Assembly (NCBI GenBank): GCA_005773635.1
Contig: SXHN01000079.1
Span: 100,568 to 146,159, forward strand
Direction: 5' to 3'
Origin: Actinomycetota bacterium
Lineage (GTDB): Bacteria; Actinomycetota; Acidimicrobiia; IMCC26256; PALSA-610
Length of the DNA stretch: 45,592 nucleotides
A program made the translations under genes and the position numbers. Within the stretch, counting starts at the first letter, position 1, and every line of letters starts with the position of its first letter. This document shows positions 1-45,592 of the stretch, piece by piece. Under the pieces are notes generated by a model that saw only the letters and a list, made by a program, of their open reading frames with translations, searched no databases and had not been told where the DNA came from.

Positions 1-1
1 T

Positions 2-2851
2 GACGAAGTGGATCGATTGAGCCATTTCTCGATTGCCGATCAGCGCAGCACCGAAGATATTGAGTCGACGGCACTGTTCCCTGCGCGCGAATTGCTGCCG
101 ACTGAGGAGGTTCGTGAACGAGCTCAGTCGTTGTTGCAATGGCAGCCTTGGGGGCGCGAACAATGGGAGCGGCTCAGCGAGGGTGCCATCTTCGATGGCA
201 TGGAGAGTTGGCTGCCATGGCTTTGCGATGAAGAGCATTTGCTTCCTGATTTGTTGCCCAGCGGATCGCTTGTAGTGCTCTGCGAACCTCGACGCATGCG
301 CGATCGCGCTCAAGAGCTGCTGGACGAGGAGGCGAGTTTGGCGTCGGTGTTGGCTGCTACATGGGGCGTGCCAAATGGCGAACATGAGTCGTTTCCGCGG
401 TTGTCCTTGCCGTTCGATCGGCTGTTAGAACACACCCAAGCGGGTTGGGTTCCGCTGCTGAATACTCCCGACGGTCCGGGTACTCAATCCGTGGCGGCTT
501 CACAATTTGATCCTGTGGTTGGCGATACCGAGGCGTTGGTACAACGCTTGCAACGGTTGCGCGCCGACGGTATGCGGGTGGTCGTTTGCGCAGAAGGCAC
601 GGGCAGCGCGCGCAGAATCTGCGAAGTGCTTGCCGGTGAGGGCCTCACGATCGATATTCACGAGCGCGTTTCCGATCGATCGCCATTGTTGGGCCAACCG
701 GGCGTACACGTTGTGGTTGCACCTCTTGACCGTGGTGTGGTGCTCGCCGGCTACAACCTGGTGTTGATCGCGGAAGCCGATCTTACCGGCCGCCGTCGCG
801 TGCATCGCAAACCTCGCGGCGCGCGAAAAGGTGCTGATTTCTATGAGGGAATGGCAAAAGGCGACTATGTTGTGCACCGACAGCATGGCATTGGCCGATT
901 CACCGACATGGTGGAGCGCACGATGTTTGGCTTCACACGCGACTACCTGGTTGTTGAGTTTCGTGGCAACGAACGCGTCTACGTTCCCACCGATCAAATT
1001 GGCATCATTCGGAAATACACCGGTGGTGATACGCCGCGGTTGTCGAAGATGGGTGGTGCAGATTGGGAGAAGGCTCGCGCCAAGGTCCGGAAGGCCGCGC
1101 ACGACATTGCTGCGGAACTCATCATCTTGTACCGGCGGCGCCTGGCAACTCCTGGCCATTCCTTTGGCGTCGATACTCCTTGGCAGCGTGAAATTGAAGA
1201 TGCGTTCCCCTATGAAGAGACACCTGATCAACTCAAAGCGATCGACGATGTCAAGGCCGATATGGAGCGACCAATCCCAATGGATCGACTCGTATGTGGC
1301 GACGTGGGATATGGAAAAACCGAAGTTGCGTTGCGTGCGGTATTCAAGTGTGTGCAAGAGGGCAAGCAGGCCGCGATCCTTGTGCCTACTACCTTGCTTG
1401 CTGGTCAGCACGGACAAACGTTCCGAGAGCGTTTTGCGAACTACCCGGTTCGCGTCGAAGTGCTGTCTCGCTTCTTGTCGGCCAAAGAGACGAAGCAGGT
1501 GCTTGGTGGCGTCGCGGATGGCTCCGTCGATGTGGTCATTGGTACGCATCGACTGATCTCGGGCGATGTGTCTTTCAGAGATCTCGGGTTGCTCGTTGTT
1601 GATGAGGAACAACGATTTGGTGTTCAACATAAAGAGAAAATTAAGCAGTTTCGCACCGGCGTTGACATTTTGACACTGACGGCAACGCCGATCCCGCGCA
1701 CACTAGAAATGTCAATCACCGGCATTCGAGATTTATCGTTGGTGAACACACCGCCTGAAGATCGCCAACCGATCTTGACGTACGTGAACGAATACGACGA
1801 ACGCGCGGTCGCGGAAGCAATCCGGCGGGAGTTGCTGCGTGAAGGCCAGGTGCTATTCGTACACAATCGCGTGCGCGATATTGAACACGTTGCAGAAGAT
1901 CTACGTGCGCTTGTGCCTGAAGCCCGCATCAATATTGCGCACGGACAGATGGACGAAGGCCGACTCGAACGCGCGGTGACATCGTTTTGGGATCGCGAAT
2001 ACGACGTCTTGGTCTGTACCACCATTGTGGAAAGTGGCCTTGATATGCCGACCGTTAACACGCTCGTTGTCGACCGTTCCGATCTCCTGGGTCTCTCGCA
2101 GCTGTACCAGTTGCGTGGTCGCGTCGGGCGGCGCGGCCAACGCGCATACGCCTACCTGCTGTATCCGCGTGACGCTTCCTTGAGTGAAGAGGCATACGAA
2201 CGGTTGAAAGCAATTGGCGAGTTCACCGATCTCGGTTCCGGTTTCAAACTCGCGATGCGCGACCTCGAAATCCGCGGTGCCGGCAATTTGCTCGGAGCTG
2301 AACAGAGTGGTCATATCGCAGCCGTTGGTTTCGACCTCTACATGGAAATGGTCACTGAGGCAGTGGGCGAACTCACTGGCGAAGTGCGTGAGGTGCGATC
2401 TGAGGTGACGGTTGATATTCCCGGAGATGCAAACCTTCCCCGTGAATATGTCAGCCGTGACGACGTGAGGATGGAGGCCTACCGTCGTCTGGCGGCGGTC
2501 ACTACTGATGCCGAAGTTGATGACGTTGAACACGAGTGGCTCGACCGATACGGGCCGTTGCCGGAGCCTGCGGCTGCGCTCATTACGGTGGCGAGGCTTC
2601 GGGTCGCGTGCGCGGCCCGCGGCATTCGTGAGTTGCAACTCACTAACGGACGGGTCCGTATCGAGGGGTGGGAGATGAAAAAGAGCACGGAGATCCGGCT
2701 CCAGCGCATGGCACCAAGTACGACGGTGAATAACACACCCGCGGGTCCGACGGTCGTTGTGCCGCTACGAGGGGTTACACCGGGGGCTGAAGCCAAGGCC
2801 ATCTTGGATATCTTCACTGAGATCGCGCCTCTCGATGCTGTCAAGGCGTAG
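2..2851 (+). CDS. mfd: Transcription-repair coupling factor Mfd (5' end outside window)
   Basis: Mfd is the DNA translocase that removes RNA polymerase stalled at lesions and recruits UvrA. The frame is open to the window edge; a GTG lies at position 8 but the residues around it (DEVDRLSHFSIADQRS) match the UvrB-like damage-recognition module, so the true start is upstream. Counting from that GTG: CarD-like RNA-polymerase-interacting domain from about residue 283 (KGDYVVHRQHGIGRF), Walker A GDVGYGKT at 431-438, DEEQ Walker B at 532-535, TATPIPRTL at about 558-566, a helicase C domain with a QLRGRVGR motif, and the C-terminal TRCF domain. About 950 residues of a typical ~1150 are present. It heads a co-directional block with the PPIase gene and mazG, as in many actinobacteria. 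Confidence 0.97.
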   Translation, partial: DEVDRLSHFSIADQRSTEDIESTALFPARELLPTEEVRERAQSLLQWQPWGREQWERLSEGAIFDGMESWLPWLCDEEHLLPDLLPSGSLVVLCEPRRMRDRAQELLDEEASLASVLAATWGVPNGEHESFPRLSLPFDRLLEHTQAGWVPLLNTPDGPGTQSVAASQFDPVVGDTEALVQRLQRLRADGMRVVVCAEGTGSARRICEVLAGEGLTIDIHERVSDRSPLLGQPGVHVVVAPLDRGVVLAGYNLVLIAEADLTGRRRVHRKPRGARKGADFYEGMAKGDYVVHRQHGIGRFTDMVERTMFGFTRDYLVVEFRGNERVYVPTDQIGIIRKYTGGDTPRLSKMGGADWEKARAKVRKAAHDIAAELIILYRRRLATPGHSFGVDTPWQREIEDAFPYEETPDQLKAIDDVKADMERPIPMDRLVCGDVGYGKTEVALRAVFKCVQEGKQAAILVPTTLLAGQHGQTFRERFANYPVRVEVLSRFLSAKETKQVLGGVADGSVDVVIGTHRLISGDVSFRDLGLLVVDEEQRFGVQHKEKIKQFRTGVDILTLTATPIPRTLEMSITGIRDLSLVNTPPEDRQPILTYVNEYDERAVAEAIRRELLREGQVLFVHNRVRDIEHVAEDLRALVPEARINIAHGQMDEGRLERAVTSFWDREYDVLVCTTIVESGLDMPTVNTLVVDRSDLLGLSQLYQLRGRVGRRGQRAYAYLLYPRDASLSEEAYERLKAIGEFTDLGSGFKLAMRDLEIRGAGNLLGAEQSGHIAAVGFDLYMEMVTEAVGELTGEVREVRSEVTVDIPGDANLPREYVSRDDVRMEAYRRLAAVTTDAEVDDVEHEWLDRYGPLPEPAAALITVARLRVACAARGIRELQLTNGRVRIEGWEMKKSTEIRLQRMAPSTTVNNTPAGPTVVVPLRGVTPGAEAKAILDIFTEIAPLDAVKA

Positions 2852-2947
2852 TCGCTGCACGCGCGCGTGAGAATGAAGTCCAAAACTGAACGGCAATGGG
2901 GCCACGGTCGTAAAGCTGGACCTGTCGCCGGTAGCCTGACCGGTCTC

Positions 2948-4156
2948 ATGAGCGAAAACGATATTTCCGACGACGATCAATCAAACGTGCCATTCGCAAC
3001 GCTGTCGCCCGAACCGGCACCAGCACTGCAAATGAGCGCGCGTTCGATCATCGCGACGATCCTGGTCATGACACTGGTTGTGGCCTTTGGCGCAGGGTTG
3101 TTGTGGTCGAGGCGCGACAAGACCTCGCCCGCAAGCAAAGTTTTGACGGGTTCTGGCCTCACAGCTGGTTCCATTGCGGCCGTCGTCGACGGGATGAAAA
3201 TCTCCGCGAAAGATCTCGATGCTGTGATCGCGCCCTGGACGGCCAACAAGGAGTTTGTTGCGGCGATGGCACAAGGCAACACTCCCATCGTCGATGCCAA
3301 GGGCAATGCGCTTCCTGCGTATCGAGCCGAGCGGTTAGACGCGTTAATCCAGCAATCCATTTTCGACGACGCATTCGAGAAAGCCGGACTCAAGGTTTCT
3401 GACTCCTTTGTGAATGAACTACGCAAGCAAGTGACCGGAGATCCGAGCGCAAAGGGTTTCAGCAAGGAATTCCTTGATGATTTTGTGAGTGCACGTGGTC
3501 GATTCGAGGCGTTGAGGAAGTCGCAGTCGAAGGAAATTACTGAGGAACAAATTGAGGCTGCCTACAACGCGCAGTACGGATGTGAAAGTGCCAAGAGCGT
3601 TGCGCATGTCTTGGTCAAGACCGAGGCAGAAGCGAACGCAGCTTTGCAACGTATCCAAGGTGGTGAAACCTTTGCTGCGGTTGCCCAAGCCGTTTCCATT
3701 GACCAGGGCTCGAAAGCCAAAGGCGGCGATCTTGGTTGTTTGGTTCCCGGCACTTTCGTCCCAGAGTTCGAACAAGCGGCGCTCGCGTCAGTTGTAGATA
3801 CGCCGACCAGTCCAGTGAAATCAGAATTTGGATTTCACGTGATCAAAACCACCGCATTTGTGGCGCCGCGGCTCGCCGAGGTCCGCGCGGAGATTCTTGT
3901 GCAGCTCCAGCAACAAGACACCTCAGGCAACCGAGCTCTCGGTAAGCTCATTGAGGAAGCCGAAGTCAGTATCGATCCGTTTATTGGCTCCTGGGGACCG
4001 ACTCAACGAGGCATTCCTGGGGTCATAGCAAAAGGCACACCAGCAACTCCGGGTACGCCAGGTGCGCCACCCAACGGTGTGACGCCGACAAGCGCTCCGA
4101 CTCGTCCGACGTTCCCAGAAATTCAAAACGAACGACCATCGAAGCCATCTAAGTAG
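2948..4156 (+). CDS. Membrane-anchored parvulin-type peptidyl-prolyl isomerase (SurA/PrsA-like)
   Basis: Predicted extracytoplasmic folding catalyst of 402 residues. After a ~28-residue acidic N-terminus there is one hydrophobic segment (IIATILVMTLVVAFGAGLLW) that should act as an uncleaved anchor, with no lipobox cysteine. A SurA-N-like helical region follows, then a PpiC/rotamase domain (SVAHVLVKTEAEA, GGDLGCLVPGTFVPEFEQAA, SEFGFHVIKT), and a Pro/Thr-rich tail. The ATG at 2948 is preferred over the upstream in-frame start at 2867 because the extra 27 residues are basic and unlike the family; no strong ribosome binding site distinguishes them. It lies between mfd and mazG, where mycobacteria carry another small exported protein gene nearby. 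Confidence 0.85.
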   Translation: MSENDISDDDQSNVPFATLSPEPAPALQMSARSIIATILVMTLVVAFGAGLLWSRRDKTSPASKVLTGSGLTAGSIAAVVDGMKISAKDLDAVIAPWTANKEFVAAMAQGNTPIVDAKGNALPAYRAERLDALIQQSIFDDAFEKAGLKVSDSFVNELRKQVTGDPSAKGFSKEFLDDFVSARGRFEALRKSQSKEITEEQIEAAYNAQYGCESAKSVAHVLVKTEAEANAALQRIQGGETFAAVAQAVSIDQGSKAKGGDLGCLVPGTFVPEFEQAALASVVDTPTSPVKSEFGFHVIKTTAFVAPRLAEVRAEILVQLQQQDTSGNRALGKLIEEAEVSIDPFIGSWGPTQRGIPGVIAKGTPATPGTPGAPPNGVTPTSAPTRPTFPEIQNERPSKPSK

Positions 4157-4162
4157 TTGCTG

Positions 4163-5632
4163 ATGCCCGGCCAGATCACTGTCGTCGGCCTTGGCCCAGC
4201 TGGCGCGGAGTTTGTGTTGCCTGCCGCGAGTCGCGCGATCAGTATTGCCGCGCGGCGCTTTGTGCGTACCGAGCGTCATCCTGTGGTGGATGATCTCGTC
4301 GCCGTCGGTATTGTGTTCGAGAGCTTCGATCATCTCTACGAAGCCAGCGACGATCTCGAGTTGGTGTACGAGTCGATCGTTGCCAAAGTGATGGAAGCAG
4401 CGCAGGCCGATGACGTGGTGTACGCGGTGCCAGGTAACCCCGTCGTCGCCGAACGCACCGTGGTATTGCTGCGCGAGCGAGCAAAGGATCTCGTTATCGT
4501 TCCTGGCTTGTCCTTCGCTGACCTGGCGTGGGCTCACGTTGGCGTTGATCCACTTGCGGGTGCGCGAGTTATTGACGCCCGCGATTTTGACGTGCAGATT
4601 GCTGGAAGATCCGGAGCGCTGCTGATTGCCCAAACCGATTCGGTGTTTGTGTTGTCAGATGTGAAGCTTGCGTTGTTAGACGCATTAGCAGCGGATCATG
4701 AAGTTGTGGTGTTGCAGCGCCTCGGATTGCCAAATGAGTTGGTCCAAAGAGTTCGTTTGGAAGACCTTGATCGGGTCGTGCAACCCGATCACCTTACGTC
4801 GGTATTCGTCGATACTGGGTCGGTAGAAATAGCGAGCGAATTTGCACGGCTTTGGCAGCTCACACTGCGGCTTCGCGGACCAGGGGGGTGCCCCTGGGAT
4901 GCCAAACAATCGCACCATTCTTTGGCGCGCCACACCCTTGAAGAGGCGTATGAAGTTGTCGAAGCCATTGAACGACTTCCGATTGATGCTCCCAGTGGAG
5001 ACGAAGACGTTGACTTTGATGACTATGCGAAACTTGAAGACGAACTTGGCGACCTTTTGTTTCAAGTCATGATTCATTCTGCGCTTGCGGTTGAGGCAGG
5101 TGCATTCAGTGCCGCAGATGTAGCTACGACCGTCCACGCCAAGCTTGTGCACCGTCACCCACATGTGTTCGGCGATGCGAGCGTGGCGAACGCCGACGAA
5201 GTTGTGAGCAATTGGGAAACCATTAAGAAAGCCGAAACCAATAGCGACAGTTTGGTTGACGGTCTGCCGGTCGCGTTGCCTGCGCTGCTGTATACCCCGA
5301 AGTTGTACCGAAAAATGAAAGTCGTCGGTATCGACCCTGCCGATGATGATCCGCAAGCATGGTTGGCCGCCGCGGCGGCTGGTCTTTGCTCGGTTTCGCG
5401 CGGTGCCGTCGAAGCAGCAGTTGGAGAAGTGTTGGCTGCCAGTGTCGCGGTGGCTCGTGCGCACGACGTGGATCCCGAGGCCGCGTTGCGCGGCTTCGCG
5501 TCGAGGATGCGCGACGATGTGCGTACGCTCGAAGCGCAAGCACAACGCGAAGGTTCGCAGCTCGAAGATCTGCACATTGCTGAGGTGCGACAACGATGGA
5601 GCGATCTTCGCGCTGGCGGTCACGACTGGTAG
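4163..5632 (+). CDS. mazG: MazG nucleoside triphosphate pyrophosphohydrolase with N-terminal tetrapyrrole-methylase-like domain
   Basis: MazG hydrolyses (d)NTPs, including aberrant ones, to NMP and pyrophosphate in the cytoplasm. The 489-residue protein is a two-domain fusion like B. subtilis YabN: residues ~1-220 resemble a SAM-dependent tetrapyrrole methylase (ITVVGLGPAG at the start, YAVPGNPVVAERT), and the C-terminal half is MazG with GGCPWDAKQSHHSL, the metal-binding EEAYE helix and ELGDLLFQV, then HPHVFGD and NWETIKKAE. A TTG at 4157 is also in frame; the ATG at 4163 is preferred. It follows the PPIase gene with 6 nt between stop and start. Confidence 0.93.
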   Translation: MPGQITVVGLGPAGAEFVLPAASRAISIAARRFVRTERHPVVDDLVAVGIVFESFDHLYEASDDLELVYESIVAKVMEAAQADDVVYAVPGNPVVAERTVVLLRERAKDLVIVPGLSFADLAWAHVGVDPLAGARVIDARDFDVQIAGRSGALLIAQTDSVFVLSDVKLALLDALAADHEVVVLQRLGLPNELVQRVRLEDLDRVVQPDHLTSVFVDTGSVEIASEFARLWQLTLRLRGPGGCPWDAKQSHHSLARHTLEEAYEVVEAIERLPIDAPSGDEDVDFDDYAKLEDELGDLLFQVMIHSALAVEAGAFSAADVATTVHAKLVHRHPHVFGDASVANADEVVSNWETIKKAETNSDSLVDGLPVALPALLYTPKLYRKMKVVGIDPADDDPQAWLAAAAAGLCSVSRGAVEAAVGEVLAASVAVARAHDVDPEAALRGFASRMRDDVRTLEAQAQREGSQLEDLHIAEVRQRWSDLRAGGHDW

Positions 5633-7456
<1,824 letters not shown>

Positions 7457-7526
7457 CCCGCGGACGGCCAAACTCGGTGCGACTCGCAGCGATTTTTGGT
7501 ATGGATCGCTCGTACACTGCGCAGCT

Positions 7527-7988
7527 GTGGATTCCTCCGTCGTCGATATTGGTGCTGTCACAGAGCAGCTCGGGCGCCCTCCGCTGGCTGACTTCGAAGT
7601 GGCGGTGCGTGCAGCAGACGGACATCCGGTAGTGATTCGCAATGCCCCGTTTCTGCATGACGGTACGCCGATGCCCACGCTCTACTGGCTGACCGACCGC
7701 AACCTTGTTGATGCGGTATCTCGGCTTGAATCGTCGGGAGCAGTGAAGCATTTTGCCGATCTCGTATCTGCAGATGCAGTTGCGGCGGCGCACGCTCGAT
7801 ACGCCGAAGAGCGCGCTGCGTTTATTGCACCCGGAGCCCCATTACCGCATCCGACCGGCGGAGTCGCGGGTACCGCGCGTGGCCTGAAGTGTTTGCACGC
7901 TCACTACGCATACTTTTTGGCTGGAGGCGACGACCCGGTAGGTGCGCTGGTGCATTCGGTCTTGAACAACGAACAGGAGCTCACCTAG
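7527..7988 (+). CDS. DUF501 family protein
   Basis: Conserved actinobacterial protein of unknown function, 153 residues from the GTG at 7527. Family signatures are QLGRPPLADFEVAVR, the DGTPMPTLYWLTDRNL segment and the C-terminal GGVAGTARGLKCLHAHYAYFLAGGDDPVG with invariant-looking Cys/His/His residues. The open frame continues upstream into the ftsB/divIC-like gene, but that part is low-complexity and unlike the family. The stop overlaps the ppx start by one base, and it sits between the same neighbours as Rv1025. Confidence 0.85.
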   Translation: MDSSVVDIGAVTEQLGRPPLADFEVAVRAADGHPVVIRNAPFLHDGTPMPTLYWLTDRNLVDAVSRLESSGAVKHFADLVSADAVAAAHARYAEERAAFIAPGAPLPHPTGGVAGTARGLKCLHAHYAYFLAGGDDPVGALVHSVLNNEQELT

Positions 7989-8911
7989 TGCGCGTTGCCG
8001 CTATTGACATGGGTACTAACTCGACGCGCATCTTGGTCGCAGATGTGGTCAATGGCGAATTGATCACTCTTGATCGGCGGATGACGATCACCCGCTTGGG
8101 TCAAGGTGTCGATGCGACTCGACGCCTGCATCCTGACGCGATAGCGCGCGTCGTCGACGCATTGCGTGAGTTTCGTGGAGTCGCCGATCAACACGACGTA
8201 CTCTGCATTCGCGCGGTCACCACAAGTGCGGCGCGAGACGCAACCAATGGCGGCGATCTGCTCGACGCGTGCGAAGCGGTGCTCGGGGTCCGTCCCGAAA
8301 TCATTAGCGGAGCCGAGGAGGGTTCGTTATCGTTTCGCGGTGCGACGATTGGGCTCGATGCACCAGGGCCATATCTCATCGTCGATATCGGTGGCGGGAG
8401 CACTGAGTTCGTCGCTGGCACCGACGACGTCGAGGGGGTCGTGTCGATCAATATTGGGTGCGTACGACTCACCGAGCAGTACCTGCATAGCGATCCACCG
8501 GCGCCGGAAGAACTCAGCCAGACGGTTTCTGTGATTCGCGATTATCTCGCTGATGTGGATCGCGACGTGCCGGGTGCAAGTGCAGCAGCGACGTTGGTCG
8601 GGCTCGCCGGGACCGTGTCAACTATCGCGTCCGTCGACCAAGGGCTTGCTGAGTACGACCGTGATCGGATTCATCACTATCGGATCACGCGTGAAGCCGC
8701 AGAAGAGGTGTTTCGGACATTGGCAACCGAGAGTATTGCGGATCGCGCCCACAACCCTGGCCTTGAACCGGGCCGGGTGGATGTGATCGTGGGCGGTGTC
8801 GCGGTGGCGGTTTGCGTTATGCGCCACTGGGGTTTCGAGGAAATGTTGGTCAGTGAATCCGACATTTTGGACGGTATCTGTTTGGAATTAGCTCGTTCTA
8901 ATGCTCTTTGA
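7988..8911 (+). CDS. ppx: Ppx/GppA family exopolyphosphatase
   Basis: Predicted exopolyphosphatase or guanosine pentaphosphate phosphatase, 307 residues, of the short actinobacterial type without the C-terminal HD domain. ASKHA-fold phosphate loops are visible: IDMGTNSTRILVAD at the N-terminus, ISGAEEGSLSFRGA, IVDIGGGSTEFV and LAGTVSTIASV. The GTG start at 7988 has AGGAG 8 nt upstream and shares a base with the DUF501 stop. A longer frame open from 7889 is not supported by homology. Confidence 0.93.
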   Translation: MRVAAIDMGTNSTRILVADVVNGELITLDRRMTITRLGQGVDATRRLHPDAIARVVDALREFRGVADQHDVLCIRAVTTSAARDATNGGDLLDACEAVLGVRPEIISGAEEGSLSFRGATIGLDAPGPYLIVDIGGGSTEFVAGTDDVEGVVSINIGCVRLTEQYLHSDPPAPEELSQTVSVIRDYLADVDRDVPGASAAATLVGLAGTVSTIASVDQGLAEYDRDRIHHYRITREAAEEVFRTLATESIADRAHNPGLEPGRVDVIVGGVAVAVCVMRHWGFEEMLVSESDILDGICLELARSNAL

Positions 8912-8937
8912 TCGGTCCGTTTTGTCGATCAAAAGTT

Positions 8938-9324
8938 ATGGAACTTGCTGCGTTCCTGAATGCGCTCGGTGAACTCACAATTGATGATCTTCGCGCGCTC
9001 GCGATTGATATTGACGCGATGACAGCGTCGGTCGCCGATGAAATCGACGTGACGCGCGCGTTTTTGCATATTGAAACGGTCTTGCGCAAGCAACATCAAC
9101 TTCGTGAGGCGTGTCGCGCCGGGCACGCAGCGTCCGAGGCCGTCCAACGCGTTGCCGATGCTGGTGGAGTTGAGCTTCCAGATACAACCGTCACGCGGGT
9201 TGCTCGATGGGCGGATACGGTCGCTCGTGCCATCGTGGCTGCCGAAGAGTCTGTGGTCGATTTGGAGCTGTTCACGCACGGAGCGGAGCACGTGCCCGTG
9301 CTCGCTGAACTTACGGTGCTTTAA
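8938..9324 (+). CDS. Conserved hypothetical, helical protein
   Basis: A 128-residue acidic, mostly helical protein. I do not recognise a domain. The start ATG at 8938 (MELAAFLNALGEL) is preferred over a TTG at 8908. It follows ppx by 26 nt on the same strand and its last 14 bases overlap the 3' end of the convergent orn gene. Composition is like its neighbours. Regularly spaced hydrophobic residues and charged faces (DIDAMTASVADEIDVTRAFLHIE) suggest a helix bundle. Confidence 0.65.
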   Translation: MELAAFLNALGELTIDDLRALAIDIDAMTASVADEIDVTRAFLHIETVLRKQHQLREACRAGHAASEAVQRVADAGGVELPDTTVTRVARWADTVARAIVAAEESVVDLELFTHGAEHVPVLAELTVL

Positions 9325-9871
9325 GCATCGCTTCGCGGTAGTACTTCATCTCCGCAACGGATTCACGAATATCGTCGAGGGCTCGGTGAGTTTCTTGCTT
9401 ACCTGGGCGTGATTTGTATTCGGTTGGGTACCAACGACGACAGAGTTCTTTGAACGAAGACACGTCGATGCTTCGGTAGTGCAAGTAGTCGTCGATTTCC
9501 CGCAGATACGCGGAGAGGAAACGACGATCAGTGCCGATCGAGTTGCCGCAGAGCGGCGTTGTGCCAGCCGTTGGGATGTATTGCCTGATGTACTCAAGGG
9601 TGGTGGCCCCAGCAGTCGCCAAGTCGATCGTTGATGCTGCGATTTCGAGAATCAGTCCAGATTTCGTATGCATGTTCACGACAAAGTCGTCCATCACCGA
9701 CAATGCTTCATCGCTTTGATGCACCACAATGTCGATGCCGTCATCGAGGATATCGAGATCGTTGTCCGTAACCAAGCATGCGATCTCGACAATCACATCA
9801 TGATCGGGTTCCAAGCCCGTCATTTCGAGGTCGATCCAAACGAGGCGATTGTCATTTACAGGCCGAGGCAT
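9311..9871 (-). CDS. orn: Oligoribonuclease
   Basis: DEDDh 3'-5' exonuclease that degrades 2-5 nt RNA fragments, including pGpG from c-di-GMP breakdown. The 186 residues match the usual length. Exo I is LVWIDLEMTGLEPDHDVIVEIA, Exo II includes PLCGNSIGTDRRFL, and Exo III has the catalytic His and Asp in ETHRALDDIRESV. It is divergent from the acetyltransferase gene with 35 nt between starts, so promoters must overlap there. Confidence 0.97.
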   Translation of the reverse strand: MPRPVNDNRLVWIDLEMTGLEPDHDVIVEIACLVTDNDLDILDDGIDIVVHQSDEALSVMDDFVVNMHTKSGLILEIAASTIDLATAGATTLEYIRQYIPTAGTTPLCGNSIGTDRRFLSAYLREIDDYLHYRSIDVSSFKELCRRWYPTEYKSRPGKQETHRALDDIRESVAEMKYYREAMLKAP

Positions 9872-9906
9872 CGTGTCACGTTACAAGGCCCATATCCTGT
9901 GTCTCG

Positions 9907-10524
9907 ATGGCGCGCAAGCAAGAACCAGTAGAGCTGATTGGACCTCGTGTGCTGCTGCGTCCGTTGCGGCTCGAAGATTGGGCCGCATGGCGAGAAATTC
10001 GTGAGCGCGGACGCGAATGGCTCGAATCATGGGAGCCCCGGCTCGAACCAGGAGCTGCCGACCCGGTCGTGGATCGTGAGGCGTTTCGGGTGCGTTGCAA
10101 TGCGTGGGATCGGCAACGCAATTTTGATGCTGCCTATGGATTCGGGATGTTTTTGCGCGATGGCAGGCTTGTTGGTGAAGTGAGCTTAGGCAGTGTGCAA
10201 CGTGGACCGTTTCAGACCGCATACGTGGGTTACTGGATCGACGAAGCCCACGCTGGGCATGAGTACGTGCCTGAGGGCGTTGTGCTGGCGCTGCGATATG
10301 CGTTCGACGTTTTGGCGTTGCACCGGATCGAAGCCGCAATTGTGCCCCGTAACGCCGCGAGTCGCAAAGTCGCCGAGAAACTCGACCTTCGCGAGGAGGG
10401 GACGGCCCTGCGGTTTTTGCAGATACAAGGCGTGTACGAAGACCATGTGCGATACGCGATTACGAGTGAGGAATACCGAGTCCGCGAAGCGGACTTGCAT
10501 GCGCGTTGGTTGGCTCTCGTCTAG
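9907..10524 (+). CDS. GNAT N-acetyltransferase, RimJ-like
   Basis: 205-residue acetyltransferase related to ribosomal-protein-alanine acetyltransferases. It begins with the β1 segment PRVLLRPLRLEDWAAWREIRERG, continues with VGEVSLGSVQRG and AYVGYWIDEAHAGHEYVPEGV (acetyl-CoA site region) and ends with IEAAIVPRNAASRKVAEKLDLREEG. The ATG at 9907 is chosen because the upstream frame runs into orn on the other strand. Mycobacteria have a RimJ homologue of the same kind; the substrate is not deducible here. Confidence 0.87.
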   Translation: MARKQEPVELIGPRVLLRPLRLEDWAAWREIRERGREWLESWEPRLEPGAADPVVDREAFRVRCNAWDRQRNFDAAYGFGMFLRDGRLVGEVSLGSVQRGPFQTAYVGYWIDEAHAGHEYVPEGVVLALRYAFDVLALHRIEAAIVPRNAASRKVAEKLDLREEGTALRFLQIQGVYEDHVRYAITSEEYRVREADLHARWLALV

Positions 10525-10542
10525 GAGTTTGGTGTTGCCGAG

Positions 10543-11280
10543 TTATTTGCCAAACCAACCCTGCGTGAATGACCAGGTCTGGTGGTCAAGCTCGGTTCGA
10601 ACGGCGGTGTCGAAGTTGGGTTGCCAAGCCGCCGCGCGCAGGGTGTTTTTGACCCGCAGACTGAGTGGCTTCGGGGCGTGCGCAGCACGAGCTGCGAGCT
10701 CGATGGCGCTACTGATCAACGAGTCGTGATCATGCTGGGACCACGCCAGGCCTCTCGTGACCGCCTCGTCGGCATTCAGTGGGGTGCTGAAGAGCGTGAT
10801 GGCTGCGGCCGTTTGTGGCCCGACTAACCGTTCGAGCAGCCAAAGATGGCCGCCTCCGGGATGCAGACCGATCCGCAAGAACCGTGCATCGAAGCGAGCT
10901 TTCGGCCCCACCACTCTCACGTCGCAGGCCAACGCGAGATTGAAACCCGCTCCAACCGCAGGTCCGTTGACGGCTGCGATGGTGGGCAGATCGGATCGCA
11001 AGACTCGAAGAAACCCGTCGTAAACTTTGGCCACTTGGGTGCGCTCTTCGTCGGTGCTGTCGTCACGGGCGAACGCCGCGAGCGCCGATGTGTCGGCCCC
11101 TGCGCAAAATACGGATCCCGCACCAGTGACGACGACGGCTCCAATGGTGTCATCGGTTTCGAGATCGTCAAAAGCCGTGACGATCTCATCGACGAGTGGG
11201 AGGGTCAATGCATTTTTGCGTTCGGCGTCGTCGAGGGTCAGTACTGCGACGCGGTCGTGGCGTTCAACGTGAAGTGGCAT
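10543..11280 (-). CDS. Enoyl-CoA hydratase/isomerase family protein
   Basis: Crotonase-fold enzyme of 245 residues. The ATG at 11280 starts MPLHVERHDRVAVLTLDD, typical of the family, whereas the frame upstream is an overlap with the epimerase gene. The oxyanion-hole segments are visible (GAGSVFCAGADTSAL and AVNGPAVGAGFNLALACDVRV). The usual catalytic Glu area reads ARFDARFLRIGLHPGGGHLWLL; HPGGG replaces the common P-D/E-GG pattern. It is the third gene of a minus-strand operon, 10 nt after the epimerase gene. Substrate unknown. Confidence 0.88.
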   Translation of the reverse strand: MPLHVERHDRVAVLTLDDAERKNALTLPLVDEIVTAFDDLETDDTIGAVVVTGAGSVFCAGADTSALAAFARDDSTDEERTQVAKVYDGFLRVLRSDLPTIAAVNGPAVGAGFNLALACDVRVVGPKARFDARFLRIGLHPGGGHLWLLERLVGPQTAAAITLFSTPLNADEAVTRGLAWSQHDHDSLISSAIELAARAAHAPKPLSLRVKNTLRAAAWQPNFDTAVRTELDHQTWSFTQGWFGK

Positions 11281-11290
11281 AGATGTTGAT

Positions 11291-12325
11291 TTACACCTTG
11301 CGCACGACTGCCGGGGAATGACGGAAGAAATCTTCGACTTCACGTTCGTAGCGATAGCCAGGATTTTTGTCTCCGACGGCGGTTTGCAGGCGCAACCCGC
11401 GCGCAAATGACTCGACAGTTCCTGGGGTCGTGTACCGATACTTGTAGCCCGCACGTTTGAAACGTGTGTTGTCGAGACCTCGCCCGAAACGCAGTAGGTC
11501 GAGCCATTCGGGTGGCAGGTTCACAATCTTTGCGAGTTTGAGTACTTCTGCGGTGTACCCAGTCAATACTGGTGGGAGCGCGACTCGACGCTTGGCAACG
11601 ATTTTGCAGATCTCGCTCCACGGCATTTCGCCGTCGCCCGCTACGTTGAATACACCCGGTACATCGTTGAATGTGGCGTAGGTAAGTGCGCCGACGACGT
11701 CTTCTTCGTGCACAAACTGCAATCGTGGATCGAACCCGAAAATCTCGGGCACCATAGGTAGCCGTAAGGCTTGCGCGAATGGAGTGTCGAGATTGTCGCC
11801 GAGCACATTCGTAAATCTCAGGAGCGTGACCGCGATGTGGGGGTTCTCCTCGGCAAAGTCGCGTAGGAACGCTTCAACCTCAATGAGGGAGCGTTCCATG
11901 TTGGATCGTGGTTCGCTGCTGCGCTGCATTTCTTCACGGATGTAGTACGCATCACGCTGATGTGCGCCGTATACGTAGCCGCTATTTTTTACAATGACCT
12001 TGCGCACCGGACTGCCGGGAGCTCCGGCAGCCGCCAACAGATTCATTGTGCCGATGACGTTGATTTCGTGCACGGTGCGACCGGAAGCGAGCGTGCTGTC
12101 GACAATGAGGTGTGTGTGCAAGACGGTGTCGATCTGAGCAGCTTTCACGATGCGCTCGAGGATCGAGTAGGACGCATCGGCTCGTACGAATTCGGTGCGT
12201 TCTAGGGGTACCTGCGGCTCGCGAGTATCAAGACCGACGACAACTTCAACGTCGTCGCGGCGCTCCAGTTCTTGTGCGAGCTTGCCACCCCAAAATGTCG
12301 AGAGGCCGGTTACGAGTACGCGCAT
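11291..12325 (-). CDS. NAD-dependent epimerase/dehydratase (Rv0501-like)
   Basis: Extended SDR of 344 residues starting MRVLVTGLSTFWGGKLAQEL. The glycine-rich motif departs from GxxGxxG to GLSTFWGG. The usual YxxxK is not evident: SGYVYGAHQRDAYYIREEM follows the N-S strand, so catalysis may be altered. The C-terminal part (GYKYRYTTPGTVESFARGL) is typical of the mycobacterial Rv0501 group. The start lies 2 nt after the stop of the acyltransferase gene, and this pairing matches Rv0501/Rv0502. Its true substrate is not known; a lipid or sugar-nucleotide role is inferred only from the neighbour. Confidence 0.85.
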   Translation of the reverse strand: MRVLVTGLSTFWGGKLAQELERRDDVEVVVGLDTREPQVPLERTEFVRADASYSILERIVKAAQIDTVLHTHLIVDSTLASGRTVHEINVIGTMNLLAAAGAPGSPVRKVIVKNSGYVYGAHQRDAYYIREEMQRSSEPRSNMERSLIEVEAFLRDFAEENPHIAVTLLRFTNVLGDNLDTPFAQALRLPMVPEIFGFDPRLQFVHEEDVVGALTYATFNDVPGVFNVAGDGEMPWSEICKIVAKRRVALPPVLTGYTAEVLKLAKIVNLPPEWLDLLRFGRGLDNTRFKRAGYKYRYTTPGTVESFARGLRLQTAVGDKNPGYRYEREVEDFFRHSPAVVRKV

Positions 12326-12327
12326 GA

Positions 12328-13326
12328 TTATCCGAACCAAACTGATTTACGGCGACGGAGCATGTCGTACAGCGCATCTTGAATAAGGCGACGGACGCGT
12401 TCCGATTCGGTCATGACCCGAGAGCGTGAGTAGCGCTCTTGGCCAGGTTCTACGTCGAAATGCACTGGTGGAAGCACACGAATTCGGAATTTCGCGGGGA
12501 AGTAGGCGAGTGCGCCAAACGGCCCGAACGCGAGCATGTTTGCAGTGATTGGCGCGTAGGGCAGGCCGGTGAGTTTCGCGAGGCGTGAGCTTTTCCATAC
12601 GATTGGCATTGACTCTTCGGCGCCCATTACCGCCAACGGGATAATCGGTACGCCCGACCGCATAGCGATTTCGATGAAACCCCCGCGTCCGAAGCGACGG
12701 AGTTGGTAGCGATCGGCGTAGGTCTTGCCTGTGCCTTTGGTGCCTTCTGGAAAGACCAAAACGAGTTGTTGTTCGTCGTGGAGCAAACGGAATGCGTTGT
12801 CGGCGTTGGCCGTGACTCCGCCGACGCGCGACCACATCGTGCCGACTACTGGAATCGTCCGAAAGAGATACTCGGCGAGCCCGTACACCGGGCGACCGAG
12901 TTTCGTTTCGACTCCGTGCATGATCGCGGGTGCATCGGAAGGAATTGCGCCGGCATGGTTCGACACCAACAGCGCGCCGCCTACCGCTGGGAGGTTTTCG
13001 AAACCCTCCCATGATGTGCGGAAGTAGTACTTGTCGATCGGGCCGTACACGGAGCGCACAAGTGATCGCATCTTCTCACTACGACCCCAATGATCCACGT
13101 CGCTTCGCCGAATCTCGGCGTCCGGCGGAATTGAAGCCGGATCGCTGCGCGGTTCGTGGCGGGCTCGGGTGATTGCTACGAGCTCTGCCGGGGCTGACAC
13201 ATCGGGTGCCGTGAGATCGATTGCATTGGTGGGCGCCGAGTCGACGAGGACCGGTTTCACCGGGGCTCGGCCCTTGGTAAGCGGCGCATTGCCGGGGGCG
13301 ACACGGGGTTCGTTTGGCTCCGACAT
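12328..13326 (-). CDS. PlsC/LPLAT-family acyltransferase (Rv0502-like)
   Basis: Predicted lysophospholipid-type acyltransferase of ~332 residues. A ~100-residue disordered, Pro/Ala-rich N-terminus precedes the acyltransferase core: SNHAGAIPSDAPAI (His and Asp six residues apart, as in the MGAT-like subgroup, not the common HX4D), VFPEGTKGTG (block III) and VPIIPLAVMGAEESMPI (block IV). The core is followed by a basic end. In-frame starts at 13335 and 13362 cannot be excluded; none has a clear ribosome binding site. First gene of the acyltransferase - epimerase - enoyl-CoA hydratase operon. Confidence 0.85.
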   Translation of the reverse strand: MSEPNEPRVAPGNAPLTKGRAPVKPVLVDSAPTNAIDLTAPDVSAPAELVAITRARHEPRSDPASIPPDAEIRRSDVDHWGRSEKMRSLVRSVYGPIDKYYFRTSWEGFENLPAVGGALLVSNHAGAIPSDAPAIMHGVETKLGRPVYGLAEYLFRTIPVVGTMWSRVGGVTANADNAFRLLHDEQQLVLVFPEGTKGTGKTYADRYQLRRFGRGGFIEIAMRSGVPIIPLAVMGAEESMPIVWKSSRLAKLTGLPYAPITANMLAFGPFGALAYFPAKFRIRVLPPVHFDVEPGQERYSRSRVMTESERVRRLIQDALYDMLRRRKSVWFG

Positions 13327-13397
13327 TGCTGCCATCGAACCGCGTTCGGGCCGATTTTGCAAACTGGGCGGTGGTGTTTGTCAAACGTGGGCCGTCG

Positions 13398-14756
13398 TCA
13401 CGGCGGCGTTTGGCCCAGTACGAGCCAGGTTGGGCCCCGGTAACGGTGCACCATTCCCCCGAAACGGGCGATAACAAATGCAAATAGTGCAAACCACAGC
13501 GCGACGAGGTTGCCTCCCAACATGACCACCGATGCCGCAGCTGCGAGAAATACGGCGGAAGCCCATGCCATCGCACGCGCGAGGTATCGCACATCGCCAG
13601 CGCCGATGAGTATGCCGTCAAGCACGTACACAATCGCTCCAATTGGCTGCATTGCCGCGACGATCCAGAGGAGTTGCCCGACTTCTTGGCGGATTGCAAT
13701 GTCGTTGGTGAACAACTTCGGCAACCACTGATGTAAGCCAATGATCAGTACCGCACATATGCACCCAGACCACCAACCCCAACGGAGCATCGTCGCGGTT
13801 GCTTTTCTGGTGGCGGCGTGGTCGCCCGCGCCCAAGGTGCGCCCGACGATCACTTGGCCGGCTATGGCGATTGCATCGAGTGCGAACGCGAGAAATACCC
13901 AAATTTGCTCCGCGATTTGGTGCGCTGCAATTTGTGTTGCTCCGAGCCGTGCTGCCAACACTGAAGCGACGAAGAAGGCAGTAATCAGCGAACCGGTGCG
14001 CAACATGAGGTGCACCCCGACTCTTGCAGTGGTTTTGATTGACTGCCAATGCGGTCGAAGCGTGACGTCGGCGCGTTGAAAGTGGGCGTTGGTGATGATC
14101 AGGAAAGCGCAAGCGGCGATGGTTTGTGCAATTACCGTGCCCCAAGCCGAACCTGCGATACCCCAATCGAACTTGTAAACGAAAACAAGTTCCAGCACGA
14201 TATTTGTGATATTGGCACCAATCGCAATGAATAGAGGGGTTTTTGTATCCTCAGCGCCGCGCAGGTAGCCCGTCGCCGCGAGAGCAATCATGAACATTGG
14301 TGCCCCGCAGAAACTGATACGCAGATAGGTGAGTGCCAGGCTTGCCACTTCACTATTTGGAGAGATCGCGTTGGTAATCGGCTCTGCGCTTGCGATCCCT
14401 AACACCAACACGGTGATGCCGATTGCAACGCTGAGCCAAAGGCCCGCGAGCCCGTGAGCCGCAGCGGCTGCGTCGTTGCCCGCGCCGCGGCTGCGCGCTA
14501 CGGCTCCCGTTGTGTTGTACGCCAGGAAGTTGAAAATCGCATATGCGGGGAGCAGGATCGCGCTCGCAACCCCGAGCGCGGCCAGCGCATCGCGCCCGAT
14601 ATGGCCGACGATTGCGGTGTCAGCGAGTACGTAGAGGGGCCCTGCGACAAGGGATCCGAAGGCGGGGATTGCGAGGTGCAGAATCTCGCGGTCGCGTTCC
14701 CGCAGCATGGCCGTGACGGTACTCGTCTGCTGTGGTGTGGAACGGAACTCGTTCAT
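13398..14756 (-). CDS. MATE family efflux transporter, DinF-like
   Basis: Polytopic exporter of 452 residues with about twelve hydrophobic segments. The N-terminal half starts REILHLAIPAFGSLVAGPLYVLADTAIVGHIG, the family hallmark, and ARLGATQIAAHQIAEQIWVFLAFALDAIAIAGQ opens the second half. MATE proteins exchange Na+ or H+ for drugs or metabolites. The ATG lies 45-105 bp from a dispersed repeat (14794-14861) that occupies the gap to the divergent gene at 14902. Confidence 0.92.
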   Translation of the reverse strand: MNEFRSTPQQTSTVTAMLRERDREILHLAIPAFGSLVAGPLYVLADTAIVGHIGRDALAALGVASAILLPAYAIFNFLAYNTTGAVARSRGAGNDAAAAAHGLAGLWLSVAIGITVLVLGIASAEPITNAISPNSEVASLALTYLRISFCGAPMFMIALAATGYLRGAEDTKTPLFIAIGANITNIVLELVFVYKFDWGIAGSAWGTVIAQTIAACAFLIITNAHFQRADVTLRPHWQSIKTTARVGVHLMLRTGSLITAFFVASVLAARLGATQIAAHQIAEQIWVFLAFALDAIAIAGQVIVGRTLGAGDHAATRKATATMLRWGWWSGCICAVLIIGLHQWLPKLFTNDIAIRQEVGQLLWIVAAMQPIGAIVYVLDGILIGAGDVRYLARAMAWASAVFLAAAASVVMLGGNLVALWFALFAFVIARFGGMVHRYRGPTWLVLGQTPP

Positions 14757-14793
14757 TGGCCAATTCCCTGGCTCCTTTTTTCAAAAGCGACAA

Positions 14794-14861
14794 GGGAGCT
14801 CAGGAGTGAGGGACGAGCGAGATGAGTCCGAAGCGAGCTCGCCGCGCCGGACGGAGTAGGC
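14794..14861 (+). repeat. Dispersed intergenic repeat, copy 1
   Basis: This stretch matches 44755-44824 upstream of groEL. Two conserved blocks, CAGGAG(T/C)GAGGGACGAGC followed by GAGATG (14801-14824) and GCCGGACGGAGTAGGC (14846-14861), flank a variable 20-21-nt centre; GGGAGC lies just upstream in both copies. The centre here has GTCCG/CGGAC pairing (14826-14830 with 14848-14852). It is non-coding, between the divergent MATE gene and the gene at 14902. Function unknown. Confidence 0.7.
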
Positions 14862-14901
14862 GGAATATACAAGTGTCGTAGGGGTCTGCCATATTGACGA
14901 G

Positions 14902-15219
14902 GTGAGTGCGAACCATGTTCCGAGCCTGCATTTTGCCCGCACGGCGCGGCGGCTTGGTATGGCGGCGCGCGCGGCGGGCTTGCAGGTACCAGCGTTTCGG
15001 TCGCCGCCGCGCCGTATCGGCGTGGTGCGGTCGATTCGGCGTCTCGCGGGCGGCACAATTGTTGCTGTCCGTCTCCAGGGTCGTTCGGTCGTTGATATCG
15101 AACTCGACATGGTGGATGGCGTTATTGCCGCGAATCAGCTCATTGGCGAGGCGGCCGAGCGGATGCGATCGACGCTTTTGGCGGCACTCGCCGACGCTAT
15201 GGGCGAAGCCGCTGCGTGA
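14902..15219 (+). CDS. Small conserved basic protein of unknown function
   Basis: 105 residues from a GTG. The N-terminal half is Arg-rich and ordered (RTARRLGMAARAAGLQVPAFRSPPRRIGVVRSIRR), then a small β-rich part (TIVAVRLQGRSVVDIELDMVDGVIAANQL) and an amphipathic helix. Its codon pattern and the AGLQVPAFRSPPR segment look like a real protein, and I read it as a lineage-conserved gene, but I do not recognise a named family. It ends 43 bp before tRNA-Leu. Confidence 0.6.
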   Translation: MSANHVPSLHFARTARRLGMAARAAGLQVPAFRSPPRRIGVVRSIRRLAGGTIVAVRLQGRSVVDIELDMVDGVIAANQLIGEAAERMRSTLLAALADAMGEAAA

Positions 15220-15262
15220 CAAACGCCTAGCCTCCGGTCGCGCGTGATCGCGTGCGGCACCC

Positions 15263-15346
15263 GCCCGGGTGGCGGAATGGCAGACGCAGGCGGCTTAAAC
15301 CCGCCGGCCTGTAATGGGCATACGGGTTCGAATCCCGTCCCGGGCA
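15263..15346 (+). tRNA. tRNA-Leu (UAA anticodon)
   Basis: 84-nt class II tRNA. The acceptor stem GCCCGGG (15263-15269) pairs with CCCGGGC (15339-15345), with A as discriminator. Anticodon stem GGCGG/CCGCC encloses loop CTTAAAC, giving anticodon TAA at 15296-15298, which reads UUA. A short variable arm and T-arm ACGGG-TTCGAAT-CCCGT follow. CCA is not encoded. Confidence 0.97.
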
Positions 15347-16234
15347 CTTCTGTAGAACTGGGGAAACGCCGAAATCGGCGATCCCCGGAACTCTCGGCGA
15401 TGTCTGATATCTCCGAATTTGCTCACGCTTTACGCCTAGGAATCGATTCCAACGGTCCCGCTGAATCTCGCTGTGTGATCGGTGGGGCTGCATTTCCCGG
15501 AAACGGCGATTACTTCCACGACTTGCTTTGCATTCGGGGTGCTGATCGTCAGCCTTCCTGAGTATGGAGTTGGCGCGCTCGCCTCTTGGATGTGCGCGGC
15601 GACAACGGCGACGCCTCCAAATTGAATTTTGCCGTTGTTACTGTCTACGGCCTCGTCACTTATTGGTGCACGTTTCGGGGTCGGCAACGATCGATGGCAC
15701 CGTGGCATGGGGGTTCAAACCCGGCAACTCGTACCCGGTCGGCACCGCGTACGACACAATCAATATCGATGGTTCACTCACTTTCGGCGCGGTGGCGATC
15801 TCTCCGCCGATCTCGAAGGCAAACGGGCGGTATGCGCGTTCGACCGTAACGGCCCAAGCGATCGGCTGGGTCATCGATCAAACGAAAGTAGCCGTCGCTC
15901 CGAAGACCGTGCCACGCGGAACGGCGACTGTTCTCAGCGGAACGAAGTGGCCGCTCGATCAGACCGTTGTGATTGAGGTGAAGTTGCACGGACAGACCTT
16001 CGTGCCGGTGGCAACGGTCAATTCCGGGACCGGATCATGGATGTATTCGTACGCCGTGCCGTTGGGTGCCCCGATCGGAACGGCAGCGTTCCGGTTGGTG
16101 ACCCAGCCCAACGGGGCGCAAATGAACACCGGCTTCAAAGTCACCTAAACGCGCGACATTACGCGCGTCGCGCCGCACGCGGATATAGGTAACGCCCTCG
16201 AACATCGCTCCAACCTACCGAGGTCTGTGAATGG
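15347..16234. other. Decayed or uncertain region downstream of tRNA-Leu
   Basis: Several mutually exclusive frames are open here and none gives a complete, convincing gene between 15347 and 15660. A minus-strand frame at 15436-15708 (90 codons) and plus-strand fragments overlap with no shared start or ribosome binding site. The clearest coding signal is the plus frame from about 15663 to 16148, described separately. No integrase, and no copy of the tRNA 3' end, was found downstream. Confidence 0.4.
15564..16148 (+). pseudogene. Probable remnant of a secreted β-sandwich protein
   Basis: From about codon 38 (VSGSATIDGTVAWGFKPGNS) the frame reads as an extracellular β-rich protein with Gly/Thr/Ser-rich strands. 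Two immunoglobulin-like or carbohydrate-binding-like halves can be guessed (NIDGSLTFGAVAISPP; VEVKLHGQTFVPVATV), ending FKVT. The first ~35 residues (ARRQRRRLQIEFCRCYC) are unlike a signal peptide and look like read-through of another frame, so the gene appears to have lost its 5' end. It could alternatively start at TTG 15663 or GTG 15666 as a short non-exported protein. No family recognised. Confidence 0.4.
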
Positions 16235-16283
16235 GCATATTGTGCATGTCAGTACCGCTGCGGTAGTCAGATATACAAAGTTC
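16235..16283. repeat. Palindromic element, left copy (inverted relative to 19517-19566)
   Basis: Imperfect inverted repeat with 22-nt arms (16235-16256 and 16262-16283) and a 5-nt centre GCTGC; the core is TACCGC-T-GCGGTA. Its right arm, read on the minus strand, matches the left arm of the copy at 19517-19538 in 19 of 22 positions (starting GAACTTTG and ending ATCTGACTACC). It lies downstream of the Cys-repeat protein gene at 16395-16883. Confidence 0.65.
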
Positions 16284-16333
16284 GCACGGAGGCGGGTTTA
16301 CGCTGTGTTTATTGACTTTTTCAACGCAGCAGC

Positions 16334-16355
16334 GGCGCCCCTTGGAAGGAGCGCC
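16334..16355 (-). terminator. Hairpin downstream of Cys-repeat gene
   Basis: Read on the minus strand, GGCGCTCC and GGGGCGCC form an 8-bp stem (one G-T pair) with loop TTCCAA, about 40 bp after the stop of the gene at 16395. A second perfect 6-bp hairpin (GCACGG / CCGTGC, 16377-16392) sits directly at the stop codon. Neither has a T-run, so termination is an inference. Confidence 0.45.
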
Positions 16356-16394
16356 ACTGTGCGGGGATTGTGAGGTGCACGGCAGGCCGTGCAG

Positions 16395-16883
16395 TTACGC
16401 CGAGTGCGCGCCTCGTGCCGGGATTTCGATGTTGCAGTCGGCCGCCGCTGCACGCAACGTCTTCATCTGCTCGGCCGTCGGGCGACCCTGCGGACGGGTC
16501 ACGCCGGCGTCGGTGAGGCAGTCACGCTGTTCATCGCTGAGCTGTTGGAAACGCTGGCCGTTACGGCCTCGTCCGCCACCATTGCCGCGGCCCGCATTCG
16601 CAGGCTTTTCAATGCCGCAACCTTGCGCCGCTGCTCGCAGTTGCTTGTTTTGCTCGGCCGTTGGGCGGCCTTCGGGCCGAGTCAAGCCAGCGTCGGTCAG
16701 GCACTGCTTTTGGGTATCGGTGAGCTTTGCAAACCCGCCGGCCCGGCTCGGGTGTTCGCTTGGTGCTGTAGTCGAAGTGCTCGACGTTGCAGCTTCGGCG
16801 GGGCTGAAAGCGAGCGCTCCTGAAAAGCCGGTGAGTCCGATGGCGCTGACTGCGAGCACTGTGCGGAACTTGGATGATTTCAT
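16395..16883 (-). CDS. Secreted protein with two tandem cysteine-containing repeats
   Basis: 162 residues from the ATG at 16883, which has AGGAG 8 nt upstream (AAAGGAGACCAACATG). A clear Sec signal peptide (VLAVSAIGLTGFSGALAFS, then PAEAA) is followed by a Ser/Thr linker. Two ~45-residue repeats follow (residues 51-95 and 112-156), each with pattern L-[TS]-D-x-Q-x2-CLTDAG-[LV]-TRP-x-GRPTAEQ and a second Cys 28 residues after the first (C61/C89; C122/C150). A Gly/Arg-rich linker separates them. The paired cysteines suggest a disulfide in each repeat outside the cell. Same strand as, and 140 bp after, the ABC permease gene. No named family recognised; a role as partner or cargo of the exporter is inference. 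Confidence 0.8.
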   Translation of the reverse strand: MKSSKFRTVLAVSAIGLTGFSGALAFSPAEAATSSTSTTAPSEHPSRAGGFAKLTDTQKQCLTDAGLTRPEGRPTAEQNKQLRAAAQGCGIEKPANAGRGNGGGRGRNGQRFQQLSDEQRDCLTDAGVTRPQGRPTAEQMKTLRAAAADCNIEIPARGAHSA

Positions 16884-17022
16884 GTTGGTCTCCTTTGTTT
16901 GTGTGTTGTCGTCGGGTGGCGACAAGAACCATGATCGGCTCGACACCTTGGGGGAACTCCAACATCACCTCGCAACTACCTGGACATCTTCGCCGGCAGT
17001 GGGGCTCGCGTCATGGCAGTGC

Positions 17023-17832
17023 TTAGGCGTCGACTTCGCGTTGAGAGAATACGAAGATGGCCATTGCTGTGAATCCAGCAACCCACGCTGCGAGAGCAAG
17101 CGATGAGCTGATGCGGCCGAGGTCGCTTGTGTCAACGAGCCCACTTGCAAGGCTTCCTGGTAGCCACGCGCTGACATCGGCTACAGCATCGATCAGCGAG
17201 CCGATGAGCTGTTCTCCAAGCAATGCCCACGCGACGCCAATGCCAATAGCTGTGGCAGGCGCTCGGAGCAACACAGCGAGGAGCGCCCCGATGGACGCGT
17301 ACGCGAGATTCGATGCGACCAAACCAATCGCAGCAGTACCGATGCTGGCGATGCCAGATGCGGTGGTCCACTGCGCGATGTGAACATCGTTGAGTGGGGC
17401 AAGGGCGAACGACGCTGCTACTGCGATCACGGTTGCCCACAACGCCAGTGTCGTTGCACTGATCGCCAAGGCACCGAGTTTGCCTCCCAGCAGCGTCGCG
17501 CGTTTCGGGTGGCGCACGAGGAGATTCTTCAATGTTCCATGGGTATATTCGTTCGCTACCGAAAGCGCGACGAGCACCAATACCACCACGCCGAGGAGTT
17601 TCGAGATGGTCGCGATGCCCTGGATCGCGCCGTCGTCGTTGGAAAGCGAGGCGAGCCCAGGCTCGGTTGTCGACGCTGAGCTCATTGGTCCGCCACCTCC
17701 ATCGCTCGTCGTCCCAGTGATATAGGGGATTGCCGTACCGAGCAGTGCGACTCCTGCCGTGGCGCAACCGGTACCGACGACGACGCCTCGGCGGCTCAAC
17801 TTCACGAATTCTGATCGGAGTGAAGGGATCAC
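17023..17832 (-). CDS. ABC-2 type transporter permease
   Basis: 269-residue integral membrane protein with about six hydrophobic segments. It starts with the ABC-2 N-terminal signature (SLRSEFVKLSRRG, then a first membrane helix), a large extracytoplasmic Gly/Ser loop, and SVANEYTHGTLKNLLVRHPKR, typical of ABC-2 permeases of antibiotic or redox-compound exporters. The GTG start at 17832 is preceded by AGGAG and overlaps the ATPase stop (GTGA), so it is coupled. Forms the channel with the ATPase at 17829-18887. Confidence 0.9.
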   Translation of the reverse strand: MIPSLRSEFVKLSRRGVVVGTGCATAGVALLGTAIPYITGTTSDGGGGPMSSASTTEPGLASLSNDDGAIQGIATISKLLGVVVLVLVALSVANEYTHGTLKNLLVRHPKRATLLGGKLGALAISATTLALWATVIAVAASFALAPLNDVHIAQWTTASGIASIGTAAIGLVASNLAYASIGALLAVLLRAPATAIGIGVAWALLGEQLIGSLIDAVADVSAWLPGSLASGLVDTSDLGRISSSLALAAWVAGFTAMAIFVFSQREVDA

Positions 17833-18887
17833 GAGTTGCTCCTGCGTTTGTGTGTGAGGTCGAGGACAGCGTCTTCGAGGCGAACGGTGTGTGGTTCGAT
17901 GCGGGCCAGGACGATGTTCTCGGTTGCTGCGATGCGATTTAGCTGCGGTGCGATGCACCGCGCGGCGGCAATCGTGAGCGTTTCGCAGTATTCGATGTCT
18001 GATGTGATTACCTCGTAGCCGCGATCGCGGTAGATGCGAGCGAGTCGACCATGATCGATAACGTGTTCTGCTGCCACGATGAGTTGTTCGCTACTGCGTT
18101 CTGTCAATCCGTGCAACGGCCCTTGGTATGCAAGGTTGCCTTCGTCGATCACCACGAGATGTTGGCAAATTTGTTCGATTTCGGCGAGCAAGTGACTGGA
18201 GATCAAGACCGTCGTGCCCCGTGCGGCGAAGCTCTGCAGCAGTATTCGCATATCGGCAATCCCTTGAGGGTCGAGGCCATTGGTGGGTTCATCGAGGATA
18301 AGAATCGTTGGGTCGGGTAACAGCGCCGCGGCAAGCCCGAGGCGTTGTTTCATTCCCAACGAAAACGACTTGAACTTGTCCCCGGCTCGGTCAGTGAGCC
18401 CGACAATCTCAAGCACTTCTTCGATGCGGTGCTCCGAGATATTGGCGATAGTCGTGAGGACACGCAGGTTGTTCGACGCACTGAGTGTGGGATGAAAGGC
18501 TGGTCCCTCGATGAGCGCCCCAACCTTGTGAAGATACGCACTCGGCCGGGACAGGTCGTGGCCGAGCACTTTGCCCCAACCCGAAGTTGGGGTGATCAAA
18601 CCGAGCAGCATTCGTAATGTTGTGGTTTTTCCTGCGCCATTGTGGCCAATGAATCCAGTGATCTGTCCGACAGGAATCGAAAGCGTGAGGTCGTTGACGA
18701 CAGTTCGGGTGCCGTACGCCTTGGTAAGCATCCTCGTCTCGATTGCATAATCAGCCGGGGTTGGATCGGCAGGGAGTTTGGAGGGAATTGTGTTTGTGGC
18801 GTTTGCAGGCATCCCTGCAGCATCGACGCGGATGCTCGTGGTGAGATCAGAGCTGCCTGGAGGTTTCCTGAGGGTTGTCGTGGCCAC
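17829..18887 (-). CDS. ABC transporter ATP-binding protein (DrrA/CcmA-like exporter)
   Basis: 352-residue ATPase driving the ABC-2 permease. Walker A is GHNGAGKTT, the signature is SLGMKQRLGLAAALL, Walker B is ILILDEPTNGLDP and the switch His is in ISSHLLAEIEQ. An unusual ~45-residue Pro/Ala/Thr-rich N-terminus precedes the domain if the GTG at 18887 is used; an ATG at 18812 would give a more usual length. The promoter between this gene and soxR carries a SoxR box with a 19-bp spacer, so induction by redox-active compounds is predicted. Confidence 0.93.
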   Translation of the reverse strand: MATTTLRKPPGSSDLTTSIRVDAAGMPANATNTIPSKLPADPTPADYAIETRMLTKAYGTRTVVNDLTLSIPVGQITGFIGHNGAGKTTTLRMLLGLITPTSGWGKVLGHDLSRPSAYLHKVGALIEGPAFHPTLSASNNLRVLTTIANISEHRIEEVLEIVGLTDRAGDKFKSFSLGMKQRLGLAAALLPDPTILILDEPTNGLDPQGIADMRILLQSFAARGTTVLISSHLLAEIEQICQHLVVIDEGNLAYQGPLHGLTERSSEQLIVAAEHVIDHGRLARIYRDRGYEVITSDIEYCETLTIAAARCIAPQLNRIAATENIVLARIEPHTVRLEDAVLDLTHKRRSNS

Positions 18888-18953
18888 GCGAGGTGTGGTG
18901 ACGTCAAAGGTGGGTTAGTGCATTGAGCCGGGCGAGCCCGTTGCGTTGCGGGC

Positions 18954-18984
18954 ACTGTAAGACCTCAGCTTTACTTGAGGTCAA
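18954..18984 (-). promoter_or_regulatory. SoxR-controlled promoter with SoxR box (18963-18980)
   Basis: The 18-bp site CCTCAGCTTTACTTGAGG matches the SoxR consensus CCTCAAGTTAACTTGAGG at 15 of 18 positions. On the minus strand it is framed by a -35-like TTGACC (18984-18979) and a -10-like TACAGT (18959-18954), separated by exactly 19 bp, the overlong spacer that MerR-family activators act on. This drives the ABC operon. The site also lies 20 bp before the soxR start, allowing autoregulation. Confidence 0.85.
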
Positions 18985-19000
18985 GTGGTAGTTTCAAAAT

Positions 19001-19489
19001 ATGGCCCGAGCACAGACGTCGTTTAGTGAACTTTCCGTCGGACAAATCGCAGATCGCAGCGGGATTGCAGTCTCGGCGGTGCACTTCTACGAAGCGAAGG
19101 GCTTGATTACAAGTACTCGCACCGACGGCAATCAACGAAGGTACGCGCGCGACGTGCTTCGACGCGTTGCGTTTGTGAGAGCATCGCAACGAGTCGGGAT
19201 TCCACTCGCCGATATTCGTGACGCGCTCAATTCCCTGCCCCAGCGCAGGACGCCAACCCATGAAGATTGGGACAAACTCGCAACGCGCTGGCAATCGCGG
19301 CTCGACGAATCGATCGACCAACTGATTCGCCTCCGAGAAGACCTCGCGAAATGCATTGGTTGCGGCTGTCTTTCACTGACCTCGTGTCCGATCTCCAATC
19401 CGTACGACGAGATGGGTCGCGAGGGCCCAGGACCCCGTCGCTTCTTCACGGGGTCGCCGCGCGCTCCTGATCGGGTTGCCACCAAATGA
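19001..19489 (+). CDS. soxR: Redox-sensing MerR-family activator SoxR
   Basis: 162 residues. An N-terminal MerR winged helix (LSVGQIADRSGIAVSAVHFYEAKGL, NQRRYARDVLRRVAFVR) is followed by a dimerisation helix and the [2Fe-2S] motif C118-x2-C121-x-C123-x5-C129 (CIGCGCLSLTSCPISNPYD), diagnostic of SoxR. SoxR activates transcription when its cluster is oxidised, commonly by redox-cycling metabolites. Divergent from the ABC exporter operon with its box in between; the likely regulon is that operon. The C-terminal extension after the cluster is ~30 residues. Confidence 0.96.
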   Translation: MARAQTSFSELSVGQIADRSGIAVSAVHFYEAKGLITSTRTDGNQRRYARDVLRRVAFVRASQRVGIPLADIRDALNSLPQRRTPTHEDWDKLATRWQSRLDESIDQLIRLREDLAKCIGCGCLSLTSCPISNPYDEMGREGPGPRRFFTGSPRAPDRVATK

Positions 19490-19516
19490 AACACGAAAAT
19501 GTTTGCCATCGTCTGA

Positions 19517-19566
19517 GAACTTTGCGCATCTGACTACCGCAATTGGTACTTGCGTGCACAAAGTTC
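19517..19566. repeat. Palindromic element, right copy
   Basis: Imperfect inverted repeat with 22-nt arms (19517-19538, starting GAACTTTG; 19545-19566, ending CAAAGTTC) around GCAATT; the arms match at 16 of 22 positions. It starts 28 bp after the soxR stop and is the reverse-oriented partner of 16235-16283, so the two copies bracket the soxR/ABC/Cys-repeat unit. It may be a terminator-like 3' element or an end of a mobilised segment. Confidence 0.65.
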
Positions 19567-19639
19567 GAATAGCTTGCTGAAGGTTCGGATTGCATAAGTC
19601 GGTGGGCGTGAGCCACGATGTTTGAGTAGCTTCGTTGGT

Positions 19640-20251
19640 ATGACAGTTGTGCGAACCGTGGAAGAACTTGAGGCGTTGTACGACGTTCCTGTCGCATCGT
19701 CGATCACCAAAGAAATTGATCATCTCAGCGAACTTCATCGCCGTTACGTCGATGTTTCTCCGTTCGTGTTGATCGCAACCGCAGGGCCGGGAGGGTTGGA
19801 TTGTTCGCCGCGCGGTGATCCGGCCGGTTTTGTGCGCGTTGCTGATGAGCGTACCTTGATGATTCCTGATCGTCGCGGTAACAATCGGCTCGACACGCTG
19901 CGCAATATCGTCGTTGATCCACGGGTTGGTTTGCTGTTTCTGATACCCGGTATCGGGGTGACGATGCGTGTGAATGGCAACGCGCATCTCACCACTGATG
20001 CGGCACTGCGCGAATCGTTTGTCATCGCCGGTAAACTGCCTGCGACGGTGATCGTGGTGGAGATCACCTCGGTGTACACGCAGTGCCCAAAGGCATTGAT
20101 TCGAGCCAAGCTTTGGGATCCGGAATTGTTTCGCGACGCGTCAGAGCTACCGACCGTGGGCCAGATCAACGAGTTCATTACCAACGGAGCATTTGACGGC
20201 AAGGCCTTCGACGAGGCTTATCCCGAACGAATTCGCCAAACGATCTACTGA
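19640..20251 (+). CDS. PPOX-class FMN-binding protein (pyridoxamine 5'-phosphate oxidase-like)
   Basis: 203-residue split-β-barrel flavoprotein. Segments SSITKEIDHLSELHRRYVDVSPFVLIATAGPGGLDCSPRGDP and IPDRRGNNRLDTLRNIVVDPRVGLLFLIPGIGVTMRVNG are typical of the PPOX group named after MSMEG_1061/DR_2398. The ATG at 19640 is preferred over a TTG at 19622. Such proteins reduce or oxidise small molecules with FMN or F420; the substrate here is unknown. It is co-directional with soxR but separated by 150 bp holding the palindromic element. Confidence 0.87.
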   Translation: MTVVRTVEELEALYDVPVASSITKEIDHLSELHRRYVDVSPFVLIATAGPGGLDCSPRGDPAGFVRVADERTLMIPDRRGNNRLDTLRNIVVDPRVGLLFLIPGIGVTMRVNGNAHLTTDAALRESFVIAGKLPATVIVVEITSVYTQCPKALIRAKLWDPELFRDASELPTVGQINEFITNGAFDGKAFDEAYPERIRQTIY

Positions 20252-20311
20252 TGCGCGAAGCGCGATGGGCCTCGCTCTGCAGCTATCGCTGGGTGCGTAG
20301 TCCGACTCAAC

Positions 20312-21382
20312 TCAGCGATGGAGAGGAATGATGTGATCTATCAGCGCTGCGTCTAGGTGGCCGTTCGGGTTGGGTGAGGGTTTGGCAGCCACGGCATTGG
20401 CCACTCGGAGTGAGGCGTCGTTGTGTTGGTCAACGATCAAATGCGCCTCCGAGGCCGCGGTGTGTTCTTCGAGAAATTTACAGACGAGTCTTACGCCGCT
20501 GCTGATGAATCCCCGGCCTCGATGCAGCGGATGACATGCGTAGGAAATGTTTGCTTCACCGCGCTTGACGTGTTCGTTGGAGAGATCACAATCGATGTAT
20601 CCAACAGATTCGTGTGCTCCGGCATCGATAGTAAAACACCACTTTGGCCCTAAACCGAAAGAGTCGCGCTGTTGTTGCAGAGCCTCGCGAGCGTGCTCCA
20701 AGCGCGATGCTTCGCTCATTGCGTGCCATGCCTCTCCCTGCCTCTCGTTCCAAAGCCAACGGATTTGGTCGGTGTCCTTCGCGGCGATGTCGGCTGCGAG
20801 GTCTTGCAGTTCGCGGCGGCGGATTGTTGTCTTGCCGTCTGAATAGGTGAGCGCAGGAACTGACCGTTTGAGATATAAATTCGTTCCACGCTGTTGTATT
20901 TCAACAAACATTGCGCGCTTGGCGACCGCTATCGAGGCAAGATTGGCGCGGTCAATGAGCAGCGTCGCAGTTGCAATCGTTGTGGACATTGCAAGGTGGT
21001 GCATGAGTAGTTGTAGCGAGCGTGTCGCGTAGCCGCTGCCGCGATGCTGCGCAAAAAGGCTGTAGCCAATGTTGACCTCATCGGTGCCGAGCCAGTCGCG
21101 ATCTTGGTCGTAGTCAATCCAGCCGACGAGTATGCCGTCGACTTCGATGCACGCGGTTGGTTGCGGATCATCTGACCCTTCCCCGAGCCAACGATGGAAG
21201 ATCTTGTCGCGGCCTTTGATCAACTTGTCGGTATCGTCGGGCGTCGCAGCCCGCAACATAACGATGCCGTCGGTGACACTCGGCGACGTTGCACGATTCG
21301 CCGTGGTTGAGTTTGGTTGGCGTGGTTTCGGCAAGGCTGGCGAGCCTAAGTGATCGACTCGCCATGCTGTTCCCGCGGACAA
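20312..21382 (-). CDS. Protein with two tandem GNAT acetyltransferase domains
   Basis: 356 residues, two GNAT folds in one chain. Domain 1 (about 40-175) has IVMLRAATPDDTDKLI, IEVDGILVGWIDYD, VNIGYSLFAQHRGSGYATRSLQLL. Domain 2 (about 185-345) has TIRRRELQDLAADIAAKD, ESVGYIDCDLSNEHVKRGEANISYACHPLHRGRGF. Both keep an R-G-x-G/F acetyl-CoA loop. The listed start is a TTG; an ATG at 21259 would cut into the first strand, so an upstream start is preferred but uncertain. It lies 76 bp downstream of the phosphotransferase gene on the same strand; together they resemble small-molecule modification genes. Confidence 0.82.
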   Translation of the reverse strand: MSAGTAWRVDHLGSPALPKPRQPNSTTANRATSPSVTDGIVMLRAATPDDTDKLIKGRDKIFHRWLGEGSDDPQPTACIEVDGILVGWIDYDQDRDWLGTDEVNIGYSLFAQHRGSGYATRSLQLLMHHLAMSTTIATATLLIDRANLASIAVAKRAMFVEIQQRGTNLYLKRSVPALTYSDGKTTIRRRELQDLAADIAAKDTDQIRWLWNERQGEAWHAMSEASRLEHAREALQQQRDSFGLGPKWCFTIDAGAHESVGYIDCDLSNEHVKRGEANISYACHPLHRGRGFISSGVRLVCKFLEEHTAASEAHLIVDQHNDASLRVANAVAAKPSPNPNGHLDAALIDHIIPLHR

Positions 21383-21458
21383 AATGCGTTGTACAGCGAC
21401 ACGAGTTTTGGATCCGAGAATTGGAAATCGACCACAGCGTCAGTATCGCAGACTGCAG

Positions 21459-22409
21459 TCAACGGCCGATCCAACGTTGCCAGGTGTCTGGCTGATCGGT
21501 CGCGAACGATAAGAGATCGCTGATGTTTGCGGCGAGTGGCCGATACCAGCTCGGGCCGGTGCGCGCGGTGCGACGTAGTCCGTAGATCGCGTTGCCGATC
21601 GCGAGGCGCACAATGCGTTGCTCTAATCCAGGGTCGGCAGTTGCGCCCGTAACTTCGTGATAGCCAACGAGTACCTGTGCGATTGCGGCAAGCGGCAGCG
21701 TGCAAAAGTCGCTTGCCGGATCGGCAAAACCCGCGTCGCCCCAATCGATGAGAACGAGTTGACCGCGGGCGTCCGCCATCAGGTTGTCGGGTTTCATATC
21801 GTTGTGAACGAACCGGAGCTCTGCGTCGGGGTGATCTAACTCGGCGAGCAGTGAACTGAACCAAGCAACTGCGCGGTCGCCTAGGAGCCCCGCGGCGAGG
21901 GTGTCGTTGAGGAGCGCATCAGTGCCGCTGCGTTCGATCTCGCGAAACCAAGGATGTGGTGCAGGCAGTGGTGATAGGTGGAGCGCAGCGAGTTGATGGC
22001 CGAGTTGTCGATAGAGGCCGTCGAGCACAGGATCGGTTGGCGCGAGGGTGCTGAGATCGACGCCGTTGACTCGTTCAACAATCGTGTAGGGCACGTCGAT
22101 GATGTCGCGTGCGTCGTCGAACGCGATGAGCGCAGGCGTGCGAACTCCCGAGCTGATGGCGACGGGAATGGCCGCGACTTCGGCGTGCAGGTCGCCGATG
22201 CACATTGTTTCGTTCTTCGGGACTCGTAGCACGTATTGAGATCCGAGCGCCCACAGCGCGTGCACCACACCGTTGCTCGGGATTCGTGCCGGAGGCATGT
22301 CGATTGACAGCCGCTGTCGCTTAACGATCGACTGAAGTTGCGCCTCGGTCAGATTAGGAAACGGTGCGACTTCGTAATTCGAGTTGGGAAGCGGCGGCAG
22401 AACATTCAT
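21459..22409 (-). CDS. Aminoglycoside phosphotransferase (APH) family kinase
   Basis: 316-residue small-molecule kinase. It shows a degenerate N-lobe (QYVLRVPKNE with the likely ATP lysine, LHAEVAAIPVAISSGVRTP), YTIVERVNGVDL hinge, the Brenner motif FVHNDMKPDNLM and the metal-binding LIDWGDAGFADP. The family phosphorylates antibiotics, choline, sugars and many other alcohols, so the name does not imply resistance. It starts with an ATG at 22409, and a 7-bp inverted repeat (ACGTCGA / TCGACGT) lies upstream at about 22456-22476. Confidence 0.87.
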   Translation of the reverse strand: MNVLPPLPNSNYEVAPFPNLTEAQLQSIVKRQRLSIDMPPARIPSNGVVHALWALGSQYVLRVPKNETMCIGDLHAEVAAIPVAISSGVRTPALIAFDDARDIIDVPYTIVERVNGVDLSTLAPTDPVLDGLYRQLGHQLAALHLSPLPAPHPWFREIERSGTDALLNDTLAAGLLGDRAVAWFSSLLAELDHPDAELRFVHNDMKPDNLMADARGQLVLIDWGDAGFADPASDFCTLPLAAIAQVLVGYHEVTGATADPGLEQRIVRLAIGNAIYGLRRTARTGPSWYRPLAANISDLLSFATDQPDTWQRWIGR

Positions 22410-22541
22410 TGGCTACATGTTGGCATGCTCGACGAGTATGTGCGTTCGAATTGATTACGTCGACAAAAGTTCGACGTTTATCGTGAATAGTGTCTGTTTT
22501 TGTTGGTTCAATATCGCACCCTCGTGTTTCAATGTCTGTAG

Positions 22542-23414
22542 ATGTTGAGCGAACTTCAAGGCCTCCGAGACGAGTTACGCACCCTGGTGGTGGATCTCGA
22601 TGTCGATCGTATCGATGGGGTGGCGGTCAGAAATCTGGTGGTGGTCTTCGCCGAAGTTGAACGGATCGCGGCGGCAGGAAAGATGTTGGCGATGGGTCGA
22701 GTGGATGCGACGGGGTCGTGGGCGAATACGGGTGCGAAGTCGCCAGCGGATTGGTTAGCGAACGTTTCGGGTACGGGGATCGGCCCGGCGATTGAGACCG
22801 TACAGTTGTCGCGGTCGTTGGAGAAACTCCCTGAGACGGAATCATCGGCACGGCAAGGCACGTTGTCATTGCCGCAGGCGTCTGCGGTGACGCGTGCCGC
22901 GATCGAAGCCCCGGCTGATGAAAAGAAACTGTTGAGTGCCGCGCAACGCGGTGGGCTCACCGAGGTGAAACGCGAGTCGGCGCGGATCTTGGCGGCGGCG
23001 CGTAGCAGCGAGGAGGAGACTGCGCGTGCGAAGCGGCAACGGTCGGCGCGGTCGTTGGCCTTTTGGATCGATGATGAAGGGATGATGTGCGGGAAGTTCC
23101 GACTTGAACCAGTAGTTGGCATCGCGTTTCGTCGACGTGTCGAAGCCGACGCCAAGAAATATTTTGATATTGCTCGCAAGCAGGGTGTGCGCGAGACCCA
23201 GGAGAACTACGCCGCGGATGCCCTCATCGGTCGCACCAACCCATCGCCGGATGTGGGAGGAAGTGCAGCGCTGACGACGGTTGCGATTCCAGGTCCTGAA
23301 AGGCCCGGCGCGAATGTGGACCTCATCGTGGTCGTCGACCTCGCACCGTTGCTGCGGGGTGAGCTACGTGATGGTGAACGGTGCGAGATCCCGCTCCAAC
23401 CGCCTGACGGTTGA
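22542..23414 (+). pseudogene. 13E12/DUF222 repeat protein lacking the HNH endonuclease end
   Basis: 290 residues match the DUF222 (REP13E12) N-terminal domain: ERIAAAGKMLAMGRVDATG, SPADWLANVSGTGIGPAIETVQLSRSLEKLP, LPQASAVTRAAIEAP, LAFWIDDEGMMCGKFRLEPVVG. In intact members a GERCEIPGxGPVPV segment follows and leads into a C-terminal HNH nuclease. Here the frame ends GERCEIPLQPPDG and stops, and no HNH coding is seen in the next ~50 bp before the HTH gene. So the nuclease part is deleted. 13E12 proteins are often multicopy and mobile in actinobacteria. Confidence 0.8.
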
Positions 23415-23460
23415 GGAATTGACCCTTAGGTTGGGCTGATAGACAGCCGAAAAATGGGAG

Positions 23461-23997
23461 GTGACATCTGATCCGACTCAACTTCCGCCCGAGCGTCTTG
23501 GTTATCTCTTGCGCGGTGCGCGCGAGAATGCGTCATTGACCCCTCGCAAAGCTGCGAAGCGTCTGGCGATCAGCGGCAGACGCTTGAAGCGCATCGAAAA
23601 GGGCGGCGAGCAGGCCGATCAGCCCATCATTGACGCGCTGCTGAGTGCCTATGAGATTGACGTCAACCAATTGATCCCTCAACGCCGAGCGATTGGCATC
23701 GACGGGGCAAAGTTGTCGTTGGAGCATGGAAACTCATTGGGTCATACTGCTCGATCATCTGAGCACGATGACCTGATTCGTGGGTATCTCACGATGATTG
23801 CTGTGGCTCGAAAGGACGGCACAGTTGACGGATTGTCATTGCGCAAAAGCGATGTGCAAGCGTTGGCTGATGCGCTAGGAACCGACGAGACGACGATTAC
23901 GAATCGAATTGTTGCTCTGCTCGGGTGTGATGAGACCGAAGCGTCAGCGCTGAGCTATTTGATGTTGTCGTACGTCAGCGGTTCGTCAGCTGCGTAG
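23461..23997 (+). CDS. Helix-turn-helix (XRE-like) protein
   Basis: 178 residues. An N-terminal HTH_3-like domain (LGYLLRGARENASLTPRKAAKRLAISGRRLKRIEKGG, then EIDVNQLIP) is joined to a C-terminal helical domain (GTVDGLSLRKSDVQALADALGTDETTI). The GTG start is inside a perfect GGAGGTGA Shine-Dalgarno-like string (23456-23463), so the usual spacing is absent; no other start lies in frame before the HTH. Its last 12 bases overlap the convergent DJ-1 gene. Target genes unknown. Confidence 0.75.
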   Translation: MTSDPTQLPPERLGYLLRGARENASLTPRKAAKRLAISGRRLKRIEKGGEQADQPIIDALLSAYEIDVNQLIPQRRAIGIDGAKLSLEHGNSLGHTARSSEHDDLIRGYLTMIAVARKDGTVDGLSLRKSDVQALADALGTDETTITNRIVALLGCDETEASALSYLMLSYVSGSSAA

Positions 23998-24765
23998 CGA
24001 GCCGCTCGTCCGCGGCAGCTCAGCGAGCCGCTCGATAAGGCGACGTGCGAAGAGGTACGCGTCACCGGGCCAGCGGGCCGAAACGTAGCGACCGTCTTCG
24101 ACGACGAATGCGCCGGTGTCATCCGTTGCTGATCCGCGACGAGTCAGGGTGCGCGGCCCAACCTCAAATTGTCGGCCGGGTGCTTGCAGCACTGCGCGCA
24201 CCTCGTCTTCGACGTATGTCGGGTAGGTGCGGTAGTAGCGCCCGAGTTTCCAGGCTGTGAGAGCGTACGCGCTGCGTTCCATGTACTTGGGCAAACACGT
24301 TGTGCGTGTTTGCGCGATGACCGACCGTCCAGTGGATTGATCGATACTGCGCGCCAGCACGATGACGCCATGGCAGATCGCGGCAACGGGCCGATCGAGC
24401 GCCCAAAACCTTGAGACTTGCTGATGCAAGGTTTCGTTGGCGAGATATTGCCGCATGCGCGGTGCGTGTCCACCTGGGAGCAGCAACGCGTCGTAGTGAC
24501 TCACGTCGACTTTCTCCCAAGATTTTGGAGAATTGAACGACGCATCTTTGTGCAGCGATGCGTAGAACGCGAGCGCTTCCTTGGCCGCACCTAATTGCCC
24601 GAAGATGACCCCTGCGATGAGGCGCTGATCAGCAGCAGGAGCGAAACCTCCGGTCTCAGTGGCGAAAACAACATCGTGGCCAGCATCTCGCAGCAGCTTC
24701 CACGGCACCGACACCTCAGTGACATCGAAATCGTGATCCGGCAGGGGGATGAGGACGCGCGCCAT
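23986..24765 (-). CDS. DJ-1/PfpI family protein
   Basis: 259-residue class I glutamine amidotransferase-like protein. RVLIPLPDHDFDVTEVSVPWKLLRDAGHDVVFATE starts the fold, ALLLPGGHAPRMRQYL holds the Gly-rich loop, and AAICHGVIVLARS contains the nucleophile Cys in the elbow. Relatives are glyoxalase III/Hsp31-type chaperone or protease-like proteins. Last gene of a minus-strand operon, 6 nt after the LLM oxidoreductase gene. Confidence 0.88.
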   Translation of the reverse strand: MARVLIPLPDHDFDVTEVSVPWKLLRDAGHDVVFATETGGFAPAADQRLIAGVIFGQLGAAKEALAFYASLHKDASFNSPKSWEKVDVSHYDALLLPGGHAPRMRQYLANETLHQQVSRFWALDRPVAAICHGVIVLARSIDQSTGRSVIAQTRTTCLPKYMERSAYALTAWKLGRYYRTYPTYVEDEVRAVLQAPGRQFEVGPRTLTRRGSATDDTGAFVVEDGRYVSARWPGDAYLFARRLIERLAELPRTSGSLRS

Positions 24766-24771
24766 GCCTCG

Positions 24772-25713
24772 CTACTTGCCCGTGAGCTCAGCAACAATTG
24801 GCGCGAACGCTGACGCTCGATCACCGGGAATCACGATGTAGTTGTATCCCCACCGTGATCTGCGACGCTGAAGCTGTTCGACAATTTGGGTGGTGTTGCC
24901 GATGAGCACTAGCGGTGAGTCCACAACGTTTTCCGGTGTCGTCTCGAATGCGCCGGCTAACGCTCGCGCTAGACCGCCGCGATCTTCGGTGACCTCGGCG
25001 ATCGAGAGCCACGCATTGATTTCTTTGCTCGAGAGGCCATCTCCGGCGGCCGCTCGCACCCATGCGACCTTTTGGTCGATGCTCTCTGGGAGCGCATCTT
25101 GCGCAGCGGCGGTGTCGATGGTGCCCGAATGAATCGATGCGTTGACGCCGATGATGTCGGCGTGTGTCGCAGCGTATTGGAGCACCCGCTTTCCTCCTCC
25201 GCCGATGAGAAATTTTGGACCTTCGGGCTTGAAAGATTTTGGAGTGCCGTTCAGTTCGGCAATTTGGTAGTGGTCGCCGGCGAAGCTGAACGGTCCGTCA
25301 CTGAACAAGCCCCGTAGCACCGCTGCGTGTTCGATCATGCGGTCGACCCGGACCTTCGGCGACTCCATCGTGATCCCCGATTGTTCGTAGTCGAGGCGCT
25401 TCCAGCCCGCACCGAGCCCCACCTCAAGGCGCCCTCCTGACATTTGGTCGATTGACGCCAACTCGCGAGCCAAGATGGCGGGATGCCGGAAGTCGCAGTC
25501 GAGGACGAGCGGACCGACGTTGAGTTCGGTGGTTACCGCAACTGCCGAAGCCATGGCCGCTATGGGTCCGAGCCCCTCATCGAAGTGGTCGGGAACGAAC
25601 ATCGTGCAATAGCCGAGGGCTTCAACGTGGCGGACCGAGTCGAACCAGTTCAAGTGCTCAAATGCCCCACGCAATTCGAGACCGAAGCGAAATGGTCGTT
25701 CAACAATTGTCAT
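24772..25713 (-). CDS. LLM-class (luciferase-like) F420-dependent oxidoreductase
   Basis: 313 residues, bacterial-luciferase TIM barrel. The start MTIVERPFRFGLELRGAFEHLNWFD is at 25713; the longer upstream frame overlaps the NTF2-like gene. Features are YCTMFVPDHF, LNVGPLVLDCDFRHPAILARELASID, SGGRLEVGLGAGW and FLIGGGGKRVLQYAATHADIIGV, which fit the MSMEG_2516-type F420 family. Likely uses reduced F420 or FMN. It sits 8 nt after the NTF2-like gene. Substrate unknown. Confidence 0.88.
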   Translation of the reverse strand: MTIVERPFRFGLELRGAFEHLNWFDSVRHVEALGYCTMFVPDHFDEGLGPIAAMASAVAVTTELNVGPLVLDCDFRHPAILARELASIDQMSGGRLEVGLGAGWKRLDYEQSGITMESPKVRVDRMIEHAAVLRGLFSDGPFSFAGDHYQIAELNGTPKSFKPEGPKFLIGGGGKRVLQYAATHADIIGVNASIHSGTIDTAAAQDALPESIDQKVAWVRAAAGDGLSSKEINAWLSIAEVTEDRGGLARALAGAFETTPENVVDSPLVLIGNTTQIVEQLQRRRSRWGYNYIVIPGDRASAFAPIVAELTGK

Positions 25714-25721
25714 GCGATGCT

Positions 25722-26186
25722 CTAGAGGTCCTTGCTCAAACCGAGCGCTTCGGGCGAGGCCGCAAGTTGGCCGCCCGCGGCGAGCCAACGCATGATTACT
25801 TCTTCGCCCTGCTTCGGGTTGTAGATGTCTTCTTGACGAGAAAATAATCCGTCGCCGCAGTATTCGTAGATCGTGACGCAACCGAAGCGATAGATCTCGT
25901 CGCCGTCGGCAGGATCGGGAAAAACCTGCCACGGGTAGAACACCACTTTGTTGCCGTCGATGACATGCCACTCCACTGGGAATTGCATCATTGGCACCGG
26001 AGCCATGAGTTCATTGATCTTTTTCTTGATCGCGTCGCGGCCTTTGATGATGCCGTAGTTGCATTCGTGCCATTCGCAATCTACGGAATGCAGATCGGCC
26101 CAGAGATCCCAGTCGCCTGCGTCGCCCGCGGCACCGATTCTGCGCCAAGCCGCCTCTACCTCGTCGCGTGCAAAAGTGTGAGCCAT
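25722..26186 (-). CDS. NTF2/SnoaL-like protein A
   Basis: 154-residue cone-shaped α+β protein of the SnoaL/NTF2 superfamily (ARDEVEAAWRRIGAAGDAGDWDLWADLHSVDCEWHE, QFPVEWHVIDGNKVVFYPWQVF, FGCVTIYEYCGDGLFSRQEDIYNPK). Superfamily members isomerise, cyclise or hydrolyse small molecules, or only bind them. It is clearly a paralogue of the next upstream gene: both share EVEAA, WHVIDGN/WFTIDGN and QEDIYN. Start ATG at 26186, 2 nt from its paralogue. Acts with the LLM enzyme by operon context. Confidence 0.85.
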   Translation of the reverse strand: MAHTFARDEVEAAWRRIGAAGDAGDWDLWADLHSVDCEWHECNYGIIKGRDAIKKKINELMAPVPMMQFPVEWHVIDGNKVVFYPWQVFPDPADGDEIYRFGCVTIYEYCGDGLFSRQEDIYNPKQGEEVIMRWLAAGGQLAASPEALGLSKDL

Positions 26187-26188
26187 CG

Positions 26189-26617
26189 CTACAGCGTTCC
26201 CCCGGCCGCGAACCACTTGCCCATGACTGCTTCGCATTCCTTCATGTTGTAGATGTCTTCTTGGAGCGCAAACTTGCCATTACCCCCGTACTCAAGAACG
26301 GTGACCCCCGCGAATTCGAAGCCACCGGCGCGGCCGTCGACGTTGGGAAGCACGTTGCGCCACTTGAAGATGACGCGATTCCCGTCGATGGTGAACCACT
26401 CCATTGGGTACTCCCACTTGGCGTCGACGAGCGGCGCCATCGTGGGAATGATCCAAGCTTTGATGGCTTCCGGGCCGACGAACGTTCCCATCTCGTGTTC
26501 GACGTACACGCCGTCGGGCGTAAACAACTCGCAATACTCAGCCCAGCGTTGCTGGTCGTTGAGTTCTCGTTGTTTGCGAAACGCGGCTTCTACTTCTTCG
26601 CGGGGATATTCAGTCAT
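26189..26617 (-). CDS. NTF2/SnoaL-like protein B
   Basis: 142 residues from the ATG at 26617 (MTEYPREEVEAAFRKQRELNDQQ). SnoaL-like fold with FTPDGVYVEHEMGTFVGPEAIKAW, EYPMEWFTIDGNRVIFKWRN, FAGVTVLEYGGNGKFALQEDIYNMKECEAVM. The tandem arrangement with protein A suggests duplication and possibly a heteromer or two steps of one pathway. The Crp-type regulator gene ends 43 bp upstream on the same strand. Confidence 0.85.
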   Translation of the reverse strand: MTEYPREEVEAAFRKQRELNDQQRWAEYCELFTPDGVYVEHEMGTFVGPEAIKAWIIPTMAPLVDAKWEYPMEWFTIDGNRVIFKWRNVLPNVDGRAGGFEFAGVTVLEYGGNGKFALQEDIYNMKECEAVMGKWFAAGGTL

Positions 26618-26660
26618 AGTCCCACGCAATCACGCGCAGCGTGAGTACGTCAAACCAGCA

Positions 26661-27326
26661 TTACGCCGTGGCGCGAAGTTCGAGGGCTTCTCGATCGTTG
26701 ATGCAGTACCGGGTGCGGCCGTCGACTGTGAGCCATCCCAGTTTCACGAACGTTGCGATCGCCTTGTTGACACGCTCACGCGATGCTCCAACCATCCCCG
26801 CAAGTTCTTCTTGGGTGAGCGGCATTCGGAATTCATCTTCTCCTGCTGAAACCTGCAAGAGCCTTTTTGCGGTACGGCCAGTGACGTCGAGGAACATTGC
26901 ATCCGAGAGCGCTTCGTCAGTGGCTCGAAGGCGCCGGCTCAAGATGCGCACCACTGCCCACAGCACTTCGGGGCGGTTGTGAAGCACGCGCTTGACGTCT
27001 TCGTAGCCAACAGAAATCAAGTGCACAGTGCCAAGGGCACGGGCGTCGGCCGATCTTGTGCCGCCATCAAACAAGGGGAGTTCGCCGAATAACGCTCCTG
27101 GTCCGAGCACCGCGACCACCGACTCGCGGCTGTCAGTTGCCTTCACGGTTATCGCAACGCGGCCTGAGAAGACGATGAAGAGCCGGTCGGCCGCATCACC
27201 TTGCTCACAGATCAATTCGTTACGCCGATACTTCGACAGCGCGGTCCTGCCGCTCAGTTCGCTGAGCAGATCGGGTGGCATTTGGCCAAAGAGGTCGGTT
27301 TGGTCGAGCACGCGGCTCCTGGTCAT
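26661..27326 (-). CDS. Crp/Fnr family transcriptional regulator
   Basis: 221 residues. A cyclic-nucleotide-binding β-roll (residues ~15-120, ICEQGDAADRLFIVFSGRVAI, GPGALFGELPLFDGGTRSADARAL with the phosphate-binding GELPLF...RSA cassette) is followed by a dimer helix and a winged HTH (LTQEELAGMVGASRERVNKAIATFVKLGWL). The GELxxF...RxA cassette is consistent with cAMP binding, as in actinobacterial Crp/GlxR. It is the first gene of a minus-strand series running into the NTF2/NTF2/LLM/DJ-1 genes, so it may also act locally. It could alternatively be the global regulator placed here by chance. Confidence 0.92.
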   Translation of the reverse strand: MTRSRVLDQTDLFGQMPPDLLSELSGRTALSKYRRNELICEQGDAADRLFIVFSGRVAITVKATDSRESVVAVLGPGALFGELPLFDGGTRSADARALGTVHLISVGYEDVKRVLHNRPEVLWAVVRILSRRLRATDEALSDAMFLDVTGRTAKRLLQVSAGEDEFRMPLTQEELAGMVGASRERVNKAIATFVKLGWLTVDGRTRYCINDREALELRATA

Positions 27327-27419
27327 CGTGAGTTCCTTACCCAGTTAAGCGCGAACGTAGTCAATGTCACACTCTTCGATCGGCTGGTTTAGGGGCGAAG
27401 TCAAGGTCTTTGTCGAGAG

Positions 27420-28484
27420 ATGCCGACAAAAGGGACAATGTTTGTTGAAGTGACTCGGCTGTTTTTCGTCGTCTTTTGCACTGCTGCAGGATTTTGGCTT
27501 ACCCGCGACCTGAGTGGCGCTCGCGACGCGGCGCAAGGAATTGGGGGGATGGTTGGGTGCCTCATCGGCTACGTCGGAGGCGGCGTGCTTGGTCGACTCC
27601 TAGAACATGCGGCCGGCGAGGTCGAGGATCGTGCCGACTGCCTGCCGGCCGCCCAGGTCGTTGGCGGCGCTCTCGGGGCGTTGCTGGGGGCCATTGCCGG
27701 GCTCATAGCGGCGGCTCCGCTGCTGTTACTGATACCAGTGCGGATTGGTGCGGGCGTCGTTGGCCTTGTGGTGTGGTGCGCGATGTATCTGGGGATGCGC
27801 ATTGTCGGTCAGCGCAGTGTCGCTGTACTGGAGATGTTGGGTCTGTCAACGCGACCGCTCGTGCGCTCTGAGCCGTTCGACGCTCGCGACGGCATGCTGG
27901 TCGATACTTCGGTGCTCATGGACGGGCAGTTGCTCACGTTGGCGCAGACGGGCTTGCTTGGCGCTGATCTCTTGGTCGCGCGCTTCGTGCTTGACGAACT
28001 CCAAGGTTTCGCCGACGCGGCCGACCCGGTCAAAGCACGGCGAGCTCGTGGTGGACAGGAAGCACTTGCAGAGTTGAGTAAGAACGGCGTGATCCAAGTT
28101 CGGATACTCGATGATGCCTTGCCGCAGTACAACGCAGTGGACGCGAAGCTCATCGCCCTCGCCCGGCGCCTTGAGTTGCGCCTGCTCACCAACGACGGAG
28201 CGTTGGCTCGAAATGCCGAGCTGCAAGGTGTGCCCGCCTGCAATTTGCGCCGCCTCGCGTGCGATCTTGCACCCGCGGTGCTACCGGGTGATCCTTTGCT
28301 GTTGCAACTCAGTGGAGTTGGGCGCCAACGCGGCCAAGGGGTTGGGCATCTCGAAGATGGTTCGTTGGTTGTCGTCAATGGGGGAGAGGAATTCGTGGGT
28401 GGCGAACCAATCGAATTGCGGGTCACCTCGGTAGTGCCGACAACGGTCGGGCGTGTGGTCTTTGCAGCCATCGAGGCGGCCTAG
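27420..28484 (+). CDS. Membrane PIN/TRAM domain protein (YacL-like)
   Basis: 354 residues. Three to four N-terminal membrane helices (LFFVVFCTAAGFWL; GGMVGCLIGYVGGGVLG; ALGALLGAIAGLIAAAPLLLLIP) precede a PIN nuclease-like domain (GMLVDTSVLMDGQLL with Asp, VLDELQGFAD, AVDAKLIALARR, LLTNDGAL) and a C-terminal TRAM RNA-binding domain. Normally placed between carD and ispD in actinobacteria and firmicutes. Here ispD follows but is separated by sigma-factor debris. An ATG at 27438 is an alternative start. Confidence 0.92.
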   Translation: MPTKGTMFVEVTRLFFVVFCTAAGFWLTRDLSGARDAAQGIGGMVGCLIGYVGGGVLGRLLEHAAGEVEDRADCLPAAQVVGGALGALLGAIAGLIAAAPLLLLIPVRIGAGVVGLVVWCAMYLGMRIVGQRSVAVLEMLGLSTRPLVRSEPFDARDGMLVDTSVLMDGQLLTLAQTGLLGADLLVARFVLDELQGFADAADPVKARRARGGQEALAELSKNGVIQVRILDDALPQYNAVDAKLIALARRLELRLLTNDGALARNAELQGVPACNLRRLACDLAPAVLPGDPLLLQLSGVGRQRGQGVGHLEDGSLVVVNGGEEFVGGEPIELRVTSVVPTTVGRVVFAAIEAA

Positions 28485-28543
28485 TGCTGCGGGCAAGGTT
28501 CCCGACGGAACCGTAAGCGCGTTGGCGGTGCACCTGCGTCAGA

Positions 28544-29093
28544 ATGGTTCTGATGCTCACCGAACGGCAATTGGTCGCATTATCGCGCTCGGGTGACACA
28601 GCCGCGTTTGGAACACTGGTGGACCGGCACCGCGTGCTCGCGCTTCGGCTGGCGTATGCCATCGTTGGTGATGGAGCCGAAGACGCAGTACAGGATGCGT
28701 TTTTGAAGGCCTTTCGGAAGCTGGCTTCGTTTCGCGACGACGCAGACTCCGCTCCCTGGATCTACACAATCGTGCTCAACGAGAGCCGCAACCGACGTAG
28801 ATCGCGGACTCGCCGCCAGCGGCTCGAGCTCAGGGTGCGGCCGCTTGGGGATTGCACTGTCGAATCGGCCGAAGATTCCGCCGCGGCGGGGCCATGCAGC
28901 AACAGCGAGTCTGCGCGGCGGTTGCGCGACTTAATGAACGCGACCGCGAAATTGTGGCGTTGCGATTCTTTTTAGGTTTGAGCGAAGCTGAAACCGCAAT
29001 TGCAATTGGGCGGCCGATCGGTACTGCAAAATCGCGCGTGTCGAGAGCATTGCGCCGATGGCCCGGACCCTGGACGCACTGTCACGGCGCTAA
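28544..29093 (+). pseudogene. ECF sigma factor, broken by two frameshifts
   Basis: Region 2 is in the first frame (AEDAVQDAFLKAFRKLASF, PWIYTIVLNESRNRRRS). Region 4 continues in a second frame from about 28890 (ARLNERDREIVALRFFLGL, then SEAETAIAIGRPIGTAKSR). The expected end (MARTLDALSRR then TAA at 29091) is in the third frame. Each switch fits a one-base deletion in the same direction, near 28880-28930 and 29050-29060. No intact sigma protein can be made unless the sequence has errors. It is embedded between PIN/TRAM and ispD. Confidence 0.8.
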
Positions 29094-29695
29094 GAATTTT
29101 CGACAATCACAAAGATGTGCGCTCAGTTCGCGCCAACTTGTCGTTGCCGGGTGACGTTGAACCGGAAGCTTTTTCGGTCGATGGCAAGCGGTTGTTCATA
29201 CTCAGCCACGACGGCGACTCATACCGTGTGCAATCCATTGAACTAGCAACGGGCGAGCGCGTGGATGTGGGGGATCGTGACAAAACCATCCAGCCAGAAA
29301 CGATGTATGGCCAACCGGCTCAGGCAGTTTTTGATCATCGGCGTGAGCTGCTTGCGACGTTGTATCGCGAACCAAACGATTACTTCCATCCGGCTTTCGT
29401 ACACGTCTTGAATCTTGCAACGGGTTGGTCGTACTGCGTCGATCTGGAAGCTCCGTTCGGAACTGGGACCCTTGGAGAAGAGGTGATCCGGGTGACTCCG
29501 AAGAACACAATTCTGGTTGGCGGAAAAGGAGTCAACCGCACTGCTGAAATCGAGTTTGAAGCTGTGTTGGACCCCATCCGAACAGTCGGGATGAAGTTCC
29601 ACGAGCGCACGTTGACCCGCGAGGACGATGGGTTTCGGACGTGGGAAGGTTTCCGCTCCGTGATTGCTCAAGTTACGGACCACGCCGACGGTTGA
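29094..29695 (+). pseudogene. 5'-truncated β-propeller (WD40-like) protein remnant
   Basis: The frame carries blades of a secreted propeller protein typical of actinobacterial sigma-factor loci: NLSLPGDVEPEAFSVDGKRLF, YRVQSIELATGERV, GQPAQAVFDHRRELLATLYRE and FVHVLNLATGWSYCVDLEAPFGTG. There is no signal peptide, no upstream blades and no credible start, and the homologous part begins right after the sigma gene stop. A deletion that removed the anti-sigma gene and the propeller N-terminus is the simplest reading. Confidence 0.7.
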
Positions 29696-29717
29696 TCGAA
29701 GCCCTATCGTTCGGCGT

Positions 29718-30356
29718 ATGACCGCGCCGGTGTGGACAATTGTGTTGGGTGGCGGTAGCAGTGCCCGTTTCGGCCGCCCCAAGCAATTCGTCGATCTGGG
29801 TGGGTGCAGCGTGATCGGTCGCTCGGTGGCAACCGCGTTGCAAATCAGCGACGGTGTCGTCGTTGTACTCCCGCCGGATGCCGTGTGGAATGGGCCCGAA
29901 GCCGTGATTCGTGTCGCAAACGGAGCCACTCGTTCGCAGTCGGCGCGTAACGGACTAGCCGCCGTTCCATCGGATGCCGCGATAGTGATCGTGCATGATG
30001 GCGCCCGACCACTCGCGACTGAAGCGCTGTTTCGGGCCGTGATTGATGCCGTAGTGCGTGGCGCAGATGCCGCGATTCCTGCTTTGGCGATGAGCGACAC
30101 GGTCAAACGCGTTGATGGTGCGTTGGTTGTGGAAACTGTCGTTCGCGAAAATTTGGTGACCGTTCAGACGCCGCAGGCCTTTCGCGCTGGTGCTTTGCGC
30201 GGAGCCCACTCCGCGGGTCACGACGACACCGACGATGCGGCGCTGGTCGAAGCAAGGGGAGGCCGAGTAGTAATCGTGAACGGCGAACAACGCAACATCA
30301 AAATTACCGTGCCCGAGGATCTATTGGTCGCCCATGCTCTGTTGGAGAATCTATGA
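29718..30356 (+). CDS. ispD: 2-C-methyl-D-erythritol 4-phosphate cytidylyltransferase
   Basis: MEP-pathway enzyme making CDP-methylerythritol from MEP and CTP. 212 residues from ATG 29718 (MTAPVWTIVLGGGSSARFGRPKQF, the nucleotide-binding loop). VIVHDGARPLATEALFRAV, DTVKRVDG, LVTVQTPQAFRAGAL and DDAALVEARGGRVVIVNGEQRNIKIT are diagnostic. The stop overlaps the ispF start (ATGA), so they are coupled. Confidence 0.96.
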   Translation: MTAPVWTIVLGGGSSARFGRPKQFVDLGGCSVIGRSVATALQISDGVVVVLPPDAVWNGPEAVIRVANGATRSQSARNGLAAVPSDAAIVIVHDGARPLATEALFRAVIDAVVRGADAAIPALAMSDTVKRVDGALVVETVVRENLVTVQTPQAFRAGALRGAHSAGHDDTDDAALVEARGGRVVIVNGEQRNIKITVPEDLLVAHALLENL

Positions 30357-30859
30357 ATATTCGGGTAGGGCTGGGCTACGACGTGCATCCCTTCACGACC
30401 TCGGATTCTGATCGTCGCCTCGTTTTGGGTGGAGTGCAGATCGACCACCCGGGACTGATCGGGCATTCCGACGCTGACGCGGTTGCGCACGCGGTGAGCG
30501 ACGCGCTCCTGAGTCCTGCGGGTCTTGGCGATCTGGGCACGATGTTTCCCTCCACCGATGAGCGGTATCGCGATGCTGATTCGATGCAATTGCTGGGCGA
30601 GGTGGTCGCTGCTGTGCACTCGGCCGGATGGCGTGTCGGCAACGTCGATGTCGTGATCAGTGCCGAGCGCCCTCGATTGTCTGGCTTCGTCGATGCAATG
30701 GTTGCGAACATTGCCAGCGCGCTGCACTCACTGCAGGTCGGAGACGAGGGTGTGTTTGTGGCCGTACAACCCAAGCGTGGCGAAGGTGTCGGAGCGATCG
30801 GCCGAGGTGATGGAATTGCGGTTCGTGCCGTTGCGCTCCTGGTGCGAGCCGAGGTTTAG
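30353..30859 (+). CDS. ispF: 2-C-methyl-D-erythritol 2,4-cyclodiphosphate synthase
   Basis: MEP-pathway zinc enzyme, 168 residues; usual length. Signatures: RVGLGYDVHPF at the N-terminus (Asp and His zinc ligands), LVLGGVQIDHPGLIGHSDADAVAHAVSDALL, LGDLGTMFPSTDERYRDADS, GWRVGNVDVVISAERPRLS and RGDGIAVRAVALL. Coupled to ispD by a 4-nt overlap; cysS follows. Confidence 0.97.
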   Translation: MNIRVGLGYDVHPFTTSDSDRRLVLGGVQIDHPGLIGHSDADAVAHAVSDALLSPAGLGDLGTMFPSTDERYRDADSMQLLGEVVAAVHSAGWRVGNVDVVISAERPRLSGFVDAMVANIASALHSLQVGDEGVFVAVQPKRGEGVGAIGRGDGIAVRAVALLVRAEV

Positions 30860-30910
30860 CGGCAAAACGGACCCGAGGCGCGCGGCTGGTCGCCGGTACG
30901 CTTGGCGGTT

Positions 30911-32275
30911 GTGCTGAAGATTTATGACACTGCGCAACGAGCAATCGTTGATTTCGTCCCGCGAACCGAGGGCGCGGCGTCGATGTACGTCTGCGGAGTC
31001 ACACCGTACGACATCGCCCACCTTGGCCACGGGCGCACCGCAGTCGTCTTCGACATCATGCGTAGACACTTGACGCATCGCGGATACGCAGTCACGTTCG
31101 TAACGAACGTGACTGATATCGAAGACAAAATCATTGCGCGTGCTGCCGCGAAGGGCACCACGGAGTCCGACCTTGCTCAGGTGTTCCAAGATGAATACTG
31201 GCAGCAAATGGATCGACTAGATGTGCAGCGTCCGGATGAAATGCCACGAGCAACCGAATTCGTACCGCAGATGCAAGCGCTGATAGCTGAACTGATTGCC
31301 GCCGGGCGAGCGTATGTGATCGAAGGCAGCGGCGTGTATTTCGACGTGGCTTCTTTGGAGGACTACGGCAAACTTTCGCGTCGGTCATTGGAGCAGTTGA
31401 TCGACAGCGCAGGGTCGCGGGTCGCTGTTGATGACGATAAGCATTCTCCCGTTGACTTCGCGTTGTGGAAAGCCGCTAAGCCCGGCGAACCAGAATGGAA
31501 TTCGCCCTGGGGCCTCGGGCGACCGGGTTGGCACATCGAGTGCTCTGCGATGGCCCTTGAGATCTTGGGTGAGGGATTTGATCTTCACGGTGGCGGTGAC
31601 GACCTTGTATTTCCGCACCATGAGAACGAAATAGCGCAGGCTGAAGGCGCGGGCCATCCGTTCGCTCGCTATTGGTTGCACAGTGCGATGGTGATGGTGG
31701 GTAGCGAAAAGATGAGTAAATCCGCAGGTAATTTTCCCTCCCTGGCGAGCGCGATTGATGCGCACGGAGCCGCGACATTTCGTTGGGTGGTGGTGCGCAC
31801 GCACTATCGCCGCCAAATGGAAATCACTGACGATGCGTTGCGAGCTGCCGGTGCAGAAATGGAGGGATTCAATGCGCTTGCCCGCCGTGCCCATCGTGGC
31901 GGAATCGCGGCCGCTCCGACTGCCGACATTTCTGCATTCCTTTCGGTGATGGACAACGACTTTGATACTCCCAACGCGGTTGCGGTGATTCATGGGTGGC
32001 GAAGCGCCGCGAACTCGGCGCTTGACGATGGTCGGGCTGATGACGCGAGTGCTTTGGTTGCTCAGGTGCGCGCAGCACTCGCCGTGCTGGGAATCACCCT
32101 CGATGACGGCAGTGCAAACGGAGGCGACGCCGAGATCGACGCGCTCGTCGAGGCGCGCGCCGAGGCGCGTCGCGCGAAAAAATTTGCGGAATCCGACCGG
32201 ATTCGCGACGAACTCGCAGGCCGAGGCATTGTGCTCGAAGACACTTCGAGCGGCACGGTATGGCGACGTTCATGA
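30911..32275 (+). CDS. cysS: Cysteinyl-tRNA synthetase
   Basis: Class I synthetase, 454 residues. YVCGVTPYDIAHLGHGRTAVVFD holds a zinc Cys and the HIGH-type motif (HLGH), WHIECSAMALEILG the second Cys zinc site, GGGDDLVFPHHENEIAQAEG the third, and EKMSKSAGNF the KMSKS loop. The GTG at 30911 is preferred over a TTG at 30902. It could be MshC-like, but the KMSKS and length fit CysRS. Its end overlaps rlmB. Confidence 0.95.
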   Translation: MLKIYDTAQRAIVDFVPRTEGAASMYVCGVTPYDIAHLGHGRTAVVFDIMRRHLTHRGYAVTFVTNVTDIEDKIIARAAAKGTTESDLAQVFQDEYWQQMDRLDVQRPDEMPRATEFVPQMQALIAELIAAGRAYVIEGSGVYFDVASLEDYGKLSRRSLEQLIDSAGSRVAVDDDKHSPVDFALWKAAKPGEPEWNSPWGLGRPGWHIECSAMALEILGEGFDLHGGGDDLVFPHHENEIAQAEGAGHPFARYWLHSAMVMVGSEKMSKSAGNFPSLASAIDAHGAATFRWVVVRTHYRRQMEITDDALRAAGAEMEGFNALARRAHRGGIAAAPTADISAFLSVMDNDFDTPNAVAVIHGWRSAANSALDDGRADDASALVAQVRAALAVLGITLDDGSANGGDAEIDALVEARAEARRAKKFAESDRIRDELAGRGIVLEDTSSGTVWRRS

Positions 32276-33318
32276 CTCCAAGTGGCAAACGCCGGGCTGC
32301 AGGAACCGGTAAGAGCAAAGGTCAGGGGCGACCGCTTCCGAAACCGAAGGCGGTCCCGAAGCCGAAGCCGCGCAGCCAACAAGCTGACGGTCGCGGCAAC
32401 GAAACCCGTGCTCCCAGGCCCCGTAGCGGTGAAGCGAAACGTCGTGAGACCATTGATGAGCGCCCGGCTTCCCATCGCAGCTCGTTGCCGCTCGATGGTG
32501 AACAAGTAGAGGGCCGCCGTGCGGTGCGTGAGCTGTTAGTGGCAGGCCGACGGCGAGCCAAGAAAATCTATATCTCCAACGAGCTCGATCCCAGTGAGAT
32601 CATTACCGAGATACAAGAGCTAGCTGGTCCACTACTTCGTATGGTGAACGCAGATCGCATCGCGGAGTTCGCGCGCACCGAATCGCATCAAGGCGTTGTC
32701 GCGTTTGCCGAGCCAATCCCCAATTTTGAGATGCTCCAGTTGGTACGCGAGCACCGCAGACCGTTCATCGTCGCACTAGATGGAGTTACAGATCCTGGCA
32801 ACCTCGGTGCCATTTTGCGTACGGCCGAGACTGCGGGTGTAACTGGGGTCTTGTTGCCGCGTAAGCGCAGCGCGCATCTCAGCCCCACCGTTGCTAAGAG
32901 TGCTGCGGGTGCGATCGAATACGTACCGATCGCGCTTACTTCGGGTATCCCCGGCGCGCTCGATCGACTTGCCAAGGAACGCGTTTGGATCGTCGGTCTT
33001 GATGGCGACGCTACGCAAACGCTTGACGACCTCCAGATAGCGAACGAACCGCTGGTGCTGGTGTTTGGCGCTGAAGGCAAGGGACTATCGCAACTCACGA
33101 AAAAACGTTGCGACGTGTTGGTGAAGATTCCGATGTATGGCAAAGTCGCGTCGATGAACGTGAGTGCCGCAGCGGCTGTCGCGATGCATACCGTCGCTCG
33201 GCGACGCCAACTTGCGCGCCAGAACGAACCTGATCAGTACGATTTTGGTCCCGACGACGGGGATGGTTTCGGCCCAGACTCATTTGCGATGGACAACGAC
33301 GACTGGCTCGCGGAGTAG
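32272..33318 (+). CDS. rlmB: 23S rRNA 2'-O-methyltransferase, TrmH/SpoU family (RlmB-like)
   Basis: 348 residues. A basic disordered N-terminus (Lys/Pro/Arg rich, ~70 residues) precedes the L30e-like substrate domain (VEGRRAVRELLVAGRRRAKKIYI) and the SPOUT trefoil knot (FIVALDGVTDPGNLGAILRTAETAGVTGVLL, LVFGAEGKGLSQLTKKRCDVLVKIPM, SMNVSAAAAVAMHTVARRR). It makes Gm2251 in 23S rRNA in E. coli. ATG 32272 overlaps the cysS stop (ATGA); an ATG at 32260 is an alternative. Acidic C-terminal tail. Confidence 0.92.
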   Translation: MTPSGKRRAAGTGKSKGQGRPLPKPKAVPKPKPRSQQADGRGNETRAPRPRSGEAKRRETIDERPASHRSSLPLDGEQVEGRRAVRELLVAGRRRAKKIYISNELDPSEIITEIQELAGPLLRMVNADRIAEFARTESHQGVVAFAEPIPNFEMLQLVREHRRPFIVALDGVTDPGNLGAILRTAETAGVTGVLLPRKRSAHLSPTVAKSAAGAIEYVPIALTSGIPGALDRLAKERVWIVGLDGDATQTLDDLQIANEPLVLVFGAEGKGLSQLTKKRCDVLVKIPMYGKVASMNVSAAAAVAMHTVARRRQLARQNEPDQYDFGPDDGDGFGPDSFAMDNDDWLAE

Positions 33319-33379
33319 CTGTCCGCAGAGATTGGGTTCTCGGGCTTTTTCGGCACCCTGTTAACCTCCACGATTCCCT

Positions 33380-33453
33380 GCCGGGTTAGCTCAGCTGGCT
33401 AGAGCAACGCACTTGTAATGCGTAGGTCGTGGGTTCGACTCCCACACCCGGCT
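33380..33453 (+). tRNA. tRNA-Thr (UGU anticodon)
   Basis: Cloverleaf with acceptor GCCGGGT (33380-33386) pairing ACCCGGC (33446-33452), discriminator T, and an encoded CCA at 33454-33456. Anticodon stem ACGCA/TGCGT with loop CTTGTAA gives TGT at 33414-33416, reading ACA. T-loop GGGTTCGACTCCC follows a short variable loop. It precedes the DUF3263 and LytR_C genes. Confidence 0.97.
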
Positions 33454-33564
33454 CCAAAAGCGTTCGCGGATGTCGCCAACCGTGTCGCCACAATTTGGTA
33501 GCAACGGCGTTGCGTCCGAGTATCCACCACATCATCGGCGATGTCTGGTTGTATCTGTGCTCCT

Positions 33565-33834
33565 ATGTCGAGCACTGCATCACTCTCCGCGCAAGCCTGC
33601 GCGCTGCTCGATTTTGAACGCGAAGCGTGGACCTTCGAGGGGTCCAAGGAACTCAACATTCGCACGCGACTTGATATGTCTCCGACGAAGTATTACCGGG
33701 TCATGAGTGCGCTGATTGACCAACAAGCGGCTTTCGAGTATGACCCGCTCACGACGATGCGATTGCGGAAATCGCGCGATGAGCGTCGTCGCACCCGCAT
33801 CGAAGGTCGAAGGGTCGATCGAGGGCATCCATAA
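33565..33834 (+). CDS. DUF3263 family protein
   Basis: 89 residues from ATG 33565. ALLDFEREAWTFEGSKELNIRTRLDMSPTKYYRVMSALIDQQ is the DUF3263 signature (Rv0430-like), with an HTH-like helical pattern, followed by a basic tail (RLRKSRDERRRTRIEGRR) that could bind nucleic acid. Function unknown. The tRNA-Thr lies upstream and the LytR_C gene 54 bp downstream, the same pairing as Rv0430/Rv0431. Confidence 0.88.
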   Translation: MSSTASLSAQACALLDFEREAWTFEGSKELNIRTRLDMSPTKYYRVMSALIDQQAAFEYDPLTTMRLRKSRDERRRTRIEGRRVDRGHP

Positions 33835-33888
33835 GAAAAATTGCGCTGTGCACGCGCCTAGGGCGCCTGATGGGCCAGAATGCACAGT

Positions 33889-34467
33889 ATGAGCGACCCA
33901 GATGACGGCAACTCTCGATCCGACGCCCGCGATCTCATGCGGGGCGCTAGCCCGCAGATGGCCAAGACGGTCGGACTATTGCTCGTTGCCTTCATCCTCG
34001 GCGTTGTGATGCTGAACATCTTTGATGACGCTGGCGACAAGAACACCAAAGTCGTGACCGGTAACTCCACCACGACAACGACGGACAAGAACTCGGACCC
34101 TGGTGCCTCGACCACCACCCAAGGGTCCACAGCGACCACAGGTGCGGTGTTGGCCCCCGCGCAGATTCGTTTGATCGTGCTCAACGGCAGCGGCGTGAAC
34201 GGTGTCGCGAAGACCACAGCGAACGCGTTGAAAGCGGAGGGCTATAGCGCGCAAGAAGAACCCAATACTGCGCCAGCGACCCGCAAAGGATCTGCTGTGC
34301 AGTGTCGATCCGGGCTGAGCCGCGAAGCTGCGGCATTGGTGCAACAGTTGACCAACAAGTCCAACAAGGTTGTCTCGGAAGACTTCCCGGCGACGTTGCC
34401 GAAATTGGCCAAGGGGACAATCCCGGCATCGGTGCAATGCATCGTGATCATCGGCGCAACGTCGTAG
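33889..34467 (+). CDS. LytR C-terminal domain (LytR_C) membrane protein, VirR/Rv0431-like
   Basis: 192 residues. A short cytoplasmic N-terminus, one membrane helix (TVGLLLVAFILGVVMLNIF), a Thr/Ser-rich extracellular linker (TTTTTDKNSD) and a LytR_C domain (IRLIVLNGSGVNGVAKTTANALKAEGY ... VVSEDFPATLPKLAKG). Relatives act at the cell envelope; VirR influences vesicle release and wall properties in mycobacteria. The start at 33889 (MSDPDDGN) is preferred over ATG 33880. It overlaps the sugar-dehydrogenase gene by 31 bases. Confidence 0.87.
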   Translation: MSDPDDGNSRSDARDLMRGASPQMAKTVGLLLVAFILGVVMLNIFDDAGDKNTKVVTGNSTTTTTDKNSDPGASTTTQGSTATTGAVLAPAQIRLIVLNGSGVNGVAKTTANALKAEGYSAQEEPNTAPATRKGSAVQCRSGLSREAAALVQQLTNKSNKVVSEDFPATLPKLAKGTIPASVQCIVIIGATS

Positions 34468-35399
34468 TTCGACCTGGGTTCGTTGCCGCCGCGTTGGCCG
34501 GAGTTGTGCTGCTGGCGGTGGGGTGCGGTTCGTCTGAATCTCGTCAGAAGGTGGCGACGAGGCTTGCCACCAACCTTGGCGAACCGGTCGCGTTTGCGAG
34601 CCCTTCTCCAGGCCGTCTGCTGTTCGCCGAGCGACTCACTGGTCGGGTACGCGCGATCGTTGATGGGAGACTCAGCAACGAAGATATTGCACGAGTGGAC
34701 GTGTCGACCGCGGGCCAGCGAGGACTCCTCGGGATGGCTGTTGATAACGATGGCAATGTGTTTGTCGCGTACACCGAAAACTTCGGTGATCGTCGCATCA
34801 TCGTCGCGAAGGTCCGTGGCAGCGTTGAACAAATCGTGTGGCGCGGTCCTGCATCGCAGGATCAAGCAAATGGGGGGCATTTGCAGTTCGCCCCGAGTGG
34901 CGCACTGATAGTGGGTATCGGGGAACTAGCGGCGAAGCAACTTGCAGATTCAATCGGCCCGCCGCCCGAGCGCCTCGCTGCGGGCAGGCTCCTTGAGCTG
35001 GACCCACGGGGCCAAGCCGATCAGACGCCGAAGGTGATGTCGAGTGGTTGGTACAACCCCTATGCGTTTGTGGTTCGAACGGATGGATCCGTGTGGGTGG
35101 CAGACAACGCCCCGAATGGCACGCCCGAACGGTTGGCGCGCGGTGATCGCGATGGAAAACCAACGGAAATACTTGAGTTTGATGAGGAACTGATTCCCAC
35201 TGCTCTGACCGTGGACGCGAACAATGATTTCGTTATGTGTACGTTGACTGGTTCTGGTGTGCGCAAGCAGGTAGGTCAATCCCAGTTTGGCGATTCGATC
35301 ACCACTTCACCGTGCACGCGCAGCGCGTTTGGCCTTCCGGGTACAAATCGCCTCGTGTTTTCGGACGAGACATCGATTTTCGAACTTTCTGTTGCGTGA
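34437..35399 (+). CDS. Glucose/sorbosone dehydrogenase-like lipoprotein
   Basis: 320 residues. A lipoprotein signal peptide (VRPGFVAAALAGVVLLAVGC with the lipobox ending in Cys) leads into a six-bladed propeller of the GSDH family: GLLGMAVDNDGNVFVAYTEN, GGHLQFAPSGALIVGIGE, GRLLELDPRG, SSGWYNPYAFVVRTDGSVWVADN. The PQQ-binding catalytic His seems to be in NGGHLQFAP. It could be a binding protein without activity. The start at 34437 lies inside the end of the LytR_C gene, and no other start keeps the signal peptide. Confidence 0.82.
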   Translation: MHRDHRRNVVVRPGFVAAALAGVVLLAVGCGSSESRQKVATRLATNLGEPVAFASPSPGRLLFAERLTGRVRAIVDGRLSNEDIARVDVSTAGQRGLLGMAVDNDGNVFVAYTENFGDRRIIVAKVRGSVEQIVWRGPASQDQANGGHLQFAPSGALIVGIGELAAKQLADSIGPPPERLAAGRLLELDPRGQADQTPKVMSSGWYNPYAFVVRTDGSVWVADNAPNGTPERLARGDRDGKPTEILEFDEELIPTALTVDANNDFVMCTLTGSGVRKQVGQSQFGDSITTSPCTRSAFGLPGTNRLVFSDETSIFELSVA

Positions 35400-35425
35400 G
35401 CACTTTCATTAAAGACCGAATGTTG

Positions 35426-36583
35426 CTACCGCGCGGCGTTGAACCCACCACGTTGCAGCAGCGCGTCGCGGGTTGCGCCATTTGCAGCGCTGATCGCGGT
35501 GAGTGCCATCGCGAGTGCACCATCACGCACGGCTCGGTCGGCTGATGCGTTGACGCATGCGGCCGCGAACTCGGGCTGGTGATTGACTGCTCCGGCTGTT
35601 TCGATTGCAATCGTGGGGTGAATTGATGGCATCGCTAGCGAAACGTTGCCCATATCTGTTGAAAACGTAATGTCACCGTCGTAGACGCGCCCCAGCGGTT
35701 CAGCGTGTTCGTGGTACAACGAGATCAGCGCTTCGTGGTGCTCCATGTGCGTGTAGACAGGGCATTCATCATGAAACGAGACGGTTGCCCCGGTTGCTAA
35801 GGCGCCTGCCTCAAAGCAGCGTTCAATCCGAGGCCGCAGTTCGTGAAGTTCCGTGACGGTGCGCGCTCTCACCATCCAGTCTGCGATCGCGTGGGCAGGC
35901 ACAATGTTTGCTGCATCACCGCCTTTGGTAGTGATGCCGTGCACTTGATCCGTTGGGCGCAGGTGTTGGCGAAGTAATCCGATCGCAACGTTGGCAACAG
36001 TGAGCGCATCGGCCGCATTGACGCCGAGGTGGGGAGCGGCTGCCGCGTGAGACTCGCGACCATGGCAGTGCACTTCGAAGTGGCTGACAGCGCTGACTCG
36101 CGGCCTGAGCGCATTCACCGCCGCGGGGTGCACCATCATTGATGCGTGTACTCCGTCGAAGGCACCGCGATCCAACATGTGCACTTTGCCGCCGCCACCT
36201 TCTTCGGCCGGCGTGCCCATGATGCTGATGGTGATGCCGAGGTCATCGGCGATGGGTGCAAGTATGAGGCCAGCGCCCACGGCGGCCGCGGCGATGATGT
36301 TGTGACCGCACGCGTGTCCTACCGACGGAAGCGCGTCGTATTCGGCGCAGATCGAGAGATGTAGTGGTCCGCTCCCTGCCCGGGCCACAAACGCGGTGTC
36401 GAGGTCGCAAACACCGAAGTCGACCGCGATACCGGCATCGCTGAGCGCGCTCGCGGTCCAGCGGCTTGATTCGAATTCTTCATACTTCAATTCGGGGTGC
36501 GCGTGAATTCGGTGCGAGAGCGCGACGAGCGACGTTTCGGCTCGGTCGAGAATGCTGGTGACGTGCTTTGAAAAGGTGCTCAC
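35426..36583 (-). CDS. M20-family amidohydrolase (AbgB/AmiA-like)
   Basis: 385-residue metallohydrolase. Metal-binding segments are HIHAHPELKYEEFES, SICAEYDALPSVGHACGHNIIAAA, GTPAEEGGGGKVHML, MMVHP and a late FSTDMGNVSLAMPSIHP. The insert FEVHCHGRESHAAAAPHLGVNAADAL is the dimerisation domain. Such enzymes cleave N-acyl amino acids or aminobenzoyl-glutamate-like amides. It begins with GTG and is divergent from glycerate kinase with 36 nt between starts. Confidence 0.9.
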   Translation of the reverse strand: MSTFSKHVTSILDRAETSLVALSHRIHAHPELKYEEFESSRWTASALSDAGIAVDFGVCDLDTAFVARAGSGPLHLSICAEYDALPSVGHACGHNIIAAAAVGAGLILAPIADDLGITISIMGTPAEEGGGGKVHMLDRGAFDGVHASMMVHPAAVNALRPRVSAVSHFEVHCHGRESHAAAAPHLGVNAADALTVANVAIGLLRQHLRPTDQVHGITTKGGDAANIVPAHAIADWMVRARTVTELHELRPRIERCFEAGALATGATVSFHDECPVYTHMEHHEALISLYHEHAEPLGRVYDGDITFSTDMGNVSLAMPSIHPTIAIETAGAVNHQPEFAAACVNASADRAVRDGALAMALTAISAANGATRDALLQRGGFNAAR

Positions 36584-36619
36584 GCTTGCAGACTAGGTCT
36601 GGTCCCTAACATCGCCAAC

Positions 36620-37636
36620 GTGGCTCGAGCTGTCGTATGTCCTGACAAATTCCGCGACTCGCTCACTGCGAGCGTGGCGGCAGCCGCGATCGGCCGCGGG
36701 CTGCGCCGCGCAGGCTTCGCGAATGTCGTTGAGATGCCGTTGGCCGATGGGGGTGAAGGAACCCTTGACGCACTGTCCTTTGGTCTGGGCGGCTCGCTGC
36801 GCAATGAGACAGTCACGGGGCCTTCTGGTCAGCAAGTCGTGGCGCAATGGGCGATGTTGCAACGGGGCGGGGCAGTTATTGAGATGGCTCGCGCAAGCGG
36901 GCATGCACTGATCGTTGGATCTCGAGACGCGCTCCGTGCGACCACGAGAGGTACTGGCGAACTCATTGACGCGGCGATCCGATCGGGTTGCACGAACATC
37001 ATCGTTGGAGTCGGCGGTAGTGCCACGACTGACGGTGGGTTGCCCGCGCTCGACGCATTGCGTTGGTCGTTGCGGGGCGCTCAGGTGACCGTTGCGTGCG
37101 ATGTTTCAGTTTGCTTTGTTGATGCGGCGGCGCAGTTCGGACCACAAAAAGGTGCGACTCCCGCTCAGGTTTCATTGTTGACGCGCCGGCTGGAAACTCT
37201 CGTCGACGTGTATCGCGAACGAACCGGGATTGATGTCAGCGCGCTGGCTGGCTCGGGTGCGGCCGGTGGCCTAGCCGGTGGATTGGCCGCGATTGGGGCT
37301 CGACTTGAACCGGGTTTCGACGTGGTTGCGGGCGCGCTCGGGTTGGATGGCCTGCTTGCCAATGGATGCGATCTGTTGGTGACCGGGGAAGGCAAGTTGG
37401 ATGCTTCGAGTTTGCAAGGCAAAGTGGTCGGGGGTGCGCTGAATGCCGCGGCTGAGTATGGCGTGTCGAGGCGAGTGGTGATCTGTGGCGTTGCCGAGCC
37501 TGCGGCACGGGCTGCACTTGTTGCACAAGGCGTGACCGTGTGTTCGCTCGCCGATCGAGCGTTGGATCTCGACGACTCGTTTGCTCGTGCCGAGTTGCTC
37601 TGCGAAGAAGCGGCGCTGGAGTGCGGTACTGACTAG
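36620..37636 (+). CDS. glxK: Glycerate kinase (GckA/GlxK family)
   Basis: 338 residues, type II glycerate kinase phosphorylating D-glycerate. AVVCPDKFRDSLTASVAAAAIGRGLR, EMPLADGGEGTLDAL, VTGPSGQQVVAQWAML, TRGTGELIDAAIRSG, VGVGGSATTDGGLPALDAL, FGPQKGATPAQVSLL, GSGAAGGLAGGLAAIG and LVTGEGKLDASSLQGKVV are all characteristic. Start GTG. In this window GpgS at 38892 makes glucosylglycerate from 3-phosphoglycerate, so glycerate recycling is a possible link, unproven. Confidence 0.94.
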   Translation: MARAVVCPDKFRDSLTASVAAAAIGRGLRRAGFANVVEMPLADGGEGTLDALSFGLGGSLRNETVTGPSGQQVVAQWAMLQRGGAVIEMARASGHALIVGSRDALRATTRGTGELIDAAIRSGCTNIIVGVGGSATTDGGLPALDALRWSLRGAQVTVACDVSVCFVDAAAQFGPQKGATPAQVSLLTRRLETLVDVYRERTGIDVSALAGSGAAGGLAGGLAAIGARLEPGFDVVAGALGLDGLLANGCDLLVTGEGKLDASSLQGKVVGGALNAAAEYGVSRRVVICGVAEPAARAALVAQGVTVCSLADRALDLDDSFARAELLCEEAALECGTD

Positions 37637-37671
37637 CGATCCGACGACGAGATCGTCGAGATGCCTAACGC

Positions 37672-38844
37672 TCAGGACGCTGTGGTGCGGAACGGGCCCG
37701 AAACTTCGTAGGTAATTCCGAGGCCGGCCCCGCGTTGCGATGAGAAATACATTCGTGTACCGGCGCCGGTAAATGCGACACCCGCAATTTCTGAGCCGGC
37801 GTGACCGGCGATTCTCGCGAACGGGCTGACGGTGCCGTCGGGTTCGATCAATACGAGTTCCATTGATGGCACGTTGCCCGGGTCTTCGCACACGAACAGG
37901 TCGCCACTCTTGGCTGCGACGAGATTGTCGGGGCCGCTGATAGTGCGGCTTGGGTCGGTGGCGTTGTCGTAGCGGGTACAGATTTGCTCGGTGGCGGGGT
38001 TGTATTCCCACACCTTGTGATCGCCTTAGGTCGTAAAGAAGAGCTTTCCCGCAAAACTTGTAATGCCTTCACCGCCGTTGAAAATCGTGCTGGATGCCAC
38101 TTGGCGTCGTACCGACGTTTGCGTGCTGGTCGGGTTTGGATTGGGGATTGGAAGCCAAGTCACAGAATTGCCGTTCACCACCATCACCTCAAGCAGCCCA
38201 ACGGCCAAGCTCGGCCACGTGGTAGGCGTGAAGCGGTAGAAGCGGCCGTCGGGCTGATCTTCGGTGAGATATACACGTGGATTCAGCGATAGCGCGGCTT
38301 CATGGGCGAAGCTGCCGAGCGGTAGGCGCTTGATCGGTGCCGCTACTCCCTTCGGGTCACACTCCCACACGACTCCACGTGAGACCTCCTCGCACGACAG
38401 CCATTTGCCGACGTGCTTACCGCCTGCGCAATTGCGTTGTGATCCGCTGAGAATCGAATACGCGCGCACGATCGCGCCAGATGACGAGAATTCAATCGCT
38501 TGTGCACCGCCGCCGGGGTTCGAGACTTCGTTGTTGCAGACGTAGTACCAACCACCTGTGGCTGTGTTTGGGAAACATGCCCCACCGTCGGGAAAATTGC
38601 GCCACGTGTAGCCAGTCGTACCGACGAGCTGACCGCTACGAGCGAGTACCCGACTGGTGAAGCCGGCTGGCAGTGACAAGCCGTCAGCGTTGGGCGCGAG
38701 CAGTGGTCCGTAGGGACTCGGGCCAGTGACTGCCAAAGGGCCGCATGCGGCTGCGACGGCAGATCGCATCTCCGCGTGGAACCCGAACGCGGAAAATCCA
38801 CCGAGAAGACCGGCGGCCTGTAGGAACGCACGTCGTTGCATCAC
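37672..38844 (-). pseudogene. PhoX-like (DUF839) phosphatase, interrupted by an in-frame stop
   Basis: A Tat-type leader (RRAFLQAAGLLGGFSAFGF) and a PhoX-family propeller (WRNFPDGGACFPNTATGGWYYVCNNEVSNPGGGAQAIEF, NCAGGKHVGKWLSCEEVSRG, LGSFAHEAALSLNPRVYLTEDQPDGRFYRF) run from 38844. The frame stops at TAA 38026-38028 in FAGKLFFTT-stop-GDHKVWEYNP, then continues without shift to 37672 (SGPDNLVAAKSGDLFVCEDPG). Family members usually read FTTKGDxxVW, so one A-to-T change (AAA to TAA) explains it. The gene is inactive unless read through or a sequencing error. Confidence 0.82.
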
Positions 38845-38891
38845 TCAACGATAACCCTCGCGCTGTGTGGTGTCACTAGGTATCGGGTCTT

Positions 38892-39785
38892 TTACGCCGT
38901 GAGTTCTTTGTTGAATTTTGCGCGGTAGGCCGCAATGGAGATCATCGGTGGCCGCTCTGTTGTGGCCACTGAAATTTGTTCGATTTCCGCAGCATCGTTG
39001 AATCGGATCAGTTGTGCGGCCTCGGCCCCAAACGGATCGAGTCCTGCTCGTCGCAGCGCGGTCACCAAGATGGCCATCGCTGGTGCTCCCAATTCGTTGA
39101 TCGGACGATTTCTGTGGACACGGACCCCGAGGTCTGCTTGGGCGATGCTGCCGCGACCAAATTGTTCGCAAATATCTACGAGTAGGCCAAACTCAACGCC
39201 CCAACCCTGCACGAACGGCAGTTTCTCCAGCGCGTCTCGTCGACCCGCATACTCGCCCGACAGCGGCTGGATGATGTCGCTGAGGGCTGGGAACAACTGC
39301 GATAACAAGGGCCGTGCCATCAGCTCAGTCACTCGGCCACCGCCCGTAGGTTCGCCGTGGAGCGGCCGTCGGTAAAATGCTTTTGAATACATTGTGTTGT
39401 GGTCGGCGAGTAACGGTTCAACCAGTCGGGTCACGAAGTGCGAGCCAAAATTGCGAATGTCTGCGTCGACCCAGCAGATGATGTCGCCTTGACACGCGTA
39501 GAGCGACTTCCACAGCGCATTGCCCTTTCCGCGCCCCGAACCTTGCGAAGTGAGTATCGATGCCTCACTGATCACGGTCGCACCTTCGTCTTTGGCGGCC
39601 GCAGCGGTTGCGTCGGTGGAGGCGTCGTCGATCACTACAACTTCAGTGATGAGTGGCATGGCCTCGATAAGTTCTCGCCGGATCGTACCGACAATATGGC
39701 CGATCGTCGCTTCTTCGTTGCGGGCGGGGAGGCATACCGAGATCGACAGTCCGCTACGGAGCCGGGCCTCAAGCAGGTCGATCAT
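38892..39785 (-). CDS. gpgS: Glucosyl-3-phosphoglycerate synthase
   Basis: GT81 retaining glucosyltransferase of 297 residues making glucosyl-3-phosphoglycerate from NDP-glucose and 3-phosphoglycerate, the first step to glucosylglycerate and methylglucose lipopolysaccharide. ISVCLPARNEEATIGHIV, VVVIDDASTDATAAAAK, GRGKGNALWKSLYACQGDIICWVDADIRNFGSHFV (D-x-D metal site DAD), FYRRPLHGEPTGGGRVTELMARPLL and GWGVEFGLLVDICEQFGRGSIAQADLGVRVHRN match GpgS. No gpgP phosphatase gene is adjacent. Divergent from the riboswitch operon. Confidence 0.92.
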   Translation of the reverse strand: MIDLLEARLRSGLSISVCLPARNEEATIGHIVGTIRRELIEAMPLITEVVVIDDASTDATAAAAKDEGATVISEASILTSQGSGRGKGNALWKSLYACQGDIICWVDADIRNFGSHFVTRLVEPLLADHNTMYSKAFYRRPLHGEPTGGGRVTELMARPLLSQLFPALSDIIQPLSGEYAGRRDALEKLPFVQGWGVEFGLLVDICEQFGRGSIAQADLGVRVHRNRPINELGAPAMAILVTALRRAGLDPFGAEAAQLIRFNDAAEIEQISVATTERPPMISIAAYRAKFNKELTA

Positions 39786-39861
39786 GCGGCCGACGATAAC
39801 CGCTTCGGCACGGGTTTATTCCTTTTGGTAGCCTGCGCCGCAATAACAACAGCACAACGCG

Positions 39862-39988
39862 CTCATCCAGAGCGGCTGAGGGACAGGCCCTTTGACGCCG
39901 CGGCAACCAGCTTCTGCCCGATGGAACGGCTCCGACCAGCCCATCGATATAGGGAAGAAGCCAGGTGCCAATGCCTGATCGATGAGAG
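39862..39988 (+). ncRNA. SAM-I (S-box) riboswitch
   Basis: The conserved S-box elements occur in order: P1 5' strand CTCATC (39862-39867), CAGAGCGGCTGAGGGACAGG, CCCTTTGACGCCGCGGCAACC, then AGGTGCCAATGCC and closing P1 strand GATGAG (39981-39986) followed by AGAG. It lies 70 bp upstream of the ThrC-family gene. Downstream hairpins (AGCGG/CCGCT at about 39996-40009; GCGCTCT-ACGG-AGAGCGC at 40014-40031) and the AGAGGA at 40041-40046 could form the expression platform, probably acting on translation since no T-run is present. Confidence 0.95.
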
Positions 39989-40057
39989 AGCCAACAGCGG
40001 TGTTCCGCTTGCGGCGCTCTACGGAGAGCGCAACGAGACGAGAGGACTACAACTGTT

Positions 40058-41293
40058 ATGGCACACGTAACCGGTTTGCGATGTCGCGAATGCGGCCACG
40101 AATACGAGATTGCTCCGATCTACACCTGTGAATGGTGTTTCGGTCCAGTCGAAGTGGTGTACGACTACGAAGCGATTAAGGCATCGATCTCGCGAGAAAA
40201 AATCGCTGCCGGACCCGACAACATTTGGCGCTACGCCGACTTGCTCCCCGTGGAAAGTGACGCGGCGATCAACCTTGGTGCCGGATATACGCCGCTTGTG
40301 CGGTGCGATCGGCTGGCCGAAGCGCTTGGGCTTGGCGAGGTTTGGATCAAGAACGACACATTGAACCCAACGAACTCATTCAAAGATCGCGTCGTTGCGG
40401 TGGCGTTGAGCAAAGCACTTGAATTCGGATTCAAGACGGTCGCCTGTGCATCCACGGGTAATCTTGCGAATTCGGTTGCTGCCCATGCGGCGCGCGCAGG
40501 CTTGAAGAGCTACGTGTTTGTGCCGAGCGATCTCGAAGCCGGCAAGATCGTTACAACGTCGGTGTACGGCGGCAATGTCGTTGCCGTGAATGGCAACTAC
40601 GACGACGTGAATCGGCTCTGTGCAGAACTGGCAGGCACATATCCGTGGGCGTTTGTGAACGTGAATGTGCGGCCGTTCTATGCCGAAGGTTCAAAGACGC
40701 TTGCCTTTGAAACCGCGGAGCAACTTGGCTGGCAAACTCCCGATCACGTAGTTGTGCCGATAGCGAGTGGCTCGTTGTTGACCAAGATCGATAAAGGTTT
40801 CGCCGAATTGTTCAAGGTGGGTCTGCTCGACGAAGAGCCAAAGGTAAGGGTGAGCGGCGCGCAGGCGCTGGGGTGTTCGCCGGTGGCCGAGGCGTATCTC
40901 ACCAACAGTGACACGATTAAACCAGTGAAGCCGAAAACAATTGCCAAATCGTTGGCGATTGGCAATCCTGCAGATGGTTATTTTGCGCTGGATGTGGTCC
41001 GCCGGACGGGTGGTTCAATGTGCGCGGTAACCGACGACGAAATTGTTGATGGCATCCGGCTCCTCGCTCGCACCGAGGGCATTTTCGCAGAGACTGCAGG
41101 CGGAGTAACCATTGCGACGTTGGCCAAGCTCGCTCAAAGTGGAGTTGTGCGCCCCGATGAACGCGTCGTGGCCTACATCACGGGGCACGGTTTGAAAACC
41201 CTCGACGCAGTCGAAGGCGTCGTTGGGCCGACCGCAACGATCGCACCGAATCTTGAAGCTTTCCAAGCCGCGTTCACTATTGAGGAGCAGTAA
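40058..41293 (+). CDS. Threonine synthase-family PLP enzyme; likely MetM-type homocysteine synthase
   Basis: 411 residues, fold-type II PLP enzyme. It has an N-terminal zinc ribbon (CRECGHEY ... CEWCFG), the pyridoxal lysine in NPTNSFKDRVV, phosphate loop STGNLANSVAAHAARAGL and IASGSLLTKIDKGFAEL, GAQALGCSPVAEAY, and ETAGGVTIATLAKL. By sequence alone it is ThrC (O-phosphohomoserine to threonine). Context argues for MetM: in Streptomyces a ThrC homologue with a downstream sulfur carrier converts O-phosphohomoserine to homocysteine. Here a SAM-I riboswitch precedes it and the sulfur carrier gene overlaps its stop (TAATG). Without knowing whether a second thrC exists the role stays open. Confidence 0.8.
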   Translation: MAHVTGLRCRECGHEYEIAPIYTCEWCFGPVEVVYDYEAIKASISREKIAAGPDNIWRYADLLPVESDAAINLGAGYTPLVRCDRLAEALGLGEVWIKNDTLNPTNSFKDRVVAVALSKALEFGFKTVACASTGNLANSVAAHAARAGLKSYVFVPSDLEAGKIVTTSVYGGNVVAVNGNYDDVNRLCAELAGTYPWAFVNVNVRPFYAEGSKTLAFETAEQLGWQTPDHVVVPIASGSLLTKIDKGFAELFKVGLLDEEPKVRVSGAQALGCSPVAEAYLTNSDTIKPVKPKTIAKSLAIGNPADGYFALDVVRRTGGSMCAVTDDEIVDGIRLLARTEGIFAETAGGVTIATLAKLAQSGVVRPDERVVAYITGHGLKTLDAVEGVVGPTATIAPNLEAFQAAFTIEEQ

Positions 41294-41571
41294 TGGCAGT
41301 CACCGTTCGAATTCCCACGCAACTTCGCAACCTCTCGGGTAGCGCTTCAGAAGTGCAGCTTGAAGGAGCGACCGTTCTTGAAGTGCTCCAAAACCTGAAC
41401 GTGGCACATCCTGGCTTCGGCGAGCGACTGTTCGACGATGCCGGCGGGCTGCGCCGATTCGTGAACGTCTTTTTGGCTGAGGAAGACATTCGGTTTATGG
41501 AGGGTGTCGACACCCAAGTTACCGCTGGCCAGGTGCTCAGTATTGTGCCGGCCGTTGCTGGTGGATGCTGA
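41293..41571 (+). CDS. ThiS/MoaD-family sulfur carrier protein (MetO/CysO-like)
   Basis: 92-residue β-grasp protein. VTVRIPTQLRNLSGSASEVQLEGATVLEVLQNL, FDDAGGLRRFVNVFLAEEDIRFMEG and the C-terminal IVPAVAGGC match CysO/MetO. The C-terminal Gly-Gly becomes a thiocarboxylate that donates sulfur; here one extra Cys follows the GG, so a protease or other processing may be needed first. It starts one base inside the ThrC-family stop, with GAGGAG 5 nt upstream, so it is coupled to that enzyme. A separate CysM-type partner is not in the window. Confidence 0.9.
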   Translation: MAVTVRIPTQLRNLSGSASEVQLEGATVLEVLQNLNVAHPGFGERLFDDAGGLRRFVNVFLAEEDIRFMEGVDTQVTAGQVLSIVPAVAGGC

Positions 41572-41646
41572 CCCTGCTCACGGCGTCCAGGTCGACGGAC
41601 CCAGGCCGAATCTGCTGCCTTGAAAATAGTTGGCGCGCGCCGATGA

Positions 41647-42312
41647 ATGATGGTGCGCCCTACCGAAAACCAGACGCTTGCCGAGCAACTCCTGGCTGAC
41701 GCGTTCGCACACCAATACCGGTATCCACCTAATCACCCTGGGTTCAGCGCCTCGTGTCGTGTGCGCGATGAATTTGGCGAGGTGGACGCACTCGTCGCAT
41801 TGACCAGTGTGTGCGACACGGAAGCGATGACCGAAGTTGCGATTTCGACGCCGCGGTTCGAATGGATCATGCAGGACTTGCGGTCCCTCGCTCGCACGCT
41901 GTGGGGCCACCCATATTTGCCCAATGAGGGTCGTTTCCCAAAGCGTATCGACGAAGCGCCTCATCCACTTGGCCCGCTGATTACGTTGCACGACGATCCT
42001 CATCAGGCGACGTTTCGTGTGCGTAAACATCGCATCACGCTGGCGACGCGCAAAGAGGGCACATTGCGACACACTGTTCGCATGGATCGATGGCATATGC
42101 GGCCCGACGGCCGTTGGCTACCGGCACAATGGCTCACCGAGGTGTGGGACGAAGTGAATTCAGTTCGGCTGATGAGCGATCGATATTGGGACTTGTTTTG
42201 GCCCATTGGAGGAGAACTCGTGCCGCAGCTGCGGCGCGTTGACTCCACCGATGACCTTGGGGTGACAACGGGCAGGAGCTTGAACCTCGGAGCGTGGCAA
42301 CGGGGCGATTGA
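41647..42312 (+). CDS. Conserved protein of unknown function (DUF3386-like)
   Basis: 221 residues, no membrane segment. LAEQLLADAFAHQYRYPPNHPGFSASCRVRDEFGEVDALV resembles the DUF3386 family of cyanobacteria and relatives, followed by a β-rich half (FRVRKHRITLATRKEGTLRHTVRMDRWHMRPDGRWLPAQW). The family has no known function. Two adjacent ATGs (41647 and 41650) could both be used. It faces the multicopper oxidase gene, 20 bp away. Confidence 0.68.
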   Translation: MMVRPTENQTLAEQLLADAFAHQYRYPPNHPGFSASCRVRDEFGEVDALVALTSVCDTEAMTEVAISTPRFEWIMQDLRSLARTLWGHPYLPNEGRFPKRIDEAPHPLGPLITLHDDPHQATFRVRKHRITLATRKEGTLRHTVRMDRWHMRPDGRWLPAQWLTEVWDEVNSVRLMSDRYWDLFWPIGGELVPQLRRVDSTDDLGVTTGRSLNLGAWQRGD

Positions 42313-42332
42313 ATCCGGCTCTTCGCTTCAAT

Positions 42333-43841
42333 TCAGCGCCGATAGTCGAACGCAATCCCCATGCCAGCTTGAAAGTGATATGCGTTGTGACAGTGGAACA
42401 TCCACTGGCCAGGGTTGTCGCACAAGACGTCGAAGATGAATTGTGCGCCGGGCTTCACGATCACCGTGTCTTTGCGAGGGCTATCGGCCTCGGTTCCGAG
42501 ACGGAAGGTGTGACCGTGGAGATGCATCGGATGCCATAGTGATGTTGCGTTGGTGACTATCAACCGCAGTTTTTCGCCTTCGTGAACCGTCACGGCCTTG
42601 TTGTCTTCCATGACCTCACCATTGATACCCCAATGGAAATCGGCATTCCCGCCGGTGAGGAAGACCTCCTCGGTTCGGCTTGGATTGTTAAAGGCAAGCG
42701 CGGCTTTCGGCGTTGCGAGGAGATCCGAATATTGCAGCAGACGACCAGAGTTCAGTGCTCTGGTCGGATTCGCGGGCGTTGCGGTCGGCGACAGGCTGCT
42801 GTCTCGCGTGCGCAGAATCGCTTCGGCACGCCCGGGCTTGCCGGCAGGAACCGCGATTAAGGCCCATGCTCCGCTGGTGACGGTAACGGTGACGTCGTAG
42901 CGTTCTCCAGGGCCAATCAACACGACGTCAACTTCCACGGGTTGAACCTCATAGCCGTCAGCATGGGTGACTGTCATCTTCAAGTCGCCAGCTGCGAATC
43001 GGTATGCGGTTTCAGCTGCCGCATTAATTATTCGCAGTCGGACGGTGCTGCCCGTCTGCACCGAAAATGTGGGGCGGTCAGACTTTGAACGTCCGTTGAT
43101 GAGATGTTGCGGATAGCGAATACTGCCGGCATCACCGCCTAGATCTTCGGAACGGAATTTACCGGTCCATTTCGATGATTGCTGTCGAGCCTTGGGTTGG
43201 TGGAGCATGTCGAATATTGCTTCGGGCGTCGATCCGTAGCCATCGATCCAATCATCAAGCATCAAGATGTGTTCGGAGTCGTAGCGCCCGATATCGTCGC
43301 GATCCTCAACGATGAGTGGCCCGTACAAGCCGTGGTCGGCTTGAAGCCCAACGTGCGAGTGATACCAGTAGGTACCGGGCGCATCGAGGATAAATGAATA
43401 AGGAAACGTGGTGCCGGTGCGGATCGCGTGTTCGCTGCGATGGTGGATGCCGTCCATGTCGTTGCGCAACGTGAGTCCATGCCAATGCACGGTTGTGTCG
43501 TCTGCGAGTTCGTTGGTTACTCGCACGGCGAGTGTGTCGCCAACCTCGGCGCGCAACACTGGTCCAGGGAGTTGGTCGTTGTAAGCCCACGTTCGGACTT
43601 GTCGGCCTCCCACTTCGATGACGGTCGGTGCGACTCGTAGTGAACTGTTCTGGACCCCAGCGCGAGGTACGGCTCGTTTGAGCTCACGGGACAGGACCTC
43701 GGGATCGCGTGGCCGAATGAAGCGTGGATCAGTAGCGCGAGCACCCGAAGATGAGGAAGCATCCGGGCCAGAGTCGTTGCAACCTGACAGTGCCGCGGCG
43801 CCCATGATGGTTGCTGATCGAAGGAAGCCTCGCCGATTCAT
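42333..43841 (-). CDS. Tat-exported multicopper oxidase (laccase-like)
   Basis: 502 residues. The Tat leader (NRRGFLRSATIMGAAALSGC) also ends in a lipobox Cys, predicting an anchored exoenzyme. Four copper-binding regions are present: HWHG, WYHSHVG, HPMHLHGH and HCHNAYHFQAGM (type 1 axial Met). The family oxidises phenols, Cu+ or Fe2+ with O2. ATG at 43841 is chosen because it starts the RRGF Tat motif. It is downstream of the IdeR-type regulator on the same strand with 120 bp between, which fits metal homeostasis but is not proof. Confidence 0.93.
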   Translation of the reverse strand: MNRRGFLRSATIMGAAALSGCNDSGPDASSSSGARATDPRFIRPRDPEVLSRELKRAVPRAGVQNSSLRVAPTVIEVGGRQVRTWAYNDQLPGPVLRAEVGDTLAVRVTNELADDTTVHWHGLTLRNDMDGIHHRSEHAIRTGTTFPYSFILDAPGTYWYHSHVGLQADHGLYGPLIVEDRDDIGRYDSEHILMLDDWIDGYGSTPEAIFDMLHQPKARQQSSKWTGKFRSEDLGGDAGSIRYPQHLINGRSKSDRPTFSVQTGSTVRLRIINAAAETAYRFAAGDLKMTVTHADGYEVQPVEVDVVLIGPGERYDVTVTVTSGAWALIAVPAGKPGRAEAILRTRDSSLSPTATPANPTRALNSGRLLQYSDLLATPKAALAFNNPSRTEEVFLTGGNADFHWGINGEVMEDNKAVTVHEGEKLRLIVTNATSLWHPMHLHGHTFRLGTEADSPRKDTVIVKPGAQFIFDVLCDNPGQWMFHCHNAYHFQAGMGIAFDYRR

Positions 43842-43961
43842 TGCGTCACGAAGCACAATGCCAGCGTATCGACCGAGGTCTCGGCGGTAGGCGTCGTGTT
43901 CGGCTCAGTTCGACGTTGGGTTCCGACCAACAAGCCGTGGGGCCCTTGGCGGTATTGCGGT

Positions 43962-44639
43962 TTATGAAGCTGCGCTGAGTTGGCCCACTGCAACGTAGAG
44001 ATGCTTCGCGATTTCGCGTGAGATGCTGTGGCGACCCGATGAGGTCGAGACGGTGGTTGCGGTATCGCTGTGCGCAGTGATCCTTGCCGTCATCCCCGGC
44101 GTGAGTTGAGCTTCAGCGATCAGCCTCATGTGGTCGTCGTTAATTTCGAGGCGTTCGCTCACTCGGGTGACGACGACGTCGCCGATGGTCGCTTCCGACA
44201 GTGCGACCGTGAGGCGTTGATCACCTGCACGCAGAGTCCCGGGAATCGGGTTGCCGTGCGGGCAGGTGGCAGGGTCGCCGAGGAGCGCGATCAGTTTTTC
44301 TTCGACGTCGTCGGAAATGACGTGTTCCCACCGATCGGCCTCGCGGTGCACCTTTTCCCATTCAAGGCCGATGACGTCGACGAGCAATCGCTCGGCGAGT
44401 CGATGTCTGCGCACAACTTTGGTGGCGAGTTCACGGCCCATCGTTGTGAGCGACACGGTGCGATCGGCTTCGAGCTCTACGTAGCCCTGGTCGACCAATT
44501 TGCCGATGGCTTCCGAAACGGTGGGTGCTGAATATCCGAATCGTTCGACGAGCCGTGCGCGAATCACTCGGGTGCCTTCCTCTTCAAGTTCGAGGATGTT
44601 TTCGAGGTATTCCTCAGTCGAGTCGTGCATGTCCGCCAT
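43962..44639 (-). CDS. ideR: Iron-dependent repressor, DtxR/IdeR family
   Basis: 225 residues with three domains: winged HTH (MHDSTEEYLENILELEEEGTRVIRARLVERFGYSAPTVSEAIGKLVDQGYV), dimer/metal domain (RRHRLAERLLVDVIGLEWEKVHREADRWEHVISDDVEEKL, CPHGNPIPG) and a C-terminal SH3-like domain. CPHGNPIPG and the dimer-domain His/Glu residues fit IdeR or DtxR, though Mn-type MntR cannot be excluded. ATG 44639 (MADMHDSTEEY) is preferred over GTG 44645. A palindrome lies upstream and may be its own operator. Confidence 0.9.
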   Translation of the reverse strand: MADMHDSTEEYLENILELEEEGTRVIRARLVERFGYSAPTVSEAIGKLVDQGYVELEADRTVSLTTMGRELATKVVRRHRLAERLLVDVIGLEWEKVHREADRWEHVISDDVEEKLIALLGDPATCPHGNPIPGTLRAGDQRLTVALSEATIGDVVVTRVSERLEINDDHMRLIAEAQLTPGMTARITAHSDTATTVSTSSGRHSISREIAKHLYVAVGQLSAAS

Positions 44640-44661
44640 TGTCACTGAGCCTAGCGGTACC

Positions 44662-44681
44662 CAACTAAGGGCGCCCTAAAT
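44662..44681 (-). promoter_or_regulatory. Candidate metal-repressor operator (palindrome AGGGCGCCCT)
   Basis: The sequence CAACTAAGGGCGCCCTAAAT is nearly palindromic and ends 23 bp before the ideR start. DtxR-type boxes are A/T-rich 19-bp palindromes with TTAGG ends; this one has TAAGGG/CCCTAA flanks but a GC core, so only an autoregulatory operator of uncertain type is proposed. Confidence 0.35.
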
Positions 44682-44754
44682 TTGATGATTGGTGAATCAG
44701 CCCGGAAAACCCAGGCAAATTCACCAATGAAAGCGAATCGGATTGGTTGGTCTC

Positions 44755-44824
44755 GGGAGCAGTCCAGGAGCGAGGGACGAGCGAGATGGGTGCAGGGCTA
44801 CTCGCAGGGCCGGACGGAGTAGGC
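44755..44824 (+). repeat. Dispersed intergenic repeat, copy 2
   Basis: Matches 14794-14861: blocks 44765-44788 (CAGGAGCGAGGGACGAGC then GAGATG, one difference from copy 1) and 44809-44824 (GCCGGACGGAGTAGGC, identical), with a different 20-nt centre. It is 180 bp before the groEL start and in the same orientation as copy 1. Not part of a credible gene. Confidence 0.7.
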
Positions 44825-44874
44825 CCAATAGATAGGCCCAGATAATTAGCAGTCTCGGGGTGCGAGTGCCAGAA

Positions 44875-45592
<718 letters not shown>

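Follow-up and report, generated by a model that had tools for sequence, protein, structure and literature searches.

Two NTF2-fold proteins and a luciferase-like oxidoreductase encoded behind a crp gene: a possible genus-level reduction cassette in an actinobacterium

A run of five genes in an actinobacterial genome includes what may be a genus-level cassette, in which two NTF2-fold proteins (NTF2a and NTF2b) and a luciferase-like oxidoreductase (LLM) are encoded behind a putative housekeeping crp gene and probably act in carbonyl or enone reduction with an isomerase-type partner; we give this reading slightly less than an even chance. The analysis covered a window of 45,592 nucleotides, the whole stretch of DNA considered here. 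Rather than a pathway of five genes, the block is probably a minor addition to metabolism; we regard it as lineage-specific because it is kept in one sister species and not elsewhere, and the families of its members are ordinary.

Gene order and its conservation in a congener

All five genes lie on the minus strand, in the order crp (26661-27326, 221 aa), NTF2a (26189-26617, 142 aa), NTF2b (25722-26186, 154 aa), LLM (24772-25713, 313 aa) and DJ-1 (23986-24765, 259 aa), separated by gaps of 43, 2, 8 and 6 nt respectively, with open reading frames and starts taken from the sequence. The co-directional arrangement and spacing described in the first-pass annotation were recovered when coordinates and strand were read again, and the families it had named (Crp, an NTF2-like pair, LLM and DJ-1) were borne out for all five proteins by Pfam and NCBIfam. 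The first gene encodes a Crp/Fnr-family regulator with Pfam cNMP_binding and HTH_Crp_2 domains, and NTF2a and NTF2b are SnoaL_2-type proteins (9.7e-9 and 4.7e-9, both above the Pfam cut-off). A convergent HTH gene on the plus strand (23461-23997) overlaps with its end the final 12 nt of the DJ-1 gene.

Tight gene spacing on its own is common in bacteria. No sigma-70-type promoter was found in 23400-27500, and the five terminator-like sites in the same interval are no excess over the shuffle mean of 4.2. The 43-nt gap between crp and NTF2a contains an apparent inverted repeat, seen by eye, to which we give no weight because the congener, whose gap measures 97 nt, has in common with it just a short stretch ahead of the NTF2a start; in the alignment of this gap the row 'dup' is a second copy of the congener sequence and carries no extra information. 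Neighbourhood genes came from a composition-based caller, which recovered 33 of 33 picked window genes (51 called in all), although this is no independent check since the same 33 genes trained its residue composition.

The single congener compared (G001) keeps crp-NTF2a-NTF2b-LLM in the same order and strand, at identities of 95% for crp, 85% for NTF2a, 83% for NTF2b and 74% for LLM; its NTF2a and NTF2b overlap by 4 nt, where here they are 2 nt apart. Between the two genomes, dS for the four genes is 1.0-2.4 (NG86), near saturation, and dN/dS is about 0.03-0.09, so that the four genes are under purifying selection in the genus. Retention of order and strand by four of the five genes despite near-saturated synonymous sites is beyond chance, although the shared order could stem from relatedness since the block is seen in only two genomes. 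The flanks of the block are rearranged on both sides in the congener, and no DJ-1 gene was found in the block there; LLM is followed instead by genes for a PPOX-type and a GNAT protein.

The first and last genes of the block

Crp as a dedicated, self-regulating switch of the operon is suggested by the position of its gene, which heads the run 43 nt upstream. However, crp is a single-copy orthologue, with one match each in 48 of 61 related genomes, and at 24 of 30 loci its conserved neighbour is a different one, a convergent gene for a dienelactone hydrolase; among the neighbourhoods of crp loci, an NTF2 gene never stands beside it outside this genus. The best solved relative of the protein is 3d0s, followed by entries such as 4byy, presumably M. 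tuberculosis CRP and C. glutamicum GlxR respectively. This likeness to Mycobacterium CRP and Corynebacterium GlxR (3d0s, 4byy, 4cyd) extends over the full length, and Crp here has both the full-length architecture and the order-wide single copy of such a global regulator. Moreover, no TGTGA-N6-TCACA-like site with up to two mismatches was found in 23179-29902, and the whole window has 6 CRP-type sites against a shuffle mean of 18.6, that is, fewer and not enriched. By its sequence and distribution, Crp is classed as the order's housekeeping or global regulator and not as a pathway regulator of the block; because the gene occurs in single copy across the order and usually has another neighbour, the block-specific role was rejected, and we hold it to be quite improbable.

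The last gene encodes a DJ-1/PfpI protein of the ThiJ_like family (PF17124, 1e-36), in which a Cys131-His132 elbow and Glu17 are present; we take these to be the nucleophile elbow and the conserved Glu of DJ-1/PfpI proteins. The protein does not reach the NCBIfam cut-off of either PfpI or DJ-1 glyoxalase III, and a close solved relative, 4ofw (7.5e-18), is presumably Arabidopsis DJ-1 homolog D. Together with the single strand and the gaps of 2-43 nt, the elbow and Glu17 favour a scheme in which the whole five-gene run would be a single regulated pathway, with DJ-1 clearing a reactive aldehyde that arises from the LLM and NTF2 enzymes. Against it, the congener's block has other genes at this place, and in none of the 6 other genomes (of 100) with a DJ-1 orthologue is that gene on a contig with an NTF2 or LLM match, the flanks having been inspected in 4 of them. 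On these two observations the five-gene pathway was rejected as very improbable. DJ-1 would be a separate accessory gene, probably appended behind LLM in this genome only and not part of the unit.

The operon proposed in the first-pass annotation is thus retained in part: NTF2a-NTF2b-LLM is co-directional and conserved in the genus, whereas DJ-1 and the regulatory role of Crp fall away. Likewise, a redox or isomerisation role in a small-molecule route is plausible, without the DJ-1 step. The gene-neighbourhood survey did not find the five-gene linkage outside this genome, nor the linkage of NTF2a, NTF2b and LLM outside this genus. Genes packed closely behind a housekeeping regulator are therefore not to be taken for a regulated pathway until their neighbourhoods have been surveyed.

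Distribution and proposed function of the NTF2 pair and LLM

NTF2a and NTF2b share 40% identity over 139 aa, for which reason the earlier term 'paralogous' is fair. LLM scores 283.0 bits against TIGR03621 (F420_MSMEG_2516) over residues 8-310, above the curated NCBIfam cut-off of 213.15, and judged from its sequence it is most likely a class I F420H2-dependent TIM-barrel reductase of this family, of which these actinobacteria have up to five copies per genome; cofD is above its cut-off in this genome. A structure model of LLM made without an alignment had a pLDDT of 33 and was not used.

A coincidental origin, in which the three unrelated genes landed behind crp in the ancestor of the genus and have common transcription only, with no joint pathway, is a serious contender that we consider rather less than probable. 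The patchy distribution of the parts speaks for it: of 58 genomes from the order, 7 have NTF2b orthologues (E<=1e-48), which lie among unrelated genes, such as those for a histidine kinase, a CoA-transferase or a DAP-dehydrogenase-like protein, and on named contigs they adjoin SelO or PurK genes; one genome (G012) has an unlinked NTF2a orthologue of 86%, with NTF2a and NTF2b on different contigs. LLM orthologues (60-63% identity) are present in 8 other genomes of 100; in other genera they too sit among unrelated genes, and no NTF2 gene lies beside them at the 6 loci inspected. No NTF2a relative was found in viral contigs. On the other hand, gene order and the coupled NTF2a/NTF2b junction are kept in the congener despite the rearranged flanks, and in one distant genus only (g27), all three genomes have NTF2b no more than 1.5 kb from another TIGR03621 paralogue on the same strand.

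Under the cassette reading that we tentatively prefer, NTF2a-NTF2b-LLM, directly behind crp where the order normally has the dienelactone hydrolase gene, would probably be expressed by read-through from crp and/or from its own weak promoter. LLM would transfer a hydride to a small hydrophobic compound, either at a carbonyl group or at a conjugated double bond; NTF2a and NTF2b, as translationally coupled NTF2-fold proteins, would together most likely be a small isomerase/hydratase or a ligand-holding partner, presenting or rearranging the same compound that LLM reduces. If true, this would offer a concrete candidate for a substrate hunt on a TIGR03621 enzyme, a family with few known substrates.

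A distant relative (G076) encodes two domains of the NTF2 family fused in one 308-aa protein, beside a flavoprotein resembling ketosteroid dehydrogenase and two FMO/BVMO-like proteins; it has another member of the family 12 nt behind a P450. The two fused domains group together instead of pairing off with NTF2a and NTF2b respectively, so that the fusion supports the pairing by analogy only. A bolder reading, in our view unlikely, makes NTF2a and NTF2b the two halves of an obligate heterodimeric isomerase/hydratase that passes its product to an F420H2-dependent reductase; the fused protein would then have arrived at the same pairing independently. Our literature searches returned no report of such a pairing, no paper joining SnoaL with F420/LLM enzymes and no paper naming TIGR03621.

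Comparison with known enzymes

Single-sequence phmmer found no solved relative of NTF2a or NTF2b at E 0.01, and an NTF2 profile matched the limonene epoxide hydrolase 5aif (E 4e-5). The predicted model of NTF2b (pLDDT 88) matches limonene epoxide hydrolase-type proteins and ketosteroid isomerase best, with Z about 15 across roughly 120 residues, and we confidently predict for it the cone-like alpha+beta fold shared by these enzymes and SnoaL, at an identity of 10-17%. Ketosteroid isomerase uses Asp38/40 as general base and a Tyr/Asp oxyanion hole. An invariant Glu41 lies in a strand of the model where that base could sit. The Glu-Arg-Thr-Asp stretch of 5aif, which we take to carry Arg99 and Asp101, faces Tyr-Pro-Trp-Gln in the NTF2 profile, in a weak alignment. 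The hydrolase triad is given as Asp132-Arg99-Asp101 in PMC3734700. No complete known catalytic set was identified in NTF2b.

The nearest solved kin of LLM are PepI-type sequences (9g64, E 3.6e-40; 9gm0 and others), PepI being the F420H2-dependent ketone reductase of pepstatin biosynthesis, with 34% identity over 274 aligned positions. NRPS/PKS genes were not seen by eye among the window ORFs. The pepstatin-pocket residues Tyr122, Gln229 and Gln289 of PepI are replaced in LLM by Trp104, Ser237 and Pro296, and the substrate of LLM would therefore differ from that of PepI. PMC12081711 describes the use of F420H2 by PepI and the roles of His62 and Glu126. Glu126 corresponds to Asp108 of LLM, and the catalytic His62 is kept as His43, which would be the proton donor.

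A conserved gene order with changed flanks

Five genes lie on the minus strand at 23986-27326 of the window, encoding a Crp regulator (26661-27326), two SnoaL_2-type proteins of the NTF2 fold, NTF2a (26189-26617) and NTF2b (25722-26186), a luciferase-like oxidoreductase, LLM (24772-25713), and a DJ-1 protein (23986-24765). Their spacing of 43, 2, 8 and 6 nt, taken by the first-pass annotation as the mark of a five-gene operon, is borne out by sequence reading, and so are the families in Pfam and NCBIfam (Crp, SnoaL_2 twice, Bac_luciferase/TIGR03621, ThiJ_like DJ-1) and the paralogy of the two SnoaL-type proteins (40% identity). At its 3' end the DJ-1 gene shares 12 nt with an HTH gene that runs towards it. 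The genome comprises 3.56 Mb in 125 contigs.

The crp-NTF2a-NTF2b-LLM order is kept in the congener G001, with identities of 95, 85, 83 and 74% and junctions of 97, -4 and 28 nt; this genus-level comparison comprises two genomes, the window's own and G001. The four shared genes are under strong purifying selection, with silent sites near saturation (NG86, dN 0.06-0.22, dS 1.0-2.4). Between crp and ispD the window has a PIN gene and an ECF-type sigma gene, both absent there in G001; on the other side, the G001 contig end contains no counterpart of the segment that holds an APH gene, the 22542-23414 gene, the HTH gene and DJ-1, and LLM is followed there by a PPOX-type gene (Pfam) and a GNAT-like gene (by eye), counterparts, compared by eye, of window 19622-20251 and 20312-21382. 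The four-gene order thus survives although both flanks changed.

Other features of the window were recorded. The sigma gene (28544-29154, plus strand) is probably broken or frameshifted, because region 2 is read in one frame (28544-28975, 143 aa, Sigma70_r2 in Pfam) and what by eye resembles region 4 in a different, overlapping one (28852-29154). The 290-aa ORF at 22542-23414 (plus strand), in the segment without a G001 counterpart, resembles by eye a shortened DUF222/HNH-type (13E12-like) protein, with no Pfam match at 1e-5. A SAM-I riboswitch (39860-39988, plus strand; Rfam RF00162, 69.9 bits) lies immediately 5' of a threonine synthase gene (40058-41293, plus strand; TIGR00260 over cut-off); possible control by SAM of threonine synthesis, instead of methionine synthesis, may merit attention.

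The two ends of the block: crp and DJ-1

The inclusion of Crp in the pathway is not upheld. At E<=1e-40, 48 of 61 genomes have one crp match apiece, and the best solved relatives of the protein are Crp entries from mycobacteria and corynebacteria. Among 30 of these 48 loci fetched for flank reading, a dienelactone-hydrolase gene adjoins crp in 24 and a disA-type gene is also present in 21 (each checked by Pfam in one example); the other six are the window and G001, with NTF2 genes instead, and L066, L074, L079 and L083 with neither, the L074 contig stopping 36 bases past crp. The 28 loci from other genera show no NTF2 or LLM match. Because of this single-copy distribution, different usual neighbour and lack of NTF2 or LLM matches beside crp in other genera, crp is a housekeeping gene, and the cassette was inserted after it in this genus. 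Across the order (L063-L090) its surroundings are conserved, one flank carrying the dienelactone hydrolase and disA genes and the other CarD-like (named by eye), PIN-type, ispD, ispF and cysS genes.

At the opposite end, DJ-1 (E<=1e-25) is found in 7 of 100 genomes including the window's, and in the other six it never shares a contig with NTF2 or LLM matches, although a link could have been missed since many of these genomes are fragmented; its flanks at four loci (L045, L049, L056, L057) hold neither. Of the single five-gene unit, the order from crp to LLM stands, whereas DJ-1, missing from the G001 block and unlinked in the six other genomes, is probably an unrelated neighbour.

Distribution and history of the NTF2 and LLM genes

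Within the order, NTF2b (E<=1e-48) is present in 7 of 58 genomes. Five more named contigs, two of which bear the label Myxococcota, encode it with 63-74% identity; G001 and G044 recur among the named contigs as L034 and L038 and are not counted among the five. Seven of the ten loci outside the genus (L035, L036, L037, L039, L040, G010, G012) have no LLM match in reach, which is limited in L037 and L039 by short contigs, and where checked their neighbours are unrelated (e.g. selO, purK, a DAP-dehydrogenase-like gene). The other three, all from the distant genus g27, show NTF2b, an opposite-strand alpha/beta hydrolase gene and then a TIGR03621-type gene only 45-46% identical to the window LLM, against 60-74% for true orthologues. 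NTF2 and LLM matches within 3 kb, compared by eye, are limited to 5 of 100 genomes: the window, G001 and the three g27 genomes. In the survey of the NTF2 pair proposed earlier, the three-gene linkage is seen in G001 and in no other genus.

LLM orthologues at 60-63% identity are present in 8 further genomes of 100, and none of the six flanks read (L048, L051-L055; G011 and G013 outside this count) holds an NTF2 gene. In G003 and G009, of one genus (L054, L053), the orthologue follows a P450 gene, assigned by Pfam in one and by similarity in the other, and is itself followed by a further two LLM genes.

In a tree built from 22 members of the family, NTF2a (3 rows) and NTF2b (13 rows) fall into distinct groups; the pair therefore joins two old lineages and does not stem from a recent tandem duplication. 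The identity of the G012 NTF2a to the window protein (86%, against 80% for Crp) would fit transfer, although the gene stands alone in G012.

A relative from the same class, G076, encodes a 308-aa protein in which two SnoaL_2 domains from this family are naturally fused (L093:6850-7776). The fusion looks like an independent event, because its domains are mutual nearest kin (93/92 support, long branches). Nearby lie a flavoprotein resembling 3-ketosteroid-1-dehydrogenase by similarity only, since its best model gives 375 bits against a cut-off of 789, and two FMO/BVMO-like proteins likewise under cut-offs; elsewhere on the contig a member 56% identical to NTF2b lies 12 nt behind a P450 gene. FMO proteins carrying an NTF2-like domain have been described (PMC7570161). 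This context weakly points to ring or ketone chemistry.

Taken together, NTF2a-NTF2b-LLM is a genus-level and probably functional cassette that follows the housekeeping crp; support for a pathway is modest.

Comparison with known enzymes

All families of the block are known; their combination is uncharacterised in the literature searched. Predicted from an alignment that included nine relatives, the NTF2b structure (pLDDT 88) resembles those of LEH-type proteins and KSI, with Z of about 15, rmsd 1.9-3.5 over 114-127 residues and 10-17% identity. This modelled likeness is no proof of function, the superfamily including both enzymes and ligand binders according to PMC3924330. Invariant acidic and aromatic residues, in NTF2b among them Glu41, Glu72, Trp73, Asp120 and Tyr122, are compatible with an enzyme role.

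The closest solved chains to LLM are those of PepI, which PMC12081711 describes as an F420H2-dependent reductase acting on beta-keto pepstatin intermediates, with His62 as proton donor. In the alignment, His62 and Glu126 of PepI correspond to His43 and Asp108 of LLM, whereas LLM has other residues in place of Tyr122, Gln229 and Gln289; the window's genome carries cofD. FMN may instead be the cofactor, because the superfamily holds F420 and FMN users alike (PMC6279831). With PepI as nearest solved relative, the histidine aligned, three residues replaced and cofD present, our best guess is that LLM is an F420H2-dependent ketone or enone reductase acting on a substrate other than that of PepI.
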